Positions 1 through 64,000 are shown, numbered from the stretch's first letter. The stretch: 64,000 nt of DNA from Candidatus Nanoarchaeia archaeon (GCA_028279755.1 JANQNB010000008.1:1-64000); one strand, 5' to 3'. The notes: a model not told the origin generated them from the sequence alone. Made by a program: numbers and translations.

Positions 1-1
1 C

Positions 2-100
2 AGCAAGTCCCGCCCGATCACAGGCGCAAAGGAGAAAGTGGTTGAAAAGAAGGACAAAGTCGAGAAATCACAATCACCGGTGAAAAAGGATGGCAATTGA
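2..100 (+). CDS. rpl22: 50S ribosomal protein L22 (uL22), C-terminal end only
   Basis: The frame is open from the window edge and stops at a TGA at 98-100, giving 32 residues that begin SKSRPITGAKEK and end in a lysine/glutamate-rich tail. In archaeal ribosomal operons the gene before rps3 is rpl22, and the charged tail fits the extensions on other ribosomal proteins here. It overlaps the rps3 start by 11 nt, as expected for translationally coupled operon genes. Only the tail is visible, so the identity rests mainly on position. Confidence 0.6.
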   Translation, partial: SKSRPITGAKEKVVEKKDKVEKSQSPVKKDGN

Positions 101-902
101 ACGGAAATTCGTCGCGCAGAACCTGAAAGAGTTCAGGATCAAGGAATTTGTCTCGAGCCAGCTCTCAAGAGTCGGCCTGAGCAGCATCAAGCTCCAACGA
201 ACACCATTGGGCGACAAGATCATCGTCCGCGCCTCACGACCAGGACTCGTCGTCGGCCGCGCAGGCAGCAACATCCAGAAACTCACCGAGGCGCTCAAGA
301 ACGAATTCAACCTCGAGAACCCACAGATCGAGATCGAAGAGGTCACCACGATCGGACTCGACGCGAACATCATCGCAGAGATGATCGTGAACAGCCTCGA
401 ACGATTCGGCAGCCAGCGCTTCAAAGGCGTGGGACACCGCGCGATGGGCGACGTGATGAACGCCGGCGCACTGGGCGTGGAAATCCTGATCAGCGGCAAG
501 ATTCCAAGTCAGCGGGCACGCACCTGGCGATTCTACCAGGGCTATCTCAAGAAATGCGGCGACGTCGCGATCAGCGGCGTGGACATCGCATACAAGACCG
601 CAGTGCTCAAAAGCGGCGCTGTCGGCGTCAAGGTCTCGATCATGCCACCGACGACAAAACTGCCGGATCAGATCCTGCTCCAGGAGCCGGACGAGCCGAC
701 AGTCGAGGAAGTCACTGACAAGAAAGTCGAGAAAGAGATGGAAGAAGTGGCCGAAGCTGCGCCTGATGTGAAGGAAGAGGCAAAGGAAGACAAGCCGAAG
801 CCAGCCAAGAAAGCGGCGAAAAAGGCACCGAAGAAGGCTGTAAAGAAAGCTCCGAAGGAAGAGAAAAAGGAAGCAGCGAAAGAGCCTGCGAAACCTGAGT
901 GA
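90..902 (+). CDS. rps3: 30S ribosomal protein S3 (uS3) with lysine-rich C-terminal tail
   Basis: Component of the small-subunit head near the mRNA entry channel. The N-terminal type II KH domain shows its GxxG loop as GRAG at about residues 56-59, followed by the S3 C-terminal domain to about residue 195. From about residue 205 the protein runs into a roughly 65-residue tail of alternating lysine, alanine, proline and glutamate (KPAKKAAKKAPKKAVKK). At 270 residues it is longer than an S3 core because of this tail. The neighbours, L22 before and L29 after, are the conserved archaeal order. Confidence 0.97.
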   Translation: MAIERKFVAQNLKEFRIKEFVSSQLSRVGLSSIKLQRTPLGDKIIVRASRPGLVVGRAGSNIQKLTEALKNEFNLENPQIEIEEVTTIGLDANIIAEMIVNSLERFGSQRFKGVGHRAMGDVMNAGALGVEILISGKIPSQRARTWRFYQGYLKKCGDVAISGVDIAYKTAVLKSGAVGVKVSIMPPTTKLPDQILLQEPDEPTVEEVTDKKVEKEMEEVAEAAPDVKEEAKEDKPKPAKKAAKKAPKKAVKKAPKEEKKEAAKEPAKPE

Positions 903-907
903 TATTC

Positions 908-1102
908 ATGACCAAGAAAGCGCATGCGGAACTCAAGAAGAAGACGCCGGAAGAGCTCGAGAAAGAGCTTGCACGGATCCGCATGGAACTGCTCAAGCTG
1001 AACGCGCAGGTCGCCACAGGTGGCGCGGCGAAAGAAGCAGGCAAGATCATCCAACTCAAGCGCAAAGTGGCGCGCATCAAGACACTGCGAGGTTCACAAT
1101 GA
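908..1102 (+). CDS. rpl29: 50S ribosomal protein L29 (uL29)
   Basis: Small two-helix large-subunit protein at the exit tunnel rim. The 64 residues are almost all helix-forming, with the usual L29 signature of ELxxELxxxRMELLKLNAQVATGG near the middle. The ATG at 908 is preferred over an in-frame GTG at 899, which would lie inside the rps3 stop and add three residues not seen in the family. It overlaps the following translation factor gene by 4 nt. Confidence 0.93.
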   Translation: MTKKAHAELKKKTPEELEKELARIRMELLKLNAQVATGGAAKEAGKIIQLKRKVARIKTLRGSQ

Positions 1103-1419
1103 GCGAGATATGCACGACCTGCGGCTTGCCCAAAGACCTCTGCGTCTGCGACCAGATCGCGCGGGAGAGCCAGAGGATCACGGTCAGCCTGGACCGGAGG
1201 AAGTTCGGCAAGACCTACACTGTGATCAGCGGGATCAACGAACACGAAGTGGACATCAAGGACCTGGCCAAGAAGCTCAAGAACAAGCTCGCCTGCGGCG
1301 GCTCGGGAAAGAACGGCGAAGTCAGCCTGCAAGGAAACCACTTCCGGACGATCAAGGAGGATCTTGTCGCGCTGGGATTCAGCCCTGACACGATCGACAT
1401 CAAGCAACCGAGGAGATAA
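1099..1419 (+). CDS. sui1: Translation initiation factor eIF1 (SUI1 family)
   Basis: Archaeal aIF1 helps select the start codon on the small subunit. The N-terminus carries four clustered cysteines ([13 protein letters not shown]), a small zinc site seen in archaeal SUI1 proteins, followed by the SUI1 fold with the [19 protein letters not shown] basic loop. It starts inside the rpl29 stop (ATGA-type overlap). In many archaea this position is followed by the RNase P protein gene rnp1 (Rpp29); here rps17 follows at once. Confidence 0.95.
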
Positions 1420-1420
1420 G

Positions 1421-1747
1421 ATGGCGGAAACAGAAGAAAAAACGGCAAAAGCCCCGACAGAAAAGACGACACCCGCAAAGGCGGCAACACCTGTCAAGAC
1501 TGAATTCCGCACCCACGGACGCACCTTCATGGGCACTGTCGTGAGCGACAAGATGCACCGGACAGTGACTGTGCAGCTCGAGCGACGCAGCTATGTGCCG
1601 AAATACCAGCGATACGAGCGCCGCTTCAGCAAGATGAAAGCGCACAACCCGGACGAGATCGACGCAAAACTAGGAGACCGGGTCACGATCATGGAGACTC
1701 GCCCGTTGAGCAAGACCAAGAATTTCGTCGTCATCAAGAAACACTGA
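1421..1747 (+). CDS. rps17: 30S ribosomal protein S17 (uS17)
   Basis: Primary 16S rRNA-binding OB-fold protein. The core starts near residue 30 with [19 protein letters not shown] and ends [15 protein letters not shown], both strongly S17-like. Ahead of it lies a roughly 28-residue threonine, lysine and alanine-rich extension typical of this genome. The ATG at 1421 directly follows the eIF1 stop; a longer reading frame upstream overlaps eIF1 and was not used. Confidence 0.96.
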
Positions 1748-1757
1748 GTGAACAATC

Positions 1758-2159
1758 ATGAAAGCCATCAAAGCAAACATGACCCGCGCCATTCCGGTCG
1801 GAAGCCTGGTCCAGACCTGCGACAACTCCGGAGCGAAGCTTCTGAAGATCTTCACCGTCGTCGGACTGAACACGCGAAAAGGCAGGCTGCCAGCAGCCGG
1901 CATCGGCGACCTTGTGATGGCCAGCGTCAAGAAAGGACGCCCGGACATGCGGAAACAAGTCGTGTTCGCCGTGCTTGTCCGACAGAAGAAAAGCTATCGA
2001 CGCCCGGACGGCACACGGATAAAATTTGAGGATAACGCGGCGGTCGTGCTCAAGGACAATAAAGGCAATCCGAAAGGAACCATCTTCAAAGGCCCGATCG
2101 CGAAAGAAGCATGCAGCCGGTGGCCCGGCGTTGCAAAGGTAGCAAGCATCATCATGTGA
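1758..2159 (+). CDS. rpl14: 50S ribosomal protein L14 (uL14)
   Basis: Intersubunit-face protein of the large subunit. The 133 residues contain the L14 signatures VQTCDNSGAKLLKI at the N-terminus and RPDGTRIKFEDNAAVVL in the middle, and length matches archaeal L14. It lies 10 nt after rps17 and 4 nt before rpl24, within the same transcription unit. Confidence 0.97.
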   Translation: MKAIKANMTRAIPVGSLVQTCDNSGAKLLKIFTVVGLNTRKGRLPAAGIGDLVMASVKKGRPDMRKQVVFAVLVRQKKSYRRPDGTRIKFEDNAAVVLKDNKGNPKGTIFKGPIAKEACSRWPGVAKVASIIM

Positions 2160-2163
2160 TACT

Positions 2164-2538
2164 ATGAAACAAGCGCACAGCACGAAATGGAAGAGCAGCA
2201 CGCAACCGCGCAAGCAGCGCAAGTACGTGCACAACCTCCCAGAGCACCTCATCGGGAGCCAGCTCAGCGTGCACCTCTCCAAAGAGCTGCAGCAGAAGTA
2301 TAAAACACGGGCAGTCCGTGTCCGCACTGGCGACAAGGTCAAGGTCATGCGCGGCAGCCACAAAGGAAAGGAAGGCAAAGTCGAAGGCGTGGACACCACG
2401 AACTACCGGGTGCACGTCGCAAAGGTTGAGGTTGCCAAGAAGCAAGGCGGAACGAGCAAGTACCCGCTGCGGCCGAGCAACCTCATGATCGTCGACCTGA
2501 TCAGCGACAAAAGACGATTCAAGAACGCGAAGGAATGA
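2164..2538 (+). CDS. rpl24: 50S ribosomal protein L24 (uL24, L26e type)
   Basis: Early assembly protein of the large subunit. A KOW motif is visible around residues 50-75 (VRTGDKVKVMRGSHKGKEG), following the archaeal/eukaryotic N-terminal extension (KWKSSTQPRKQRKY). The 124-residue length fits the archaeal family. The stop overlaps a possible ATG of rps4e. Confidence 0.96.
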   Translation: MKQAHSTKWKSSTQPRKQRKYVHNLPEHLIGSQLSVHLSKELQQKYKTRAVRVRTGDKVKVMRGSHKGKEGKVEGVDTTNYRVHVAKVEVAKKQGGTSKYPLRPSNLMIVDLISDKRRFKNAKE

Positions 2539-2540
2539 AC

Positions 2541-3230
2541 ATGGCAAAGAGTCACCTCAAACGGATCAACGCGCCAGCGACCTGGCCGATCACGCGAAAA
2601 GCGACAAAGTTCACGCTCCGCCCGGAATCAGGCGGCCACCCGATGGAGTATAGTTTGCCGTTGAGCATCCTGCTCAAGGACGAGCTCAAGATGGCGCGGA
2701 CATTGCGAAGCGTGAAGACCCTGCTCAACACGCAGGAAGTGCTCGTGAACGGTCGCAAGCAGCTACGCGCAGACGACATCGCAGGACTCATGGACGTCGT
2801 CACCTTCCCAGCGATCAAGACGAGCTTCCGCATGCTCATCGACGACAAGAAGAAACTGCACGCGATTCCGATCACCGGCAAGGAAGCAGGCATCGTCCCG
2901 TCAAAAGTCACGAGCAAGCACGTGGTCAGGAAAGGCAAGCTCCAGCTCGGCTTCCACAACGGCAAGACCCTGCTCGTGGACAAGTATCCGGGCAAGGTCG
3001 GCTCGACCGTCATGCTCAGCCTGGACAACAAGATCGAATCGGCACTGCCGCTCGAGAAAGGCATGTTCGTCCTCGTGACAAGCGGCAAGCACACCGGCAC
3101 CACCGGCACAGTCGAACAGCTCGACAACGGCACCATCACAATCAAAACGAAGGAGAAGACCTTCACCACACAAGCGAAGCACGCCTTCGTCCTTGGCAAG
3201 GGTAAGAGCGAGATCAAGGTCGAGGCATAA
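2541..3230 (+). CDS. rps4e: 30S ribosomal protein S4e
   Basis: Archaeal/eukaryotic small-subunit protein with an S4-like RNA-binding domain and a KOW domain. It begins MAKSHLKRINAPATWPI, almost the family consensus, which favours the ATG at 2541 over the one at 2535 that overlaps the rpl24 stop. The S4-like segment with VLVNGRKQLRADD and the C-terminal KOW (GKHTGTTGTVEQL) are both visible. Confidence 0.96.
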   Translation: MAKSHLKRINAPATWPITRKATKFTLRPESGGHPMEYSLPLSILLKDELKMARTLRSVKTLLNTQEVLVNGRKQLRADDIAGLMDVVTFPAIKTSFRMLIDDKKKLHAIPITGKEAGIVPSKVTSKHVVRKGKLQLGFHNGKTLLVDKYPGKVGSTVMLSLDNKIESALPLEKGMFVLVTSGKHTGTTGTVEQLDNGTITIKTKEKTFTTQAKHAFVLGKGKSEIKVEA

Positions 3231-3760
3231 TGCAACAGTTGATAGTCATGAACAAGATGCGAACCATCAGGATCGAGAAGCTCACGCTCAACATCGGAGC
3301 GGGCAAGGACCAAGGCCTGCTCGAGAAAGCGGAGAAGCTCATCGAGATCCTGACAGGGATCAAGCCGGTCAAGACCAAGACGCAGAAGCGCATCCCGGGA
3401 TGGGGTCTCCGTCCTGGACTCCCGATCGGCGTCAAGCTCACGCTGCGCGGCAAGAAAGCAGAGGAGATGATCCCGCGATTGCTGGCTGCGAAGAGCAACG
3501 TGCTCAAGCCGAGCAATCTGGACCAGGGCGGCAATGTCAGCTTCGGCATTCCGGAGTACATCGACATCGACGGCGCCAAGTACGACCCGGCCATCGGCAT
3601 CATCGGCTTGCAGGTGTGCATCACGCTCGAACGCCCGGGCTTCCGCACCAAACGGCGGCGGATCAGGCCGGCCAAGCCAGGCAGCCATCACAAGCTCACC
3701 GTCGAGGAAGCTAAGGCTTTCATGACAGAGAAGTTCAAGACTAAGTTCGAAGAGGAATAA
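3230..3760 (+). CDS. rpl5: 50S ribosomal protein L5 (uL5)
   Basis: 5S rRNA-binding protein of the central protuberance. Core motifs include IEKLTLNIGAGKDQG near the N-terminus and RPGFRTKRRRIRP near the C-terminus, and the 176-residue length is normal for archaea. The ATG at 3230 overlaps the TAA of rps4e; a second in-frame ATG at 3248 (MNKMRTIRIEK) is an equally reasonable start. Confidence 0.96.
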   Translation: MQQLIVMNKMRTIRIEKLTLNIGAGKDQGLLEKAEKLIEILTGIKPVKTKTQKRIPGWGLRPGLPIGVKLTLRGKKAEEMIPRLLAAKSNVLKPSNLDQGGNVSFGIPEYIDIDGAKYDPAIGIIGLQVCITLERPGFRTKRRRIRPAKPGSHHKLTVEEAKAFMTEKFKTKFEEE

Positions 3761-3761
3761 T

Positions 3762-3992
3762 ATGACGACCAGCCATCACACAAAGGTCCTCAAGCAGATT
3801 CGGAACAAGCCGGGCAAGTACTCCAAGTTCCTCAAGCACAACGTGCCAAAGGAACGAGCATTCGGCGCGAACACCAAGCGGTGCAAGAACTGCGGGAACC
3901 CGCACGGCCACATCGGCAAGTATGGGATCAACCTGTGCAGGAAGTGCTTCCGCGACTTCGCGACAGAGCTCGGATTCAAACAATACAGCTGA
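3762..3992 (+). CDS. rps14: 30S ribosomal protein S14 (uS14), zinc-binding type
   Basis: Small-subunit head protein. Two CxxC pairs (CKNC and CRKC, about residues 45-65) form the zinc site of the C+ version of S14. The usual archaeal form is near 55 residues; this one has 76, with an extra N-terminal segment (MTTSHHTKVLKQIRNKPGKY). It follows rpl5 by one base. Confidence 0.95.
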   Translation: MTTSHHTKVLKQIRNKPGKYSKFLKHNVPKERAFGANTKRCKNCGNPHGHIGKYGINLCRKCFRDFATELGFKQYS

Positions 3993-4001
3993 GGGAAAAC
4001 A

Positions 4002-4394
4002 ATGAGCCTGAACGACCCACTTGCAGCCGTGCTGAGCGCCATCCAGAACGCGGAAGAGCGCGCCAAGCACGAGCTCGTCACAAAGTGCAACAGCACCCTG
4101 ATCAGGAAAGTCCTTGACATCATGGTCGCGCAGGGCTATCTTGAAGGCTACGAGGTCATCCCGGACAGCAAGGGTGACGCGCTCAAGATCACGCTCGGCG
4201 GCAAGATCAACAAGGTCGGCGTCGTGAAACCGCGCTACCAGATCAGGAAGCGGAGCTACGAGCGCTTCGAGAAGCGCTACCTGCCGGCGCAAGGCTTCGG
4301 CATCATCATCATGAGCACCAACCAGGGCCTGATGACCCACGAAGAAGCGAAGGAGAAAGGCATCGGCGGCACGCTGATCAGCTATTGCTACTAA
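4002..4394 (+). CDS. rps8: 30S ribosomal protein S8 (uS8)
   Basis: Primary 16S rRNA binder in the central domain. It begins MSLNDPLAAVLSAIQNAEE and ends with the conserved STNQGLMTHEEAKEKGIGG block of S8. The 130-residue length matches the archaeal family, and the gene sits in its usual place between rps14 and rpl6. Confidence 0.97.
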   Translation: MSLNDPLAAVLSAIQNAEERAKHELVTKCNSTLIRKVLDIMVAQGYLEGYEVIPDSKGDALKITLGGKINKVGVVKPRYQIRKRSYERFEKRYLPAQGFGIIIMSTNQGLMTHEEAKEKGIGGTLISYCY

Positions 4395-4395
4395 G

Positions 4396-4941
4396 ATGAA
4401 AATCGAGAAACTCGAGGAACGAGTCACACTCCCGGACGGAGTGACCGCGAACTACGCAGACCGCACGCTCACGGTGAAGGGTGAGAAGGGCGAGCTGGCA
4501 AAGCTGCTCTACCACCCGGCGATCACCATCGCGCTTGCTGACGGCGCGATCACCTTCACCTGCAGCAAGGCGACGATGCGCGAGAAGAAGCAATTGTACA
4601 CGTTCAAGGCGCACACGCGCAACATGGTGAAAGGCGTGACCGAAGGCTACACCTACAAGCTCAAGATCTGCAGCGGCCACTTCCCGATGAGCGTCGGCGT
4701 CAAGGATCGCACCTTCGAGGTCAAGAACTTCATCGGCGAGAAAGTGCCCCGCGTGCTGACGATCAAGGACGGTGCAGACGTCGCGGTGGAGGGTGAAGCG
4801 ATCACAGTCACCGGCTCTGACAAGGAAATCGTCGGCCAGGTCGCGGCAGACATCGAACGCCTGACCAAACGGCCAGGATTCGACTCGCGCATATTCCAGG
4901 ACGGCATATTCATCACAGAAAAAGACGGGAAAAAAGCATGA
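4396..4941 (+). CDS. rpl6: 50S ribosomal protein L6 (uL6)
   Basis: Large-subunit protein near the factor-binding site. Two L6 repeats are visible, with the conserved NMVKGVTEGYTYKLKI and the C-terminal ITVTGSDKEIVGQVAADIE. At 181 residues it is the normal archaeal length. Its last codons overlap the rpl32e start by 4 nt. Confidence 0.97.
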   Translation: MKIEKLEERVTLPDGVTANYADRTLTVKGEKGELAKLLYHPAITIALADGAITFTCSKATMREKKQLYTFKAHTRNMVKGVTEGYTYKLKICSGHFPMSVGVKDRTFEVKNFIGEKVPRVLTIKDGADVAVEGEAITVTGSDKEIVGQVAADIERLTKRPGFDSRIFQDGIFITEKDGKKA

Positions 4942-5456
4942 AATTCCGACGACAAGACTCACACAAGAAAGCCAGGCTGGCATCGAGCTGGCGAAAGCCC
5001 CGCGGACGCCAGAGCAAGATGCGTCTCAAGAAAAGAGGCTACGCACGCCCGATCAGCGTCGGCTACGGCAGTCCGAAAGCGACGCGTGGCAAGGTCAAGG
5101 GCCTCGACCCGATCGTTGTCAGCACGCTGGCAGAACTCACTGCGCTGGATGCGAAGACCCAGGCAGCAGTGTTCGCCAAGAGCATTGGCGCGCGCAAGCG
5201 CGAAGGCATGCTGAAAGCGGCGAAAGAGAAGAACATCACGATCCTCAACATCGACGTCGAGAAAGCCCTAAAAACCATTGCCGACGGCCTTGCCGCGCGA
5301 AAGAAGGACAAGGAAGCGCGAGAAGCCAAGAAGAAAGAGAAGAAGACCCTCGACGAGAAAGTCAAGAAGGAAGAAAAGGAAGAAGAACTCTCCGATGAGG
5401 AGAAGAAGGAGATTGCGGAAGAAGAGAAACGCAAGGTCCTGACGCAGAAGCAGTGA
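4938..5456 (+). CDS. rpl32e: 50S ribosomal protein L32e with charged C-terminal extension
   Basis: Archaeal/eukaryotic large-subunit protein. The L32e core (WRKPRGRQSKMRLKKRGYARP, then GLDPIVVSTLAEL and KKEGMLKAAKEKNI-like motifs) covers about residues 1-115. A roughly 55-residue lysine and glutamate-rich tail follows and looks disordered or coiled-coil. The gene overlaps rpl6 by 4 nt and the possible upstream GTG of rpl19e by 4 nt. Confidence 0.93.
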   Translation: MKFRRQDSHKKARLASSWRKPRGRQSKMRLKKRGYARPISVGYGSPKATRGKVKGLDPIVVSTLAELTALDAKTQAAVFAKSIGARKREGMLKAAKEKNITILNIDVEKALKTIADGLAARKKDKEAREAKKKEKKTLDEKVKKEEKEEELSDEEKKEIAEEEKRKVLTQKQ

Positions 5457-5461
5457 TCCGA

Positions 5462-5911
5462 ATGAAACTTGCAACCCAGAAGAAACTCGCAGCAAGCCTG
5501 CTCAAATGCAGCCAGCAGCGCGTCAAGTTCAAGCCAGAGCACCTCCACGAGATCAAGGAGGCGATCACCAAGTCAGACCTGCGACTGCTCATCAGCGACG
5601 GCATCATCTTCAAACAAGGCGAGAAGGAAGTGTCCCGCGTCCGCGCCCGGAAGATCAGGGTGCAGAAGCGGAAAGGGCTCCGGCGAGGCCACGGCTCTAA
5701 GAAAGGGACGCCAAACGCCAACACGCCGGACAAGGAGCGCTGGATGAACAAAATCAGAGCGCAACGCGCCTTCCTGCAGGAGCTCAAGCAGAAAGGGCAC
5801 CTCAGCATCGCAACATACCGGGCCTTGTATCGCAAGAGCAAAGGCGGCTTCTTCAGAAGCAAGCGCCACATCAAGCTCTACTGCGATGATCAACGCCTTT
5901 GGGAGAAGTGA
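5462..5911 (+). CDS. rpl19e: 50S ribosomal protein L19e
   Basis: Archaeal/eukaryotic large-subunit protein. The sequence MKLATQKKLAASLLKCSQQ and the basic segment RKRKGLRRGHGSKKGTPNA-like region (RVQKRKGLRRGHGSKKG) are characteristic. The start is taken at the ATG at 5462, because the in-frame GTG at 5453 lies inside the rpl32e stop and adds residues the family lacks. Length is 149 residues. Confidence 0.95.
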   Translation: MKLATQKKLAASLLKCSQQRVKFKPEHLHEIKEAITKSDLRLLISDGIIFKQGEKEVSRVRARKIRVQKRKGLRRGHGSKKGTPNANTPDKERWMNKIRAQRAFLQELKQKGHLSIATYRALYRKSKGGFFRSKRHIKLYCDDQRLWEK

Positions 5912-5916
5912 GTATC

Positions 5917-6465
5917 ATGGCAGATTCCAAACACGTCGTCACGTTCCGCCGCAAGCGCGAAGGCAGGACGAACTATAAGAAACGGCTCAACCTGCTCAAG
6001 AGCGGGAAAACGCGCCTAGTGGTCCGGGCGAGCAATAAGCACGTCCAGCTGCAGCTTGTCACCTACGAGCCTGACGGAGACAAGACGCTCGTGACGCTCA
6101 ACTCGAAGATACTGCGCAAGCAGGGCTGGAAAGGCTCGACCAAGAGCCTGCCAGCAGCCTACTGCGCCGGCTACCTCCTCGGCAAGCAAGCCAAGGAGAA
6201 GGGCGTGAAAGAGGCGATCGTGGATATGGGCCTGCAGCAGCACCGCTCAGGCACGCGGATCTACGCCGCCATCAAAGGCGCTGTTGACGCGGGCTTGTCA
6301 ATGCCGGTGAACGAGCGCGTGTTCCCGCCGCCAGCGCGGCTCGCTGGCGAGCACCTGAGCACGATGAAGGCAGCAGACGTCGCAGCGATCATGAAGAAGC
6401 TCGGCATGACACCGCCTGCAGCGAAACAAGCAGTTGAGAAAGAGCCAAAAGCACAAGAGGCATGA
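5917..6465 (+). CDS. rpl18: 50S ribosomal protein L18 (uL18)
   Basis: 5S rRNA-binding protein. It shows VTFRRKREGRTNYKKRL at the N-terminus and GYLLGKQAKEKGVKEAIVDMG in the middle, both diagnostic for archaeal L18. The start at 5917 (MADSKHV) follows the rpl19e stop; a longer frame beginning at 5899 overlaps that gene and was rejected. The C-terminus has a short charged tail. Confidence 0.95.
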   Translation: MADSKHVVTFRRKREGRTNYKKRLNLLKSGKTRLVVRASNKHVQLQLVTYEPDGDKTLVTLNSKILRKQGWKGSTKSLPAAYCAGYLLGKQAKEKGVKEAIVDMGLQQHRSGTRIYAAIKGAVDAGLSMPVNERVFPPPARLAGEHLSTMKAADVAAIMKKLGMTPPAAKQAVEKEPKAQEA

Positions 6466-6469
6466 TCAT

Positions 6470-7216
6470 ATGGCACAATTCCAGATGAAAACCCGGGAAA
6501 GCGCGATCGCAGCAGACCTTGACAGCTGGAAGCCCAAGACAGAACTGGGCAAGAAGGTGAAGAACAAGGAAATCATCAGCATCGACGAGATCCTTGACAA
6601 CGGCTACGTCATCCTCGAGCCGGAGATTGTCGAGACACTCCTGCCGAACCTCGAATCCGACCTCTTGCTCATCGGCCAGGCCAAAGGCAAGTTCGGCGGC
6701 GGCCAGCGACGCATCTTCCGCCAGACCCAGAAGAAGACGCGCGAAGGCAATAAGCCGAAATTCACCGCCATGGCAGTCGTCGGCGACCGGAACGGCCACG
6801 TGGGCATCGGGATTGGCAGCGCGAAAGAGACCATGCCGGCACGGCAGAAAGCTGTCCGGAAGGCCAAGCTCAACGTGTTCAAGATCCGACGAGGTACGGG
6901 CTCGTGGGAAGACGCGAGCAGCGAACCCCACAGCATCCCCTTCGCAGTCGAAGGCAAGACCGGGAGCGTGATCGTCAGACTCATGCCCGCGCCGAAAGGA
7001 AAAGGCCTCGTGGTCGAGAAGGAAGTCGCGAAGATCCTCGAACTGGCAGGCATCAAGAACGTCTGGAGCAAGAGCCTCGGCCAGACAAAGAACAAGGTCA
7101 ACTTCATCAAAGCGCTCGAGCAGGCGATGCGAAAGCTCAGCACGACCCGGGTGCAAGCACGACACAGGGAAAAGCTCGCCGTCCTCGACGGTGGCAAGCG
7201 TGATGCAAATGAGTGA
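6470..7216 (+). CDS. rps5: 30S ribosomal protein S5 (uS5)
   Basis: Small-subunit protein involved in decoding accuracy. The double-stranded RNA-binding-like S5 domain runs around residues 75-120 (KFTAMAVVGDRNGHVGIG), followed by the C-terminal S5 domain with AGIKNVWSKSLGQTKNKVN. At 248 residues it is archaeal-sized. The ATG at 6470 follows the rpl18 stop by 4 nt; a longer upstream frame only overlaps rpl18. Confidence 0.96.
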   Translation: MAQFQMKTRESAIAADLDSWKPKTELGKKVKNKEIISIDEILDNGYVILEPEIVETLLPNLESDLLLIGQAKGKFGGGQRRIFRQTQKKTREGNKPKFTAMAVVGDRNGHVGIGIGSAKETMPARQKAVRKAKLNVFKIRRGTGSWEDASSEPHSIPFAVEGKTGSVIVRLMPAPKGKGLVVEKEVAKILELAGIKNVWSKSLGQTKNKVNFIKALEQAMRKLSTTRVQARHREKLAVLDGGKRDANE

Positions 7217-7598
7217 CGACAAGAAAGCGGACAAAGCCCCGGTCAAGAAACCAGCGAAGCTGGTGGCTATCGTCCTCGTCAGAGGGCTTGTCGGCATCCG
7301 CGCTGACACTAAGACAGCCTTGAACTCATTGAAGATCCGGAACAAGCACGTCTGCGTCGTGCTCCCTGATACTGCAGAGGTGCGCGGGCAATTGCGCAAG
7401 TGCAAGGATTACGCCACCTACGGCACGATCACCGAAGCGACCAAGAAACTGCTCGACGAGAAGCGCGGGCCTGGTCCGTATCGCCTCCACCCGCCCCGCG
7501 GCGGCTGGGAACGCAAGGGCACGAAGAAGAGCTTTGTCGAAGGCGGCGCGCTCGGCGAACGCAACAATATGGACGCGCTGATCACGAGGATGGTATGA
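7209..7598 (+). CDS. rpl30: 50S ribosomal protein L30 (uL30)
   Basis: Ferredoxin-like large-subunit protein. The segment LVAIVLVRGLVGIRADTKTA and the archaeal C-terminal part with PYRLHPPRGGWERKGTKKSF are clear family marks. The start is at 7209, overlapping the rps5 stop; an in-frame ATG at 7203 is also possible. L30 is missing in some reduced genomes, so its presence is worth recording. Confidence 0.95.
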   Translation: MSDDKKADKAPVKKPAKLVAIVLVRGLVGIRADTKTALNSLKIRNKHVCVVLPDTAEVRGQLRKCKDYATYGTITEATKKLLDEKRGPGPYRLHPPRGGWERKGTKKSFVEGGALGERNNMDALITRMV

Positions 7599-8065
7599 TG
7601 CGACGCAAGAAGAACACCAGGCAGCGAGGCGGCACCACTCATGGTTGGGGCTCGATGAAGAAGCATCGCGGCGCTGGACATCGCGGCGGTCGCGGCCATG
7701 CCGGCAGCGGGAAGCGCGGCGATGCCAAGAAGCCTTCGTATTGGAAGGACAAGCGACGCTACGGCAAGCACGGCTTCACCTCGCATGCTGCGGAGAAAGG
7801 CGCTGCTGTCAATGTCGGACACCTGGCGAGCGCTGCAGAGCGCATGGCTGCAGAGGGTCTTGCCACGAAAAAAGGCGATACTTTTGTCCTCGATCTCGAG
7901 AAGCTGGGCATCCAGCGATTGCTGGGAGCGGGCGCTGTCGGCGTGAAGATGGAGCTGTCTGTCGAATCCGCCAGTCCCAGAGCCCTCGATAAGGTGGCCA
8001 AAGCCGGCGGTAAGGTGGCAGTGACTGGTGTCAGTGCCCAAAGCGAACCTTCCTCGGAAGATTAA
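7595..8065 (+). CDS. rpl15: 50S ribosomal protein L15 (uL15)
   Basis: Late-assembly large-subunit protein. The glycine and arginine-rich N-terminus (RQRGGTTHGWGSMKKHRGAG) and the C-terminal LGIQRLLGAGAVGVKMEL match L15. Tandem ATG codons at 7595 and 7598 overlap the rpl30 end; either can be the start. It gives 156 residues. It is the last ribosomal protein before a zinc ribbon gene and a strong hairpin. Confidence 0.95.
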   Translation: MMRRKKNTRQRGGTTHGWGSMKKHRGAGHRGGRGHAGSGKRGDAKKPSYWKDKRRYGKHGFTSHAAEKGAAVNVGHLASAAERMAAEGLATKKGDTFVLDLEKLGIQRLLGAGAVGVKMELSVESASPRALDKVAKAGGKVAVTGVSAQSEPSSED

Positions 8066-8091
8066 TATATTTCCAGTTCTTGACTTGTTCC

Positions 8092-8274
8092 ATGCCTGAG
8101 GAATTCGTCTTCAATGGCCGACGCCTGGTCTGTCCGCAGTGCCGGAATAACCAGTTTGAGCGGGCTGAAGGCCTGATCGAACACGCGTCTTTCTTCGGCT
8201 TCAAACGAAGCCGGCTAGCGGAGAATTATACGTGCGGCGAGTGCGGTTATGTCCACTGGTTTCTTCTCAAATAG
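8092..8274 (+). CDS. Small zinc-ribbon protein of unknown function
   Basis: A 60-residue protein with CPQC near residue 15 and CGEC near residue 51, spaced like a single zinc ribbon, and ending in hydrophobic residues (HWFLLK). It sits 26 nt after rpl15 and just before a strong hairpin, so it is probably the last gene of the ribosomal transcript. A TTG at 8080 could extend it by four residues. No specific function can be assigned; it may be a translation-associated or nucleic-acid-binding ribbon. Confidence 0.75.
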   Translation: MPEEFVFNGRRLVCPQCRNNQFERAEGLIEHASFFGFKRSRLAENYTCGECGYVHWFLLK

Positions 8275-8322
8275 CGCCACTGCCTTGGCGCGACATACGA
8301 AGTGAGAGCGCCGCAGTGGCGC
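8274..8322 (+). terminator. Strong hairpin ending the ribosomal protein operon
   Basis: Nine-base arms GCGCCACTG (8274-8282) and CAGTGGCGC (8314-8322) pair perfectly, with an inner GGCGC/GCGCC stem. It begins on the last base of the zinc-ribbon stop codon and lies just upstream of the secY promoter. A terminator or 3'-end-protecting structure is the simplest reading; no long U tract follows on the plus strand. Confidence 0.55.
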
Positions 8323-8340
8323 CTCTCCTAGGCCAAAGCC

Positions 8341-8348
8341 TTTATAAA
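8341..8348 (+). promoter_or_regulatory. TATA box of secY
   Basis: TTTATAAA preceded by CCAAAGCC, which suits a BRE/TATA pair. It ends 29 nt before the GTG start at 8378, so the transcript has at most a very short leader. It separates secY from the ribosomal block upstream. Confidence 0.7.
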
Positions 8349-8377
8349 TCCCTGGGCAGCCCTGGCTGGCAAAGGGT

Positions 8378-9712
8378 GTGACTGTGAGTCTCCTCGATAC
8401 TGTCCTGCAAAACCTGCCTGAAGTCCAGGCGCCCACTGAGAAGCGGCTGGCGTTCAAGGAGAAGCTGAAATGGACTGCGATCACGCTCGTCCTCTACTTC
8501 CTCCTGGGCATGGTCCCGATCTTCGGGCTCGCCTCGACCGCGCTGGAGCAGTTCGAGTTCTTCGAAATTGTTCTCGGTGCAAGCTTTGGTAGCATCATCA
8601 CCTTGGGTATCGGTCCGATCGTGACCGCGTCGATCGTGCTGCAATTGCTGAACGGTTCCGGCATTGTCAAGTTCGACAGGACGACGCACGAAGGCCGTGC
8701 CCGCTTCCAGGGTATCCAGAAGCTCTTGAGCGTGGCGTTCATCATCCTTGAAGGCATCATCTATGTCGCGACCGGCGGCCTGACTGCGATGCCCGGCATC
8801 CCGGCCTGGATGCTCATCTTCCAATTGTTCCTCGGCGGCATCCTCATCATGTTCATGGACGAAGTCGTGAGCAAGTGGGGCTTCGGCTCAGGCATTAGTC
8901 TGTTCATCGCTGCTGGCGTGTCGAAAGAGATCTTTGTCCGCGCGCTCAGCTGGCTGCCAAGCCCTGCAAACCCTGACGTTCCAGCCGGGCGTATTCCGAG
9001 CCTGATCCAGAGCATCGCAGGCCAGAACCTGACGCAAGCAGGGCTTGATCTTGCGGTGTTGGTCGCCACGGTTGTAGTCTTTCTCGTCGTGGTGTATACC
9101 CAGGCGATGAAAGTGGAAATTCCGTTGAGTTTCGGACGCTTGCGCGGACATGGCGTGCGTTGGCCATTGAATTTCTTCTACACGAGCAACATCCCGGTCA
9201 TCTTGGTCGCCGCATTATTGGCGAACGTGCAGCTTATCGGCAATTGGGTGCCGAGCCTACAATGGCTCTCTGCCATCGTCGGGAATCCGAGCATCCTCGA
9301 GCCTTTAATCACGAACAGTCTTGCCTGGTCGCATATCTGGCAATCAGGCGTGTATCTCCTCTTGTTCATGGCCGGCTCCTTATTGTTCGGCGTATTCTGG
9401 GTCCAGACAGCAGGCCTGGATCCGGCGTCGCAAGCAAAGCAGATCATGGCCTCTGGCTTGCACATCCCTGGCTTCCGCAAGGATCAGCGCGTGCTCGAGC
9501 GCTTGCTCGCGCGCTACATCTGGCCGCTCACCTTTGTCGGCAGCATCGCGGTTGGCTTATTGGCTGCGGTCGCTGACCTGACTGGCGCGCTCGGCCGCGG
9601 CACCGGCATCCTCCTGACGGTCATGATCATCTATCAGCTCTACCAGCAGATCGCGCAACAGCACGTCGCAGACATGAACCCGATGATGCGCAAGTTCATG
9701 GGTGGCCGCTGA
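8378..9712 (+). CDS. secY: Protein translocase subunit SecY
   Basis: Main channel subunit of the Sec translocon. The 444 residues form about ten hydrophobic segments with SecY hallmarks such as FGSIITLGIGPIVTASIVLQ and the C-terminal half motif AKQIMASGLHIPGFRKDQR. It starts with GTG at 8378 (a second in-frame GTG lies at 8384). It follows the ribosomal block, as usual in archaea, but adk, which often follows secY, is absent; the insertase-like gene overlaps by one base instead. Confidence 0.96.
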   Translation: MTVSLLDTVLQNLPEVQAPTEKRLAFKEKLKWTAITLVLYFLLGMVPIFGLASTALEQFEFFEIVLGASFGSIITLGIGPIVTASIVLQLLNGSGIVKFDRTTHEGRARFQGIQKLLSVAFIILEGIIYVATGGLTAMPGIPAWMLIFQLFLGGILIMFMDEVVSKWGFGSGISLFIAAGVSKEIFVRALSWLPSPANPDVPAGRIPSLIQSIAGQNLTQAGLDLAVLVATVVVFLVVVYTQAMKVEIPLSFGRLRGHGVRWPLNFFYTSNIPVILVAALLANVQLIGNWVPSLQWLSAIVGNPSILEPLITNSLAWSHIWQSGVYLLLFMAGSLLFGVFWVQTAGLDPASQAKQIMASGLHIPGFRKDQRVLERLLARYIWPLTFVGSIAVGLLAAVADLTGALGRGTGILLTVMIIYQLYQQIAQQHVADMNPMMRKFMGGR

Positions 9713-10497
9713 TGGTCTTCGAGTTCCTTTCTGAGATGCTGGAGACGATCCTCGACCCGATATTCCGGCCGCTGCTGGCCTTGCCGTATTTCTGGGCGAT
9801 CTTCATCATGGCAGCAGTGATTACTGTCGGCATCACACTCGTGTACAAGTACGCGACTGATCAGGAGCGGATGAAGGAGCTGAAGAAGAAGGTCAAGGAA
9901 TACCAGGAGAAGATGAAAGCGGTGCGGGACCAGCCGGACAAGATGATGAAGCTCCAGAAAGAGGCGATGCAGTACAACATGGAGCTCATGAAACACTCGT
10001 TCAAGCCGACCTTGTACACCATCATCCCCATCTTCATCATTTTCGGATGGCTCAACGCGCACATGGCGTATGAGAGTCTCTCGCCTGGCGAAGAGTTCAC
10101 GATCACCGCAATGATGTCTGAAGGTGTCGATTCGGCAACGCTGTCCTTATTGCCGCCGGAAAACATCACTGTCGACAACGCGACCAAGGACGTCGAAGAA
10201 GGCATCGTCGTCTGGACGCTTAGCGCCGAGGCTGGCACCTACAAGGCGACGATCGACGCTGGCGGCTCGCAGGCAGAGAAGACATTCGTGATCACAACTG
10301 AGCGCGGCGAGTATGAGCAGCCGCTCGAGGCTTACAAAGACAATGCAGTGACGTCTGTGACTATGGGCAATAAGAAGGTCAAGCCGCTCGGCGAGAGCGT
10401 CTCCCTGTTCGGCTGGAAGCCTGGCTGGCTCGGAACATATATCATTCTCAGCATCCTGATCAGCGTCATCTCGAGAAAATTGCTTGGTGTGGTGTAG
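9712..10497 (+). CDS. YidC/EMC3-like membrane insertase (DUF106 family)
   Basis: Archaeal relatives of YidC/Oxa1/EMC3 insert membrane proteins. Here a first membrane helix (about residues 22-44) is followed by a cytoplasmic coiled coil (ERMKELKKKVKEYQEKMKAV), a helix pair near residues 95-115, then an extracytoplasmic part of roughly 115 residues and a last helix (YIILSILISVISRKLLGVV). At 261 residues it is longer than simple DUF106 proteins because of that extracytoplasmic part. It overlaps the secY stop by one base, so both are co-translated. Confidence 0.85.
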   Translation: MVFEFLSEMLETILDPIFRPLLALPYFWAIFIMAAVITVGITLVYKYATDQERMKELKKKVKEYQEKMKAVRDQPDKMMKLQKEAMQYNMELMKHSFKPTLYTIIPIFIIFGWLNAHMAYESLSPGEEFTITAMMSEGVDSATLSLLPPENITVDNATKDVEEGIVVWTLSAEAGTYKATIDAGGSQAEKTFVITTERGEYEQPLEAYKDNAVTSVTMGNKKVKPLGESVSLFGWKPGWLGTYIILSILISVISRKLLGVV

Positions 10498-10507
10498 TAA
10501 TAATTTC

Positions 10508-10525
10508 TATATGGAAAATAATTAC
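10508..10525 (+). repeat. Intergenic motif copy 1 (ATATGGAAAATAATTA)
   Basis: First of five near-identical AT-rich copies in this window. It lies 10 nt after the insertase stop and 15 nt before the TATA box of the L34e-L14e gene, the position expected for an upstream regulator site. Confidence 0.7.
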
Positions 10526-10540
10526 TTTCTTTCCAGTCAC

Positions 10541-10548
10541 CTTTATAA
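10541..10548 (+). promoter_or_regulatory. TATA box of the L34e-L14e gene
   Basis: CTTTATAAA flanked by CAC and GAG. It ends about 47 nt before the ATG, so this gene has a leader of roughly 25 nt, with a GGAG just upstream of the start. Confidence 0.65.
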
Positions 10549-10595
10549 AGAGAACGTCGCTCTCGTGCGTATTCGCTTGGCAGCGGAGTTAGAAA

Positions 10596-11363
10596 ATGGT
10601 TCAAGGAAAATTCAAGAGCAGCAGATTACGCAAACGCAAGGTCAAAGTGCCTGGCGGCCAGACAAAGACGCGCTATCTCGAGCGCAAGCCGAAACAGGCG
10701 CGGTGCGGCACAACCGGCGAAAAACTGCACGGCATCCCACGCATGGGCGCCACGAAAGCGAAGAACACGGCAAAGACCCTGAAGCGACCAGAGCGGCCGT
10801 ATGGCGGCGTGCTTTCCAGCAGGGCGATGCGTGTCAAGATGCGCCAGGAAGCCAAAGTCCTGGCAAAAGGCACGCCAGCAAAGGAGACAGCACTCTTCAG
10901 CGTTGGCAGGCTCTGCCTCAAGATCGCTGGCAGGGATGCAGGCAAGCGCTGCGTCATTGTCGAAGAAGCAAAAGACGGCGTTGTCATGATCGACGGCGAG
11001 ACGCGCAGGCGAAAGTGCAATGTCCGGCACCTCGAACCACTTGTGGATTCGCTGAATGTCAAGAAAGGCGCGACGCATGCCGATGTCGTGAAAGCCTTTG
11101 CAAAGCTGGGTTCTGATCTCAAAGCGAGCAAGCCGAAGAAGGCGGCAGCGAGACCGAAGCGGATCCGCAAGAAGCGCGCGAAGCCGAAGCCTGAAGCTGC
11201 AAAGAAAGCGCCTGCAGCTGAGAAGAAAGCAGCGCCTGCGGCACCTGCAAAAGAGACGCCCGCTGCACCCGCCCAACCGAAGCAGGAAGAGAAGTCCCTC
11301 CCGAAAACAGGCGCGAAGGTGGCTGAGAAAAAACCTGCAGTGAAGGCTCCGGCAAAGAAGTAA
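10596..11363 (+). CDS. Fused ribosomal protein L34e-L14e with Lys/Ala/Pro-rich tail
   Basis: One reading frame joins two ribosomal proteins. Residues about 1-90 are L34e (RYLERKPKQARCGTTGEKL, then TKAKNTAKTLKRPERPYGG). Residues about 100-180 are L14e, with its KOW-like start FSVGRLCLKIAGRDAGKR and the motif RRRKCNVRHLEPL. A roughly 65-residue lysine, alanine and proline-rich tail follows. In other archaea rpl34e, cmk and rpl14e are usually separate and adjacent, so loss of cmk and fusion is the simplest history. No frameshift or stop is seen between the parts. Confidence 0.88.
   Translation: MVQGKFKSSRLRKRKVKVPGGQTKTRYLERKPKQARCGTTGEKLHGIPRMGATKAKNTAKTLKRPERPYGGVLSSRAMRVKMRQEAKVLAKGTPAKETALFSVGRLCLKIAGRDAGKRCVIVEEAKDGVVMIDGETRRRKCNVRHLEPLVDSLNVKKGATHADVVKAFAKLGSDLKASKPKKAAARPKRIRKKRAKPKPEAAKKAPAAEKKAAPAAPAKETPAAPAQPKQEEKSLPKTGAKVAEKKPAVKAPAKK
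11261..11322 (+). repeat. 62-bp linker repeat, copy 1 (coding, in L34e-L14e tail)
   Basis: This stretch encodes AAPAQPKQEEK in the ribosomal tail and matches 42513-42574 on the opposite strand in 57 of 62 positions, including 30 consecutive bases. The two host genes are otherwise unrelated. Confidence 0.85.
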
Positions 11364-11380
11364 ACCTCTTATCACAATTC

Positions 11381-11388
11381 TTATATAC
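11381..11388 (+). promoter_or_regulatory. TATA box of the membrane protein gene at 11410
   Basis: TTATATAC ends 21 nt before the ATG at 11410, the leaderless spacing found at many genes in this window. Confidence 0.65.
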
Positions 11389-11409
11389 GGCAACTTTTCT
11401 TCCCACGCC

Positions 11410-12258
11410 ATGGTCGAGTACTTTCCAGAACTCTGGCAGAGCTGCAAGGACGCATACAAGAATCCGATTCTGATCGTGCCATTCCTGGTGCAAGGAGGGC
11501 TCATGATCGTGCTCATCGCCATCCTGGCGGTCATCGGCTTCTTACTGTACGGGACCAACGCCTTGACAGGCTCGTTCGACTGGGCGATGGCAGTCGCGCT
11601 CGGCGTCATCCTCGGCATTCCCGGATTGATCCTCTTCCTCATGCTCAACGCGTACTTCAGCGCCGGCATCCTGAACATGGCGAGCAATGTCACGCTCGGC
11701 AAGCGAGCAACAGGATTCTACACCGGCGGCAAGGAGTTCTTCTCGAACTTCTTCTTCTACCAGATCTGGACCGGCCTGCTCTTCCTGCTCTTGGCAGCGC
11801 CGATGATCCTCTTCATCATCCTCGCAGTAGGAGGTGTGGGTGTCCTCGCTTTGAACATCGTCATGGCGGTCTTGTTCGGCTTTGTCCTGGTGGGTCTTGG
11901 CATCGTGCTCGCTGTTGCGCTGTTCTTTGCGCAACCGTTGATTGTGCGCAAGAACGCAAGCGGCTGGGACGCGATCAAGGGCAGCTTCCAATTGATGAGA
12001 AAACACGCCGGACACGTCTGGGCATCCTGGGGCATCACCCTGCTCTTCGGCATCATGGTTGGCATGGGGGTCGCAGTGTTCACCGTCCCAATCGCCATCG
12101 CCGCTGAAGTGAGCCAGAGCCCAGCGATATTGATCCTGCAAGGATTCGCTTCTCTTGTCCGCGGCTTTGTCCAGCTCGTCGTGTCGATCATCGCGATCAT
12201 CTACATGTTCCGCATGTACAACGCAATACCATCTCTAAAGAAAGGGAAGAAAGCATGA
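11410..12258 (+). CDS. Multipass membrane protein (DUF7847-like)
   Basis: A 282-residue protein with about six long hydrophobic segments and short soluble loops. The segment PLIVRKNASGWDAIKGSFQL before a later helix resembles archaeal membrane proteins of the DUF7847/YciC-like type, whose function is unknown. The C-terminus is basic (SLKKGKKA), placing it in the cytoplasm. It overlaps the next gene by 4 nt, so both probably share the leaderless transcript. Confidence 0.75.
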   Translation: MVEYFPELWQSCKDAYKNPILIVPFLVQGGLMIVLIAILAVIGFLLYGTNALTGSFDWAMAVALGVILGIPGLILFLMLNAYFSAGILNMASNVTLGKRATGFYTGGKEFFSNFFFYQIWTGLLFLLLAAPMILFIILAVGGVGVLALNIVMAVLFGFVLVGLGIVLAVALFFAQPLIVRKNASGWDAIKGSFQLMRKHAGHVWASWGITLLFGIMVGMGVAVFTVPIAIAAEVSQSPAILILQGFASLVRGFVQLVVSIIAIIYMFRMYNAIPSLKKGKKA

Positions 12259-12671
12259 GGATCGCGATCTGCGCCAGCATGGTCTTCACCGAGCAGATGC
12301 TGGAAGTGAAAGAACGGCTCGAGGAAATGGGCCACGAAGCGACGCTTTCGAAATTCGCCCAGGCCTATGTCGGCAAGACTGAGAAAGAGAAGGAAGAGAT
12401 CACCTTGTATCACAAGAACGAACGGGACGCGATCCGCGAGTTCTGGGAAGAGATCAAGACAAGCGATGCGGTCCTTGTCCTGAATTACGATCGGCGCGGC
12501 GTTGCAAACTACATCGGCGGCAACACCTTGATGGAGATCGGCTTTGCGCACGTCCTCGGGAAGAAGATCTTCTTGTTGAATCCAATCCCAGAGATAGAAT
12601 TCTATGAAAGCGAGATTGCAGCATGCAAGCCAGTCATTCTAGAAGGGGATCTCAAGAAGATAGAGGATTAG
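12255..12671 (+). CDS. Nucleoside 2-deoxyribosyltransferase-like protein
   Basis: A 138-residue alpha/beta protein. The N-terminus MRIAICASMVFTEQMLEV and the later SDAVLVLNYDRRGVANYIG followed by GNTLMEIGFAHVLGKKIF form the nucleoside deoxyribosyltransferase-like fold, in which the glutamate of the MEIG motif is the expected active-site residue. Family members move nucleobases or cleave nucleotide glycosidic bonds; the exact substrate cannot be read from sequence. It overlaps the preceding membrane gene (ATGA) and meets the next gene tail to tail with a 4-nt overlap. Confidence 0.7.
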   Translation: MRIAICASMVFTEQMLEVKERLEEMGHEATLSKFAQAYVGKTEKEKEEITLYHKNERDAIREFWEEIKTSDAVLVLNYDRRGVANYIGGNTLMEIGFAHVLGKKIFLLNPIPEIEFYESEIAACKPVILEGDLKKIED

Positions 12672-13744
12672 GCTCGTTGGTAGGACTTGACTTCAAGCCC
12701 TAACCGTTCTTGATAGGCATCAGGATCCAATGCGTGCAGAACACCGGGGTTTTTGTACGCAACCGGAAGTCTATCGAAGTCTTTTCCAAACCAATGTCGT
12801 ACTAGGCCGCCGATGAGCATTTCCCTACCGTGAGTTGCGAGCGATTTGCTCGGGGAAAATCCCCTGTCGACCTGATCATCGTACTCTACTCGTCTTTGAT
12901 TCAGGTTATGAACGTGCTCCTGCATTTTGGGAAGAAGCTCCCGCAATCCCTTGTTTCTTTCGTGTGCGAGGAACAGGCTGTGAGCAGTCTCTGCCACTAC
13001 ACCGGTGGCGGCTGCAGCAGCGTATCCAGGATCATAGCTTGTAGCGGCGTCAAGCAGGCCTGCGCCAACCATATAGGTGATTGCGCCAGCACCACCTCCA
13101 CCAACAGTGTGATTGAATGCTCGGCAAGCAAGATCGACTCCTTCCAACGTTGGCATGCATTCATGTGTGAGTGTGTTATAATCACTGATCATTTTGAGAA
13201 GAGCCCATCTTGACATGACTTCAGGATTGTGCCCCATGAGTTGCTGAGCGACCCTTGTTCCTGATTCAAGATCTTCTTCATAATCAACCAGAAAATCACG
13301 AAGCTTTGTCGTGCGATTGAGCACTGACCGAATCCCTGCGGGAACTACTTTGAGTGCTGCGCTCTTGATCCCGCTTAAGACCGCACCAAGACCTTGCAGT
13401 GTCGCTGAGACATACAATCCTAACTCAGCGCCTTGCCGCATCCCTTCTTGCGGGTCACCAGCGACTGCGCCTGTTACGAGGCCGACAGCGCTACCTGCCA
13501 AACTTCCGAGAGCAATTGGTGGCACGGCGCTCCTCACTCTTCCCAAAGGACTCCAATGCTCCCTGTACACTTCCGCAGTCTCGTCAACAAGCTGATCGAA
13601 CAATTCAAACGCGCCCGTCCTTTCGAAGAATTCATTGCTGTCAGGTGTGATTTCTCGAACGCTCGAGAGATAGCGTCGGTGCATTTCGTCTGCGACAAGG
13701 GCTTGCGTATCAGGCACTTCTGTGAGTGTCGGATCGAGTTTCAT
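12668..13744 (-). CDS. Hypothetical protein with glycine/alanine-rich hydrophobic segments
   Basis: Not recognised. The 358 residues hold two hydrophobic, small-residue-rich stretches: residues about 90-130 (IALGSLAGSAVGLVTGAVAG and on) and about 225-265 (GGGGAGAITYMVGAGLLDAA and on), separated by a charged helical region. This looks like paired membrane-associated hairpins rather than ordinary transmembrane helices. A TATA box 22 nt upstream supports leaderless transcription from the ATG at 13744. Confidence 0.6.
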   Translation of the reverse strand: MKLDPTLTEVPDTQALVADEMHRRYLSSVREITPDSNEFFERTGAFELFDQLVDETAEVYREHWSPLGRVRSAVPPIALGSLAGSAVGLVTGAVAGDPQEGMRQGAELGLYVSATLQGLGAVLSGIKSAALKVVPAGIRSVLNRTTKLRDFLVDYEEDLESGTRVAQQLMGHNPEVMSRWALLKMISDYNTLTHECMPTLEGVDLACRAFNHTVGGGGAGAITYMVGAGLLDAATSYDPGYAAAAATGVVAETAHSLFLAHERNKGLRELLPKMQEHVHNLNQRRVEYDDQVDRGFSPSKSLATHGREMLIGGLVRHWFGKDFDRLPVAYKNPGVLHALDPDAYQERLGLEVKSYQRA

Positions 13745-13766
13745 GCCTTGTTTTACACAGTAATCA

Positions 13767-13775
13767 TATATAAAT
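13767..13775 (-). promoter_or_regulatory. TATA box of the hypothetical gene starting at 13744
   Basis: On the minus strand it reads ATTTATATA, preceded by TAGAAAC. The same BRE/TATA arrangement (TAGAAA, one base, ATTTATAT) recurs at 34831-34839 and 50242-50249 on the minus strand. Confidence 0.7.
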
Positions 13776-13788
13776 GTTTCTATTTTGT

Positions 13789-13806
13789 AACTACTTTTTA
13801 GTAGTT
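13789..13806. terminator. Perfect inverted repeat at the end of the Nudix gene
   Basis: AACTACT and AGTAGTT are separated by four T/A bases and overlap the Nudix stop codon. It may be a 3'-end hairpin for the minus-strand pheS operon. It also lies just upstream of the next minus-strand promoter, so an operator role is possible. Confidence 0.4.
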
Positions 13807-14190
13807 ATTTATAAGCTTCTCCACGAACGGCAAATCAGCCTCTGTGATGTCGTAGTCCTTCATTTCTTGGGGTGTGACCCAGGCATGGTCTTCGATGTCA
13901 TGGTGCTCAATCTCGCCGCTGATGATTGTGCAATGATAGCCCATGAGCTTGACATGCTTTTTTGTGTCGGCGTAGACATGCTCGCTTGTCAGGAAGTGCT
14001 CGCCAGCTTTCACAGTGAGGCCGAGTTCCTCCTTAATCTCACGCTCCAAACACGCACATTCATCCTCCCCTTCTTCCTTTTTGCCCCCAGGGAATTCCCA
14101 ACGTCCAGCACCGTGGCGATTGTCTTTGGTGCGCTGCGTGATGAGATACTTGCCATCTCGCTCGATGATCGCTGCTGTGACGAGAATCAT
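13798..14190 (-). CDS. Nudix hydrolase, MutT-like (8-oxo-dGTP diphosphatase type)
   Basis: A 130-residue Nudix fold enzyme that would hydrolyse nucleoside diphosphate derivatives. The complete Nudix box is present near residues 35-60 (GG, five residues, E, seven residues, REIKEELGL), preceded by GAGRWEFPGGK, typical of MutT-like pyrophosphohydrolases that clear oxidised nucleotides. The ATG at 14190 overlaps the stop of the upstream membrane gene; longer frames run back over that gene. It is the last gene of the pheS-pheT transcript. Confidence 0.88.
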   Translation of the reverse strand: MILVTAAIIERDGKYLITQRTKDNRHGAGRWEFPGGKKEEGEDECACLEREIKEELGLTVKAGEHFLTSEHVYADTKKHVKLMGYHCTIISGEIEHHDIEDHAWVTPQEMKDYDITEADLPFVEKLINNY

Positions 14191-14615
14191 TTTCTCTTCC
14201 ACACCCAGATGAGGAAAATAATCCATAAAGCAAAGATAATTCCATAAATAGGGCTCAAGAACACCACGCTCAGTCCGATTCCCAGTGCGTCGCAACTCCC
14301 CCCTTCTATCTCGAAGAAACACGGTGGAAAGGGAAGATACATGAGCAGTGTGACAAGCCATAACAATCCAGCAAGGATGTATGCGAGCCAACGCGGCCTT
14401 TTCTGCTGAGCGCTGATCGTCACGCTGATCGAGATCAGCGTTGCCATGACTGCAGGCATCATCCAGACCAGCAGAAAGGCAAAGTTAAGCGCGTTTCCAA
14501 CTATCATCAAGCTACCCAACAGCACAACAAGCAAGATGGTGATCCAGGCATGCGTCGGAATCTTCTTCAGTAGCTCATGCAAGGTGCTGCCCCACAACAC
14601 TGAGATTGAGTTCAA
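14187..14615 (-). CDS. Small four-helix membrane protein
   Basis: Not recognised. About 142 residues with four hydrophobic helices, two closely spaced charged residues only in loops, and a basic C-terminus (WIIFLIWVWKRK). The start is uncertain: the longest frame uses TTG at 14615 and overlaps pheT by 41 nt, while a TTG at 14582 would overlap by only 8 nt. It overlaps the Nudix start by 4 nt and is thus part of the pheS operon. Confidence 0.6.
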   Translation of the reverse strand: MNSISVLWGSTLHELLKKIPTHAWITILLVVLLGSLMIVGNALNFAFLLVWMMPAVMATLISISVTISAQQKRPRWLAYILAGLLWLVTLLMYLPFPPCFFEIEGGSCDALGIGLSVVFLSPIYGIIFALWIIFLIWVWKRK

Positions 14616-16230
14616 AGGTCGCGATCGGCATGGTCATGTCGAAGTTCGCAAGGACTTGCGGGTGGAGTTCGCCGATGTAGGCGACCGCTTCCTTGCCGAC
14701 GTAAACGCGCGCGACCCTGCCTGGGATAAAGCTCGGGTGCTCTGTCTCCTTGTACACTGCTTGCACGTTCAGCTTGGTGAGCAGGTCGTCAAGCACCTGC
14801 CTGATGGCAGTGTAATCCGCATCCTCGCCGCAGAGCGCGACCGCGACCCTGACTTGCTCTTTCACGCCAGTATCGGATTTGTCTGCAGGCTTTGCCTTGC
14901 TGAACACACGGCCGATCTCAAAGAAGTGCTGCGGGTATTCATAGCGCTTGTTCCGCTGCAAGGCTTCGATCAGGCTCGGAATGATCCAGGCGCGCAAGGA
15001 ATCATATTCCAGGCTGACCGGATGCAGCACTTTGATCGTGTTGAAGTTCAGGAGCATCCTCTTTGTCTGCGCGTCGTGGTTGATCAGATGGAAGTTCTTG
15101 GCTTCGAGCAAGCCATGGCCGACAAGCAAATTGCGTACCTTGTCGCAGAACGTTTCGAATTTGTCAGCGCCGCCGACAGTCGCGATGTTGGGGATGACTT
15201 CCTTGAAGTTTTCGTACCCGTACGCTATTGCGACGTCTTCAGCGAAGTCTGCCTGGTGGAGGATGTCTGTGCGGTAAGCAGGAATAAGGGCCTTGCCGTT
15301 CTCGTACCCGAAGCCCATTCGTTCTAAGTACTTGCCTATCTCTGCGTTTGTGAGTTTTAGACCGAGGAGCTTGTTGATGTATGCGTGATCGACTCTCATC
15401 TTTTTTGGTGTGAGATCGGGGTAAGAGAATTTTTTGTCAGGATACACCATTTCAATTGAGTAAATCTTTCCTCCCATGTCCGCAAGAGCGGTTGTCAGCA
15501 TCGCAAGTGATTCGACAATGGTTCGCAAATGGGGGCCCGTGCACTCAACAAAGATGTCTGTGGTCGTTTCGTCGATCTTGCCGACATCATGCGAGTTGAT
15601 GATTGGTGGCATGGACATGTATGTTCCTTTGTCGTCGACGAATACTGGATATGTCTTCCAACCATCCATGATAAAGCCGTATTCTTTTCCTTTTGGATGA
15701 TGCTCCAGGATTTGTTCCGCATCAATCTCCCTTGGAAACTCAAGTGGTCGGAACTTGATCTCTTTCGGTTTTTTTCCTGTGAATGTCACCGGAAAGCTGA
15801 TTTTCTCCAAGGGGTAAAGACCAATACCGCCTTTCTTCCTGTTTCTCGTGAAGGTCATTCCGAGCTTTTCCTGGAGCTGCACGACTTCCTTGATCTTCTG
15901 ATCATCGAATTTCAGACCTTTGACGATACATGCAACGGCGTATGACCATTCTTTTGGCAGGTTCTTGACAATGACTTTCTCGCCTGATTTCTTCACGTCG
16001 TACTTCTTCAGGCCGGGCTTGACCCCGACAAAGCTTGCGAGCGCTCGCTGGAATCCCTGCTGGCTGAGCAGGTCCGGGCGATTGGGAAAGATCTCGACGT
16101 TGATGTCGTCGCCTTCGATGCCTTCGAGATCAGTGCCGAGCATGCCGATACGGTCTTTCAACTGCTCGTCGCTCAGCTTCTTGCCGAGCGTCTTGAGCAC
16201 TTCCTTCTTCGATACGGTTATTGTTGGCAT
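14575..16230 (-). CDS. pheT: Phenylalanine-tRNA ligase beta subunit
   Basis: Beta chain of the (alpha-beta)2 enzyme that charges tRNA-Phe. At 551 residues it has the short archaeal/eukaryotic architecture. Visible parts are the N-terminal MPTITVSKKEVLKTLGKK, the EIFPNRPDLLSQQG block of the B3/B4-like region, the B5 domain near residues 270-340, and a C-terminal catalytic-like domain with PIATFELNLSVVGQHL. It follows pheS by one base. Codon use in the middle (about 15.35-15.96 kb) is more AT-ending than at the ends. Confidence 0.95.
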   Translation of the reverse strand: MPTITVSKKEVLKTLGKKLSDEQLKDRIGMLGTDLEGIEGDDINVEIFPNRPDLLSQQGFQRALASFVGVKPGLKKYDVKKSGEKVIVKNLPKEWSYAVACIVKGLKFDDQKIKEVVQLQEKLGMTFTRNRKKGGIGLYPLEKISFPVTFTGKKPKEIKFRPLEFPREIDAEQILEHHPKGKEYGFIMDGWKTYPVFVDDKGTYMSMPPIINSHDVGKIDETTTDIFVECTGPHLRTIVESLAMLTTALADMGGKIYSIEMVYPDKKFSYPDLTPKKMRVDHAYINKLLGLKLTNAEIGKYLERMGFGYENGKALIPAYRTDILHQADFAEDVAIAYGYENFKEVIPNIATVGGADKFETFCDKVRNLLVGHGLLEAKNFHLINHDAQTKRMLLNFNTIKVLHPVSLEYDSLRAWIIPSLIEALQRNKRYEYPQHFFEIGRVFSKAKPADKSDTGVKEQVRVAVALCGEDADYTAIRQVLDDLLTKLNVQAVYKETEHPSFIPGRVARVYVGKEAVAYIGELHPQVLANFDMTMPIATFELNLSVVGQHLA

Positions 16231-16231
16231 C

Positions 16232-17773
16232 TTATCGCAACCAGGCCTTGATCGTCTTCAATTGTTCAATATCGTTGTTGTATATTTCTCTGAGGTCTTT
16301 GATCTCGTAGTAGCGCGTGATAATTCGTTCCATACCCATGCCCCACGCGAGAACTGGCACTTCCTTGCCGATGAGCGTCTTCGTGACTTCCGGACGGAAG
16401 ATACCGCTGCCGACGAGCTCGATCCATTCTTCTCGCTCAGGATCCCAGACATCGACTTCAGCGCTCGGTTCTGTGTAGGGGAAGTGTCCTGGTCGTATGC
16501 GAATCTTTGGATAGCCCATTTTTTTGAAGAACGCGCTCAAGTAGCCTTTCAGGTTCTCGAACGTGGCGTCTTCGCCGACGACGATGCCCTCGACCTGGTG
16601 GAACTCGAACAAGTGTTTGTAATCGAGCGCTTCGTTACGATATACTGTATTGACACTGAAATACTTTCCTGGCAAGGCGCATTCGCCTTTCTTGATCCGA
16701 TCCAAGGTCTGCGCCGAAAGCACGGTCGTGTGCGTGCGCAGCATGTTCTTCTTGGCTTCTTCGTCTGAGTAATCGTATCTCCAACCTAAGGAGCCGGTGT
16801 CGCCGCCGTTCTCGTGCACAGCTTTCACGCGCTTGTGCACATCCTTCGGTAACTCGCCAGAGCGCGGATCGTCGATGTAGAACGTGTCCTGCATCTCCCG
16901 CGCCGGATGGTCCTGCGGCACGAACAAGCTATCCAGATCCCAGAACCCAGTCTGGACATGATTGCCAGCCATCTCCTGAAACCCGAAGTCAAGCCAGACC
17001 TTCTTGATGTAATTGATCGCTTCGTTCACGAAATGGGCGCGGCCGCCTGCTTGCTTCGGCACGTTGATCTCGACATTATACGGCCGGAACTCGGTCTGCT
17101 TCCACGCACCAGTCTTCAGCATGCCTGGCGTGAGTTTCTCTGCATATTCCTTGCGCGTGATCTTGACTTTTGCCAGGCCTTTGCCAGTCGCAGTCAGGTT
17201 GTATGCTTTGCCCTTCTGCTTCTGGACTTCAGCATAGCCCTGGCGTTTCAACAGATCCTTCACTGCCGCTTCTGTGCCTTTGATCGTGACTTTCCAGTTG
17301 CGCTTCGCCGCTTCCTGCAGGAGCGCTTCGACAGGATTCGCTTGCACCGGGATGTCGATCCATTTGAACGCGGGCTTGCCATCCTTGGTGGTGATGAACG
17401 GGATGCCGAGCTTCTTCAATTTGCCAGTGACTGGACCGACCGCTTGCTTGTCATAGCCTGGCAGCGCTTTCGCGATCTCAGCAACAGGCAGCTCTTTTTT
17501 CTTCTTCAGCAGCGCGATCACGTGCTGCTCTGGCAAGCCTTCCTTTGCTGCGTGCTTGCCCTTGTCCTTGATCACCAAGACCTGGCGCTCTTTGCTCTGA
17601 ATCTTGAGCACGCCCTTATTCTCCAGCCATTGCAGGGCGCGCATGGCCTCGACTTCCTGCACACCGGCAGCTTTCGCTAATTCTGCGAGCGTGCCTTCTG
17701 GCTTGAGATGGGGAAGGATCTTGCGCTCCAAAGGATGGAGGCCTTTTGCCAGGCGTTCTGCGTCCTTTGTCAT
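16232..17773 (-). CDS. pheS: Phenylalanine-tRNA ligase alpha subunit
   Basis: Catalytic chain of PheRS. The first roughly 200 residues contain winged-helix-like tRNA-binding modules (KLKKLGIPFITTKDGKPAF and similar). The class II core follows, with motif 2 as NTVYRNEALDYKHLFEFHQ and motif 3 as AWGMGMERII. The 513-residue length fits archaeal PheS. A minus-strand TATA box ends 24 nt before the ATG, so the operon is probably leaderless at its first gene. Confidence 0.96.
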   Translation of the reverse strand: MTKDAERLAKGLHPLERKILPHLKPEGTLAELAKAAGVQEVEAMRALQWLENKGVLKIQSKERQVLVIKDKGKHAAKEGLPEQHVIALLKKKKELPVAEIAKALPGYDKQAVGPVTGKLKKLGIPFITTKDGKPAFKWIDIPVQANPVEALLQEAAKRNWKVTIKGTEAAVKDLLKRQGYAEVQKQKGKAYNLTATGKGLAKVKITRKEYAEKLTPGMLKTGAWKQTEFRPYNVEINVPKQAGGRAHFVNEAINYIKKVWLDFGFQEMAGNHVQTGFWDLDSLFVPQDHPAREMQDTFYIDDPRSGELPKDVHKRVKAVHENGGDTGSLGWRYDYSDEEAKKNMLRTHTTVLSAQTLDRIKKGECALPGKYFSVNTVYRNEALDYKHLFEFHQVEGIVVGEDATFENLKGYLSAFFKKMGYPKIRIRPGHFPYTEPSAEVDVWDPEREEWIELVGSGIFRPEVTKTLIGKEVPVLAWGMGMERIITRYYEIKDLREIYNNDIEQLKTIKAWLR

Positions 17774-17797
17774 CGTCGTGGACAGGTGGCCAGGTTT

Positions 17798-17805
17798 TTA
17801 TATAC
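17798..17805 (-). promoter_or_regulatory. TATA box of pheS
   Basis: Minus-strand TATATAAA, 24 nt from the pheS start codon at 17773. Motif copy 2 lies 21 nt further upstream. Confidence 0.7.
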
Positions 17806-17826
17806 TTACTGGTAGAAAAGCTTGCA

Positions 17827-17843
17827 ATATGGAAAATAATTAC
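17827..17843 (+). repeat. Intergenic motif copy 2
   Basis: ATATGGAAAATAATTAC, identical to the core of copies 1 and 5. It sits between the divergent pheS operon and the TrmB gene, 21 nt upstream of the pheS TATA box. Confidence 0.7.
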
Positions 17844-17923
17844 TGTCTGCTGACAGCACAGTGTCATAATTCTGTAATCAAAAAGCCCAGTCTTCTCAGA
17901 AAGGGGTAACAAAACCAATACAC

Positions 17924-17931
17924 ATTTAAAG
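17924..17931 (+). promoter_or_regulatory. Probable TATA box of the TrmB-type regulator at 18011
   Basis: ATTTAAAG. By the spacing seen at other genes, transcription would begin near 17954, leaving a leader of about 57 nt. Confidence 0.5.
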
Positions 17932-17967
17932 TAAGTACCATTATTCGAAACTAAGAAGGGGTGATTA

Positions 17968-18003
17968 GCCACAGTTGGGGTGGCGGTCCCTATTGAGGGG
18001 GTA
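17968..18003 (+). promoter_or_regulatory. Leader hairpins and Shine-Dalgarno-like G tract before the TrmB gene
   Basis: GCCAC/GTGGC can pair (17968-17984), followed by CCCT/AGGG (17988-17999). The second hairpin includes the start of the GAGGGGGT tract that would act as ribosome binding site for the ATG at 18011, so translation could be controlled by leader folding. This is inference from sequence only. Confidence 0.35.
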
Positions 18004-18010
18004 GAAAACC

Positions 18011-18820
18011 ATGATTGTACGAGATGAATTTCTCAGCAAGCTTCGCCGATACTTCGGCCTGAACCTGTATGAGGTCAAGATCTGGACTGCGCTGTTGAGC
18101 CGTGGCGTTTCCACAGCCGGAGAGCTTTCTGACATCGCCAATGTGCCACGATCCCGAAGCTATGACGTGCTTGAGTCTTTGGAGAAGAAAGGCTTTATCG
18201 TTATGAAGATCGGCAAGCCGATCAAGTACATCGCGGTTCCGCCTGAAGAAGTTGTCGAGCGTGTCAAGAAGAACGTCAAGAAGGACGCGGAAGTCAAAGT
18301 CACGCGCCTGGACGACCTGAAGAAGACCGACGTTGTCGACGAGCTCAGGAACCTGCACACGCAAGGCGTCGAGCTTGTCGAGCCGACTGACCTGACTGGC
18401 GCGCTGAAAGGCCGACACAATCTCTACAACCACCTGGAATTGACTATTCGCAGCGCTGAGCAGAGCGTCGTGATCATGACCACGAGCGGCGGACTCCTGC
18501 GAAAGGTCGAAGGCCTCAAGCCGGTATTCCAGGAAGTCGCGAAGCGCGGCGTCAAGATCCGCATTGCAGCGCCGCTCTCGAAAGAATCCAAAGCAGCGGA
18601 GAAAGAGCTGAAAGGCATTGCCGAAGTCAAGGACTGCGGGAAGAGCAAAGCTCGCTTTGTCGTTGTCGACGGCAAGGAGATGGTCTTCATGCTGATGGAC
18701 GACCAGGACGTGCACCCGACGTACGACATCGGCGTCTGGATCAACACGCCATTCTTCGCGAATGCCTTGCAGGAACTCTTCGAATTGGCTTGGAAAGAGA
18801 TGAAGAAAGTCAAGGCGTAA
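18011..18820 (+). CDS. TrmB-family transcriptional regulator
   Basis: A DNA-binding regulator of the archaeal TrmB type, which often senses sugars or metabolites. Residues about 12-75 form a winged helix-turn-helix (GLNLYEVKIWTALLSRGV, then VPRSRSYDVLESLEKKGFI). A coiled linker and a C-terminal ligand-binding region with ARFVVVDGKEMVFMLMDD follow. At 269 residues it is shorter than sugar-binding TrmB proteins. It is transcribed alone, divergently from pheS, with a structured leader. Confidence 0.85.
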   Translation: MIVRDEFLSKLRRYFGLNLYEVKIWTALLSRGVSTAGELSDIANVPRSRSYDVLESLEKKGFIVMKIGKPIKYIAVPPEEVVERVKKNVKKDAEVKVTRLDDLKKTDVVDELRNLHTQGVELVEPTDLTGALKGRHNLYNHLELTIRSAEQSVVIMTTSGGLLRKVEGLKPVFQEVAKRGVKIRIAAPLSKESKAAEKELKGIAEVKDCGKSKARFVVVDGKEMVFMLMDDQDVHPTYDIGVWINTPFFANALQELFELAWKEMKKVKA

Positions 18821-18823
18821 ACT

Positions 18824-18831
18824 CTTTATAG
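18824..18831 (+). promoter_or_regulatory. TATA box of the lipoprotein gene at 18854
   Basis: CTTTATAG ends 22 nt before the ATG, implying a leaderless transcript separate from the TrmB gene just upstream. Confidence 0.65.
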
Positions 18832-18853
18832 GATTTCTTTTTCTCTTACATTC

Positions 18854-19762
18854 ATGCGATACGTATTGTTGATTCTCTTGTTGCTGGCTGCCTGTAGTGC
18901 AGCTCCGAGCGTTGAACGATCACTCTATGACGACCTCGTTGATTCGCTGACAGCCGCGAGCGTGCCTCCAGACTATGACCTGGATACAGAGCCCTTGGAG
19001 ACGCTCACACCCAGCGACACGCTTGTCCGCTTCTCTTTCGATGATGTCACGTGTTATGCGCGTCAGCCAAGGGATACCTCTTCCTGGTACTGGAATAGGG
19101 TCTGCTTCCAAGGCCCGGAGCTCGTCTCAGTCACTTTTTTCCAGCCAGGACCGTATGGTAACACTGAAACCTGGCTGCGAGAAGGCTACGCACCCTCATA
19201 CAAACTAGGTCCTGCAGAGGGACGCGCATGGCATCTTCACAAAGTTGCTCAGGAATTGGCCGAGTGCGACTGCCGAGACTCTGCCTACGGCCAGGTGCTC
19301 GAGTTGCTCAGAAAGGAAGCAGACGACTGCTACGTCGGCAGCTTCACCATCCGGAACGACTCGACACAAGGCGAGCTGAACGAGTCATGGGAATACTGCA
19401 ATGGCTACGTCTGGGCCGAAACTTCGCAACGGCTCCGCGATCAATATCATTCTCTTGTCCTCAACGAGACCAATCGCCATCGTTTCATCGAGGATTCCGA
19501 GTATCATCAACGATTCCGCTTCTTCGCACCGCTTGAATGCAAAGACGGCTTTGCAGAACACGAGCTGTCAGACGGGCGGACCTGCTATACGTTCAGAAAG
19601 ATGGGCGGGTGTCCTCATTATATGTATTGGGAAGTCGCCTGTTTTGATGGCGAACGCCTGACAACACTCTACACTGACGACTGGAATGAAGGGAATTATA
19701 CACGCGCCTGGGAGAAAGAGGGATACCCGGTGACCGAAGAACTACGAGCCCTTGTGACCTAA
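18854..19762 (+). CDS. Lipoprotein with an internally duplicated cysteine-containing domain
   Basis: Signal peptide with lipobox LLAAC (Cys at residue 14), so the mature protein should be lipid-anchored outside the membrane. Two segments are similar: residues about 60-115 (VTCYARQ, then WNRVCF and WLREGY) and about 245-297 (RTCYTFR, then WEVACF and WEKEGY). The matching CY, CF and EGY points suggest a duplicated disulphide-bearing domain. Function unknown. The end overlaps the convergent HAD gene by 21 nt. Confidence 0.75.
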   Translation: MRYVLLILLLLAACSAAPSVERSLYDDLVDSLTAASVPPDYDLDTEPLETLTPSDTLVRFSFDDVTCYARQPRDTSSWYWNRVCFQGPELVSVTFFQPGPYGNTETWLREGYAPSYKLGPAEGRAWHLHKVAQELAECDCRDSAYGQVLELLRKEADDCYVGSFTIRNDSTQGELNESWEYCNGYVWAETSQRLRDQYHSLVLNETNRHRFIEDSEYHQRFRFFAPLECKDGFAEHELSDGRTCYTFRKMGGCPHYMYWEVACFDGERLTTLYTDDWNEGNYTRAWEKEGYPVTEELRALVT

Positions 19763-20338
19763 TTCTTCTATTTTCTCAAGCACTTCTTGCCAGTCTTTTA
19801 CCCGAAGGGCGCCGTTGGTTTCCTGGCGCTGGTTCCACGGCTTGTCGAGGAGCACGAGCGTGATGTTGCACTCTTCGCAGTCTTTCGAGTAGCGCGCGTC
19901 GTCGTCGATGAGCACGTTGACCTTGAGCTCTTTGCAGAGCGTTCCCTTGGTTTTCTCCTCGCCAGACCAGCCGACATGCTTCGAGAAATGGATCGTGCTG
20001 AACATGCCAGGAAAATGCTTGTCCAGCCAGGGCTTGGTCTTCTCTATCGCGCCGCTATGCCGCGAAGTGATGATGACAAGCTCGTGGCCAGCGTCTTTCA
20101 AGGCCTTGATGGCTTCCTGCGCATCAGGGAACGGCTGCAACGCGACGAGCAAGCCGCTCTCGTAGAAATCACGGACATCCTCGACCATCTCAGGCAGCGG
20201 CCGCTCCATCACCTCTTCGAGATGATAGGTCCAGATATCCTCAAGTCTGTAGTCCGTGCCGTGCCGCTCGTTGTAGAACGGGAGGAAGCTCTCCAGGAGC
20301 GGCGTGAGGATCTCATCAATATCGACACCGATGCGCAT
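19742..20338 (-). CDS. HAD-superfamily 5'-nucleotidase-like phosphatase
   Basis: A 198-residue HAD fold hydrolase. The first motif DIDEIL at residues 6-11 supplies the nucleophile and acid aspartates, ITSRH is motif II and IDDDARYSKDCEE near residue 150 is motif IV. The layout matches 5'(3')-deoxyribonucleotidase-like proteins (NT5C family); the substrate cannot be decided from sequence. It lies downstream of the PEP-mobile-domain gene on the same strand with a 24-nt gap. Confidence 0.75.
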   Translation of the reverse strand: MRIGVDIDEILTPLLESFLPFYNERHGTDYRLEDIWTYHLEEVMERPLPEMVEDVRDFYESGLLVALQPFPDAQEAIKALKDAGHELVIITSRHSGAIEKTKPWLDKHFPGMFSTIHFSKHVGWSGEEKTKGTLCKELKVNVLIDDDARYSKDCEECNITLVLLDKPWNQRQETNGALRVKDWQEVLEKIEELGHKGS

Positions 20339-20362
20339 GCGGCCGGGAGATTATGACAGTTT

Positions 20363-21439
20363 TTATTCTTTTAGGATTGTGCCGGCTTGGGCATCCATGA
20401 TGATTGTTTCGCCATCCTTGAGTGTCATCGCGTCCTGCACACCGACAATGCATGGCTTGCTGAGCTCGCGCGAGACGATCGCGGCATGGGTGAGCAGGCC
20501 GCCCTGGGCAGTGATGATGCCGCCAGCGCGCTGCATCAGGTGCAGGTAGTCGGGATTGGTCATCTCGCAGACGAGGATGTCGCCTTTGTCGATCTTTGCG
20601 TTCTTCGGATCAGCAACGATCCGGACCTTGCCTTCATGCCTGCCAGGACTGGCACACTTGCCGCGCATGTATGCAGGTGCATAGCTCTCGCGCACGACAA
20701 AGTCGTTGAACAACTGGCCAAGCAAGCGGTTGTAATCGATGAAGAACAAGCCGTGTTCATCACTGAGCGTTGTCTCGAAATAGCCATGCAAGTAGTTCTT
20801 GGTAAATCCAGCACCGAATTCTCTTTGCAGTCGTTTTCTCATGCTTGGCTTGCTTACTTTCAGGTGCGCAACGATCTCCTTGAGATGCTGCAATGCCTCA
20901 TCGTCGTGCGGTGCGAGGTTCCATGCTGTGAAATCATACATGAAATTGATCGGCTCGTGTTTATGATAGCCTTGCGTCAATTGATGATGCCCGCCTTTGA
21001 CGATCTCGCCGCTGATGCCATGGCTGTTGACCACGAAGATCGTGGCCCAGCGATCAGTGGCTGAATGCGGAACGAATTCTACGCGATACTGTCCTGGATC
21101 GATGTCAAGCGTGTCAAACCAGTCCATGGCTTTGTTGATTGTATGGCCGCGCATCCGGTACTTTGGTACGCCTTTCTTCAAGGGCACCAGGCGGAGGGCG
21201 CATAATTGCTCGCCGCAATGGTCAAGGAAGCGCTCGAGATCAGGAGTGCGAGCTGCCAGGCTCTTGGCAGGAAAGCCATGCGGCCGATCGTACGGAAGGC
21301 CGATCAGGCCATGCAAGACGCGAAGACGCTCGCGCTTCTCATTGTCCTCAAGCCGGAAGGTTTCAGCTTTGGGATGCCCAATCTGCTGCAGCCATTCAGT
21401 CATAGAGATCTGTCGCGCATAGAGTTTTGTGAGATCCAT
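20363..21439 (-). CDS. Protein with C-terminal PEP-utilizer phosphohistidine domain
   Basis: Residues about 265-357 are the swivelling phosphohistidine domain of PEP-utilizing enzymes: GGLLTHAAIVSRELSKPCIV holds the histidine that is phosphorylated in PEP synthase and PPDK, and the GETIIMDAQAGTI end is typical. The N-terminal 260 residues are not recognised and contain neither an obvious ATP-grasp nor a TIM-barrel PEP site. It may be an adaptor or a variant phosphotransferase. A TATA box 21 nt upstream supports the ATG at 21439. Confidence 0.75.
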   Translation of the reverse strand: MDLTKLYARQISMTEWLQQIGHPKAETFRLEDNEKRERLRVLHGLIGLPYDRPHGFPAKSLAARTPDLERFLDHCGEQLCALRLVPLKKGVPKYRMRGHTINKAMDWFDTLDIDPGQYRVEFVPHSATDRWATIFVVNSHGISGEIVKGGHHQLTQGYHKHEPINFMYDFTAWNLAPHDDEALQHLKEIVAHLKVSKPSMRKRLQREFGAGFTKNYLHGYFETTLSDEHGLFFIDYNRLLGQLFNDFVVRESYAPAYMRGKCASPGRHEGKVRIVADPKNAKIDKGDILVCEMTNPDYLHLMQRAGGIITAQGGLLTHAAIVSRELSKPCIVGVQDAMTLKDGETIIMDAQAGTILKE

Positions 21440-21460
21440 GCGTGCAGGATCACCGCAGCT

Positions 21461-21468
21461 TTTATATC
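21461..21468 (-). promoter_or_regulatory. TATA box of the PEP-mobile-domain gene
   Basis: Minus-strand GGATATAAA region, 21 nt from the start codon at 21439; divergent from the TrmB-type gene. Confidence 0.6.
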
Positions 21469-21486
21469 CCTGATTTACTCCCTTAG

Positions 21487-21496
21487 TGAGTACTCA
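21487..21496. promoter_or_regulatory. Palindromic operator candidate TGAGTACTCA
   Basis: A perfect 10-bp palindrome centred between two divergent TATA boxes, 18 bp from one and 11 bp from the other. The plus-strand gene encodes a TrmB-type regulator, so autoregulation and control of the divergent PEP-domain gene is a natural hypothesis. Confidence 0.5.
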
Positions 21497-21507
21497 AACA
21501 GAAAGAT

Positions 21508-21515
21508 TCTTATTT
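21508..21515 (+). promoter_or_regulatory. Probable TATA box of the second TrmB-type gene
   Basis: TTCTTATTTT region, preceded by GAAAGA; ends 21 nt before the ATG at 21537. Confidence 0.5.
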
Positions 21516-21536
21516 TGTCTTTATTTCCCCTCGAGA

Positions 21537-22298
21537 ATGGCGAAGGAATTCCTGCAGAACTTAGGACTGACTGAGTATCAATCCAAGCTGATGGCTGCCT
21601 TGGCAGAGCTGAAGGAAGCCACAGCCAAGGAGCTTGCCCGACGCGCAAGGATTCCGCAGAACAAGACCTATGAGAATCTCGAGACCTTGGAGAAAGACGG
21701 CTTCATCACGTCCTTGCCACTGCGTCCAAAGCGGTATTCGCTGCAAGGGGTCGAGGCATTGCGACGAAAGATCGATGAGCGCCGTCAAGCTGTCGAACAG
21801 CTCCCAGAGCAATTGGCAGTCTTCGAAAAAATCCTTGCGCATCCATCCAGAGCAGAAAGCAAAGAACGCTTCTGGATCATCAAGGGACAGCGGAACATCA
21901 TCAGAAAGCTAAATGAAGAGACTGAGAATCTGCAGAAGGAGTCCTTTGCTGTGGTGCGTTATCTCCAATCACGGCCGGAATCGATCAGATCTGTCACCAA
22001 AGCGACCAGCAGGGGAGTTAAAGTCAAGATCCTTTGCGTGAAAGACGCACAGGTTGTGAAGAACCTGCCGCAATGGCGGGACAGCGGCGCTGAAATCCGT
22101 TTGTATGACGAAGCATCGTTCGGCCCGCTCGGGACGCGTTTCAACGTGCTCGACAAGCAGAAAGTACGGATCACGATTGGCAAACCCGAAGTGGCGACGC
22201 CCGAAGAGTACATCACACTCTGGTGCGAAAGCGAAAGCTTCGCAGCCATGATGCGCTCGCATTTTCTGCATTTGTGGAAGAAAGCTAGTCCTTCTTAA
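21537..22298 (+). CDS. TrmB-family transcriptional regulator (second copy)
   Basis: A 253-residue regulator with an N-terminal winged helix-turn-helix (NLGLTEYQSKLMAALAELKE, then ARRARIPQNKTYENLETLEK), a coiled-coil linker near residues 75-105, and a C-terminal PLD-like sensing domain (ERFWIIKGQRNIIRKLNEE). The start at 21537 agrees with the TATA spacing; an earlier in-frame ATG at 21486 would lie upstream of the promoter. It shares domain plan with the regulator at 18011. Confidence 0.85.
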   Translation: MAKEFLQNLGLTEYQSKLMAALAELKEATAKELARRARIPQNKTYENLETLEKDGFITSLPLRPKRYSLQGVEALRRKIDERRQAVEQLPEQLAVFEKILAHPSRAESKERFWIIKGQRNIIRKLNEETENLQKESFAVVRYLQSRPESIRSVTKATSRGVKVKILCVKDAQVVKNLPQWRDSGAEIRLYDEASFGPLGTRFNVLDKQKVRITIGKPEVATPEEYITLWCESESFAAMMRSHFLHLWKKASPS

Positions 22299-23670
22299 GA
22301 AACAGATAGAGAAATGAACCCTTTTCTTTGACGTGGGTTCGAACTCTATACAATTTAATTGAATCAATAAGGGTGAATCCTGTGGCGAATTTGAGCACTT
22401 CTTTTTCTGTGAATCGTCGAACATACACCTGTTGGTTTGTCTTATGCTCCATGCTGGATTTGCCTTCCTTCAGACCCAAGAAGAGCACTCCTCCTGGCGC
22501 AAGTACTCGGTGCAATTCCGAAAGCGCTTTCCGAACATCTTCATCGTAGAAATTCACCAGTACTGTAAGGCACCAGATCCCATCAAAACTCGAGGCTTTG
22601 AATGGCAAGGACTTGATATCTGCCTGTAGCACCCTTGCCTTTGGAGCTTTCTTTCGAGCAATTTCCACCATTTCCTTACAAACATCAAATCCAACGGTTT
22701 CATAACCCTCGGAGCTGAAAAATTCTAGATCGCGACCGCCTGCGCATCCAGCTTCGAGAATTCGTTTTCCAGAAACGAGCTGCAAGAATCGATCGTGTAA
22801 GTGACTCACGTCTTGTGTCTCATAATACTTTGTAAGTTTGTCGGCGTTGGCAGCGTATCGCTTCTGCGCTATTGCTTGGGGATCCTTGAGAACAACATAG
22901 AACACTTCTTCCCCAATTGTTAATTCTTCCCAGTGCCAGCCTTTGCGCGTGAGCAGCTTTTCGAACCACGCGCGGCGCTCTTTCTTGATGTGCTTCCTGC
23001 CGCCGATGCTGACTGTTGGGAAGGAAACGATAAGCCAGGTGGCGTTAACTGCTTCCAAGAGCTTTATCGAGATGTTCTTCTTGACAGTCTCAAGCGAATC
23101 AAGGAGCTTGAACAGGAATGCGACGTCGAAAGGATTGTCTTTGAGGAGGAGCGCGAGCTTGTCGTATTCCTTGACTAAGTCAATGCCTAATACTTCTCCC
23201 TTGATCTTGTTCTTCTTGAAGAACGCTGCGATCTCTTTCAAGTCCTCGCTCGGCAGGTCCATCGCCATGTAGAATGGCGTGCAGCTGAGGTATTCGTAGC
23301 TGTACGGGTTGGCGCCGCAGCCCAAGTCAATAATCGTTTCTGGCTTTCCTGTGATTGTGAAGAGTTTCTGATAAATCTCAGGATAGTAGTCGTACCGTTC
23401 TTCTGAACTTTGGTGTGCGAGCAGGGGCGAGCTTCCTTTTTTCTTTTGGAAAACCCCGTACACCTTTCTCAATTCTTCCCTGACTTTGCTTTTGAGTTCT
23501 TTGAAGTCCTTGCTTCTTGAGAATTCCTTGAAGGATTTGGAATTATCGAGTTTGGTTCTGATTTTCTTTTCTTTTTTAAGAATCTTTTTCACTTTTTCGA
23601 GAACAAAATTATCGTCGAGGCTCGCGAGCTCGCGTTTCTGCTTCACCGCCCTGACAACCTGGTCGAGCAT
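22285..23670 (-). CDS. Two-domain methyltransferase: FmrO/ArmA-like rRNA methylase fused to a class I methyltransferase
   Basis: Residues about 60-260 resemble the 16S rRNA N7-guanine methylase family of aminoglycoside producers and resistance genes (FmrO, ArmA, RmtB): ERYDYYPEIYQKLF leads into the SAM site IDLGCGANPYSYEYL and then MAMDLPSEDL. Residues about 298-440 are a second SAM-binding domain (ILEAGCAGGRDLEFF, then FDGIWCLTVLVNFY) of the Methyltransf_11 type. The protein has 461 residues. GC content and codon use drop in the second half, which fits a fusion. It follows pelA by one base. Confidence 0.72.
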   Translation of the reverse strand: MLDQVVRAVKQKRELASLDDNFVLEKVKKILKKEKKIRTKLDNSKSFKEFSRSKDFKELKSKVREELRKVYGVFQKKKGSSPLLAHQSSEERYDYYPEIYQKLFTITGKPETIIDLGCGANPYSYEYLSCTPFYMAMDLPSEDLKEIAAFFKKNKIKGEVLGIDLVKEYDKLALLLKDNPFDVAFLFKLLDSLETVKKNISIKLLEAVNATWLIVSFPTVSIGGRKHIKKERRAWFEKLLTRKGWHWEELTIGEEVFYVVLKDPQAIAQKRYAANADKLTKYYETQDVSHLHDRFLQLVSGKRILEAGCAGGRDLEFFSSEGYETVGFDVCKEMVEIARKKAPKARVLQADIKSLPFKASSFDGIWCLTVLVNFYDEDVRKALSELHRVLAPGGVLFLGLKEGKSSMEHKTNQQVYVRRFTEKEVLKFATGFTLIDSIKLYRVRTHVKEKGSFLYLFLKKD

Positions 23671-23671
23671 G

Positions 23672-24709
23672 CTACCACCGCTTGATCGCCACGACGCCGC
23701 CGAGGGGGTCGATCTTCTTCATCGCGTCTTCGGCGCTGAGCACGTGCACCTCGCCGCGTGTCGACTCGCAGGTCTTGAGCAGGGTCTCGAGCTGGTGAAA
23801 CGTTTCCTGCTCGCGTGTCTTGCCGATGTGTGTCTCAGTCACGAGCAGCTTCGCGGCGTTGCCGGTGTTGATCGCTTCTTCCACTTCTTTGGGTCCGTAT
23901 GCGAGTTTGTCTTTACCTAGCGCATCCAGCGCTTCTTCGGCCAGCGCAAGCTCGCGCAAGGTCGTGCTTTCCGCAAGCAGCTTGGCTACTTCCGGACGCG
24001 CTAATAGCTCTCGGATTGCGGTCCGCTCCACCGCACTGATTGTTGTGAGAACAGTTTGCTTTTTGAGTTCAGGCGGCAATTCCTTGTCAAGGTACTCTTT
24101 CCAGAAGGCCGGCGCGCCAGCAACGATGTGCTTGTACGTGCCACGGCTCATGTGCTCCTGCAAGGTCGCCACAAGCTCCTGGTAGAAGTTCTTTGCAGTC
24201 TTCTCGTCAACATCCTTTTTCGCCACTTTGCCCTTGAGCAGAGTCAGTTCTTCAACGCCACGGCGTGTCACGCTGTACAGCTTCGCCTCTTCGCGATCAA
24301 ACAGGAGAACGAGTAGTGCAGAATCGACTTTTGTCGCCTCATCAAGCTTAGATAACAAATACCCGGGCCATTCCTGCTTCACGATCTCGATCTCAACCCC
24401 GGGCTCGAGCACAAAGGAATGATGCTCGCCGCGCGGCACGTCATCAGGACCGTCAGTGATTGTCCCTAACAATCGCAGAGAGCCTGCGTCTGCAGCGTAT
24501 TCGACCTTCTCAACGCTTATCGCCAGGTACACGCGCTTCCGCACCACGTTGGTCTTCTCGTCTTTCGCGCTCCCGATCTTGAGCTTGCGCTCAGTCGAGC
24601 CTCTCGCCGTGTCCCCTGGCTGCACAACTGTGCGGAGCACCCATAAGTCGTCAGCGTTCTCCACGCGGACCTTGACACTTCCTGTTTTCAGCTTCTTCTG
24701 CAGTCGCAT
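23672..24709 (-). CDS. pelA: Pelota-like mRNA surveillance factor (aPelota/Dom34)
   Basis: Archaeal Pelota binds stalled ribosomes and, with aEF1A and ABCE1, splits them. The N-terminal Sm-like domain (VRVENADDLWVLRTVVQPGD, then GTITDGPDDVPRGEHHSF) is the family hallmark, followed by the central and C-terminal eRF1-like domains (GDVHVLSAEDA-like end: EVHVLSAEDAMKKIDPLGGV). The GGQ loop of release factors is absent, as expected. Length is 345 residues. The leader has GAGAGGAG four bases before the ATG. Confidence 0.93.
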   Translation of the reverse strand: MRLQKKLKTGSVKVRVENADDLWVLRTVVQPGDTARGSTERKLKIGSAKDEKTNVVRKRVYLAISVEKVEYAADAGSLRLLGTITDGPDDVPRGEHHSFVLEPGVEIEIVKQEWPGYLLSKLDEATKVDSALLVLLFDREEAKLYSVTRRGVEELTLLKGKVAKKDVDEKTAKNFYQELVATLQEHMSRGTYKHIVAGAPAFWKEYLDKELPPELKKQTVLTTISAVERTAIRELLARPEVAKLLAESTTLRELALAEEALDALGKDKLAYGPKEVEEAINTGNAAKLLVTETHIGKTREQETFHQLETLLKTCESTRGEVHVLSAEDAMKKIDPLGGVVAIKRW

Positions 24710-24750
24710 TTTCTCCTCTCGACGATACCTGCGTTGGGAAAAGAGAAAGC

Positions 24751-24762
24751 TTTATATATAAA
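24751..24762. promoter_or_regulatory. Palindromic TATA element shared by pelA and the divergent envelope operon
   Basis: TTTATATATAAA is a perfect 12-bp palindrome. On the plus strand, TATA ends 23 nt before the ATG at 24782 and is preceded by AGAGAAAGC. On the minus strand it lies 41 nt from pelA, which then has a leader with a Shine-Dalgarno-like sequence. Confidence 0.6.
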
Positions 24763-24781
24763 CTTTTGTAGGTTCGACGAT

Positions 24782-25984
24782 ATGCAATTGCGGAAGCGCG
24801 GCGCTGATATGCGCACGAGCACGCCCATCCTGGTCCTCCTGGTAGGACTGATCCTCATCCTCTACATCCTCTTCCTGCCGCCTGCAGAGCGCGAAGACCT
24901 GCTCAGCGGCGCGCCCGGCGGCGGCGGCATCGTCGTGCCGCCAGGTGGGGGCCCGATCGGCGGCGGGGTCGTGATCATCGACAAGTATGTCGGCAGTCTC
25001 CACGCGCAAGGACCTGGCGCGATCGAGCACAGCATCCCCAGCACGACGGTCTTTACAGCAGTGAATACCGAAGAGGTCAAGTTCATCGACAGCATGCTGG
25101 TGAAGAAAGGCGCGTTCAGCAACCAGGAAGCGACCTTATCCTTCCGCGCAGACCAGAGCGTCGCGAAGAATTACCTCCTCACCTTCAATGTCGAGGATGC
25201 GAAAGGTCCCTTGCAGATTTTCCTCAATGGTTACCTTATCTTCGAACGCGAGATCACCTCGCGCAGCCCTGAACCGATCAAGCTGCCGCAGGAACACCTT
25301 CAGGTGGACAACGAGATCATGTTCAAATCCGGCAGCGCAGGCTGGACCTTCTGGGAAGCCAACCGGTACCAGCTGCGCAACATCCTCGTGAGCGCGGACG
25401 TGACAAGCTACGAAGGCTCGCGCTCAGAACAGCACTTCACCATCCCGGTCGACGAGTACGAACAGATGGAGAAGGCCACGCTCCAGTTCGTGCCCCAGTG
25501 CGATCCCACGCAGAGCGGCAGGCTCACGATCACTGTCAACGGCCAGCTCCTTTTCGCGGGCTTCATCGACTGCGGTGTCGCGACACGGCAGGACATCGCC
25601 AAGACCGTGCTGAATGCCGGTGACAACGCGATCAGCTTCACGAGCAGCCAAGGCAGCTACCTGCTCGACCACATCCAGGTCACAAGCCAACTCGAAGAGG
25701 GCGACTACCCAGTGTTCTACTTCAACCTGCCGCCAGACATGTTCGAACAAGTGAATGTCTTCGCCGGCAGGATCGTCATGACTTTGCGCTTCACCGAAGG
25801 CAACCAGGCCAAGCGGGGCAGTGTCATCGTGAACGGCTACCAGGACAGCTTCCAGACGAGCAGCTATTACTACCAAGCCACGCTTGACCCGAACGTGCTC
25901 ATCCCTAACGCGAACAGTATCCAGATCATTCCAGAGGGAGCTCCGCTCCACGTTGCGCAACTCCGGGTCGAGCTCCTGGGGTGA
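24782..25984 (+). CDS. Membrane-anchored protein with three beta-sandwich repeats
   Basis: Residues about 10-32 form a single N-terminal membrane helix, followed by a proline/glycine linker. Three similar domains of roughly 90-110 residues follow, each with a central hydrophobic-N-G motif: IFLNGYLIFEREI, ITVNGQLLFAGFI and VIVNGYQDSFQTS. This spacing suggests galactose-binding or jelly-roll-like folds facing outside. Function unknown. The basic KRGAD before the helix could also be a class III (pilin-type) signal, which is a weaker guess. First gene of a five-gene envelope operon. Confidence 0.75.
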   Translation: MQLRKRGADMRTSTPILVLLVGLILILYILFLPPAEREDLLSGAPGGGGIVVPPGGGPIGGGVVIIDKYVGSLHAQGPGAIEHSIPSTTVFTAVNTEEVKFIDSMLVKKGAFSNQEATLSFRADQSVAKNYLLTFNVEDAKGPLQIFLNGYLIFEREITSRSPEPIKLPQEHLQVDNEIMFKSGSAGWTFWEANRYQLRNILVSADVTSYEGSRSEQHFTIPVDEYEQMEKATLQFVPQCDPTQSGRLTITVNGQLLFAGFIDCGVATRQDIAKTVLNAGDNAISFTSSQGSYLLDHIQVTSQLEEGDYPVFYFNLPPDMFEQVNVFAGRIVMTLRFTEGNQAKRGSVIVNGYQDSFQTSSYYYQATLDPNVLIPNANSIQIIPEGAPLHVAQLRVELLG

Positions 25985-26003
25985 TTGACGAGGCGTTCTC
26001 ACC

Positions 26004-27929
26004 ATGGTCAGCATTGAAGAGCTTGCGCGGCGCATCAAGGAACACGAGAAAGCCATTAAGATCATGGAAGGTCGTCGCGATTCCGCAGACGATCCACGAG
26101 CAGTCGACCACGAGGTGGCAGAACGCCTTGGCGCCATCGACCGGCTCACGAAAAAGATCTCCAAACTCAAGTCTGAGAGCGACGCAGTGCGGCGCGCCCG
26201 GGAAAGCTACGAGGGCGATGCTGCTGATTCTGATGATTCCGACGACGAACCTGATGAACCACGGCCGCGCCGCCGCCGCCCAGGATTCTTCGGCAGGATG
26301 CGACGCGGCTACGATCGCGTGAACACACCCTTTGTGCGAGCGCAGCGACGCGCCGGCAGGAAGATGCGCGGCGCTTACGACCGGGTCAACGACCCCTTCA
26401 TGCGCGCCCAGGACCGCGCTGTTGATGCTGTCAAGAACACCGCGCGCAATCTCGACCAGCACGCACATCCCTGGCTCCTGGCCATCGTCGCCATTCTCAT
26501 CCACATCTGGGACGTGCTGAACGAGTTCAGCCGGGGCGGCGACCATCTCCTCCTGATCATCACCGTGTACGTGCTCTTCGCACTCTATGCTGCGCTCTTT
26601 TACTACCGCACCGGGTGGGAGAAAGACAGCCTCCAGTATTTCGGCATCAGCCTGCTCGCCATCGTCCTGCCGCTCATCTTCCGGCTGCCGATACTCGGCG
26701 AGTTCTTCGGACGCTCAGACTACCTCCCAGTATTGCTCATGGTCATGCCGGTCTGGTTCCTCTACATCGCGCTGCACGAGAAACAGGACCAGAGCCTGCA
26801 CTGGACTGGCAAGATCCTGATCTACATTATCATCATCGCCCTGGTCATCATCGGGCTGGGTATGTTCACGCTTCCTGACGTGTTCACCAGCACGGAGCGC
26901 GTGCAAATCGGGCAGGCCTGGAACCGTGTCTGGAACGACATCAAGGACGGTTTCCAGACGATCAAGGAACGCATGGGCGCCATCCTCGACATCGACGAAT
27001 GGCAGGTGAAATTCGAGAAGACCTTCAACCCGGCGATGGCATACTATACCGGCGAGGTCGAAGACAATAAGGAAGAGCCGCACGGCGTGTACATCACGCG
27101 CTGGGAAAGCCTGTATCCGACCACGTACGTCGGGAGCGACCCGAAATTCCTCGGTCGTTTGGAAGCGAAGACATTTATTCCTGGCGGACTCAGCTTGACA
27201 CCAGGATGCCGGCTCACACGTGCAGGCAAGACTGGCGGTTGGAAAGGCGAGGTCGACACTGGCAACGAGCCCATCGAGGTGAACAAGCTCATCACCCGCG
27301 ACATCCTCTGCACGTTCGAGAGCAACGAGAGCATGACCCAAGGCAGCTACACTGCCGCGATGGGCATCGAATTCCCGTTCGAGACCTGGGCCTACATCAC
27401 GAACACGTTCGTCTCCCGGCAATTGCTCGAGCAATACCTGCTCCAGGACCGGGACATCAACCGCGAGCTCGACATCCCACGAACGACCGAAGCAGTGTTC
27501 ACGAACGGCCCGGTCATGGTCGGCGTGCTCGCGCCAGAGCAGCCGATCGATGTGGACCCGGAAGCGCGGCAGCCGGTCAAGCAACGCTTCGGTTTTACGC
27601 TCGACGACCGCTGGACCCAAGGGCATTTCGAGGAATTCATCGAGACGCAAGTCCTCGTGCCCGAACCCTTCCTGCTGGAGGAATGCGAACCAGTCCAGCC
27701 AGGCACGCCCGCAAGTGCAGACGGCATCAGGACCTACTCATTCGTCAGGTCGCCAGAGTATGATCCCCGTCTCGAATTGCGCACGATCACCTGCCAGCTC
27801 GTGCTGCCGGATAAGGCGGCGGCAGAGCGCGTCATCGCCTTTGGCGATAAGACACCAGTGACGTTTGTTGTCATCGCAAAATATAATTACGTGATCGAGA
27901 AAGAACAACGCATCAGGATAGAAGAATGA
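26004..27929 (+). CDS. Multipass membrane protein with coiled coil and large outer domain
   Basis: Not a known family. Residues 1-65 are a predicted coiled coil, 70-90 are acidic, and 101-114 and 122-136 repeat the pattern RGYDRVN-x-PF-x-RAQ. About five membrane helices lie between residues 155 and 305. The remaining roughly 330 residues form a soluble, probably extracytoplasmic domain with few cysteines. The start follows the preceding gene by 19 nt and the end overlaps the next lipoprotein gene by 4 nt, so it is central to the operon. Confidence 0.7.
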   Translation: MVSIEELARRIKEHEKAIKIMEGRRDSADDPRAVDHEVAERLGAIDRLTKKISKLKSESDAVRRARESYEGDAADSDDSDDEPDEPRPRRRRPGFFGRMRRGYDRVNTPFVRAQRRAGRKMRGAYDRVNDPFMRAQDRAVDAVKNTARNLDQHAHPWLLAIVAILIHIWDVLNEFSRGGDHLLLIITVYVLFALYAALFYYRTGWEKDSLQYFGISLLAIVLPLIFRLPILGEFFGRSDYLPVLLMVMPVWFLYIALHEKQDQSLHWTGKILIYIIIIALVIIGLGMFTLPDVFTSTERVQIGQAWNRVWNDIKDGFQTIKERMGAILDIDEWQVKFEKTFNPAMAYYTGEVEDNKEEPHGVYITRWESLYPTTYVGSDPKFLGRLEAKTFIPGGLSLTPGCRLTRAGKTGGWKGEVDTGNEPIEVNKLITRDILCTFESNESMTQGSYTAAMGIEFPFETWAYITNTFVSRQLLEQYLLQDRDINRELDIPRTTEAVFTNGPVMVGVLAPEQPIDVDPEARQPVKQRFGFTLDDRWTQGHFEEFIETQVLVPEPFLLEECEPVQPGTPASADGIRTYSFVRSPEYDPRLELRTITCQLVLPDKAAAERVIAFGDKTPVTFVVIAKYNYVIEKEQRIRIEE

Positions 27930-29140
27930 AACGACTGCTCGCACTCACACTCGTCCTGCTCCTCGCAGCCTGCGGCGGGCCCTCACAACCAGAATACCAC
28001 GTCGGCACCGAAGGCGTAGTGCTCAGCTTTGCCCACGACACGCCGCCGCGCGAGGTGTACGAGGACAGCAGGATCCCCGTACTGCTGGAAGTGAGCAATC
28101 TCGGCGCATGGGACGTGCGTTTCGAGGACATCGTGGTCAACCTCACCGGCGACCCGTTCTACGTCGCGGTCCAGAACGCGAGAATGCCCAAGGACCAGCA
28201 GCCCTACGCGCTCGACCCAGTATTGTACGGCAAGCAGCCAGGCTATCCTGAGGGCGAGTTCATCACGATCCAGCCGAACGTCACGATACTGAACGTGACC
28301 GGGCCGCGCGAACAGCCACGAACGCAATTGTTCGCCACGATCTGCTATCCCTACGCGACCGTGCTCGGCACGACCGTATGCGTCGACAGCAACGCGTACA
28401 ACCAGAACGAGCAACGCCAGGTGTGCAGCGCAACCACGCTCACCTATCGCAGCCAGGGCGCACCAGTGGCTGTCGTCAGCATCGAGAACCGCCCAGCGCC
28501 CATCAGGGTGAGCCAGAGTGGCGGCAGGGGCTATGTCGACGTGGTGCAGCCGACCTTCATCGTCCATGTCGAGAACCTCGGCACTGGTCGCGTGCTGCAA
28601 CCGATCCCTGACGCGTACAGCGAACGCCTCGCAGTGTGCGGCGGCCATATCACGACCGAGAACCTGAACAAGATCGAGATCAACGCCACGCTGAGCGGCA
28701 TCCAGCTGGACTGCCAGCCCTGGCCGATCGAACTCCGCGACGACAAAGGATACACGACCTGCGTGGTGCCGCCGAGCGAGACCAGCGCGCTCAGCCCGAG
28801 CAACTACCTCGGCGCCCTGAAACTGACGCTCAGCTATATGTACCAAGACAGCACGAGCGCAGACATCAGCATCCTCCGCCGCGGCTATGTCGGCGACTGG
28901 GACGATTACACGATACCGGAACGGGACGACCACCCTGGCTTCATCGAGGGCGAGGCGAAATGCGAGTATTGCCAGCGCAACCCGAGCGACAGCCGATGCG
29001 ACTGGCCTGACAACGTCAACCAGAGCAGGTACTTCCAATGCGTGTGCGGCAAGGAAGAATGCCGAGACAAGGCGCCTGATGGAGAGTGCATCTTCGGCAC
29101 GACCTGGTGCCCAGGCAGCAACTACTGTTGCGTGAGATGA
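27926..29140 (+). CDS. Lipoprotein, paralogue 1 of three
   Basis: Signal peptide ends in lipobox LLAAC (Cys at about residue 16). The mature N-terminus has the shared pattern GxEGVVLSF, then PPREVYEDSRIPVLLEVSN, found in modified form in the next two genes. Two Ig/CARDB-like beta domains follow, and the last 65 residues are rich in cysteine (CEYCQRN, CVCGKEEC, CPGSNYCC). It starts inside the stop of the membrane gene (ATGA). Function unknown; role in the envelope is inferred. Confidence 0.75.
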   Translation: MKRLLALTLVLLLAACGGPSQPEYHVGTEGVVLSFAHDTPPREVYEDSRIPVLLEVSNLGAWDVRFEDIVVNLTGDPFYVAVQNARMPKDQQPYALDPVLYGKQPGYPEGEFITIQPNVTILNVTGPREQPRTQLFATICYPYATVLGTTVCVDSNAYNQNEQRQVCSATTLTYRSQGAPVAVVSIENRPAPIRVSQSGGRGYVDVVQPTFIVHVENLGTGRVLQPIPDAYSERLAVCGGHITTENLNKIEINATLSGIQLDCQPWPIELRDDKGYTTCVVPPSETSALSPSNYLGALKLTLSYMYQDSTSADISILRRGYVGDWDDYTIPERDDHPGFIEGEAKCEYCQRNPSDSRCDWPDNVNQSRYFQCVCGKEECRDKAPDGECIFGTTWCPGSNYCCVR

Positions 29141-29177
29141 GAAAAAGTTTAAAAATCACAAGGACGAGGAGACGAGT

Positions 29178-30428
29178 ATGAAACGAGTGATCGCTGGAGT
29201 GCTGATTCTGGCCGTGCTGCTCACTGCCTGCGGCGGATTCCGGCGTGGCAACGACAACCAGTACTACGATCCGGTACGGGCCCGGTATTTCGAAGGGCAC
29301 GACGGCGTACAGATGTTCTTCGATCAGATACCGCCACGGCTCTTCTATTACGGCAACGCGCCGCAGAGCGCGGCCAACGACTTCCCGGTGAGCATCGAGC
29401 TCCGCAACGAAGGCTCGAGCTATACGCGCGGCGGCATCTTCCTCTCAGGGTATGATCCCAACCTGATCATGTTTGACGAGATCCCCATCGCGATGAGCTT
29501 TCCTGGCGCCTGCAGCTTCAGGATCGGCGACTGGAGCCTGAACGAGCTCGGCTTCTTCGTGCAATGCGGCGACGACTTCACCTGGCGGGGCAGCGAAGAG
29601 AACCTGATCGACATGATCAGCTTCCACGGCATCACATGGTTCGACGACATCCTCGGCGACATCGACTTCATGTACCAGAACACTGGCGCAGGCGACCGCT
29701 GGGACATCAACTTCGGCGGCATGGACATTGGCCTGCGCGAGCACGGGCTCGCGTTGATCGCAACCCTCTCAGGCCTGAGCTTCAACAAGTTCCTCGGCCG
29801 CGAGTATGTCCTTGCCGGCGATACGTATGAGTATCCTGGCGGCGAGATCGAATACGTCGAGTTCAACGGTCATATCATCAACTGGCCGCAAGGCACTGAC
29901 GAGATCGACCAGACCTTCCTTGTCACAAACTGCTACATGTACACGACCTTTGCAGCGCCGACGGTCTGTATCGACCCGCAGCCGTACAGCGAGAACCGCA
30001 AGGTGTGCAATCCTCAAGTGGCCACCTGGGGCCGGGGACAAGGCGCGCCCGTAGCAGTGACACGCGTCACGCAGGAAAACACGCCACGCACCGCAGTGTT
30101 CCACATCGAGGTCGCGAACATGGGCCAAGGCACAGTTTATGATGCAGGCATGCTCGAGAAGTGCAGTCCGTACTATCCTGGCGGTGCGCGTTCGTCTGAC
30201 TTGAACATCATCTGGTTTCCGGACGTGCGCATCAACAACCGCGGCCTGGATTGCACGCCACGCCACTTTGTCAGGCTGGATCAAAGCGGCAGGGGCAGTT
30301 TCACCTGCACCTATCCTATTGAATACGCTGAGCTGAACAGTGCGTACCAGACTCCACTTGTGATTGAGCTCTGGTACGGGTACAGCGAAACCATGGAACG
30401 ACGCGTGCGGGTCAAGCGCGTCACGTAA
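29178..30428 (+). CDS. Lipoprotein, paralogue 2 of three
   Basis: Signal peptide with lipobox LLTAC (Cys at about residue 18). The mature part begins with GHDGVQMFFDQIPPRLFYYG, matching its neighbours in position and pattern, followed by beta-rich domains with paired cysteines (CTYPIEYAELN near the end). Unlike paralogue 1 it lacks the cysteine-rich C-terminal region. A GTTTAAAAA TATA-like element ends 22 nt before the ATG, so it can also be transcribed separately. Confidence 0.75.
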   Translation: MKRVIAGVLILAVLLTACGGFRRGNDNQYYDPVRARYFEGHDGVQMFFDQIPPRLFYYGNAPQSAANDFPVSIELRNEGSSYTRGGIFLSGYDPNLIMFDEIPIAMSFPGACSFRIGDWSLNELGFFVQCGDDFTWRGSEENLIDMISFHGITWFDDILGDIDFMYQNTGAGDRWDINFGGMDIGLREHGLALIATLSGLSFNKFLGREYVLAGDTYEYPGGEIEYVEFNGHIINWPQGTDEIDQTFLVTNCYMYTTFAAPTVCIDPQPYSENRKVCNPQVATWGRGQGAPVAVTRVTQENTPRTAVFHIEVANMGQGTVYDAGMLEKCSPYYPGGARSSDLNIIWFPDVRINNRGLDCTPRHFVRLDQSGRGSFTCTYPIEYAELNSAYQTPLVIELWYGYSETMERRVRVKRVT

Positions 30429-30430
30429 AC

Positions 30431-30438
30431 ATTTATAA
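30431..30438 (+). promoter_or_regulatory. TATA box upstream of lipoprotein paralogue 3
   Basis: ATTTATAA just after the stop of paralogue 2; a GGAGGT ribosome binding site at 30462-30467 precedes three tandem ATG codons. Confidence 0.6.
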
Positions 30439-30469
30439 ATAAGCTTCCCAAATGGGCTATTGGAGGTCG

Positions 30470-31507
30470 ATGATGATGAGATATGTGCTCGCAATCGTGA
30501 TTGCTTCACTCTTCCTAATCGCCAGCTGTGGCGAAACCGGACCGGTCAACCCGGCAATTGACGTGCCGTTCATCGGCGGCAATGACGGCGTCGAAATGGG
30601 CCTGATCGACGGTATGCCACCTGCTGCTGTGTATGACGGCGACCGCATGACCTTTGGCATCGGCGTCGCGCTCAAGAACGTGGGCGAGGCCGACATCGGT
30701 CCGAGCTCCACGTACAATAACACTCATCTGGAAGTCACAGTCCAGGGATTCCCGCCGAGCGTGTTCGGCGTCACATCCGGCAATCTCACGCAGGACCTTG
30801 ACGATCGCACCTTGCTGGGTGCGAAGAAGAACTTCGACGGCTCGATCCTTGACGGACAATTGCAACGTGTGACCTTCAACGGGCTTGCCTACCAGGGCGT
30901 GCTGCAGGGCAATTATGTCCAGAACTTCCTCGTGAACCTGTGCTACGACTACAGCAATGTCGCGACAGTACCGGTCTGCTTCAAGGACGACGTGATCGAG
31001 AACATCGAGGACGTGCAGATCTGCACACTCACTGGAGAAAAGCACCCGCAGAATAGTGGCGGGCCGATCCATGTGACAAGCGTGGTGCAGAACCCACTGG
31101 ATCCGCACGAGGTCATGGTGAACTTCGTGATCGAGCACGTCGGCACTGGTGACTTCTACGGCCGTGGCTCCGGCGACTTCCCTTGGAGCATGCCGCCGGT
31201 TGATGGAGAAACCTGCGACCCGAGCATCACGAACACGAACAAGTACCGCCTCGGCATCGAGCTCAGCGCTGACACTGGCAGCGACATGGAGATCCGCTGC
31301 AGCAACTTCGGCGATGGCAGCCGCGGTGTCGTGACCTTGTACCAAGGAGCGCCCACGACCGTGACGTGCACGCTTACCGGCAGCCTTGTCGGCAACACAG
31401 CCGAGCGGCCGTACACAGAGTTGCTGACGATCACCACCTGGTACCGCTACGGCGAAAGCCTGGTGCAGCCAGTCGTGATCCAGGCAGTCGGTGCACGCGA
31501 CGAGTAA
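30470..31507 (+). CDS. Lipoprotein, paralogue 3 of three
   Basis: Signal peptide with lipobox IASC (Cys about residue 21). It carries the shared mature start GNDGVEMGLIDGMPPAAVYD and beta-rich domains with GVALKNVGEAD and CYDYSNVATVPVC. Three consecutive ATG codons (30470, 30473, 30476) follow a GGAGGT tract; spacing favours the second or third. It closes the envelope operon. Function unknown. Confidence 0.75.
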   Translation: MMMRYVLAIVIASLFLIASCGETGPVNPAIDVPFIGGNDGVEMGLIDGMPPAAVYDGDRMTFGIGVALKNVGEADIGPSSTYNNTHLEVTVQGFPPSVFGVTSGNLTQDLDDRTLLGAKKNFDGSILDGQLQRVTFNGLAYQGVLQGNYVQNFLVNLCYDYSNVATVPVCFKDDVIENIEDVQICTLTGEKHPQNSGGPIHVTSVVQNPLDPHEVMVNFVIEHVGTGDFYGRGSGDFPWSMPPVDGETCDPSITNTNKYRLGIELSADTGSDMEIRCSNFGDGSRGVVTLYQGAPTTVTCTLTGSLVGNTAERPYTELLTITTWYRYGESLVQPVVIQAVGARDE

Positions 31508-31546
31508 ACCTTTTCCACTTCTTTCATTTTTTCAAAATAGAAAGGA

Positions 31547-31554
31547 TTATATAC
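31547..31554 (+). promoter_or_regulatory. TATA box preceding a structured leader
   Basis: TTATATAC preceded by ATAGAAAGGA, the same BRE style as other promoters here. Using the 22-nt spacing, transcription should begin near 31577. Confidence 0.65.
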
Positions 31555-31578
31555 TTCTGCGAAAGTTCTGTGTCACAT

Positions 31579-31634
31579 GCACACTACATCCAAAATCGGA
31601 TTTTGGTATTGGTTCTAAGTAGTTAGTGGTGTGC
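31579..31634 (+). ncRNA. Structured 5' leader or small RNA upstream of the gene at 31750
   Basis: Nine-base stem GCACACTAC/GTGGTGTGC (one G-U pair) encloses a perfect hairpin CCAAAATC-G-GATTTTGG at 31590-31606. The structure begins two bases after the inferred transcription start. The unpaired part TATTGGTTCTAAGTAGTTA between the stems is long enough for a binding pocket. It may be a cis-regulator or an independent small RNA. Confidence 0.5.
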
Positions 31635-31652
31635 GGGTTAAATTCTTACGCG

Positions 31653-31724
31653 ATGACAGCCCCGTTACCTGTTGTCGTCGAGGACGAACGCCGCCGCCAC
31701 GGATTCTCACATCAAAACTTTTGA
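31653..31724 (+). CDS. Possible upstream leader peptide (23 codons)
   Basis: ATG at 31653 opens a frame MTAPLPVVVEDERRRHGF... ending at TGA 31722-31724, between the leader hairpin and the main gene. There is no clear ribosome binding site, so it may be chance. Confidence 0.2.
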   Translation: MTAPLPVVVEDERRRHGFSHQNF

Positions 31725-31749
31725 AGAAGAAACGCAAAAGGTGATACTC

Positions 31750-32382
31750 ATGAGTGGAGCAGCGGAAGCTCTGGCATTAATGTATAAGGATAGAGGCTTA
31801 CCAACAACAGCGATCGGTTACACGGAACGCCCAGACCCTGGCGGCGATATGCACGAGGTCGTGTACCTCAACCTGTCTCGTCTGCAACCAGGGGGCATCC
31901 AGCGCGAAATGGCATTCCTCACTGAAGCACTTCCGCGACTGGACACGTTGCGCGGCCGCATCGCAGACCTTGATCGCTATCGATCGAAGCAAGCGACCAC
32001 GACAGTGACGTATGGCGCGGTCAAGCGGAGGCTTGTCCATCATGCAGGCAAAGTCCGGAACGCTTCGCGCGCCTTGCCACGCGGAGAAGGTGAGCATCTT
32101 GACCAGCTTGAAGGACTCTTCGAAGAAGGCAAAGGTATCGTCCGCCACCTCCGGGTGCTCGAACGCCTGCAGCGAAGCAATGATCGCGATGTCACCCAGG
32201 CTGAAGCGGCAGAGCGTGAATACCCGGTGCTCGAACGGCGGATCTATGGCGCAGCTGCGCGCCTGGCGCACGCGATGGCGGTCGAACCAATGGCTGGCTT
32301 GCTGCATGACAAGCGCGCGGACAGGGAACGCACTGAAGAGCTCATGCGAGCTGCGCGACGGGTTCTGCGACGTCTCGATTAA
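31750..32382 (+). CDS. Hypothetical helical protein
   Basis: Not recognised. The 210 residues are charged and mostly helical after a short N-terminal beta-rich part (TTAIGYTERPDPGGDMHEVV), with many arginines and a basic C-terminus (AARRVLRRLD). The ATG at 31750 has GGTGAT six bases upstream and is preferred; a TTG at 31672 would add 26 residues. It is the only gene in the window with a leader near 170 nt. Confidence 0.6.
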   Translation: MSGAAEALALMYKDRGLPTTAIGYTERPDPGGDMHEVVYLNLSRLQPGGIQREMAFLTEALPRLDTLRGRIADLDRYRSKQATTTVTYGAVKRRLVHHAGKVRNASRALPRGEGEHLDQLEGLFEEGKGIVRHLRVLERLQRSNDRDVTQAEAAEREYPVLERRIYGAAARLAHAMAVEPMAGLLHDKRADRERTEELMRAARRVLRRLD

Positions 32383-32385
32383 AAC

Positions 32386-32718
32386 CTATTCTCCTTGGCA
32401 TTTCTGCGGCGCGTTCACGATGTCGCAGAGCAGCGCGAAGAAGATGACGAGAATGAAGATGAAAGGGTTGTATCCTGCAGCGAGCGAGCTGTTCAGGATC
32501 GCGGCGACGCCGATGAAGGAGAGATTGAGCCATTCCTGGCGATACGCCAGCGAGGCGGCGTAGATAAGCATGATGGCTGTGACGATCCAGAGCGAACTGA
32601 AGGGGAACTGGTGCGGCACGAGCGCGTAGAAGATCCACAAGGCGATGATCAGCACGATCCGGTATAGGACCCAGGGCGTGTAATCCTTGCAGACCCGGTC
32701 CATATTTGCAGTGACCAT
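32386..32718 (-). CDS. Small membrane protein
   Basis: Not recognised. A 110-residue protein with about four hydrophobic helices (VLYRIVLIIALWIFYALV first) and a short C-terminal tail. A minus-strand TATA-like ATTTATTA at 32742-32749 ends 23 nt before the ATG at 32718, which rules out the longer frame to 32811. It ends 3 nt from the convergent gene. Confidence 0.65.
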   Translation of the reverse strand: MVTANMDRVCKDYTPWVLYRIVLIIALWIFYALVPHQFPFSSLWIVTAIMLIYAASLAYRQEWLNLSFIGVAAILNSSLAAGYNPFIFILVIFFALLCDIVNAPQKCQGE

Positions 32719-32874
32719 ACGACGGGAAATGAGGTTTTTTTTAATAAATCTTTCTCCAATCTCACCAACAGCGCCGCCTTGGCAGCCTCTCGAGCGCACT
32801 CGCCGACACACTGAATCAGACGCACGTCAACAGCCACGTCAGATGGCTGCCGCTGCGCTGTTGGAGCCCATCAC

Positions 32875-32882
32875 CTTTATAA
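32875..32882 (+). promoter_or_regulatory. TATA box of rfcS
   Basis: CTTTATAA ends 24 nt before the ATG at 32907, pointing to the MEHAIWTEKYRP start rather than an in-frame ATG at 32889. Confidence 0.65.
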
Positions 32883-32906
32883 CGGCCTTTGGATTCCCTC
32901 GTCGAT

Positions 32907-33854
32907 ATGGAACACGCGATCTGGACCGAGAAGTACCGTCCGACGACCTTTGCAGAGGTGCAAGGGCAGCGCCAGGTCGTGACCAAGGTCAAGGCCTTTG
33001 TCGAGCAGGGCAACATGCCGCACCTGCTCTTCGCCGGCCCTGCAGGGGTTGGCAAGACCACATTGTCGCTGGTTGTGGCGAAGCAGATGTATGGTGACGA
33101 GTGGCGCGGGAACTTCCTGGAATTGAATGCTTCTGATGAGCGCGGAATCGACGTCGTGCGCGTGAAGGTCAAGGATTTCGCCCGTACCAAAGCGATCGGC
33201 GACGTGCCGTTCAAGATCATCTATCTCGACGAATGCGACGCGCTCACGAAAGAAGCGCAGCAGGCACTCAGGCGCACCATGGAGAATTATACCCAGACGT
33301 GCCGGTTCATCCTCAGCTGCAATTACTCTTCAAAGATCATCGATCCGATCCAATCACGCTGCACGGTCTTCCGGTTCAAACCCTTATCGCAGGCAGAATT
33401 GAAGAAGATTGTGGACACGATCGCGAAAGCAGAGAAGCTGACAGTGGATGCGAAGGCTGAAACCGCCTTGTTCGAAGTCTCAGGCGGCGACGTTCGTCGT
33501 GTCGAGAACCTCATGCAGGCCTGTGCTGCGCTCGACTCGAAGATCACGGAAGAGAGTGTGTACAACATCGCGTCGTATGCCAAGCCGACAGAGATCGGCG
33601 ATCTCCTGGTGCTTGCGGGCAAAGGCGATTTTCTGGAAGCCAGGAAACAACTCCTGAAAGTCATGCTCGACTACGGCTTGTCAGGGCTTGACGTGGTGAA
33701 GCAGATCCAGGCTGCCATCTGGAAGCTTGACGCTGCTGATGCGAAGAAGCTCGAGATGGTCAAGGCCTGCGGCGAAGCCGAGTTTCGCATGGTCGAAGGC
33801 GCTGACGAGTTCATCCAATTGGAAGCGCTGTTAGCGCAGTTTGCGCTGTTGTAG
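32907..33854 (+). CDS. rfcS: Replication factor C small subunit
   Basis: Clamp-loader ATPase that places PCNA on DNA. It begins with the family sequence IWTEKYRPTTFAEVQGQ. Walker A is GPAGVGKTT (about residues 43-51), Walker B is IIYLDECDALT, and the sensor/arginine-finger region shows the SRC motif (IQSRCTVFRF). Length is 315 residues. No large subunit is in the window. Transcribed alone as a leaderless mRNA. Confidence 0.96.
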   Translation: MEHAIWTEKYRPTTFAEVQGQRQVVTKVKAFVEQGNMPHLLFAGPAGVGKTTLSLVVAKQMYGDEWRGNFLELNASDERGIDVVRVKVKDFARTKAIGDVPFKIIYLDECDALTKEAQQALRRTMENYTQTCRFILSCNYSSKIIDPIQSRCTVFRFKPLSQAELKKIVDTIAKAEKLTVDAKAETALFEVSGGDVRRVENLMQACAALDSKITEESVYNIASYAKPTEIGDLLVLAGKGDFLEARKQLLKVMLDYGLSGLDVVKQIQAAIWKLDAADAKKLEMVKACGEAEFRMVEGADEFIQLEALLAQFALL

Positions 33855-33872
33855 TTCTGCCACTGTTGTTGT

Positions 33873-33978
33873 GTTCTGCTGCCGCTATTTCTCTCCCTCC
33901 GGTTCGAGTTTGAACAGCCACTCGTGATCATGAGCTGCGCTCATACTCGTGGCTGGATGTATCTCAGGGCAGCAGAAC
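33873..33978 (-). ncRNA. Novel structured RNA element, copy A
   Basis: A 106-nt element on the minus strand, 40 nt after the stop of the gene at 34019-34399. It folds as an 11-bp closing stem (33968-33978 with 33873-33883), a 13/32-nt internal loop, a 6-bp stem AGCCAC/GTGGCT, an internal loop with tandem G-A pairs, and an inner ATGAGC/GCTCAT hairpin with a three-base loop. Copy B at 36081 has the same length and every segment length, with about 62% identity by hand count and compensatory changes in the stems. Strand is chosen because pairing is better on this strand in both copies. Confidence 0.65.
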
Positions 33979-34018
33979 TCGTGGTTGTAATGGTGTGAAA
34001 GAAAATGGTGGAAAGGTT

Positions 34019-34399
34019 TTAGCGGCCGGTGCCGTAGTACTTGTAGTGCTCCCAGTACGGGCTGCCGAAGCTCGCATACGGGTAACCGTAATACGGGCGG
34101 AAGTGGCCCGGCGCCATCAGGCTCGGGTACTGCGGATACAGCTGCCACCGGACATTGCTGCCCCAGTGGTACGCAGCGCCATAGCGTGTGAGGCCGATCG
34201 GCGGACTGACATAGTTGTACATGCCCTGGCCATACCCCCACGTGCTCGAGTAAGCACCGATGCGTGGGATGCCGCCATCGAAATACGCGCCATACGGGCG
34301 TGTCACATGGTAGTTGTAGGCCAGTGTCGCAGGAATCAGAGTGAGAGCTGCGAACAGCGCGGCCATGCAGATCGTCAGGAGCTTCTTGATCAGCTTCAT
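34019..34399 (-). CDS. Secreted tyrosine/glycine-rich protein
   Basis: A 126-residue precursor with a clear signal peptide (KKLLTICMAALFAALTLIP, cleavage near ATLA-YNY). The mature part of about 95 residues is made of Tyr, Gly, Pro, Ser and Trp (GYGQGMYNYVSPP, YYGYPYASFGSPYW) and lacks cysteine. Such composition suggests a self-assembling or surface-coating polymer, though this is inference. A TATA box 24 nt upstream of 34399 supports this ATG over the one at 34408. Confidence 0.7.
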   Translation of the reverse strand: MKLIKKLLTICMAALFAALTLIPATLAYNYHVTRPYGAYFDGGIPRIGAYSSTWGYGQGMYNYVSPPIGLTRYGAAYHWGSNVRWQLYPQYPSLMAPGHFRPYYGYPYASFGSPYWEHYKYYGTGR

Positions 34400-34423
34400 T
34401 GTAGTCACGGGTAAGTGGTCAAT

Positions 34424-34433
34424 CTTATATAAA
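34424..34433 (-). promoter_or_regulatory. TATA box of the Tyr/Gly-rich protein gene
   Basis: Minus-strand GTTTATATAA; 24 nt from the start at 34399. Motif copy 3 lies 57 nt further upstream. Confidence 0.65.
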
Positions 34434-34490
34434 CCTTTCGTTTTGGTACTATTTCTCAGTGGTAATTAATACACGGAAATAATATAGTTC

Positions 34491-34508
34491 TATATAGAAA
34501 ATAATTGA
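34491..34508 (+). repeat. Intergenic motif copy 3
   Basis: TATATAGAAAATAATTGA, differing from copy 1 at two positions. It lies between two minus-strand genes, downstream of the PRC-barrel gene and upstream of the secreted Tyr/Gly-rich gene. Confidence 0.65.
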
Positions 34509-34523
34509 GCATAAAAAAAGCGT

Positions 34524-34787
34524 TCAGACAATGTCTTCTTCCGCCACGACGATGAAATCGCCCATCGCGATGACAGCTGAGAAGGGAATCAGGGGTTCGC
34601 CTTCCTTGCTCTTCTCCAGATCGAGCTTTTCTGTATAGCTGGTCGGCTGGCGCACAACAAGATGGATGAGCTCTCCAGAGCCAGTCTCAAAGATGACGTC
34701 ACCAACCTCGCCGAAGCGCTTCCCAGTCTTGGAGACAACCGTCTTGCCGACGATCTGCCGTGAGAGCTTCTTTTCATCCTCTGCCAT
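34524..34787 (-). CDS. PRC-barrel domain protein
   Basis: An 87-residue small beta-barrel of the PRC type, related to RimM and photosynthetic reaction centre H subunit. Core motifs are LSRQIVGKTVVSKTGKRFG and GEVGDVIFETGSGELIHLVV. In archaea such stand-alone barrels are of unknown role, sometimes linked to RNA processing or division. The leader carries GGTGGTGA just before the ATG at 34787, so it is not leaderless. Confidence 0.85.
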   Translation of the reverse strand: MAEDEKKLSRQIVGKTVVSKTGKRFGEVGDVIFETGSGELIHLVVRQPTSYTEKLDLEKSKEGEPLIPFSAVIAMGDFIVVAEEDIV

Positions 34788-34830
34788 CAAATCACCACCG
34801 ATCGTGATGCAGGGGCTGACGCACGGGGAA

Positions 34831-34839
34831 TATATAAAT
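34831..34839 (-). promoter_or_regulatory. TATA box of the PRC-barrel gene
   Basis: Minus-strand ATTTATATA preceded by AGTAGAAAC; 43 nt from the start codon. It is divergent from the PAN promoter. Confidence 0.65.
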
Positions 34840-34874
34840 GTTTCTACTGTGATTTCACTCACTTCGACTAAAGA

Positions 34875-34882
34875 TTTATATA
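34875..34882 (+). promoter_or_regulatory. TATA box of the PAN gene
   Basis: TTTATATA preceded by ACTAAAGA. It ends 42 nt before the PAN ATG, giving a leader of about 20 nt that includes GAGG. An out-of-frame ATG at 34903 sits close to the inferred transcription start. Confidence 0.65.
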
Positions 34883-34924
34883 CATAAAGCACCATACCCC
34901 TCATGGTCTGCGAGGCATATGTGA

Positions 34925-36076
34925 ATGAAACCAGGCTTAGACAAAGCTGTGTTCTCCTATTCCACCAGTTCTGATTCTGGGGAGCTCGAAGAAGAGAACA
35001 AGCTGCTGCGGGACACGGTCGAGCAACTCAGGGGTGAGATAGAGAAATATCGAAGCCCTGCGCTGCTCGTTGCAGAAGTCGGCGACGTCATCTGGCAAGG
35101 AGACGCCAGGCATGCAGTCATCAAGGTGCCGAACGGCAACCAGTTCTACGTCGAAGTGAGCGAGCATGTCAAAGACCTCGTTCCCGGCGACAGCATCCTG
35201 GTCGAGCAGAAAAACCTGACAGTCGTGGACAAGGTGAGCTCGACAAAGAAGTTTGCAGTCGAGCAGTTCGTGATCCTCGAGAAGCCGACTGTGTCGTGGA
35301 AAGACGTCGGCGGCCTGAAGACACAGGTCGAGGAGATCAAGGAAGTCATCGAGCTGCCGTTGAAGAAGCCAGAATTGTTTCGCAAGGTTGGGATAACACC
35401 GCCGAAAGGCATCCTGCTCTATGGGCCGCCAGGGACAGGCAAGACTCTCTTGGCGAAGGCTGTGGCGCACTCGACGAAAAGTACGTTCATCGAAGTTGTG
35501 GGCTCGGAATTGGTGCAGAAGTTCATCGGCGAAGGCGCGAAGCTCGTGAAAGAGATCTTCGAGCTCGCGCGCGAGAAAGCGCCGAGCGTGGTGTTCATCG
35601 ACGAGATCGACGCCTTGGCTTCGAAGCGTGTCGACATGGGCACCAGCGGCGAGCGAGAAGTACAAAGGACGTTCATGCAATTGCTCGCAGAGATCGACGG
35701 GTTCAAGAACCTGGGCAATGTCAAGATCATCGGCTGCACGAATCGCCGTGACATCCTCGACGAGGCAGTCGTGCGCCCAGGACGCCTGGACCGGCTCATT
35801 GAAGTGCCGACGCCAAAACGCGACGGCCTGAAAGAAATATTGAAGATCCATACGCGCAAGATGAAAGTCGAGAAGCGCGCAGACATGAACAAGATCCTGA
35901 ACAAGATGGAAGGATTCTCAGGCGCGGAAGTGAAAGCGGTCGTGACAGAAGCAGGCTATTACGCCATCCGCGCGAATCGAACCCTGGTGAAGGAAGCCGA
36001 TTTCTTCAAAGCCATTGTCAAAGTCAAGCGCACCGAAGAAGCCGAAGGCAAGGACTTCATAGGCATGTTCGGCTGA
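34925..36076 (+). CDS. pan: Proteasome-activating nucleotidase PAN
   Basis: AAA+ unfoldase that feeds the 20S proteasome. The N-terminal coiled coil (LEEENKLLRDTVEQLRGEIE) precedes an OB domain, then the AAA+ module with Walker A GPPGTGKT, Walker B VVFIDEIDAL and the second region of homology ending in RPGRLDR. At 383 residues it is slightly short for PAN. The extreme C-terminus is GMFG, not the canonical HbYX ending with tyrosine; MFG has phenylalanine at that place. No proteasome subunit is in the window. Confidence 0.94.
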   Translation: MKPGLDKAVFSYSTSSDSGELEEENKLLRDTVEQLRGEIEKYRSPALLVAEVGDVIWQGDARHAVIKVPNGNQFYVEVSEHVKDLVPGDSILVEQKNLTVVDKVSSTKKFAVEQFVILEKPTVSWKDVGGLKTQVEEIKEVIELPLKKPELFRKVGITPPKGILLYGPPGTGKTLLAKAVAHSTKSTFIEVVGSELVQKFIGEGAKLVKEIFELAREKAPSVVFIDEIDALASKRVDMGTSGEREVQRTFMQLLAEIDGFKNLGNVKIIGCTNRRDILDEAVVRPGRLDRLIEVPTPKRDGLKEILKIHTRKMKVEKRADMNKILNKMEGFSGAEVKAVVTEAGYYAIRANRTLVKEADFFKAIVKVKRTEEAEGKDFIGMFG

Positions 36077-36080
36077 TGCA

Positions 36081-36186
36081 GCATCGCTGCCCCGAGTTCT
36101 CTGCAGACGCGAACATGAGCGAAGCTCATAATCGTGAGCGTCTGATATCCACACGACCAGAGGGAGTGAAGATGCGGCAGTGATGC
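36081..36186 (+). ncRNA. Novel structured RNA element, copy B
   Basis: A 106-nt element starting 5 nt after the PAN stop codon, on the same strand. It has the fold of copy A: 11-bp closing stem GCATCGCTGCC/GGCAGTGATGC (with one G-U pair), a 6-bp stem AGACGC/GCGTCT, tandem G-A pairs, and ATGAGC-GAA-GCTCAT. The 32-nt unpaired side keeps GAGGGAG. Closing and middle stems differ from copy A by paired, compensatory changes. It lies in one of only two real gaps between convergent genes. Confidence 0.65.
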
Positions 36187-36220
36187 ATATCTTTATTATC
36201 TCGAGAATTTTCTTGAACCT

Positions 36221-36294
36221 TGTCCCGCAATGACGAAGTGAACACCCGTCAAGCCTTCGGGCAATGAGATGTGGAGTAACTGCGGAGCGGGACA
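36221..36294. other. Extended stem-loop region
   Basis: TGTCCCGC (36221-36228) and GCGGGACA (36287-36294) pair perfectly around a loop that itself contains TGAC/GTCA and GCC-TTCG-GGC hairpins. It resembles neither a tRNA nor the 106-nt element. The gap 36187-36340 holds this and two further hairpins. Confidence 0.4.
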
Positions 36295-36304
36295 TCCTCA
36301 TTCA

Positions 36305-36336
36305 CTCCGTTCATTCGGAGCCCCGACTGCGTCGGG
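36305..36336 (-). terminator. Double hairpin after the gene at 36341
   Basis: CTCCG/CGGAG (36305-36320) and CCCGAC/GTCGGG (36322-36336) form two adjacent short hairpins immediately downstream of the minus-strand stop codon. They are probably 3'-end structures. Confidence 0.4.
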
Positions 36337-36340
36337 ACGC

Positions 36341-36640
36341 TTATTCCAGCTTCTCTTCGTCCTTCCCCACGACTTCGGCATAGATCTTGATCTGCTTGAG
36401 CACGCCTTTCATCTCCTCCAGTTTCTGCAGGGCGTCTTCCGGCATGCCCTGCTGCAATAAGGCTGTCGTCTGCTTGACCAGCTCGTCGTACTGCTGCGCG
36501 AGATGCATCAATTGCGCAGCGTCGCTCTCTTCTTCCAGACCCTGCTGAAGGTATTGCTCCATCTCTATCGCAGCGATGCTGTGCTTCCCAGCCTCGATCA
36601 GCTCGCGATAGTGCTCAAGCTTCTTCCTGAAAAAATGCAT
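36341..36640 (-). CDS. Small all-helical protein
   Basis: Not recognised. The 99 residues are charged and glutamine-rich with heptad-like hydrophobic spacing, suggesting a helical hairpin or coiled-coil dimer (LEEESDAAQLMHLAQQYDEL). There are no cysteines or membrane segments. A minus-strand TATA (TTTTTATACC at 36661-36670) lies 21 nt upstream, so the mRNA is leaderless and distinct from trm5. Confidence 0.65.
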   Translation of the reverse strand: MHFFRKKLEHYRELIEAGKHSIAAIEMEQYLQQGLEEESDAAQLMHLAQQYDELVKQTTALLQQGMPEDALQKLEEMKGVLKQIKIYAEVVGKDEEKLE

Positions 36641-36671
36641 AGCTCACCCAGCAGAGTCCTGGTATAAAAAA

Positions 36672-37697
36672 TTATTCCACCACAAAATCTACGCACACGC
36701 GGAAGGTTCTTGGCGAGTGCTGTCCAGAAGCGACGATGTCCAAGATCTTGATCTCTTGCTTGTTGCGCTTCGCGCCTGCTTTTGCCTTGTCTGCCGCTTT
36801 CTCGAACTCGCCCTCTGCTTCGAAGTCGTAGAGATGGATGGTTGTCCCTTTCTTCGCGACGCTGAAGGCTTCGTCGAGGAAGTCGTGGCCAGTATGCGGC
36901 AAGGGCATGATGATCCGATCGAAGCCGATGTCCTTCTGCGCCAGTTTCGGCAGGACGTCCTTGACATCGCCCTGGATCAAGACAACATTCTTCAGCTTGT
37001 TCAGGTGCAGGTTTTCCATTCCCAATTCATGGCCAGCCTCGTTTAATTCGATCCCGACGACTTCGCGCGCTCCTGTGTTCTTCGCGATCACGCAGCAATA
37101 TGGCGCCGCACCTGAGAACATGACAAGGACTTCCTCACCGTCTTTTATCATCGAGGCGATCCGCTTCCTTTCAGTGGCAGAGCGAACGCTGTAGTACACA
37201 GTCTCGACATTGATCTTCATTCTGACGCCGTTCTCAACCACGATCGTCTCGCGCGTGTCCTCGCCAGCAAGGCAGTCATAGGTCTGCAGGCGCAGCTCGC
37301 CTTCGTGCCCGCCTTGCTTCTTCAGCACGGTGGTGATCGCCTTGTTCCGCTCGAGGATTGTCGAGGCGATCAGTTGCTCCTTGTCCTTCAGCTCTTCGTC
37401 CACTTCGATGATCGCGATGCTGCCGACCTGGTCCATGCTGGTCTTGAGATGCTCAAGCTCCTCAGCAGAGAGCTTGTCGGCGAGGAGCTCTTTCAGGCCT
37501 TCCTTCTTGGGCACTGCTTCCAGATCTCTGTCCTCGAACGCGATGGTCAGATCCGACTCGAAGCTTTGGGCGACTGGGAAGTAGATGTATTTGTCCTCTT
37601 TGCCGTACTTGTACCCGTCGAGGAACAACCCTTGCTCGAGCAAGTATGCCTTGACTGTCTCAGCGTCTTTCAACGCCGCTTTCACGCATAAGACCAT
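36672..37697 (-). CDS. trm5: tRNA (guanine37-N1)-methyltransferase Trm5
   Basis: Makes m1G37, which prevents frameshifting. The N-terminal half contains the Trm5 D1/D2-like region with TYDCLAGEDTRETIVVENG. The SAM-binding class I domain follows: VLVMFSGAAPYCCVIAKNTG, GIELNEAGHELGMENLHLNK, and the NPPY-like motif as RIIMPLPHTGHDFLDEA. Length is 341 residues. A minus-strand TATA 23 nt upstream fits the ATG at 37697. Confidence 0.9.
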   Translation of the reverse strand: MVLCVKAALKDAETVKAYLLEQGLFLDGYKYGKEDKYIYFPVAQSFESDLTIAFEDRDLEAVPKKEGLKELLADKLSAEELEHLKTSMDQVGSIAIIEVDEELKDKEQLIASTILERNKAITTVLKKQGGHEGELRLQTYDCLAGEDTRETIVVENGVRMKINVETVYYSVRSATERKRIASMIKDGEEVLVMFSGAAPYCCVIAKNTGAREVVGIELNEAGHELGMENLHLNKLKNVVLIQGDVKDVLPKLAQKDIGFDRIIMPLPHTGHDFLDEAFSVAKKGTTIHLYDFEAEGEFEKAADKAKAGAKRNKQEIKILDIVASGQHSPRTFRVCVDFVVE

Positions 37698-37730
37698 GCT
37701 TGCCAGAATTCGAACGCGGCTTTTAATGGT

Positions 37731-39422
37731 TTACTTCTGGGTCTCGAGCAGCTCGAGGAAGTACTGGTGCACCGCAGCCAGTAAGGCTTTCTCAGTCACC
37801 ACACCGCGTAGTTCGCTCCCCGCCACAACCGGGATCGTGCGTGTGCCGCGTTCGATCATGACCTTGCTCGCTTCGAACACGGTTGCGCCTTCAGGGATGC
37901 CGCGCTGCTGCACCATGAGGCGTTCCGCGTCCATCTTCTCCATGATCGTCGTGAAATTATAGAGCTCTTCCATGATCTCTGCTTCTGAGAGCACGCCGAG
38001 CAGTTCAGGGACTGCCTTGCCTTTCACCTCGCGCTCTTTTGTTACGAGAATCAGGTCAGTGTGCTGCTCGCGCATGGTCGCGATGATCTGCTTCAGCGTC
38101 GATTGCGATTGCACATTCACTCCACCTTCGATCACGTCCTTCACCACCGGCATGTTGCGCGCGTCCACGAGGTTCAGGGTGAGGAACTTGTCCAGCTCGG
38201 CGAGCAATTCCTTGCGGGTCACCACGCCCAGGATGCGCGTGCCTTTCTTGACAACAATGACGCGCTGCCCGAGCTTTGCCATGTCGAGGAAGGTCTTGTC
38301 AGCCTCCATCGCGTTGACTGGCGATGTCATGATGCTCGTGACGATGATGTCCCGCTTTCCCGGCTCGACGCGTTCGATGATGTCAGCGGCAGTGACGATG
38401 CCGAGCACGCGCTGCTGCGAACGCACGAGCGCGAAGGTCGCACCTGCCTGGAGCAGCTTGCCGATGAGTTCGTGCACGTTCTTGTCTGGCTCGATGCTGA
38501 TGAAATCCTTGTTCATGAAATACCGGATCGGCAAGGCAGCGAGCCGTTTCGCTTCCCTGCCGAACTTGCCCCGCATCCTGATTTGCAATAATGCCAGCAC
38601 GCCAGCGCTCGCCTGGTGGTAGAGGAAGATCAATACCAGGATGAGCACGAGCAAACCAAGCGGGACATACCAATAGCTTGCCAACCAGTCGCGGGTGCCG
38701 CTGACAAAGCGTTCCCAGGTGCTCAGGTTCTCCTGCTCGACAGGAACCCGCTCGATGATCTGCTGCGGCTCCGGCTGCTCCACAGCTTCTTCAGTAGGAG
38801 GTGCTTCCTCTTCTGCGGGCGCTGCCAGCTCTTCTTCGGCAGCAGAAGCGCGGATGACAGTGAGCTGGTCGCTTTCAGACACGCCCAGGCGTCGTTTGTT
38901 CAGAAAGTAATAGCCTTCCAGGCTGGGATCGCCGAGCTTGATCGCCTCGTCCCTTGTGAGCGTGGTCGTGGTGTGCCGATGCACCTCGCCGTGCTCGTCA
39001 GTCCATTCGACAATGATTGGCTCGCCGCCGAGCGGCACGCCCTTCTCGTCCCGCAACTGGCCGATGATCAGGCTTTCCTCTCCAGGGAGACGCGCCTTGC
39101 CAGTATTGCCGTCTGACAATCCCCTGCCGCCGCCAGATGAAGTAGCACCGCCGTCAGGCAAGCTTCCTGAGAACGAGCCGTTGCTCGTGCTCGAGGACAT
39201 GTCGATGATCTGGTCGCTGTCGCCCGCGCCGATCATGCCGCCGCCTTCGACATAGATGCGCGCGCCAGGCATGGAATGGATAAGCGCGCTGGGCAGGAAG
39301 CAGCGGTTGAGCAGGGAAGGATCGTCAGTCCCTTCAGCCGTGAGTTCGACACGCTCTGCTGCCGCAAGGGGTATGATCAGGAGAACTAGTATCGCTGCCT
39401 GCCAGATTCTCGTCCTGCTCAC
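37731..39422 (-). CDS. Single-pass membrane protein with outer domain and four CBS domains
   Basis: N-terminal signal peptide (IWQAAILVLLIIPLAAA), then about 230 residues of extracytoplasmic region with a glycine/serine stretch and an Ig-like segment (EESLIIGQLRDEKGVPLGG). A membrane helix near residues 255-272 (VPLGLLVLILVLIFLYH) leads into four CBS domains as two pairs (for example YFMNKDFISIEPDKNVHEL and TSIMTSPVNAMEADKTF). CBS pairs bind adenine nucleotides, so the protein may link energy state to a surface function; no effector domain is visible. Confidence 0.82.
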   Translation of the reverse strand: MSRTRIWQAAILVLLIIPLAAAERVELTAEGTDDPSLLNRCFLPSALIHSMPGARIYVEGGGMIGAGDSDQIIDMSSSTSNGSFSGSLPDGGATSSGGGRGLSDGNTGKARLPGEESLIIGQLRDEKGVPLGGEPIIVEWTDEHGEVHRHTTTTLTRDEAIKLGDPSLEGYYFLNKRRLGVSESDQLTVIRASAAEEELAAPAEEEAPPTEEAVEQPEPQQIIERVPVEQENLSTWERFVSGTRDWLASYWYVPLGLLVLILVLIFLYHQASAGVLALLQIRMRGKFGREAKRLAALPIRYFMNKDFISIEPDKNVHELIGKLLQAGATFALVRSQQRVLGIVTAADIIERVEPGKRDIIVTSIMTSPVNAMEADKTFLDMAKLGQRVIVVKKGTRILGVVTRKELLAELDKFLTLNLVDARNMPVVKDVIEGGVNVQSQSTLKQIIATMREQHTDLILVTKEREVKGKAVPELLGVLSEAEIMEELYNFTTIMEKMDAERLMVQQRGIPEGATVFEASKVMIERGTRTIPVVAGSELRGVVTEKALLAAVHQYFLELLETQK

Positions 39423-39447
39423 CTCAGAGTGTTCTGGAGGGCCTGGC

Positions 39448-39457
39448 TTAATATAGT
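39448..39457 (-). promoter_or_regulatory. TATA box of the CBS-domain gene
   Basis: Minus-strand ACTATATTAA; about 25 nt from the ATG at 39422. Confidence 0.55.
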
Positions 39458-39488
39458 TTGTTGCTGCAACATTGCCGCGGCGCTGATC

Positions 39489-40358
39489 CTATATCACTAT
39501 CAAGACAGCGCCAGTCACCATAAGGCCGACGGCGATGACCCTGCGCCCCAATGCCTCCTCATGGAAGAGCTTGCCGCCGACGAGAATCAGGCCAAGCGCA
39601 CTCAAGCGGTTGATGGGCAGGATGAGGGTGATCGGCCCGGACTTGACAGCAGTGTAATAGCAGAGCATCTGGATGAACAAGGCGCCAGCAGCGATGCCCA
39701 GCCATTTCCAGTCGCGCACCACGTTCCGTTTCAGGCCATGCCACTTGAAGCGCGCCAGGTGGATCAGCAAGAAGTTCAGGTTGATGAAGAGCCAGACCCA
39801 GAAAAAATACGTGAACGGATTGATGCCAGAGCTGATGAACAATTTGTCAAAGGTCTGGGCAAAGCTGAGCACCAGCGCAGACAGGATGATGATCCAGGCG
39901 TACTTGTCATGCCAGAGATGCTTCAAGGGACCGAAGATGCCAGGGTATTCCTCGCTGCCCTCGAGGATGTACGTGCCGCACACGATGAAGAGCACGCCAG
40001 CCAGTTGGAGTATGGTTGGCACCTCGCCGAGCAGGATGCCGGCGATGACAAGCAGGAAGAGCGGGTTGATGTTTGTCAACGGCGCTGCCTGTCCCACATC
40101 CATATGGCGCAATCCTCGAATGCGCAACAGCAGTCCGGCAGTGGCGAGCACGCTCACCAGATAGAGCAATGGCAGCGTTCCAAAGGGCACTGCAGTCGGA
40201 ACGAAAAAACCGAGAATGATCAGCAAAGGAACCAGGAAGAAGCCGCGCGCGACGATCATTTCCAAAGCGTGTTCGGCATTTAATGCTTTCTTGTGCGCGA
40301 TATCGCGCAGCATGATCATGAACGCTGCGGCAAAAGCGTAGACCTGCCAAGGGATCAT
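39489..40358 (-). CDS. EamA/DMT-family transporter
   Basis: A 289-residue membrane protein of the drug/metabolite transporter type, with about ten helices arranged as two halves. Each half has the EamA-like end, as in LLIRGLRHMDVGQAAPLTNI and IQMLCYYTAVKSGPITLILP. The substrate cannot be predicted. Its ATG overlaps the fen stop (ATGA), so it is translated from the same mRNA as the nuclease. Confidence 0.82.
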   Translation of the reverse strand: MIPWQVYAFAAAFMIMLRDIAHKKALNAEHALEMIVARGFFLVPLLIILGFFVPTAVPFGTLPLLYLVSVLATAGLLLRIRGLRHMDVGQAAPLTNINPLFLLVIAGILLGEVPTILQLAGVLFIVCGTYILEGSEEYPGIFGPLKHLWHDKYAWIIILSALVLSFAQTFDKLFISSGINPFTYFFWVWLFINLNFLLIHLARFKWHGLKRNVVRDWKWLGIAAGALFIQMLCYYTAVKSGPITLILPINRLSALGLILVGGKLFHEEALGRRVIAVGLMVTGAVLIVI

Positions 40359-41386
40359 AAGAAGTCACCTAAGCCTTTCTGCTTCGCCGCGTCGCTCTCT
40401 TGCAGCTTGTTCATCGCGGTCGTGATCCGCTCGCCGCTGAAGTCGTGATCGTCCACCAGGACTTTTCTCAAGGCCTGCTCGTCGACCGTGTTCCATGTAA
40501 GCTCGTAATCGTCAGTTACTGGCATGTCCTGAAAGGTCGTGAGCAGTGTTTTCCAGTCGAGATCATAGTGCTGCTCCCATTCGACTGCTGCGAAGAGTTC
40601 TTCATAGTTGGTGCCGTGCTCTCTGAGTAGCTTCAAAGCTTTCTTCGGTCCGATGCCTTTGATCCCTTGCCGGTTGTAATCAGTGCCGACGAGGATCGCC
40701 AGGATGATGAGCTGCTCCTGGGTGAATTCGAGCGCTTTCAGCGAGTCGTCAAGGCCCAAGAGCTCTGGGGAGATCTTCTCATACGCGAGCGTGCTCGCAC
40801 GTTTGCGCCGTCCGGACAGGTTGAGGTTTTTCACCACTCTTGGAGCGCCGAACAGGAAGGAATCTGCGTCCTGGCTCACCACAGCGTACGCATCGCCTTG
40901 CTTGCACAAGTGGGCGCATTGGGCTTCGCCTTCGCTCGGCGCCTGTATGATCGGCACGCCCAAGGCTTTGAGCAGATCCTTCGCTTCCTCGACCATGTCG
41001 CCTGTGAGCTTTGCTGTTCTGCCAGCGTACTTCTGCATCTCTTCGACATCTACCTTGGCTTCTGCTGCCTTGAATTTCTGCAAGGCTTCAGCCTTGACAG
41101 CAGCTCTCCGTTGTCGTTCTTCCTGCTTGAGTTCCGGCGGCTCGCCGTCAAAGACAAAGACCAGCTTGAGCCCTTCTGCCATCAAGCTCGTTGTTCTCGA
41201 GAACAAGCCGATGAGGTGGCTCGTGACATTGCCCTTGCTGTCCTTCAATGGCGTGCCGTCCCGCATCCTGATCGTCGTGAGGAATTGGTAGAGCATGTTG
41301 AACGCGTCGATCGCCAGGACCTTGCCTTTCAGGTCCTCGATGGCGATCTCCTTCCTGCTCATCAAGCCAGTGATTGCGACACCCAT
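40355..41386 (-). CDS. fen: Flap endonuclease FEN-1
   Basis: Structure-specific nuclease for Okazaki flap removal and repair. The N and I domains are complete: VLAIDAFNMLYQFL, FVFDGEPPELK, EGEAQCAHLCKQGDAYAVVS with the metal-binding acids, DADSFLFGA, and the helix-hairpin-helix GIKGIGPKKALKLLREHG. The C-terminus QKGLGDFL is a PCNA-binding PIP box. The start at 41386 (MGVAITG) gives 343 residues; a much longer frame upstream is antisense to the neighbour. A minus-strand TATA at 41410-41417 fits. Confidence 0.96.
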   Translation of the reverse strand: MGVAITGLMSRKEIAIEDLKGKVLAIDAFNMLYQFLTTIRMRDGTPLKDSKGNVTSHLIGLFSRTTSLMAEGLKLVFVFDGEPPELKQEERQRRAAVKAEALQKFKAAEAKVDVEEMQKYAGRTAKLTGDMVEEAKDLLKALGVPIIQAPSEGEAQCAHLCKQGDAYAVVSQDADSFLFGAPRVVKNLNLSGRRKRASTLAYEKISPELLGLDDSLKALEFTQEQLIILAILVGTDYNRQGIKGIGPKKALKLLREHGTNYEELFAAVEWEQHYDLDWKTLLTTFQDMPVTDDYELTWNTVDEQALRKVLVDDHDFSGERITTAMNKLQESDAAKQKGLGDFL

Positions 41387-41437
41387 ACAAGGCACAGCGG
41401 CAAGATGGCTTAAAAGGCTTTCGGGCGTAACGCGAAA

Positions 41438-41445
41438 TTTATATA
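41438..41445 (+). promoter_or_regulatory. TATA box of the gene at 41469
   Basis: TTTATATA preceded by GCGAAA; ends 23 nt before the ATG. Divergent from the fen promoter 20 bp away. Confidence 0.65.
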
Positions 41446-41468
41446 TCGGTATCCATTCGCGAGTGGTC

Positions 41469-42167
41469 ATGGAATCTGAGCGCTTTGTCCCTGACAAGCT
41501 TGGAAAGCCAGCACGACGGCGAGCATCCAAAGCTGCGAGACCAGCACACAGCCTGACGCGACGGGATACTGCCGGAAAGGGAGCGTCAATCAAGACAGCG
41601 CCTAGTATTGCGGCACCGGTCACATCGGCAGCGCCCCGTATCGGTATGATCCTGCCTGATCGCGATCTTGAAATGCGGCGTTTCCGCCTGCCGGAAAGCA
41701 TCGAAAGCGTGCTCCAGCGTGTGGTCAAGCAAGTGGCGAAAGCGCACGCTGATCCCTGGGAGCTCAACACTCTGTATTGGAAAGAGCACAGACAGAGCCT
41801 TCTTTTTGGCAGGTATCACTTGGTGTTCGCAGCTGCGAGCCTGCCGAACAGCGTGCTCCGAGGCATGCGCCATCATGCTTCTTACTTTGTCCTGGTCGGG
41901 AATTCCCGACCGATCGACAGGTTTCAACGCGGCTATTTAGATTCTGTACAGGCTGACCTGCAGGTGTTTGATGCGCGCGAACGTGTCACGATGGCGCCCT
42001 ACAGAACAGTGTGCCGCGCGATTCTGGGAATGGAGCCACGGACTGCGGCGTTTCCGACAGGCTTCCATGTCTATCGGCAAATGCGACCTGGCTCGCAAGA
42101 ATATTTCATTGTCTCCCAAGCCAGCAGCGTGAGGCCACTCACAGCTCCTTCACAACAAGCCCCTTGA
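41469..42167 (+). CDS. Hypothetical basic protein
   Basis: Not recognised. The 232 residues start with a basic, disordered segment of about 60 residues (KPARRRASKAARPAHSLTRR), followed by a mixed alpha/beta region (LPESIESVLQRVVKQVAKAH, FGRYHLVFAAASLPNSVLRG). No catalytic motif stands out. The promoter spacing supports this start, while the longer frame to 41295 runs antisense to fen. The end overlaps the next gene by 29 nt, tail to tail. Confidence 0.6.
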   Translation: MESERFVPDKLGKPARRRASKAARPAHSLTRRDTAGKGASIKTAPSIAAPVTSAAPRIGMILPDRDLEMRRFRLPESIESVLQRVVKQVAKAHADPWELNTLYWKEHRQSLLFGRYHLVFAAASLPNSVLRGMRHHASYFVLVGNSRPIDRFQRGYLDSVQADLQVFDARERVTMAPYRTVCRAILGMEPRTAAFPTGFHVYRQMRPGSQEYFIVSQASSVRPLTAPSQQAP

Positions 42168-43110
42168 AGTCGCTCTGGAGTTTTTCCTTGGCTTTCTTTG
42201 TTATTTCGCCGGTGGTGAGATAGATGACTGGAAGATTTCTCGCATTGCCCTGGAGCTTTGCCGCTGCAAGGTCGCCATCATTAGATTTCTTCTTGGCTTT
42301 TGCTTTACAGTAGTATTCGACATTGCCGACAGGCGTTGGCATGACAATGACAAAGTCGAGCTCGCTCTTCTTCCGGATGAGCTTCTGCTCCTTGACTGTG
42401 ATCTTGTTGCGGTCGAAATACCCCTTGACCTTTGAGTAGAACGGATCCTGTATCGATTCGATCGGTGTGAGCTCTTGCTGCTCCTCTTTTGGTTCGGTTT
42501 TCTTGATCTTTTCCACCTTCGCGCCTGTGTTTGGGCGGGGCTTCTCTTCCTGCTTCGGTTGGGCGGGTGCTGCGGGCGCAACAGTTGGCTTCGCAGGCTT
42601 CGGTTCAGCAGGCGCTGGCTTTGGTTCAGCCGGTGGTTCAGGTGCTTTGGCTGCTTTTGCCATCCCCAGGTCCTCTTTGATCATCTGCTCTGCGTCAGCG
42701 TCAGACAGCAGGAAGTATTTCCAGTAGATCACCGGGCCTTCCGGCGCGTTGATCTTCAGCATGCGCGAGAAATCCTTGATGTTCCGCAACGAGACGCGCA
42801 CGAGCGCTTCCTGCTTGTCGTCACGCAAGACCTTCTTATCCTTCAGTAGGTTGAACGTGCGCTGGTCCTTCTCGCCGAGATGCTCTGCGATGCGTTCCAG
42901 CCCTGCAGGATTTGCCGGGTCGTAGTAGTACGGCGAGCCGCCGAGCTTGGTGTGCGAGACTTTCACCAGGCCTTTGCTGCTCAGCTCTCCAAGGAGCGCG
43001 CCGAGGAGTGTCGTGTCGCCCTTGCCCAAAGCTTTCTTGAGGTCGTTCGGGATCAGCGGGCCGCGCATCTTCACCACGCGCAGGACTTCATCACGGTCGA
43101 TATTCTCCAT
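42139..43110 (-). CDS. Winged-helix protein with C-terminal nuclease-like domain
   Basis: Residues about 1-70 look like a winged helix (LIPNDLKKALGKGDTTLLGA, then LSSKGLVKVSHTKLGG). A long Pro/Ala/Glu linker follows, and the last 100 residues contain KSELDFVIVMPTPVGNVEYY then CKAKAKK, a pattern suggesting a PD-(D/E)XK-like or Mrr-type fold. That reading is tentative since the canonical ExK is not exact. The linker holds the 62-bp repeat shared with the L34e-L14e tail. Length is 323 residues. Confidence 0.6.
   Translation of the reverse strand: MENIDRDEVLRVVKMRGPLIPNDLKKALGKGDTTLLGALLGELSSKGLVKVSHTKLGGSPYYYDPANPAGLERIAEHLGEKDQRTFNLLKDKKVLRDDKQEALVRVSLRNIKDFSRMLKINAPEGPVIYWKYFLLSDADAEQMIKEDLGMAKAAKAPEPPAEPKPAPAEPKPAKPTVAPAAPAQPKQEEKPRPNTGAKVEKIKKTEPKEEQQELTPIESIQDPFYSKVKGYFDRNKITVKEQKLIRKKSELDFVIVMPTPVGNVEYYCKAKAKKKSNDGDLAAAKLQGNARNLPVIYLTTGEITKKAKEKLQSDFKGLVVKEL
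42513..42574 (-). repeat. 62-bp linker repeat, copy 2 (coding)
   Basis: Encodes AAPAQPKQEEKPRPNTGAK in the linker of the winged-helix protein, and matches 11261-11322 in 57 of 62 bases on the sense strand. Confidence 0.85.
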
Positions 43111-43222
43111 ACGAGCAGAAAGCGCAAGGGATTATTTAATGATTTGGGCTAAGAAAATCCCAGAATTCTTGATTTCCGAAAAGTCCTTTTTGTTAAGTTT
43201 TCACTGAATAATGATTAATAAT

Positions 43223-43239
43223 AAGGTTTACTTAACCTT
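43223..43239. promoter_or_regulatory. Inverted repeat overlapping a promoter
   Basis: AAGGTT and AACCTT flank TACTT. It covers the likely TATA region of the Tat-exported protein gene at 43253 and could be an operator. Confidence 0.3.
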
Positions 43240-43252
43240 TTTTGTGATAGAA

Positions 43253-43873
43253 ATGAAGAAAAACAGAAGAGAATTTATCGGCTGCGCAGTGCAGGCAGCG
43301 ATCGGAGGAACTGTCCTCGTGGCAGGAATCCCCAGCTCTGAATACGCAGACGTCTGGGGCTTTGACGAGAAATACCAGCAAGGAAGGACAAAGAATGGCT
43401 TGGCAGCAGTGGTCGCAGGCATCATTGGCCACGAGATGTATGGCGGCTCGAGCGTCGACCTGGCTGTGAAGAAGCGCTTCTGGCCTGATGCCAGAGTCAC
43501 CGGCAGCACGAGCGAGGACTCGATCGACACCAACATCGATCTGTTCTGGACAAGTTCGCGATTCCGGGCGAACTACAGCGATGATCGGCTTCGTGGAGAG
43601 GTCCACAAGTCAGAGTTCAACTGGAAAGTGGAACAGACAGGCCCGTCGACATACCGGATCAAGCGCTGGGGCCCGAAGTTTGATTCCACCCTGGAATTGC
43701 GCGTTGCAGACGGCAGGATTCATGGCACCTACAAGCGACCAGGTCCGCACTTCGATTGGAGCATCAATGGCAGCTATGATGCGCAGGGCCACGTGAACGT
43801 CCGCATCGACGGACCACTGACTTTGGGAATCGAGCTGGAAGGAAGAGTGACGGCTAGAGCATCTCCGCGATAG
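43253..43873 (+). CDS. Tat-exported protein of unknown function
   Basis: Twin-arginine signal KKNRREFIG at the N-terminus, with a hydrophobic stretch (AAIGGTVLVAGIP), points to export in folded form. The mature domain of about 180 residues is beta-rich with many Arg, Asp and Trp (FRANYSDDRLRGEVHKSEFN, TYKRPGPHFDWSINGSYD), suggesting a beta-barrel or lipocalin-like fold. Length is 206 residues from this ATG; an in-frame ATG at 43211 would precede the signal by 14 residues. Confidence 0.7.
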   Translation: MKKNRREFIGCAVQAAIGGTVLVAGIPSSEYADVWGFDEKYQQGRTKNGLAAVVAGIIGHEMYGGSSVDLAVKKRFWPDARVTGSTSEDSIDTNIDLFWTSSRFRANYSDDRLRGEVHKSEFNWKVEQTGPSTYRIKRWGPKFDSTLELRVADGRIHGTYKRPGPHFDWSINGSYDAQGHVNVRIDGPLTLGIELEGRVTARASPR

Positions 43874-44282
43874 CATTGCGGATTTGCTGGAGCTGGGCTT
43901 CTGTGATGTCAACAGCATCGAGAACATGAGCGTGGCTCTTCACCCCATCCTTCCAATTCATGCCTGCGAATTCCCGATCAGTGTCATACCGCGGGTAGAC
44001 ATGGAAGTGGACGTGCTTGTCCTTCATCATGAGCATCATCCAGTTCATGTTGTCAAACTGCCAGAGTTTTTTCAACGCGCCTTCGACATCCTTTGCAACC
44101 TGCTCGAGTTCACCCATCTCTTCCTGAGAGAGATCACTGAATCGAGGGTGATGCTCTTTGGTGACAACGACACAACTACCAAGCGTGCGTTGTCGCATGC
44201 GCGCGAGGAGCAGCCAGTGCTGGTATTCCTTGATCAGAAGATCGTCTGCCCTGAACTTCTCGAAGATGCCGCAGCAGGTCAT
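43854..44282 (-). CDS. HIT-family protein
   Basis: A 142-residue histidine-triad hydrolase or transferase. The triad appears as KHVHFHVYPRYD near residues 85-96, with the upstream GSCVVVTKEHHPRFSDLSQE typical of HIT proteins acting on nucleotide conjugates such as AMP-lysine or Ap4A. The ATG at 44282 overlaps the endA stop (ATGA); a start at 44294 would overlap further. It is thus co-transcribed with endA. Confidence 0.88.
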   Translation of the reverse strand: MTCCGIFEKFRADDLLIKEYQHWLLLARMRQRTLGSCVVVTKEHHPRFSDLSQEEMGELEQVAKDVEGALKKLWQFDNMNWMMLMMKDKHVHFHVYPRYDTDREFAGMNWKDGVKSHAHVLDAVDITEAQLQQIRNAIAEML

Positions 44283-44953
44283 GGTCGTTTCCACGCGATC
44301 TCGAAGTAGGTGACGTCGCTTTCCTCGTCGACAACACCGACAAGCAAGCGCTTCTTGGTGCTATGCGCCACGCGGTTCTTGGCAGCGAAGTCGTGCCATG
44401 TCAGCGTGTTGGATTCGTGGATCGGGAACAGGACCCATTTGGCGTGGTCCTCGCCTGGCTTGACTCCGCGGTCGTAGACGCGGAAGTCAGCGCCGAACTT
44501 CAAGGCAGTCTTCACGATATAGCCGCGGTCGCGCATGTCGCGGAACACCGCGTATTTTGTCCAGAAGTTCTCGTGGAGCTTCTTGGCCTTGCGGATGAAA
44601 CTCTCGCTCTTCATGGTCCTGCCGGCAGGGCTCATGATCTTGAGCTTGCCCTTCTCAGCAAGATAGAGCGCTTCGAGCAAAGACAATTGGACACGGCCTT
44701 TGTCCAGCTCGCCATAGCGTGATTGCGCGTAGAGATCGCGAGCAGCGTCGCTATCCTCAGTCAGGACCTGCTCGCCGCCAAGGATGGCCTTGACTGGCAC
44801 TTTGGCTGTGCGGATCTTGCTGCGTCGCTCGCCTTCCTCTTCCTCAGCGATGTCAGGATCAGCCTTCTTTGGCTTCGCCGCCTTCTTCACAGCTTTCTTC
44901 GCTGTTTTCTTCTTTGGCTTTGCAGCTTTCTTGGCTGCTTTCTTTGCTGGCAT
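44279..44953 (-). CDS. endA: tRNA-intron endonuclease with histone H1-like tail
   Basis: Cleaves bulge-helix-bulge introns in tRNAs. The catalytic C-terminal domain shows the triad tyrosine in DFRVYDRGVKPGEDHAKW, histidine in the same block, and lysine in NRVAHSTKKRLLVGVV. The first 35 residues repeat AKKAAK/PKKK, much like histone H1 or the rps3 tail here. At 224 residues this is the short, homomeric type plus tail. A TATA box ends 22 nt before the ATG at 44953. Confidence 0.9.
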   Translation of the reverse strand: MPAKKAAKKAAKPKKKTAKKAVKKAAKPKKADPDIAEEEEGERRSKIRTAKVPVKAILGGEQVLTEDSDAARDLYAQSRYGELDKGRVQLSLLEALYLAEKGKLKIMSPAGRTMKSESFIRKAKKLHENFWTKYAVFRDMRDRGYIVKTALKFGADFRVYDRGVKPGEDHAKWVLFPIHESNTLTWHDFAAKNRVAHSTKKRLLVGVVDEESDVTYFEIAWKRP

Positions 44954-44975
44954 ACTCGCCACGAGTGCTGACGCG

Positions 44976-44984
44976 TTTATAATG
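44976..44984 (-). promoter_or_regulatory. TATA box of endA
   Basis: Minus-strand ATTATAAA region. Motif copy 4 lies 22 nt upstream of it. Confidence 0.6.
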
Positions 44985-45006
44985 GTTGCTTTGGCAATTA
45001 TTAACC

Positions 45007-45023
45007 ATATAGAAAATAATTAT
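45007..45023 (+). repeat. Intergenic motif copy 4
   Basis: ATATAGAAAATAATTAT, in the divergent space between endA and the Tat lipoprotein gene. Confidence 0.7.
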
Positions 45024-45086
45024 TATTTAAGCTTCCAGGGGAAAGTTTTTATGTTACCGCTCAACAATGAGTGCGGGTGTGAACTG

Positions 45087-45719
45087 ATGAAAGATCGACG
45101 ATTCTGGCTGAAACAGGCTGGCATATGGGTTGGTACTGGTGTAGTCACTGGCGTAGCAGCAGCCTGCGGGCGTCGCGTTGTCCGCGGACTCGAAACCGTG
45201 GTCCTCACACCAGACACGATCGAAGACGGGTTCACGCCTGGCAACACTGAAAAGCGTATCAAGGCCACAGCTCAACTCCCACACGCTGGGGACGCGACAC
45301 GCGCAGTCGTCACCTTCGCAGTCAGCGACTCTGATTTCGATTTCAGCCCAGATATGCTCGCAAACTCGCTTGACAATGCGATGGAGTATTTCGACGCGAA
45401 CCTGCCGAGAGGCCAAGACTATGCTGTTGAAGTCTTCGCTGCCCAGGACGTCAAGCTCATCGCGCATGCCTCGGACGGTGATGCTGTCGACCTACTGCGA
45501 ACACTCGTGAACGCGTACGCACTCGTTCGCCAGCCTTTGCTCAAAATTAAGGGTACGATGAAGCTCAACCATCTTGGACGACCGATCATGGCGGATTCGG
45601 TGTCGATTGGCGAGACGTCGTTCACGCTTGCCAATAGCGCACTCCTCGGCCCAGACCATCTCGACGTCAGCTATCGACCACCTGCGCCGAGGCAACTACC
45701 CAAAGCAGTCATTTACTAA
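45087..45719 (+). CDS. Tat-type lipoprotein of unknown function
   Basis: The N-terminus KDRRFWLKQAG is a near-perfect twin-arginine motif, and the signal ends in VAAAC, a lipobox. This suggests a folded protein exported by Tat and then lipid-anchored. The mature region has about 180 residues with mixed alpha/beta pattern (AVVTFAVSDSDFDFSPDML, ALLGPDHLDVSYRPPAP). Start at 45087 chosen from the signal; an in-frame ATG at 45051 and longer antisense-derived extensions are less likely. Confidence 0.7.
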   Translation: MKDRRFWLKQAGIWVGTGVVTGVAAACGRRVVRGLETVVLTPDTIEDGFTPGNTEKRIKATAQLPHAGDATRAVVTFAVSDSDFDFSPDMLANSLDNAMEYFDANLPRGQDYAVEVFAAQDVKLIAHASDGDAVDLLRTLVNAYALVRQPLLKIKGTMKLNHLGRPIMADSVSIGETSFTLANSALLGPDHLDVSYRPPAPRQLPKAVIY

Positions 45720-45720
45720 G

Positions 45721-45728
45721 CTTTAAAA
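45721..45728 (+). promoter_or_regulatory. TATA box of rnz
   Basis: CTTTAAAA directly after the stop of the upstream gene; ends 23 nt before the ATG at 45752. Confidence 0.6.
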
Positions 45729-45751
45729 GCGCCTTCCTGCTTCTGTTGGAT

Positions 45752-46666
45752 ATGCCATACACGATAACAGTGCTCGGTACATCAAGCATGGTGCCGACGA
45801 AAGAACGGAATGTCCAAGCGATCCTGCTCGAACGAGAAGGCGAACTCATATTGTTCGATTGCGGCGAAGGCACGCAGCGGCAGATGAACATCGCTGGCTA
45901 TTCGCGCGCGAAAGTCCGCAAGGTCTTCCTGACGCACTGGCACGGCGACCACGTCAGCGGGTTGATCGGGCTGATCCAGACCATCTTCAATTCAGAGTAT
46001 CAGCACACGCTGCATATCTACGGGCCGAAAGGGACCAAGACGCGCCTGGAGCACCTGCGCAAGACTGTCGATTTCGAGCATAAAGTGTCGTTGGAAGTGC
46101 ACGAGCTGCACCCAGCGCCAGAAGAACTGCTCGTCGCGTTCGAGAACGACGACTACAAGGTCGAGTGCACCCCGATGAAGCACACCACGCCGACGATCGC
46201 GTACTCGTTCGTTGAAAAAGACCGTGTCCGGATTGACATGGAGAAAGCCAACAAGAAATACGGCCTGAAGACCGGGCCCTTGGCCGGCAAGCTGAAGCGT
46301 GGCGAGACTGTCACGTTCAAAGGCAAAGAGATCACGCCAGAGGACGTCTGCTTCACCGTCAAAGGCAAGAAGTTCGTCGTCATTCCAGACACCACGCTCA
46401 ACAATTCTGTGCCGATCATTGCGGAACAAGCGGATCTGATGATCTGCGAAGCAACCTATGGGAACGAGCACGAGGAGAAAGCGCGCGAGTACAAGCACCT
46501 GACAGCAGCGCAAGCCTCGCTCCTGGCGCAGCAAGCAGGTGTGAAAGAATTGATTCTCACGCATTTCTCCCAGCGGTACAAGCAAGTCGACACGCTGCTT
46601 GATGAAGCTGCAGTGCACCATCCTAAGGTGCGCGCAGCCTTTGACTTCATGAAGGTGCAACTATGA
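45752..46666 (+). CDS. rnz: Ribonuclease Z (tRNase Z)
   Basis: Metallo-beta-lactamase fold nuclease that trims the 3' trailer of pre-tRNA. It starts MPYTITVLGTSSMVPTKERN and contains FLTHWHGDHVSGL with the HxHxDH zinc motif, ECTPMKHTTPTIAYSF, and the later LILTHFSQRY histidine site. The 304-residue length matches the short tRNase Z form. Overlap of 4 nt with the next lipoprotein gene indicates co-translation. Confidence 0.94.
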   Translation: MPYTITVLGTSSMVPTKERNVQAILLEREGELILFDCGEGTQRQMNIAGYSRAKVRKVFLTHWHGDHVSGLIGLIQTIFNSEYQHTLHIYGPKGTKTRLEHLRKTVDFEHKVSLEVHELHPAPEELLVAFENDDYKVECTPMKHTTPTIAYSFVEKDRVRIDMEKANKKYGLKTGPLAGKLKRGETVTFKGKEITPEDVCFTVKGKKFVVIPDTTLNNSVPIIAEQADLMICEATYGNEHEEKAREYKHLTAAQASLLAQQAGVKELILTHFSQRYKQVDTLLDEAAVHHPKVRAAFDFMKVQL

Positions 46667-47223
46667 AAGCCGCAATAATGATTGCAATACTCTTGGTACT
46701 TGCTGCTTGCGAGTATTCGCCTGGGTTGACGCCGGAATGCAAACAAGGCATTGACAACTTCGACATCGAAATTGAGGAAGGTGACATCATAGCGAAGATC
46801 ATAGATATCACTGAAACATGCCAAGGCGGCAACATGGGCGGCGGCTGTCATCTGACGCTCACCCTGCAAGGCAAACAGCGCAACGCGCAAGTAAGCGTCC
46901 TTGCAATCGCTTCTTCAGGAGGGGGAGTCAAGGCCGGGGGCACCTATTGCGAGAACCAGGATGCATGCGCTGCACATGTCGAACGCAAGCTGACAGAATA
47001 CCAAGCGTGCGAATGCACCACTGACGACCTTGACTACGCATGCGTCTGCGACGACTACACCTACACAGAGACCTTTTCAGTCGAGGACGACGAAACATAC
47101 CGATCAGTGAAAGAGAAACAACTCAATCTTGAACTTGACGAATCATCCATAGGGAAATATGTCAAGGCGCGCGTCACTGCATCGGATTTCACGCCGGTTG
47201 AATTAGTGGAGTGCGAGCAATGA
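46663..47223 (+). CDS. Cysteine-containing lipoprotein
   Basis: Signal peptide with lipobox LAAC (Cys at residue 16). The mature 170 residues have about ten cysteines in pairs (CHLTL, CENQDACAAH, CECTTDD, CVCDD), consistent with disulphides outside the cell. Function unknown. It starts within the rnz stop and overlaps the next small membrane gene by 4 nt. Confidence 0.7.
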   Translation: MKAAIMIAILLVLAACEYSPGLTPECKQGIDNFDIEIEEGDIIAKIIDITETCQGGNMGGGCHLTLTLQGKQRNAQVSVLAIASSGGGVKAGGTYCENQDACAAHVERKLTEYQACECTTDDLDYACVCDDYTYTETFSVEDDETYRSVKEKQLNLELDESSIGKYVKARVTASDFTPVELVECEQ

Positions 47224-47474
47224 TCTGGCAGGACCTGGTGATCAGCGCGGCTGGCATCATCTTCGGCATCGCGCTCATCCCGCAGGTCTGGGAAGGATTC
47301 CGCGACAAGAAAGGACCGATCAGTCCGTGGACAAGCGCGCCGACCTTCCTCGCATTGTACGCGATGACCATCGCGTACATTACCCTAGAACTCTATCTCA
47401 GCACAGCTGTGCTGTTCTGCACCGGCACGTTATGGTTGCTTTTGTTTGTGCAGCGCTTGCTGTACACATCATGA
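47220..47474 (+). CDS. Small membrane protein, possibly SemiSWEET-like
   Basis: An 84-residue protein with three hydrophobic helices. The first (LVISAAGIIFGIALIPQVW) ends with PQVWEGF, which recalls the proline of SemiSWEET/PQ-loop helices, and the pattern continues with GPISPWTSAPTFLALYAMTI. Three helices and this length fit a SemiSWEET half-transporter, but the match is weak. It overlaps the lipoprotein gene by 4 nt. Confidence 0.55.
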   Translation: MIWQDLVISAAGIIFGIALIPQVWEGFRDKKGPISPWTSAPTFLALYAMTIAYITLELYLSTAVLFCTGTLWLLLFVQRLLYTS

Positions 47475-47684
47475 GCTGGCAAGAGAGAGATTCTTTAGCG
47501 TGACTTCTTCGAACGCTTCCTTTGGCAATCGTTCGCTGACAGAAAGGAATTCAATACCAATTACCTTATCATCTTCGTCAAGATCAAGGATGGTGTAATC
47601 GTCAAGCTTCTTGTTCTTGGCAAAGGGTCCCTTTCCCAGAGTGATGTACAGCGCATCTGCGTCCTTATCATAGCTGATTTCCAT
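47469..47684 (-). CDS. DUF2283 protein (antitoxin-like)
   Basis: A 71-residue protein with the DUF2283 pattern: MEISYDKDADALYITLGKG, then VIGIEFLSVSERL. DUF2283 genes commonly pair with a DUF4258 gene, as here, where the partner ends 2 nt upstream. The pair is widely regarded as a putative toxin-antitoxin module, so this would be the antitoxin; that role is inferred from family context. Confidence 0.8.
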   Translation of the reverse strand: MEISYDKDADALYITLGKGPFAKNKKLDDYTILDLDEDDKVIGIEFLSVSERLPKEAFEEVTLKNLSLASS

Positions 47685-47686
47685 TG

Positions 47687-47893
47687 TTACACCCAGTATA
47701 CTGTACTGATCCTTATATGCCTTGTTGTTCGTTCACAGCAGACTTCAAATGTCCCTTGCCATGTTGAGAGTCGTGAATAATACTTTCCGTGCTTTTTCCG
47801 TGTTGGGCGAAGCAGCGCTTCCTCAACTTCCCGCTTTTCAATACTTCGCAGTGCCATACGATCGAGTGCATGCCGTGTGTAATGAATATGCAT
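47687..47893 (-). CDS. DUF4258 protein (toxin-like)
   Basis: A 68-residue protein beginning MHIHYTRHALDRMALRSIEK and containing the VEEALLRPTRKKHGKYY segment typical of DUF4258. Such proteins resemble RelE/BrnT-type ribonuclease toxins in size and pairing. The downstream DUF2283 gene is 2 nt away. No own promoter was obvious, so it may depend on the histone gene transcript. Confidence 0.8.
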   Translation of the reverse strand: MHIHYTRHALDRMALRSIEKREVEEALLRPTRKKHGKYYSRLSTWQGTFEVCCERTTRHIRISTVYWV

Positions 47894-47955
47894 TCAGCAT
47901 ACGGGGAATGGATCTAAGAAAAGCCTTGCCGCGCTCTGCACGGAAACGGTCCGGT

Positions 47956-48165
47956 CTACTTCGCAGCAAGCTTCACGTCCTCAGCCTTGACAGTTCTTCG
48001 TCCGGCGTGTCGCGAGAGCTCCACCGCTTTCGCGCAGACAGCATCGGCATGCGCTTCGAGCACTTCGCGCAATTCCTCTTTCGCATCCTCAGCAACACGC
48101 GGAGCGCCTGATCGCTTCAGGAGCTTCTCCATGCCTAACAACGACAATATTTCGTTCTTTGCCAT
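47956..48165 (-). CDS. Archaeal histone
   Basis: A 69-residue single histone fold (MEKLLKRSGAPRVAEDAKEE, then SRHAGRRTVKAEDVKLAAK), which should dimerise and wrap DNA. The three helices are clear, including the RVAEDAKEELREVLE alpha-2 start and the conserved RRTVKAEDV near the C-terminus. It has a short N-terminal extension (MAKNEILSLLG). The ATG at 48165 is preferred; an upstream in-frame ATG at 48195 adds a hydrophobic stretch unlike the family. Confidence 0.92.
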   Translation of the reverse strand: MAKNEILSLLGMEKLLKRSGAPRVAEDAKEELREVLEAHADAVCAKAVELSRHAGRRTVKAEDVKLAAK

Positions 48166-48207
48166 GAAAAAAGGGAAAAACAGCGTGTTTTTCAACTTTT
48201 CGTCAAG

Positions 48208-48215
48208 TATTAAAA
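48208..48215 (+). promoter_or_regulatory. TATA box of hjc
   Basis: GTATTAAA region; ends about 22 nt before the ATG at 48237. Confidence 0.55.
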
Positions 48216-48236
48216 CAATGGAACTGTCACAACTGC

Positions 48237-48623
48237 ATGTCCCACAAGAGTCGCGGCATCAATGCGGAACGAGACCTGATTCACAAGTTCTGGGAAACTG
48301 GCTGGGGAGCGATGCGCGCCGCTGGTTCTGGAAGTTCGCAGTTCCCAAGCCCGGATGTCATCGCCAGCAATAATGTCCGCACCCTTGCCATCGAATGCAA
48401 ATTGACAACAGCGACGCGGCAGTATTTCTCTAAGAAGGAAGTCAAGGAGCTCGTGTACTTTGCAGAGAAGTTCGGAGCAGAGCCGTGGCTCGCAGTCAAG
48501 TTCTTCCGTGAGGAATGGTATTTCTTCAGCATCGACGATGCGAAAGAGACAAGCGCCAACCATGTCATCACCTTAGAACAGGCGAAGAGTCGTGGGATGA
48601 CACTCACAGACTTGGTGGCATAA
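48237..48623 (+). CDS. hjc: Holliday junction resolvase Hjc
   Basis: Archaeal resolvase of the PD-(D/E)XK type. It opens with KSRGINAERDLIHKFWETGW holding the catalytic glutamate, followed by SPDVIA and IECKLT, the acidic and lysine residues of the active site. The 128-residue length is normal. Transcribed as leaderless mRNA, divergent from the histone gene. Its end overlaps the convergent 537-residue gene by 20 nt. Confidence 0.95.
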   Translation: MSHKSRGINAERDLIHKFWETGWGAMRAAGSGSSQFPSPDVIASNNVRTLAIECKLTTATRQYFSKKEVKELVYFAEKFGAEPWLAVKFFREEWYFFSIDDAKETSANHVITLEQAKSRGMTLTDLVA

Positions 48624-50217
48624 AGGTGCCGCGTTCTGCAGCATAGTGCCCTCGCACGACATTCGCAAGTTCAGGAACCCCAGCATACTCCAGCAATCGT
48701 CGGGCATCGCCATACGTATAGAATTCCTGTCCAGCAGCACGTGCCTGGGAAAGAAACTCGTCCCTGTTTGCGGCTGTCGTCTCTTCCAGACGTTGTGCCC
48801 GCGCATACGCCGGAAGCAGGAAGTCGCGTCGTGCAACGTCAATGCGAAAACTGCCAGGTCGCTTAAGCAATCTGCCAGCGATTTTTTGCGCTTTGCGGTA
48901 ATCCGCTTTCCGATCCCGTTCCATTTCCCGCCGCTCACGCCGTGAGAGACGTTCGCCGTCAACAACTTCATCAAGCGGCTTGCCTGCCACCCTGATGAGC
49001 AGGACGCGGTAATCATGCACACTGCTCGGTTGCACGCGGGCGTATTCGCCATGAGCGCGCAATGCACGGGCAAGCGTTCCTTCAGGGAGGTGCAGGGAGG
49101 CGTCAGCCTCGCCTGTGTCGACCGCTCGTGTGAACTCATTGACAAGCAGATCGACGAATTTCCTGTCGAGCTTGCCGCTGCGCTTCACAATATTTTTCGC
49201 GTAGCTGGCTTGGGCACGCAGTGTTGCTTGATCGAGCAGGTGCCGTCCAGTGAAACGGTGGACAACACCATCCTGGAACAATGTTTTGTACGCTTCGAAA
49301 TTGAAGTCATTCTGTTCCTGTCGCTTCGCTAGATATCGCTGCAGTGCGCCATTCAGACAGTTATCCAGGACATCAAAGACCTCATACGCTATCTGCGCGT
49401 TGATCTCTTCTGTTCCTGGCGGCGCTGTCGGCGTCGTGATCGGCGTGGTTCCGAGGTGGAAATCGTGGCTGTGCGGTGCTTGTTCCCGTTTTCCCTTTCC
49501 TTTTCTCCTCGGTACTCGTTTTGCGATGACGTCTTCGCTTATCTGTTCGTAATGTCTGTTGAAGATTCTCGCAGCGAGCCGGTCGACAAGGGTGTGGAAC
49601 TTGCTGAGGCCTCCGAATTCCATTTTTTCCCCCACGCCCCCGTCGCCGTTTCTTCCTCTTCGTTGCAGGGCGTTGAGGACTCGATATTCCAGTCTGCGAA
49701 GCGCTTGCACCCCATAGTAGAAACTGCCGCCCACTTCACGGTCCTTATAGGCTTTTTCGAAGAACGGGATGCCTTTCCCAAGCCTTCGCAGGCCTTCGAC
49801 ATCCTTTGGTCCGAGAATAGTAGAATTTTTTACGACCCAGCATTTTGTTGTCCTGAAACTGAGACCGGTGAGTCGCGCAGCTTCTCTTGCAGCTTCGGTT
49901 ATTGCGCCGCTGATAAGTTTTCCTTCCCGAACAGCGTCTTCAAGGGTTCCTTCCCGCGCATGCTCTCTTGTCAGGAGCCCTTTGAGCAATTCAGACTTGA
50001 AGCGCGGCATCACTCGTTTTCCATCGTCGAGAACATACGCGCATCTCTCGAGGATACTGAACTCTGGATCGCTACGGAATTCCTCCAAGGCCTGCTCTGG
50101 TGTGACGACGAGCGATTCTGCTTCAAGAAGGATGAGTTGATCACGCATCTCTTCCGAAGGCAGTGCGATGACATACCCGTTGGTGACACTTGCCCATTGA
50201 TGGCCTTCAGGAGTCAT
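48604..50217 (-). CDS. Large orphan protein, charged and mostly helical
   Basis: Not recognised. The 537 residues are very rich in arginine, glutamate and alanine. A basic linker near residue 235-250 (KRVPRRKGKGKREQAPHSHD) separates a first part with short hydrophobic segments (GYVIALPSEEMRDQLILLEA) from a helical second half (RLSRRERREMERDRKADYRK). No signal peptide, membrane helix, cysteine cluster or nucleotide motif was found. A TATA box ends 24 nt upstream of the ATG at 50217. Confidence 0.6.
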   Translation of the reverse strand: MTPEGHQWASVTNGYVIALPSEEMRDQLILLEAESLVVTPEQALEEFRSDPEFSILERCAYVLDDGKRVMPRFKSELLKGLLTREHAREGTLEDAVREGKLISGAITEAAREAARLTGLSFRTTKCWVVKNSTILGPKDVEGLRRLGKGIPFFEKAYKDREVGGSFYYGVQALRRLEYRVLNALQRRGRNGDGGVGEKMEFGGLSKFHTLVDRLAARIFNRHYEQISEDVIAKRVPRRKGKGKREQAPHSHDFHLGTTPITTPTAPPGTEEINAQIAYEVFDVLDNCLNGALQRYLAKRQEQNDFNFEAYKTLFQDGVVHRFTGRHLLDQATLRAQASYAKNIVKRSGKLDRKFVDLLVNEFTRAVDTGEADASLHLPEGTLARALRAHGEYARVQPSSVHDYRVLLIRVAGKPLDEVVDGERLSRRERREMERDRKADYRKAQKIAGRLLKRPGSFRIDVARRDFLLPAYARAQRLEETTAANRDEFLSQARAAGQEFYTYGDARRLLEYAGVPELANVVRGHYAAERGTFMPPSL

Positions 50218-50241
50218 ATATTGTCAGCGTACGTGGACAAC

Positions 50242-50249
50242 ATATAAAT
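50242..50249 (-). promoter_or_regulatory. TATA box of the 537-residue orphan gene
   Basis: Minus-strand ATTTATAT preceded by TTAGAAAG; 24 nt from the start codon. Confidence 0.65.
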
Positions 50250-50296
50250 CTTTCTAATTTCTTCACTGAGTAGTAGTTGTATTAATTGTCACAAGG

Positions 50297-50304
50297 TTTT
50301 TATA
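50297..50304 (+). promoter_or_regulatory. TATA box of the cysteine-rich gene at 50327
   Basis: TTTTTATA ends 22 nt before the ATG, predicting a leaderless transcript. Confidence 0.65.
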
Positions 50305-50326
50305 CGGCGAAGACGCAGGAGCTTGT

Positions 50327-52771
50327 ATGAGGTGGGTGCTGCTTTTCCTCGTGCTTTTGCCGTCAGTGCTGGCAGTGCAAGCGCTCCTCACCCTGCCGGA
50401 CGATGTGGAAGTGGATGCGCCTTTTACGATCATCGTCGACCGGCCGGCAGCCTACGAAGTCCGGGTTCTGCTTGACGACGTGACAAACGGCATCACTCAC
50501 ACGTTGGGCCCGGAACAACCAGGCGGGCAGCCGGTGCAGTTCGAGACCTCATGGGGCATGCCGACAGAATGCGACGGCCTGGTTGTGCGCGAAGAATACA
50601 AGCTGACACAATTCGGCGGCTGGATGGACGGTGATGAACAGACCATGACTGTGGTGCAGAACCAGGACATTGATGGCACGCTCAGCTACAACGTGCCGGC
50701 TGGTTCGCAGATCGGAACAGCGCTCGCCTTCCCGGTGCAGGGCTATGACGAGAACCGGGTAGGCAGCATCCTGCTCGAGAAGCTCAATGGGCAGCCGATC
50801 TATGAGAAGCAGTGCAACCGGTGCAAGCTCGGCTGTCAGCACACATTCATGATAGCGGAAAGCACTGCTGGCGATCACGACTACCAGCTCACGATCACCG
50901 ATCGCTATGGCAATACGGTGACTGAGCAGTTTATCATAACGTGGCAGGGTGATTGCCAGGAAGACAGTGATTGTGACGACCAAGACCTGTGCACAACCGA
51001 CACGTGCGACCTGACATCGCAAGAGTGCGAATACACGCCGATGAGCGAAGGCGATCACTGCGATGTGAACAGCAAATGCCGCTTTGGAGCGACCGGCGAC
51101 CTCGAATGCGTCCTGACCTGCTACGGCTTTGGCCTCACCATTTCCGGCCACAATCCTGACCCGATCCGTTGCCTGAACTTCTTTCCCACGAACGCCAACG
51201 AGCATCAGGAATATTATTGCACACATCCCAACACCTGCTATAGCTGCACAAACCTGTATCATTGGGAAGGCGACGGGGCGAGCACTGAATGCGTCGAGAA
51301 TGCAATGGTGTATTGCGGCTTCGACGGTGCGCCAATCTGTCCAGACGGTTCCTGCGAATCAGGCTTGCAGGAATGCATCGATGGCTTCTGCCGCGAATGC
51401 TGCGCAGACGAAGACCAGCGTTGCCCGTTATCGACCTGTGTCGGCTTCCCGCTCGACGCGCCGAACTATGACCCTGACTGCGACCCGCCAGACGCGCCAC
51501 TCTCGCCGATCTGCGGCGATGGCGAATGCTCGCCTGGTGCTGAAGACATAATGGGTGCTGACGCCTGTCCGGAAGATTGCTGCGGCGACGGGCAATGCAC
51601 TGGCGACGAGGACGTTCCCGGAAGCAGTGTTGCCTGCCCAGCAGATTGCCACGTGCCCTGCCTAATCCGGGCCTCGACCGGCTGCTACAACAACAACGTC
51701 CATTACTTCGACAGCTGCGGCAACCGCGGGGCGCTTGTCGAAGAATGCGGCGGTGGCACGCATTGCGAAGAGGGCGACGACAGCGCAAGCTGCGTGCTTG
51801 ACGAGTGCGACGAAGAACCAGTGTACGAATGCCACGGCCGTCGCGGCGTGAGCGTCGAATGCGGCGTGACCACCACGCACGTCATGTGCAACCAGCAAGA
51901 ACGCTGCGTGGCTGACGACGACAACGTTGGCTGTGTCCCGATCGACCCGTGCGGCTCGCTCGACAAGTGCGGCGCGTACTGCGTGGACTTCGACACTGAC
52001 CGGCGGCATTGCGGGGTGTGCTTCAACCCGTGCCGCCACGACGAGGAATGCAACCAGGGCCTGTGCGAGCCAGTGAACGACTGCATTGTGGAATGCTATC
52101 GCCAGCTCGATTGCGGTGAAGGTTTCATGTGCGTGCATCCAGGCAGTTGCGCGAGCCACTGCCAGCCACGGTTGCATCGCAACGGGGCTGAAGACCTCTT
52201 CACCCAGGTCGAGAACGAAGTGGATCTTTCCTTCGACGAGTTTGAGGAAGTGCTGGCTGAAGTCGATGAGGTTCTTGCCATGGGCTTGGGCAGCGAATAC
52301 GACGGCGAGCGGACGACGATGAGCCTGTCATTGCAGCCGCAGGCGAATCTCGGGGATGTGTCGATCCCGTTGGAGATCCCGAAATGCATGGCAGAATACG
52401 TGAACGAGATGGAACTCACCGGGAACTACCGCGTCGTGAAAGACGATCCCTTGATCGTCTGGCAGTTCGACGAGCTGAACCACGAGACTGAGATCACGTT
52501 CAACGTGCCAGGCGACATCGACGAGGAATGCAAGGCGCAATTGAAGGCCTTGGCGTTCGCCGAACGGATACAGAAGCCCCTAAACCCCTGGATCGCGCTC
52601 TTGTTGATACCATTGGTTGCTGTCACGCTCATTTTCTTCCAACGCTTCAAGCCGCAACCAGACAAGAAGATGCCGATGTCGAAAGAGGAATTCCTCGCGA
52701 CAGCTCGCCAGCAAGGCGTGCAAGAGTCAGAACTAGAGAAACATTGGGAAGCGTACAAGAAACAGGTTTAA
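50327..52771 (+). CDS. Cysteine-rich type I membrane surface protein (paralogue of the protein at 57263)
   Basis: Signal peptide (VLLFLVLLPSVLAVQA) followed by a roughly 200-residue beta region, then a cysteine-rich region around residues 210-620 with repeats such as CGDGECSPGAEDIMGADACP and CCGDGQCTGDED. A conserved membrane-proximal domain comes next (VVKDDPLIVWQFDELN), then a membrane helix (WIALLLIPLVAVTLIFFQRF) and a short cytoplasmic tail (MSKEEFLATARQQG). The last 110 residues are strongly similar to those of the 1397-residue paralogue. Function unknown; adhesion or attachment is a guess. Confidence 0.8.
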   Translation: MRWVLLFLVLLPSVLAVQALLTLPDDVEVDAPFTIIVDRPAAYEVRVLLDDVTNGITHTLGPEQPGGQPVQFETSWGMPTECDGLVVREEYKLTQFGGWMDGDEQTMTVVQNQDIDGTLSYNVPAGSQIGTALAFPVQGYDENRVGSILLEKLNGQPIYEKQCNRCKLGCQHTFMIAESTAGDHDYQLTITDRYGNTVTEQFIITWQGDCQEDSDCDDQDLCTTDTCDLTSQECEYTPMSEGDHCDVNSKCRFGATGDLECVLTCYGFGLTISGHNPDPIRCLNFFPTNANEHQEYYCTHPNTCYSCTNLYHWEGDGASTECVENAMVYCGFDGAPICPDGSCESGLQECIDGFCRECCADEDQRCPLSTCVGFPLDAPNYDPDCDPPDAPLSPICGDGECSPGAEDIMGADACPEDCCGDGQCTGDEDVPGSSVACPADCHVPCLIRASTGCYNNNVHYFDSCGNRGALVEECGGGTHCEEGDDSASCVLDECDEEPVYECHGRRGVSVECGVTTTHVMCNQQERCVADDDNVGCVPIDPCGSLDKCGAYCVDFDTDRRHCGVCFNPCRHDEECNQGLCEPVNDCIVECYRQLDCGEGFMCVHPGSCASHCQPRLHRNGAEDLFTQVENEVDLSFDEFEEVLAEVDEVLAMGLGSEYDGERTTMSLSLQPQANLGDVSIPLEIPKCMAEYVNEMELTGNYRVVKDDPLIVWQFDELNHETEITFNVPGDIDEECKAQLKALAFAERIQKPLNPWIALLLIPLVAVTLIFFQRFKPQPDKKMPMSKEEFLATARQQGVQESELEKHWEAYKKQV

Positions 52772-52971
52772 CGCTTCTTCTTCGCGACCATGCGCTCGAT
52801 CTTGCGCTCCTCGACGATCATCTTCTCGGCAAGCATCTCGATGTGCTTGTCGATCCTCGCGACGCGTCGCTCCATCAGTACGAGAACGCGCAATGCATAG
52901 ACGATGGCTGCGAGCGTACCGATAATAATTGCCAGGGTGACGTAGAGTAGATTCGAAACTTCGACTGCCAT
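52768..52971 (-). CDS. Small membrane protein with coiled-coil tail
   Basis: A 67-residue protein with one N-terminal membrane helix (LLYVTLAIIIGTLAAIVYAL) and a charged helical tail (RRVARIDKHIEMLAEKM). Not recognised. A GAGGTGGTG tract lies shortly before the ATG and the TATA-like CTTTAAATA (53011-53019) is 39 nt away, so this gene has a leader, unlike its neighbours. Convergent with the cysteine-rich gene by a 4-nt overlap. Confidence 0.65.
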   Translation of the reverse strand: MAVEVSNLLYVTLAIIIGTLAAIVYALRVLVLMERRVARIDKHIEMLAEKMIVEERKIERMVAKKKR

Positions 52972-53026
52972 GGGTGCACCACCTCTTCTACGTGCTAGCT
53001 GCCACGGGAGTATTTAAAGATTGTGG

Positions 53027-53467
53027 CTATTCTTCCAGCACGGTCTTCTTATGCCGTACTGTACCGCCCACGACAATTGCCGCGGCAATGATCACCAGGT
53101 TCTTGATGATGTACTGGCCTTCGAGCGTGGGGACAAAACCGTTCCACGTGATCTCCGGCAACAGGATCAAGGGCAGGAAGGTGCCGGCCATCTGCAAGGC
53201 CATCAAGGCGAGCGCCGCCCTGATCAAGGGACGCCACGCGAGGCACAGCCCGATGAGGACTTCCCACGCACCGAGCACTGGCACGAACCAGCCAGGGTCG
53301 AACCAGAAGACTGTGTTGGCTACCAATTGCTCTGCCGGGCTGAGCCCTGGGAAGAGCTTCAAGGCGCCGAACCAGATGAAGATGATCGCGAGGCTGTAGC
53401 GCAACAGACGATGCCCGTGCAGCTCCATCCAGCGCGTGACTTGTATGTCCAGGCTTTCCCAATCCAT
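53027..53467 (-). CDS. DoxX-like membrane protein
   Basis: A 146-residue protein with four membrane helices. The segment LLRYSLAIIFIWFGALKLFP and the following GWFVPVLGAWEVLIGLCLAW match the DoxX/DoxD-like family, a subunit of thiosulphate:quinone oxidoreductases in some archaea but of unknown role in most. No redox partner lies nearby. The ATG at 53467 agrees with a minus-strand TATA (GATAAAAC) 21 nt upstream. Confidence 0.75.
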   Translation of the reverse strand: MDWESLDIQVTRWMELHGHRLLRYSLAIIFIWFGALKLFPGLSPAEQLVANTVFWFDPGWFVPVLGAWEVLIGLCLAWRPLIRAALALMALQMAGTFLPLILLPEITWNGFVPTLEGQYIIKNLVIIAAAIVVGGTVRHKKTVLEE

Positions 53468-53515
53468 GATGTGCTTTTTTCCCACACGGTTTTATCAAAC
53501 TTTCGTTTAAATTAC

Positions 53516-53533
53516 TATATGGAAAATAATTAG
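53516..53533 (+). repeat. Intergenic motif copy 5
   Basis: TATATGGAAAATAATTAG, between the divergent DoxX-like and Lrp-type genes, 19 bp from one TATA box and 7 bp from the other. Confidence 0.7.
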
Positions 53534-53540
53534 CAGCAAG

Positions 53541-53548
53541 TATTTATT
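53541..53548 (+). promoter_or_regulatory. TATA box of the Lrp-type RAM gene
   Basis: TATTTATT, ending 22 nt before the ATG at 53571. Confidence 0.55.
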
Positions 53549-53570
53549 GCCAGAAAACATCCCTTCTCGC

Positions 53571-53798
53571 ATGTATGCCTACGTACTTGTGAACCTGGCA
53601 GACGCGAAGGAGCAGACCCTGCTGAAAGAGCTGCAGGACATGGAAGGGGTGGAAGAAGCGCACATCCTGTTCGGCGAATGGGACCTGATCGTGAAGATCA
53701 AGACCGGCTCGCCGGAAGAGGCGGCAGATTTCGTCATGAACGAGCTCCGCGGTCACCCGGACGTGCGCCTGACCTCGACGCTGATCGTGGCGAAGTAG
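53571..53798 (+). CDS. Stand-alone Lrp/AsnC effector-binding (RAM) domain
   Basis: A 75-residue protein consisting only of the ferredoxin-like ligand-binding domain of Lrp regulators: MYAYVLVNLADAKEQTLLKE, EAHILFGEWDLIVKI and RLTSTLIVAK. There is no DNA-binding part. Such small RAM proteins can bind amino acids and modulate full-length Lrp proteins; the partner is not in the window. The in-frame ATG at 53547 lies too close to the TATA box. Confidence 0.85.
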   Translation: MYAYVLVNLADAKEQTLLKELQDMEGVEEAHILFGEWDLIVKIKTGSPEEAADFVMNELRGHPDVRLTSTLIVAK

Positions 53799-53817
53799 TG
53801 ACTCCTGAGTAGATAGG

Positions 53818-53825
53818 TTTTTATG
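53818..53825 (+). promoter_or_regulatory. TATA box of the gene at 53848
   Basis: TTTTTATG; ends 22 nt before the start codon. Confidence 0.6.
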
Positions 53826-53847
53826 CGACAACGCAGTTCCCTCCACG

Positions 53848-54465
53848 ATGGAACGACGTGTTCTGCCACCAGACCATGTGATGAACACCTTTCTCGGCGA
53901 GGAGTATCTACGCAGACTCAACACAGGGATGCGATATATCGATAATCAGCCCTTCTTCCAGGTGATCAGCGATCTTGAAGGGCGGGTAGTGTACACTGCT
54001 GTCGAACACGAGAAAGACACAGAATCGGATTTTAGGGGTTTCCCTCTCATTGAGACACAGCTGGGTGATGTGATCCCGTTGCGTGCTGGCTATCTCGGTT
54101 TCAATGGCATGACTTGGGAAGCAAACGGCGTTCACTGCGCATATCCTGCCCTGCAAGTGGCAGGACAGGTCGAGCGGGACTACTTGCTCTTGCTGTTGTA
54201 CCAGCCTTTACGTGTTGATCCGTTCGGCATCCATCGTAAAGGCCTCTTCGACAAACCGCATGCCGTTGATGTGTTTGCTCATCGGCTTCGTCAGATAGGC
54301 TATAGTGCAACAACCTTGACGATCCATAGACAAGAATTAGGCACTCCTAAAGCACGGCAGGACTTTGCAGAGCGGGCGCAGCAAGGCTTGCTTGCTGCGA
54401 TGCACCTTCAGCAGACAGTGGAATTTGTTTCTGCACTCGAATTCGAAGATCTCCAAGGTATGTAG
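53848..54465 (+). CDS. Hypothetical soluble protein
   Basis: Not recognised. A 205-residue alpha/beta protein with no signal peptide or membrane helix. Segments such as VISDLEGRVVYTAVEHEKD and LLLLLYQPLRVDPFG give a beta-rich middle, and the C-terminus is helical (FAERAQQGLLAAMHLQQ). Leaderless by TATA spacing. It lies at the start of a plus-strand series leading to the surface proteins but has its own promoter. Confidence 0.6.
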   Translation: MERRVLPPDHVMNTFLGEEYLRRLNTGMRYIDNQPFFQVISDLEGRVVYTAVEHEKDTESDFRGFPLIETQLGDVIPLRAGYLGFNGMTWEANGVHCAYPALQVAGQVERDYLLLLLYQPLRVDPFGIHRKGLFDKPHAVDVFAHRLRQIGYSATTLTIHRQELGTPKARQDFAERAQQGLLAAMHLQQTVEFVSALEFEDLQGM

Positions 54466-54471
54466 CAAAGG

Positions 54472-54479
54472 AATAAATA
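54472..54479 (+). promoter_or_regulatory. TATA box of the small membrane protein gene at 54503
   Basis: AATAAATA; ends 23 nt before the ATG. Confidence 0.5.
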
Positions 54480-54502
54480 CTCCTTGCGCACCTCTGAAGG
54501 CG

Positions 54503-54775
54503 ATGTCACCGCCGTATACGTCACTCGGACGCGCAGTCTATAGAACAACGGCGGTCTTGCTCGCAGCATCAGCACTAGGGATGGGTATTGTCGCGTACTA
54601 TCGGCACACACTGCCGGAAGCGCCATTAGCTCCTGCGCAACCCTCTGCCAGCCAATTGGAGCTGCGAGAAGTGATCGCACCGCCGATTCGCCTGGACCTG
54701 GACGGGAATATGATTGATCCTGTGCGGCGAGCACCGCCGACGCCAGAACCAACGCACACTCCGACACATCCGTAA
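54503..54775 (+). CDS. Small single-pass membrane protein with proline-rich tail
   Basis: A 90-residue protein with one N-terminal helix (TTAVLLAASALGMGIVAYY) and an outside or inside tail rich in proline and threonine (PPTPEPTHTPTHP). Not recognised. The promoter places the start at 54503; an upstream in-frame ATG at 54365 would overlap the previous gene. It lies before the large Tat-exported protein. Confidence 0.55.
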   Translation: MSPPYTSLGRAVYRTTAVLLAASALGMGIVAYYRHTLPEAPLAPAQPSASQLELREVIAPPIRLDLDGNMIDPVRRAPPTPEPTHTPTHP

Positions 54776-54780
54776 AATCA

Positions 54781-54794
54781 CCACTTATAAGTGG
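54781..54794. promoter_or_regulatory. 14-bp perfect palindrome CCACTTATAAGTGG
   Basis: Located 6 nt after the small membrane gene and 60 nt before the Tat protein start. It could be an operator for the Tat protein gene, whose likely TATA boxes are at 54809-54816 and 54826-54833, or a compact transcript end. Confidence 0.4.
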
Positions 54795-54853
54795 ATAAAA
54801 GCGAAATGTTTATAAATGATAACTCCTTATAGACCCATAGACGAGGTGTATGC

Positions 54854-57202
54854 GTGACTGCTCCATTCGACCGAAGGCAATTTCTTGCTGGCGCTGCCGC
54901 TGTAGGCGTTACTACTGCTCTTCCCGGCATTGCTTTAGCAACAGACAGACCTATTCCTCGACCAGTCGCAGCAAGGCAAGTGCAGTCAGAAAAAGATATA
55001 CGAAGCCTGCTCGAAGGACTCCGATGTGTCAGCCCTGGAATCAACCAGGCACTGCGCGAAGAGTCATGGAGACTTGAACGACGCATCCTAGCCGGCGAAA
55101 TCCCTGCAGAACACGTGCAGCAGGAACTCGAGAACTTCGAGTACATGCTCGCAACCACAGCACATCAAGGCCTGCAGGAACTCGAGTTCCGACGCCACGA
55201 ATTCCGAGAGATGCGCACAGCCATGCCTGACTACGAGGACCGCAGTCTCAAGGACATGACAACGCTCCACAAAGCCGCGACCGCAGTCCCGGAAATCGAC
55301 GGCTTCATCGCCGCAGCAGCGAACAACGCAGGACTGCACGGCACCAACTGGGGCACGACCGCATGGGTCGCCAACCCGACAGACCAGACAGTCACTGTCA
55401 CCTTCTACGCTGGCAACGCCAACGTGCCGGCAAGCACAGATCCGGAAGGATTTTTCCAACGAACACTCGCTCCAGGACAATCAGCACAGATCGAGAACAT
55501 CATGGCAGGCTTCCCAGGCGTGCCAGCACCAGCAGCGATCTTCTACAAGATCGACGGCGCACCCGCAGACCAGATCGTCATCAACTCACGAACATTCACA
55601 CTCGCACCGCATGGGCAACCAGGATCGCTCGGCCAAGGCATCCCCGGCATGCTCACAAGCGCATTGCCAAACATTGGCCAGAGCCAGATCGCGCCCTTGA
55701 CACCAGATCCAGACCTGTATCGTGCCAACGTCGGAGTTTTGAACGCCGCACGTGCACCCACCAACTTCCGCCTCAGGATTCGTGGCAGTGGTGGAGCCAT
55801 TCTCAAAAAGAGAGATTTCACTCTGCCTCCTCTGAGTTGGGTACAGTTCACCAATGTCTTTGATCAGGTCGGCATGGACGCAATTCCCAACGCCTATGCT
55901 GAGCTCATTTCCATGAACGAGGACTGGACAACAAGCGGCACCAACCTCTTCTACATGTATGGAAGCATCGTTGACAATCAGAGCGGCGATCCCACGCTGA
56001 AAAAAGCACAGTGGGATCGGCCAGATGAGAACTACGAAGACTTCATCCCTGCAGTAGCACACTTGCCAGGAGCGATGGGCACCTTCTGGCGAACAGACGT
56101 CGACACAATCAACTGGCGTGGACCAACAGGGGCCCTGAGCAACTTCATCTACCTGCCTGAAGGCCAGGATAACTGCCCGCCACCGCAAGGCGAAGGCGTG
56201 CTCATGTCCGGCAACGGCTATGTCCACCATCCTGACGTGGTCCTCAGCCTCTTCGGACAGGACAGAAGCAAAGGCGCACTTTGGAATCCCGCTACAACAA
56301 GCCAGAACCGCTGGAGTCGAACTTATACAGTCGGCGAAAACGGCAGCTTTGGCCAAGGACTCGACGCGCTCGAACGGATCGTTCATGAGATCAAGGGCGA
56401 TGACGTCGGCCACATCGTCGGACTTGAACAGACTAGTGCTTTCCGAACCAACGTCGGCCTCGCAAATCCGAGCTGCCAAACATCATTCGTCGTGCTGACA
56501 TACTTCGACAGCGAAGGCAACTTCCTCAAGCAAGATACAAAGGAGTTGGAACCGCACGGCATGTACCAGTTCAACTGGCCGCTCGACAACCTCGGCGACG
56601 TCGTGAACGGACGCGTCGAGATCCAAAGCGACAACGGCGTGCTCGCCTACGCAAGCCGCGTCGACAACGAAACCGGCGACGCAGCAAGCATGGTCGCGCA
56701 GAGGGTGACGCCGATTAATCTTGACCAGGTTGTTGAGACTTGGATGCAGGAGAAACTTGATCCATTCTTAGATAATTACTTCTGGATTAATGTAGCGGAA
56801 TCAGACGATCTTTTCAATGAATCAAGTGCTTGGGGTAATCAACTACTCGCACTTATGTTTGCTGCTTCAGGCTACAGTGGAAGTCTCGATGAGTATAAGG
56901 AAATCTATCAAGGATGGTTTGATGGTAATCCAGACAACAGTGAGATCTGCCGAGATAGAGATCCTGTCTACCTTGATTTCAGAAGCAATCAGCGATGGGT
57001 GGGCATCCATGTTGGAGATCTTTGTAATAGATCAAACAATCCACTGAATGAAGGAGATGAGTTGACCGCTAAGGATGTTGTGAGAGATTTCTTCCGCTGG
57101 CGCTTGTTGACCAAACCTGCAGAGTATGGTGGAGATGCGGCAACTGGCCCCTCCATGGACTTTGATCCGACTTTTGATCAGCAGAATTTCTACCAGCCAT
57201 AG
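54854..57202 (+). CDS. Large Tat-exported surface protein with repeated beta domains
   Basis: Starts at a GTG with GAGGTG five bases upstream. DRRQFLAGAAAVG is a twin-arginine signal, ending near LPGIALA. After a helical region (about residues 50-150) come beta domains with a recurring theme of an N-rich opening and a hydrophobic-plus-acid end: GTNWGTTAWVANPTDQTVTV, GTFWRTDVDTINWRGPTG and AFRTNVGLANPSCQTSFVV. The last roughly 160 residues are different, acidic and tyrosine-rich, and coded with more AT-ending codons. Length is 782 residues. Function unknown, presumably envelope or attachment. Confidence 0.78.
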   Translation: MTAPFDRRQFLAGAAAVGVTTALPGIALATDRPIPRPVAARQVQSEKDIRSLLEGLRCVSPGINQALREESWRLERRILAGEIPAEHVQQELENFEYMLATTAHQGLQELEFRRHEFREMRTAMPDYEDRSLKDMTTLHKAATAVPEIDGFIAAAANNAGLHGTNWGTTAWVANPTDQTVTVTFYAGNANVPASTDPEGFFQRTLAPGQSAQIENIMAGFPGVPAPAAIFYKIDGAPADQIVINSRTFTLAPHGQPGSLGQGIPGMLTSALPNIGQSQIAPLTPDPDLYRANVGVLNAARAPTNFRLRIRGSGGAILKKRDFTLPPLSWVQFTNVFDQVGMDAIPNAYAELISMNEDWTTSGTNLFYMYGSIVDNQSGDPTLKKAQWDRPDENYEDFIPAVAHLPGAMGTFWRTDVDTINWRGPTGALSNFIYLPEGQDNCPPPQGEGVLMSGNGYVHHPDVVLSLFGQDRSKGALWNPATTSQNRWSRTYTVGENGSFGQGLDALERIVHEIKGDDVGHIVGLEQTSAFRTNVGLANPSCQTSFVVLTYFDSEGNFLKQDTKELEPHGMYQFNWPLDNLGDVVNGRVEIQSDNGVLAYASRVDNETGDAASMVAQRVTPINLDQVVETWMQEKLDPFLDNYFWINVAESDDLFNESSAWGNQLLALMFAASGYSGSLDEYKEIYQGWFDGNPDNSEICRDRDPVYLDFRSNQRWVGIHVGDLCNRSNNPLNEGDELTAKDVVRDFFRWRLLTKPAEYGGDAATGPSMDFDPTFDQQNFYQP

Positions 57203-57231
57203 CATTCCCGGCCACTTTAACATGGCACAAC

Positions 57232-57239
57232 TTTTAAAT
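57232..57239 (+). promoter_or_regulatory. TATA box of the giant cysteine-rich gene
   Basis: TTTTAAAT. The 23-nt spacing selects the ATG at 57263 rather than the in-frame ATG at 57248. Confidence 0.6.
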
Positions 57240-57262
57240 AGTACAGAATGGGCAAATCCTCT

Positions 57263-60200
57263 ATGAGGAGGGGAGGTTTGCGATTCATTCTGATCATGTC
57301 CTTGTTAAGTCTCACGCTGTTAACATCTTCAATAGCAACATGGTGCTCTGAATGCGATCCTTGGGATACTGTTTGTCTCAACACATGCACTCCAGACCCA
57401 ACTTGTGGATCTTTTGGCTGTGAAACGGGAGAAGGTTGCGGCGAAGATTTTCCTTGTCCTGCAGATTGTGGAGCTTGCGAAGGACAGACCTGTCATCCTA
57501 CTGGTGGATGTGAATCCGGCACTACATGCACCTCCTGTAACCTCTGTCAAGATATTAACGATGACTGCGATTATCCAGACACTTCTGTTTGCAGTGCGTA
57601 CAGCGTGAAGTGGTGTGACAATGATTGTACATGGGAGAATTGCCAGTCTGTAGCGTGCACCCAGGCGTCACATTGCGACGATGGCGATTGCAAGCTTGAT
57701 GCGTGCGACACGGGGAGCACTGGTTCGTATGTCTGCTACGATACCAGTTCGAACCGACCGAATGGATTTGGATGCACGGTTCCAGTGACTGGAAATTGTG
57801 AATATGGTACGTGCAAACAATCGTGTTCGAACCTGGCCGACAGTTTCTGCGAACCACCGACACCTCCGAACAGTGACTTGCATGACAGCTATTATTGTGC
57901 CGGAACAGAAAAATGCTACACGTGCGATGATGGCTACTCGTGGGACGGGAGTAACTGTGTTCAGGATTGCGTGAGCACATGCACGAGTGGCCAAGTCGGA
58001 CAAACACAATGCAAGCCCTTGAATCCTGACGTGGTACAGACGTGCAACGTCATCCAGGCCGGCTGTTACAAATGGCAAGACACGACTGACTGCTCAACAC
58101 AAGGAAAGACGTGTATCAATGGTGCATGCGACTATGACTGCAGTGGCTATGATGAATGCACTGTGCAAAGCGCAACCCGCTGCAGTTCCAATACACAACA
58201 GACGTGCGGTTATCACGGCAGCAATTGCCTCTACTGGGCTGGCAATGTTGATTGCACAGCCTTGCCGCCTGGCTATGACGCGACGTGCTGGTCTGGAAGT
58301 TGCACGAGCAACACGTGCAGCGAGACCTTCTACGACGGCATCGACTGCAACTACGACGACGGCGATGGCGACCTGACAGATGGTCATTGCGATCAGGGCT
58401 ATTGTGTCGAGGACAGTTGTGTCCCTGACTGCACCGGCCTGCAATGCGGGCCAGATCCGGTATGCCAGACCAGCTGCGGCACGTGCACTGACCCGCGGCA
58501 TCCGAACTGCCAAGGTGGCTCGTGCGTCTGCTTCTCTGACACCGAATGCGGCGCTGGTTACGTCTGCAACGCGACCGGCAATTGCGTCGCGTGCACGTCC
58601 TGCACCGGCGGCGAACCTTACTGCAACGGGAACACGCTCTACACCTGCAATCAGGGCTGCCAGGAATCAAGCGCGTGCGGCACGAACGAAGGGTGCTGCG
58701 GCGTCATCGGCCAGGGCAGTTGCGACAGCCTCACCGGCAATCCCTGGTGTGGTGCGTGCAGCGTCACGTGTACGCCGCCAGAGTATTGCCAGGACATCGG
58801 CGGCTGGCAGTGCAGCGACTGCATCCAATGCACTTTCCAGGATCCCTATTGCGACGGTGACCAATTGGTCGAGTGCAGCGGCGGGTGCGAAGAACGGACG
58901 ACGTGCACCAACGGTTGCAACTCCGGAGCGAACCCGCCAGCGTGCTACCCGGCAGCGCAAGTCTCCCTGACTTCAAACAACATGAACCCACCGGTGAACA
59001 CGCCCTTCACCCTCACTGCGACTGTGATCAACGGCATCGAGAACATCGACCTGTACGTCGACGATTCCTATGTCACGACAGAACCATGCATTGGCAACAT
59101 GCAGAGCTGCAGCGCGGAGTTCGACCGAGCAGAATCAGCCGCAAACCTCTACGTGTACAAGGTAGTGCACCAGAACAGCCAGGCGAACGCCCAGCTGAGC
59201 ATCCCGGTATGCGCACCAGCATGCAGTGCAGCGAGCACAACGTGCGGGCAACAAGTCGTGCCGAGCAACGGCTGCGGCTCGTGCGGCCAACTCTACGGCT
59301 CGAACTGCGTCGGGGATCCCGGCGGCCCAATCTGCTACCCTGACAACACGCCTGGCGCTGGCTGCGTGAACTGTACAGTGAACAACGCGCAAGGCGAGTG
59401 CAATGCCAACCAAGTCTGCATCAACTTCGACTGCAAGGCCTGCACTGACGACATTCCTGAAGAGGGCGACGTCGACTGCGGCGACATCTGGCAAGGCTAC
59501 GACTGCTCAGGATCTTACCACGTCGTCACCGGAACGAAATGCGCCGACCCCTTCCAGTTCTGCAATTCCAACGACCAATGCCAGGACCCGCAGATCGCGA
59601 TCGATCCAGCCCCGGCGAGCGTGGACGCGCACCCCGCAACGCCGTTCACTGTCGCCTTCGAGATCACGCCAGACCACGCAGACTTCGGCCTGAACGTCGT
59701 GGGCTGGCCGCACGACGCGACCTATGGCGACGGCTCGCCACGCACAGTCTCGTACACGCCAGGACACACAGAAACAGGAAGCCATGTCATGGACGTCCAG
59801 GTGTACAAAGGAACGCTTGGCGACATCTGGGGACAGGTGAGCGTGAACGTGGACGTGAGCTGTAACCCTGGCGCGAACAGCTACTATCGCTACTGCTGCG
59901 ACGTCGCGAGCACGTCCTATCCGCATTATCTTCCTGACGGCACGACCTGCACGCCCGACGGCATGGATCCAGGAGAGACCTGGTGGTGCCAGGCCGGCTT
60001 GTGCGAGCAATACTGCCAGGACAACGCGGCACAGCACTGCCACGGCGACATCATCTACTGGTATGACAGCTGCGGCAATCGCCAGGACAATTTTGTCCAG
60101 GACTGCTCCGCTTCCGGTCAGGTCTGCACTGAAGACGTGAGCGGACAGCCCCAATGCGAGGATCCGCCGACAACCTGCACTGGTGAGTACCGCTACGAAT

Positions 60201-61456
60201 GCCGCGGCCAGGAAGCAGTGAAGATCGACCTCGGCTGCGGCCTGGTGACAATCATCGACACCTGCGAGAGCGACGAAGTCTGCGAGGTGAGCGATGACGA
60301 CGCCTGGTGCCGACAGATGGGCGCATGCGAAGACCAGCCCGGCACAGTGCAATGCGGCGACGACTGCATCGACCCACTCACCGACCGGGACCATTGCGGC
60401 AATTGCTACAACGGCTGCGGCACGAACGAGCAATGCGTGGACGGCATGTGCGAACTCATCCCTGGCTGCCACGTCATCTGCGACAGCCACGACGACTGCG
60501 AAGAAGACTTCATCTGCGTCAATGGCGGGCATTGCACCCTGAGCCATTGCGAACCAGTGGACGTGCTCAACCAGAACGAAACCAATGTCGAGTACCTGGC
60601 GACAGAACTCCTGCGCAACGGCCTGGTCCAGGTCGAGACCAGGCTGCTCCTGGACGAATTCACCTTCGATGTCACCAACCTCGGCCCAGAGCCGCTGACC
60701 AACGTGACGATCACGACAGAATTCAAAAAGCTCATCGCAGCCCATGCCAACCAGCTCAATGTCCGCGGCGTTGACTACGACGTGCTGAACGAGGATCCCA
60801 TTCTCAGGTTCAAGATCGACGAACTGGAAGACTCATACCAGTTCAAGGTGCGCGCAGACCACGCTCTTGACCAGAGCCACATCAACTTTGTGAACATCCT
60901 CGACGTGCTCTACCTCTTCCCCGACCTGCTCAGCGCATGGAACGAGACCAAAGACGCGCTCACCATTGGCCTGAACAGCGAGTACGACGGCGAGCAGACG
61001 ACTTTCCATCTGACATTGAACCCTGACAAGGGTCTCGGTGGATTGTCTGTACCGCTCGACATCCCAAAATGCATGGCAAGCTACGTGGACCAGATGGACC
61101 TGAAAGGGAATTACCGCGTCGTGAAGGACGATCCCTTGATTGTCTGGCAGTTCGACGAGCTGAACAAGGCGACAGAGATCACGTTCAGCGTTCCCGGCGA
61201 CATCGACGAGGACTGCAAAGCGCAACTGAAAGCCATGGCCATCGCGCAACGGATCGGCAAGCCATTGAATCCCTGGCTCAGCCTCCTGCTCATCCCGGTC
61301 ATCGGCATCCTCCTCATCTTCTTCCAGCGCTTCACGCCGCAGAGCGTGGGCCGCGAGAAACTGAGCAAGCGCGAATTCCTCGCACTCGCCAAACAGCAAG
61401 GCCAGAGCGACGACGACGCGCTCAGGGAGTGGCAGGATTATAAACGACGATTCTAG
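57263..61456 (+). CDS. Giant cysteine-rich type I membrane surface protein
   Basis: A 1397-residue protein with signal peptide (LRFILIMSLLSLTLLTS), then about 1100 residues with very many cysteines in short loops (CGSFGCETGEGCGEDFPCPA, CTSCTGGEPYCNGNTLYTC). Beta domains without cysteine interrupt the pattern around residues 560-620 and 790-860. A conserved stalk (VVKDDPLIVWQFDELNK), a membrane helix (LLLIPVIGILLIFFQRF) and a cytoplasmic tail (LSKREFLALAKQQGQ) follow. The end matches the 814-residue paralogue at 50327. The first kilobase has more AT-ending codons than the rest. Confidence 0.82.
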   Translation: MRRGGLRFILIMSLLSLTLLTSSIATWCSECDPWDTVCLNTCTPDPTCGSFGCETGEGCGEDFPCPADCGACEGQTCHPTGGCESGTTCTSCNLCQDINDDCDYPDTSVCSAYSVKWCDNDCTWENCQSVACTQASHCDDGDCKLDACDTGSTGSYVCYDTSSNRPNGFGCTVPVTGNCEYGTCKQSCSNLADSFCEPPTPPNSDLHDSYYCAGTEKCYTCDDGYSWDGSNCVQDCVSTCTSGQVGQTQCKPLNPDVVQTCNVIQAGCYKWQDTTDCSTQGKTCINGACDYDCSGYDECTVQSATRCSSNTQQTCGYHGSNCLYWAGNVDCTALPPGYDATCWSGSCTSNTCSETFYDGIDCNYDDGDGDLTDGHCDQGYCVEDSCVPDCTGLQCGPDPVCQTSCGTCTDPRHPNCQGGSCVCFSDTECGAGYVCNATGNCVACTSCTGGEPYCNGNTLYTCNQGCQESSACGTNEGCCGVIGQGSCDSLTGNPWCGACSVTCTPPEYCQDIGGWQCSDCIQCTFQDPYCDGDQLVECSGGCEERTTCTNGCNSGANPPACYPAAQVSLTSNNMNPPVNTPFTLTATVINGIENIDLYVDDSYVTTEPCIGNMQSCSAEFDRAESAANLYVYKVVHQNSQANAQLSIPVCAPACSAASTTCGQQVVPSNGCGSCGQLYGSNCVGDPGGPICYPDNTPGAGCVNCTVNNAQGECNANQVCINFDCKACTDDIPEEGDVDCGDIWQGYDCSGSYHVVTGTKCADPFQFCNSNDQCQDPQIAIDPAPASVDAHPATPFTVAFEITPDHADFGLNVVGWPHDATYGDGSPRTVSYTPGHTETGSHVMDVQVYKGTLGDIWGQVSVNVDVSCNPGANSYYRYCCDVASTSYPHYLPDGTTCTPDGMDPGETWWCQAGLCEQYCQDNAAQHCHGDIIYWYDSCGNRQDNFVQDCSASGQVCTEDVSGQPQCEDPPTTCTGEYRYECRGQEAVKIDLGCGLVTIIDTCESDEVCEVSDDDAWCRQMGACEDQPGTVQCGDDCIDPLTDRDHCGNCYNGCGTNEQCVDGMCELIPGCHVICDSHDDCEEDFICVNGGHCTLSHCEPVDVLNQNETNVEYLATELLRNGLVQVETRLLLDEFTFDVTNLGPEPLTNVTITTEFKKLIAAHANQLNVRGVDYDVLNEDPILRFKIDELEDSYQFKVRADHALDQSHINFVNILDVLYLFPDLLSAWNETKDALTIGLNSEYDGEQTTFHLTLNPDKGLGGLSVPLDIPKCMASYVDQMDLKGNYRVVKDDPLIVWQFDELNKATEITFSVPGDIDEDCKAQLKAMAIAQRIGKPLNPWLSLLLIPVIGILLIFFQRFTPQSVGREKLSKREFLALAKQQGQSDDDALREWQDYKRRF

Positions 61457-61646
61457 ATTTGTAATCTCTCGTAAGAATTACGCTTGCTTCATCAGCTTTC
61501 CTGTAGGAGATTTGAGCTTGTCGCAGCGTCTCAGAAGGAATAAAATACGGTCGTGCTCCGAGCAATGCGAGAGCAATTCCTGCAACAATAAATCCTGTAC
61601 GTCTCGGGTCTTTTGCCACACTTCCAACCGTGATTCTGTTATTCAT
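61422..61646 (-). CDS. Small membrane protein
   Basis: Not recognised. A 74-residue protein from the ATG at 61646, with one hydrophobic segment (TGFIVAGIALALLGARPYF) and a charged C-terminal part. A minus-strand TATA-like sequence (GTTTATATG, 61717-61725) is about 70 nt upstream; the longer frame to 61742 would start above it. The end overlaps the giant gene by 35 nt. It may be a chance frame, though the hydrophobic segment argues for a gene. Confidence 0.45.
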   Translation of the reverse strand: MNNRITVGSVAKDPRRTGFIVAGIALALLGARPYFIPSETLRQAQISYRKADEASVILTRDYKSRIVVYNPATP

Positions 61647-61744
61647 ATGATTTCTTTCTTGAATCACGGAATCTTTCTGCGTAGCAACAGAATATCCCCG
61701 TATTGGGTCTTGCGCATATAAACCTGAAGGTTTTCCGCCCAAAA

Positions 61745-61752
61745 CATTTAAA
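61745..61752 (+). promoter_or_regulatory. TATA box of the PRC-barrel gene at 61800
   Basis: CATTTAAA region; the start at 61800 is about 47 nt away with GGGTGG between, so the mRNA has a leader. Confidence 0.5.
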
Positions 61753-61799
61753 TACCTCCTCGTCGATTGCTCCTGTGTCAGACTCCAAGGGTGGTATCC

Positions 61800-62066
61800 A
61801 TGCTGAAAATGAAGCGCATTAGCGAAACCTACGAAATGAAGGTCTTTACCGACACCGGCGACTACTTCGGCGACGTCGAGGAATCAATCGTGACAGCGAA
61901 CAAGATCTTCGGCTGGAGAGTGCGCGCAACAAAGAACAGCTTCCTCAACAAGGTCCTGGGCAGCGCGAAAGGCGTGATCGTCCCGCACCAGCTCGTCAAG
62001 AGCATCGGCGACATCATGATCATCAACAAGAGCGCCGTTCCAAGTTATAATCCGGACGAGGAATAA
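61800..62066 (+). CDS. PRC-barrel domain protein (second)
   Basis: An 88-residue single PRC-like barrel: KVFTDTGDYFGDVEESIVTA, then GSAKGVIVPHQLVKSIGDIM. It resembles the PRC proteins common in archaea rather than RimM. Tandem in-frame methionines at residues 1 and 4 make the start uncertain by three codons. It ends 1 nt from the convergent gene at 62068 and has no clear partner. Confidence 0.78.
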   Translation: MLKMKRISETYEMKVFTDTGDYFGDVEESIVTANKIFGWRVRATKNSFLNKVLGSAKGVIVPHQLVKSIGDIMIINKSAVPSYNPDEE

Positions 62067-62067
62067 A

Positions 62068-63123
62068 CTAATATTCTATCAATCTCCCTAAGCGACCTAG
62101 CGCATAGCGTTCTTCCTGCGCAAACTGTTCAGTAATACTGCCCCGGGTCAGACGCATCATGATGCCCAGCAGGTAGCTTTTCTCATGCTTCTGCAAGAAA
62201 CGTGGTTTCTCCCCGTCAAGCATGACGACTGTGCGGTTCATGTTCGCATGCACGTCGAACATCCTGCGACGCCAGCGAATGACAGGCGAATATTTTCTCG
62301 GAATGGTATTGCCCCGGTCTTGGGAATAGCGGATGACCTTGTCGAGCTGCGCCCATTGCTCTGCAGTCACGATCTCAAGTTCGCCACAGAGATCCTCCTG
62401 TTCCTCTGACGGTTGTCCAGCGTGGAGGACTTGATTGTATGTGCTGCCTGTCCGCCACTTGAGACGACGCCAGACCCGTCCAATGTGGCGTTTGTCGAAC
62501 ACATGCGGAACATGATACACTGCTCCCTTGTGCGTCCTTGGTTGTCGGCGTGACGGCACTTTGCTGAAATATGCCATGCCATTCCTTGCCAGTCGCTCGT
62601 CGAGATGCTCATCTTCCAATACCGGAAGCGGTCGGACTTCACGACCGATCCTCAAGAACTGGAGTGCGGGAGTCTCCTTTGGATGCTTATGGCGGTCATA
62701 CCAGCTCAGCACAGCTCGCTCGAGCATTTCCTGCCAGGTCGTCCGCATGTATGTATTGTCTGTACCAGGGATGCGCCACTTGAAGCCGATTGGCACTGGC
62801 TCGCTCAACGATAATGGAAAGTGCTCCATGAGCAGTTCAAAAGGCGTTGCGATGTCAGGACTTGTCAATCCCGGACGTTCTTCCTCACGCAACTCAAGAT
62901 AATTGCCGTAGCGCACCTTGGCTTTGGAATCAGCAGAGCCAGTATTGGCCTCGACCTCAAGCGGGATTCTGACGATGAGCACTTCCGGATGGCGCATGTG
63001 ATCCATGAGAATCCGGGCAATCCCGATCGGGTTCTGGCGCGGATACGTGTATTCCGGCTGCTTGAGCAGCTGGGGAATGCTTGGAGGATCGAACAGGACC
63101 CGTTTTCTGCCGCGATGTGCCAT
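62068..63123 (-). CDS. Orphan basic protein
   Basis: Not recognised. The 351 residues are rich in arginine, histidine and tryptophan (WRRLKWRTGSTYNQVLHAG, YSPVIRWRRRMFDVHANMN), suggesting nucleic acid contact, but no known motif is visible. There is no signal peptide. A minus-strand TATA-like GATAAAGC lies 20 nt before the ATG at 63123. Size and basic character resemble the 537-residue orphan at 48604 but no sequence match was evident. Confidence 0.6.
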   Translation of the reverse strand: MAHRGRKRVLFDPPSIPQLLKQPEYTYPRQNPIGIARILMDHMRHPEVLIVRIPLEVEANTGSADSKAKVRYGNYLELREEERPGLTSPDIATPFELLMEHFPLSLSEPVPIGFKWRIPGTDNTYMRTTWQEMLERAVLSWYDRHKHPKETPALQFLRIGREVRPLPVLEDEHLDERLARNGMAYFSKVPSRRQPRTHKGAVYHVPHVFDKRHIGRVWRRLKWRTGSTYNQVLHAGQPSEEQEDLCGELEIVTAEQWAQLDKVIRYSQDRGNTIPRKYSPVIRWRRRMFDVHANMNRTVVMLDGEKPRFLQKHEKSYLLGIMMRLTRGSITEQFAQEERYALGRLGRLIEY

Positions 63124-63223
63124 ACTCTCAGGAATCCTTTGCGCTTTATCTGCCTTTCCTTGTATATGCTGAATTCAGCCTCTCTGGCGGCTCTCCACAG
63201 CTTTTGCAGGGCGTCCGGCAACA

Positions 63224-63231
63224 CTTTTAAA
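63224..63231 (+). promoter_or_regulatory. TATA box of the last gene
   Basis: CTTTTAAA; ends 22 nt before the ATG at 63254. Confidence 0.55.
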
Positions 63232-63253
63232 CCCCTTCTGCCCACTGGAGGCC

Positions 63254-64000
63254 ATGCAGGCAAAGACCAAGTATGCCGTCGCGCTCGTCGTGCTCACGCT
63301 CATCGTGTTCGCGCTCCGGCTCGTGGTGAGCTTCCAGGTGGCAGAACCGAGCTATGAGAGCTACTTCGCCCTGGTGCAAGCTGATAGCATCCGTGAGAAC
63401 GGCCTGCCGCGATACGACGATCCGTTCAGCTATCAAGGGCGCCGCTTCGCCTTCGACCCTGGTTTCCATTACGTCATCGCTGCCGCAACGCTTCTCGTGC
63501 CAGAGCAGCTGGCTGTGAAAATCCTGCCCAACCTCTTCATGGCGCTTCTCGTTCCGCTTGTCTATCTCATCGGCCATAACCTCACGAAGAACCGGCCGGT
63601 CAGCCTGCTCACCAGCCTCTTCGCAGGCCTGAGCCCTGCCTTGTTCATCACTGGCATCAACGAAGCCACGTCGATGAGCCTGGCACTGCCTGTCATGGCA
63701 GCATTGCTTCTCGCGCTCCTCGATCTTGAACAGCACCCGCGGAGAGCCTTGCTCCTGACAGCAGCGCTCACGCTGTTGAGCCCGCTCATCTGGCTCGTCC
63801 TCCTCGCAGAACTCGTCTACCTCCTCATCCTCGCGGCAGAGCGCCTGAATATCACCCTTGCCCACCTCGAGATTGCGTTCGTCACCCTGCTCATGGCAGC
63901 GTGGTACACGCTCATCACGTACAAGGAAGCGCTCTACCGGCACGGCTTCGCCATCCTTTCCGAAAGCCTGCCAGCCACGGTGCGTGCTGCAACTTTCGAA
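63254..64000 (+). CDS. Multipass membrane protein, GT-C glycosyltransferase-like (partial)
   Basis: The frame is open for all 249 codons to the window edge. After a first helix (YAVALVVLTLIVFALRLVV) there is an outer loop with SYESYFALVQADSIRENGLP and RYDDPFSYQGRRFAFDPGFH, the layout of the first catalytic loop in GT-C enzymes such as oligosaccharyltransferase and PMT relatives. At least five more helices follow. These enzymes move sugars from lipid carriers onto proteins or lipids, which would suit the glycosylatable surface proteins nearby. The exact family needs the missing C-terminus. Confidence 0.7.
   Translation, partial: MQAKTKYAVALVVLTLIVFALRLVVSFQVAEPSYESYFALVQADSIRENGLPRYDDPFSYQGRRFAFDPGFHYVIAAATLLVPEQLAVKILPNLFMALLVPLVYLIGHNLTKNRPVSLLTSLFAGLSPALFITGINEATSMSLALPVMAALLLALLDLEQHPRRALLLTAALTLLSPLIWLVLLAELVYLLILAAERLNITLAHLEIAFVTLLMAAWYTLITYKEALYRHGFAILSESLPATVRAATFE

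Follow-up and report, generated by a model that had tools for sequence, protein, structure and literature searches.

A conserved five-gene surface cassette of Woesearchaeales that may present exchangeable wall-binding and wall-cutting modules to neighboring bacteria

Large proteins with a murein transglycosylase domain (fam00969, Module 98) have been reported in Woesearchaeota and Pacearchaeota (Castelle et al., 2021; PMC8204110). According to the accessible sections of that article, these proteins resemble the locus described here in that they occur in the same archaea, contain lytic transglycosylase domains, and have been proposed to function in attachment to the bacterial wall. However, they are individual proteins that reach 3000 aa, whereas our locus, a five-gene cassette, is a carrier with six enzyme families at one site; the two are compared here by description, and fam00969 could include P2, the second protein of the cassette. 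Haloarchaeal peptidoglycan hydrolases have been reported to kill bacteria, and hydrolases to be abundant in Nanoarchaeota (Strock et al., 2025; PMC12352652). The enzyme classes are those found in the cassette, and a foreign target was inferred on the same grounds, as archaea do not have peptidoglycan. In the available portions of the article, the tested enzymes derive from the haloarchaeon Halogranum salarium and were heterologously produced, and its main text contains neither the word "operon" nor the word "transmembrane." From Lake A, "vampiristic" Woesearchaeota with GH23 and tlyC have been described as presumed predators (Vigneron et al., 2022; PMC9723730). The lineage, the lytic transglycosylase, and the predation hypothesis are shared with our case, but the accessible part of the study gives domain counts only and describes no carrier complex.

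Two further groups of systems share features with the cassette. In bacterial conjugation and CPR type IV secretion (VirB1, VirB6), a membrane protein and a wall hydrolase are found together, as in the cassette, but the cassette proteins have no detectable homology to these systems. RbmA, the MSCRAMM adhesins, and WxLIP, which were the best Foldseek matches, also display two surface beta-sandwich domains, but with TM-scores mostly of 0.1-0.3, the similarity reflects a generic fold class and not the same family. No account of the cassette as a carrier was found in searches of open-access literature, including the accessible sections of the three articles cited above. The carrier chassis appears to be new; wall hydrolases of Woesearchaeota are already known.

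The cassette occupies positions 24782-31507 of the window (the whole 64,000-nt stretch of DNA that was analyzed). A first-pass annotation had described it as an operon of five envelope genes, and an ORF check confirmed that all five lie on the + strand at the coordinates given below, with intergenic gaps of 19, -4, 37, and 41 bp in gene order. A single operon is unproven, because candidate archaeal TATA-like boxes are found not only before P1 (24751-24760) but also before LB (about 29149-29157) and LC (about 30432-30440). LB and LC may be transcribed separately as well. The annotation had also stated that none of the proteins matches a known system, which holds for Pfam, NCBIfam, and PDB sequences: scans of all five window proteins against Pfam and NCBIfam and a search of PDB sequences gave nothing above cut-off. 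Matches to CBM_35, SelW/Rdx, MerC, TolR, presenilin, and ion channels were dropped, as they were sub-threshold or compositional (hydrophobic stretches).

P1 (24782..25984, + strand), which the annotation had described as a triple-repeat anchored beta protein, is predicted to be a surface protein with a single N-terminal transmembrane (TM) segment as anchor. A linker rich in Gly/Pro leads from this segment to the three beta repeats, at about 25094-25405, 25406-25717, and 25718-25981 (+ strand). In hhalign comparisons based on 76 homologs, the probabilities were 97.9% for R1/R2, 91.3% for R2/R3, and only 6.6% for R1/R3. P1 homologs were found in 136 of 147 near-complete genomes of the phylum. 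Assignment to CBM35 or galactose-binding-like domains reached 19.3 bits, below the Pfam cut-off of 28. A lipoprotein encoded elsewhere in the same genome (L235:1585-2424:-; G000:C7) is partly similar to P1 and is a possible second copy of the P1 repeats.

The last three genes encode LA (P0003; 27926..29140), which overlaps P2 by 4 bp, LB (P0004; 29178..30428), and LC (P0005; 30470..31507), all on the + strand. Each has a signal peptide, a lipobox, and the previously noted pattern G-x-[DE]-G-V followed by PP and VY, and the lipobox Cys is present in nearly all homolog rows of all three. Their paralogy, likewise suggested earlier, exceeds chance by a wide margin in pairwise profile comparison, with hhalign E values of 3e-67 (LA/LB), 2e-35 (LA/LC), and 9e-41 (LB/LC). 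When the window organism's own genome was searched with P0003, the two neighbors LB and LC were the only matches. In a tree of 260 lipoprotein homologs, LC, the most conserved protein of the set, formed a clean clade, LB a clade holding 83 of 87, and LA a weakly supported group of 93 together with 3 stray LBs. Since the sequences thus sort by gene, completely for LC, almost completely for LB, and, apart from the three stray LBs, for LA, the duplication of the lipoproteins is old. In two loci (L064 and L086), a second LC-type lipoprotein gene closes the cassette.

P2 (26004..27929, + strand) begins with a charged, coiled, basic N-terminus predicted to be cytoplasmic, continues with five predicted TM segments at about residues 154-290, and ends in a 300-residue outer domain (27036..27926, + strand), in agreement with its earlier description as a multipass protein with a large outer domain. 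AlphaFold models of this outer domain (pLDDT 89.7, pTM 0.82) and of LC (pLDDT 89.8, pTM 0.84) both consist of two beta-sandwich domains, each closing with a strand of ~24 residues. In hhalign, the outer domain matched LC with a probability of 73% (E 3e-5), LA with 60% (E 9e-5), and LB with 5%; the unrelated P1, included for comparison, gave 3%. The shared predicted layout and the hhalign matches to LC and LA make it probable that P2 contributes a fourth copy of the lipoprotein unit, tethered to the membrane. Foldseek searches with the two models returned only generic tandem Ig-like proteins. The C-terminus of P2 would be displayed outward, as judged from five TM segments after a cytoplasmic N-terminus and from conserved cysteines.

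The relatives of the window organism are Candidatus Woesearchaeota and include the GW2011_AR15 chromosome. A search for related loci with P0003 alone found nothing, and the P1-subset search yielded 30 named loci. An LA-type protein was present in 53 of the 59 relatives and in 33 of the 34 near-complete ones, and P2 was present in 138 of 174 genomes of the order. We looked for relatives in which the genes are unlinked or individually replaced and found none: each of the 101 cassette loci has its recovered genes on one strand and in the order P1-P2-LA-LB-LC. All five genes were recovered in 76 of these loci, and many of the remaining loci end at contig edges. The P2 and LA genes usually overlap (72 of 95 loci; median, -4 bp). 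The cassette is often flanked upstream by a pelota gene that points the opposite way and downstream by a gene for the RFC small subunit. In other orders of the class, the cassette comprises P1, two or three lipoproteins, and a P2 that is shorter. The cassette is a fixed surface gene set in almost all Woesearchaeales examined, with shorter versions class-wide.

This constancy of the core is combined with variable C-termini. Extensions beyond the core were found in 52 of 100 P2 homologs, 16 of 96 LA homologs, and 4 of 89 LB homologs, and in none of 81 LC or 95 P1 homologs, LC being payload-free throughout. At 23 of 100 loci, the C-terminus of P2 or LA carries a peptidoglycan hydrolase that scores over the Pfam cut-off, and these belong to six unrelated families: SLT (12 loci), Glucosaminidase (GH73; 4), M23 (3), NlpC/P60 (2), Amidase_2 (1), and M15_4 (1). 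Further extension modules are fn3, PKD, Ig-like, or Cys-rich. The catalytic motif is kept in most SLT, GH73, Amidase_2, and M15 modules and in two of three M23 modules, the catalytic residues of L105 and L078 being judged by eye. The SLT module of L107, the M23 module of L082, and the NlpC module of L092 appear degenerate and lack catalytic residues, which points to binding. Contamination was rejected as a source of the hydrolases at loci whose carrier, P2 or LA, sits inside a syntenic archaeal cassette; many of these cassettes have pelota and RFC at their flanks.

Hydrolase domains are concentrated at the cassette. Among the matches listed for five families in 174 genomes, 30 of about 314 were linked to the cassette, compared with 1.8 expected from the cassette's share of an assumed 1.2-Mb genome. 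Because the genomes counted are related, the enrichment probability is inflated; for this reason, and because of the hand-counted match totals, an SLT set limited to the matches listed, and the assumed genome size, it is only indicative. For Glucosaminidase, 4 of the 8 matches over cut-off in the 174 genomes lie within P2. Payloads also change between related species. On the cassette tree, 24 labeled loci, one of which (L141) is below the Pfam cut-off, need at least 20 changes of payload state. Within one genus, the P2 cores of L074 (amidase) and L097 (NlpC/P60) are 47% identical and their tails are unrelated; in a second same-genus pair, L141 (sub-threshold SLT) and L148 (GH73), the cores are 40% identical and the tails are again unrelated. 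The payload pattern is, like the gene set, seen directly in the genomes.

Matches to Mur_ligase_M mostly consisted of one FolC-sized protein per genome, as in control archaea, and the multi-gene Mur ligase set was absent in nearly all of 117 genomes. Because these archaea lack the Mur-ligase pathway, gene content indicates that the order should make no peptidoglycan and that the substrate of the payloads should be a foreign bacterial wall. Strong Mur-ligase matches were observed in three genomes (three in G013, two in G118, and one large match in G082), and these possibly represent contamination or partial peptidoglycan genes.

On balance, we favor, with some reservation, the interpretation that the five proteins constitute one surface assembly, in which a conserved scaffold presents exchangeable wall-binding or wall-cutting modules to neighboring bacteria; both the physical complex and the antibacterial role are what we infer. 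P2, with five TM segments, and P1, with one, would anchor the assembly in the membrane. The outer domain of P2 together with LA, LB, and LC would provide homologous two-beta-sandwich units that may associate into an external scaffold. Lineages would swap modules at two outward-facing payload sites, the C-terminus of P2 and that of LA, which is translationally coupled to P2. The assembly would contact and bind the walls of neighboring bacteria, either hosts or prey, with local cutting in many species. The core scaffold would serve attachment, and the payload would fit it to particular partners. About three quarters of the sampled loci, including that of the window, have no recognizable cassette hydrolase, and none was found in seven large proteins of cassettes belonging to other orders of the class. 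The ancestral function of the core was therefore probably not wall cutting; as the core is kept where the hydrolase is missing, attachment or scaffolding is its probable function. The annotation's suggestion of a membrane complex with three related outer lipoproteins is thus partly supported; it did not include the probable fourth copy in P2, the spread of the set through the order and, in shorter versions, the class, or the exchangeable hydrolases of relatives.

A more far-reaching version, which we regard as tentative, is that Woesearchaeales and, in a simpler form, much of the class have a surface organelle that is dedicated to interaction with bacteria and is passed on vertically. It would consist of four homologous beta-sandwich subunits, with fixed C-terminal positions that hold a fast-exchanged warhead or binding module. 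Its logic would be comparable to effector exchange in polymorphic toxins or at the T6SS tip, but the chassis is unrelated. The lifestyle and partners of the uncultured Woesearchaeales are a long-standing open question, and a near-universal surface assembly with bacterial-wall enzymes at its variable ends would make it testable. The payload type would then predict the bacterial partners and the bond that is cut, defined proteins would be available to express, localize, and use as attachment markers, and the known but scattered wall hydrolases of Woesearchaeota would gain a common carrier.

The distribution of the cassette also raises the possibility, which we consider rather unlikely, that it is the archaeon's own housekeeping envelope scaffold, serving surface-layer anchoring, pseudoperiplasm architecture, or protein handling, and that the hydrolase fusions are occasional additions to a convenient anchor. 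It is near-universal in the order, a shorter form is present class-wide, including in hydrolase-free lineages, and its position beside the core genes for pelota and the RFC small subunit is fixed. In addition, most loci lack a hydrolase payload. However, a purely housekeeping role would have to explain why six enzyme families were recruited repeatedly to one site, why enzymes are swapped within genera, and why the enrichment is strong, and the variable ends face outward.

The enzyme mix, which spans glycan and peptide bonds, would also suit nutrient scavenging, in which surface enzymes digest dead bacterial walls for muropeptide uptake and living cells are not attacked. Woesearchaeota are indeed predicted to be scavengers in the accessible sections of two articles (Castelle et al., 2021, PMC8204110; Vigneron et al., 2022, PMC9723730). 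Nevertheless, the degenerate or non-catalytic payloads (Cys-rich, Ig-like) of many species suit binding more than feeding, and no uptake genes were seen within the five-gene unit, which makes this explanation improbable. Least probable of all is a channel for transfer or secretion, comparable to VirB6 with the VirB1 lytic transglycosylase or to a CPR type IV secretion system, in which the hydrolase breaches the partner's wall so that DNA or protein can pass. A multipass P2 with SLT, NlpC/P60, or M23 resembles the parts list of a conjugation machine and the lipoproteins could form an external collar, but Pfam scans matched neither VirB6/TrbL nor any other T4SS part in P2 and its relatives, P2 of other orders has one TM segment, and the five genes sit among information-processing genes, with no secretion ATPase standing out when the flanking genes were mapped.

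The surface assembly presenting exchangeable modules would take a particular form in the window species, with a Cys-rich payload on the cassette and wall-cutting enzymes encoded elsewhere. A peptidoglycan hydrolase domain on an exported protein was found in the cassettes of relatives and was absent from the window cassette in Pfam and NCBIfam scans. The window P2 has no C-terminal extension, and LA ends in a Cys-rich module (28952..29137, + strand) that is common to 16 LA homologs. In L066, of the same family, the Cys-rich module is followed by an SLT domain. In L117, HMM matches to the module numbered up to 8, of which six or seven were positive; the LA homolog of this locus (L117:4231-6957) has a 584-residue tail of repeated Cys-rich modules with 66 Cys, which is possibly an adhesive array. 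Elsewhere in the genome of the window organism, directly after two small TM-anchored proteins, lies a gene for a protein of 884 residues with one N-terminal TM segment and M23 and SLT domains (L233:1555-4206; G000:C22, about 8554-11205). This is a second locus for surface wall hydrolases in the organism. A second SLT-domain protein, of about 600 residues, is encoded at L234:1683-3485:- (G000:C23).
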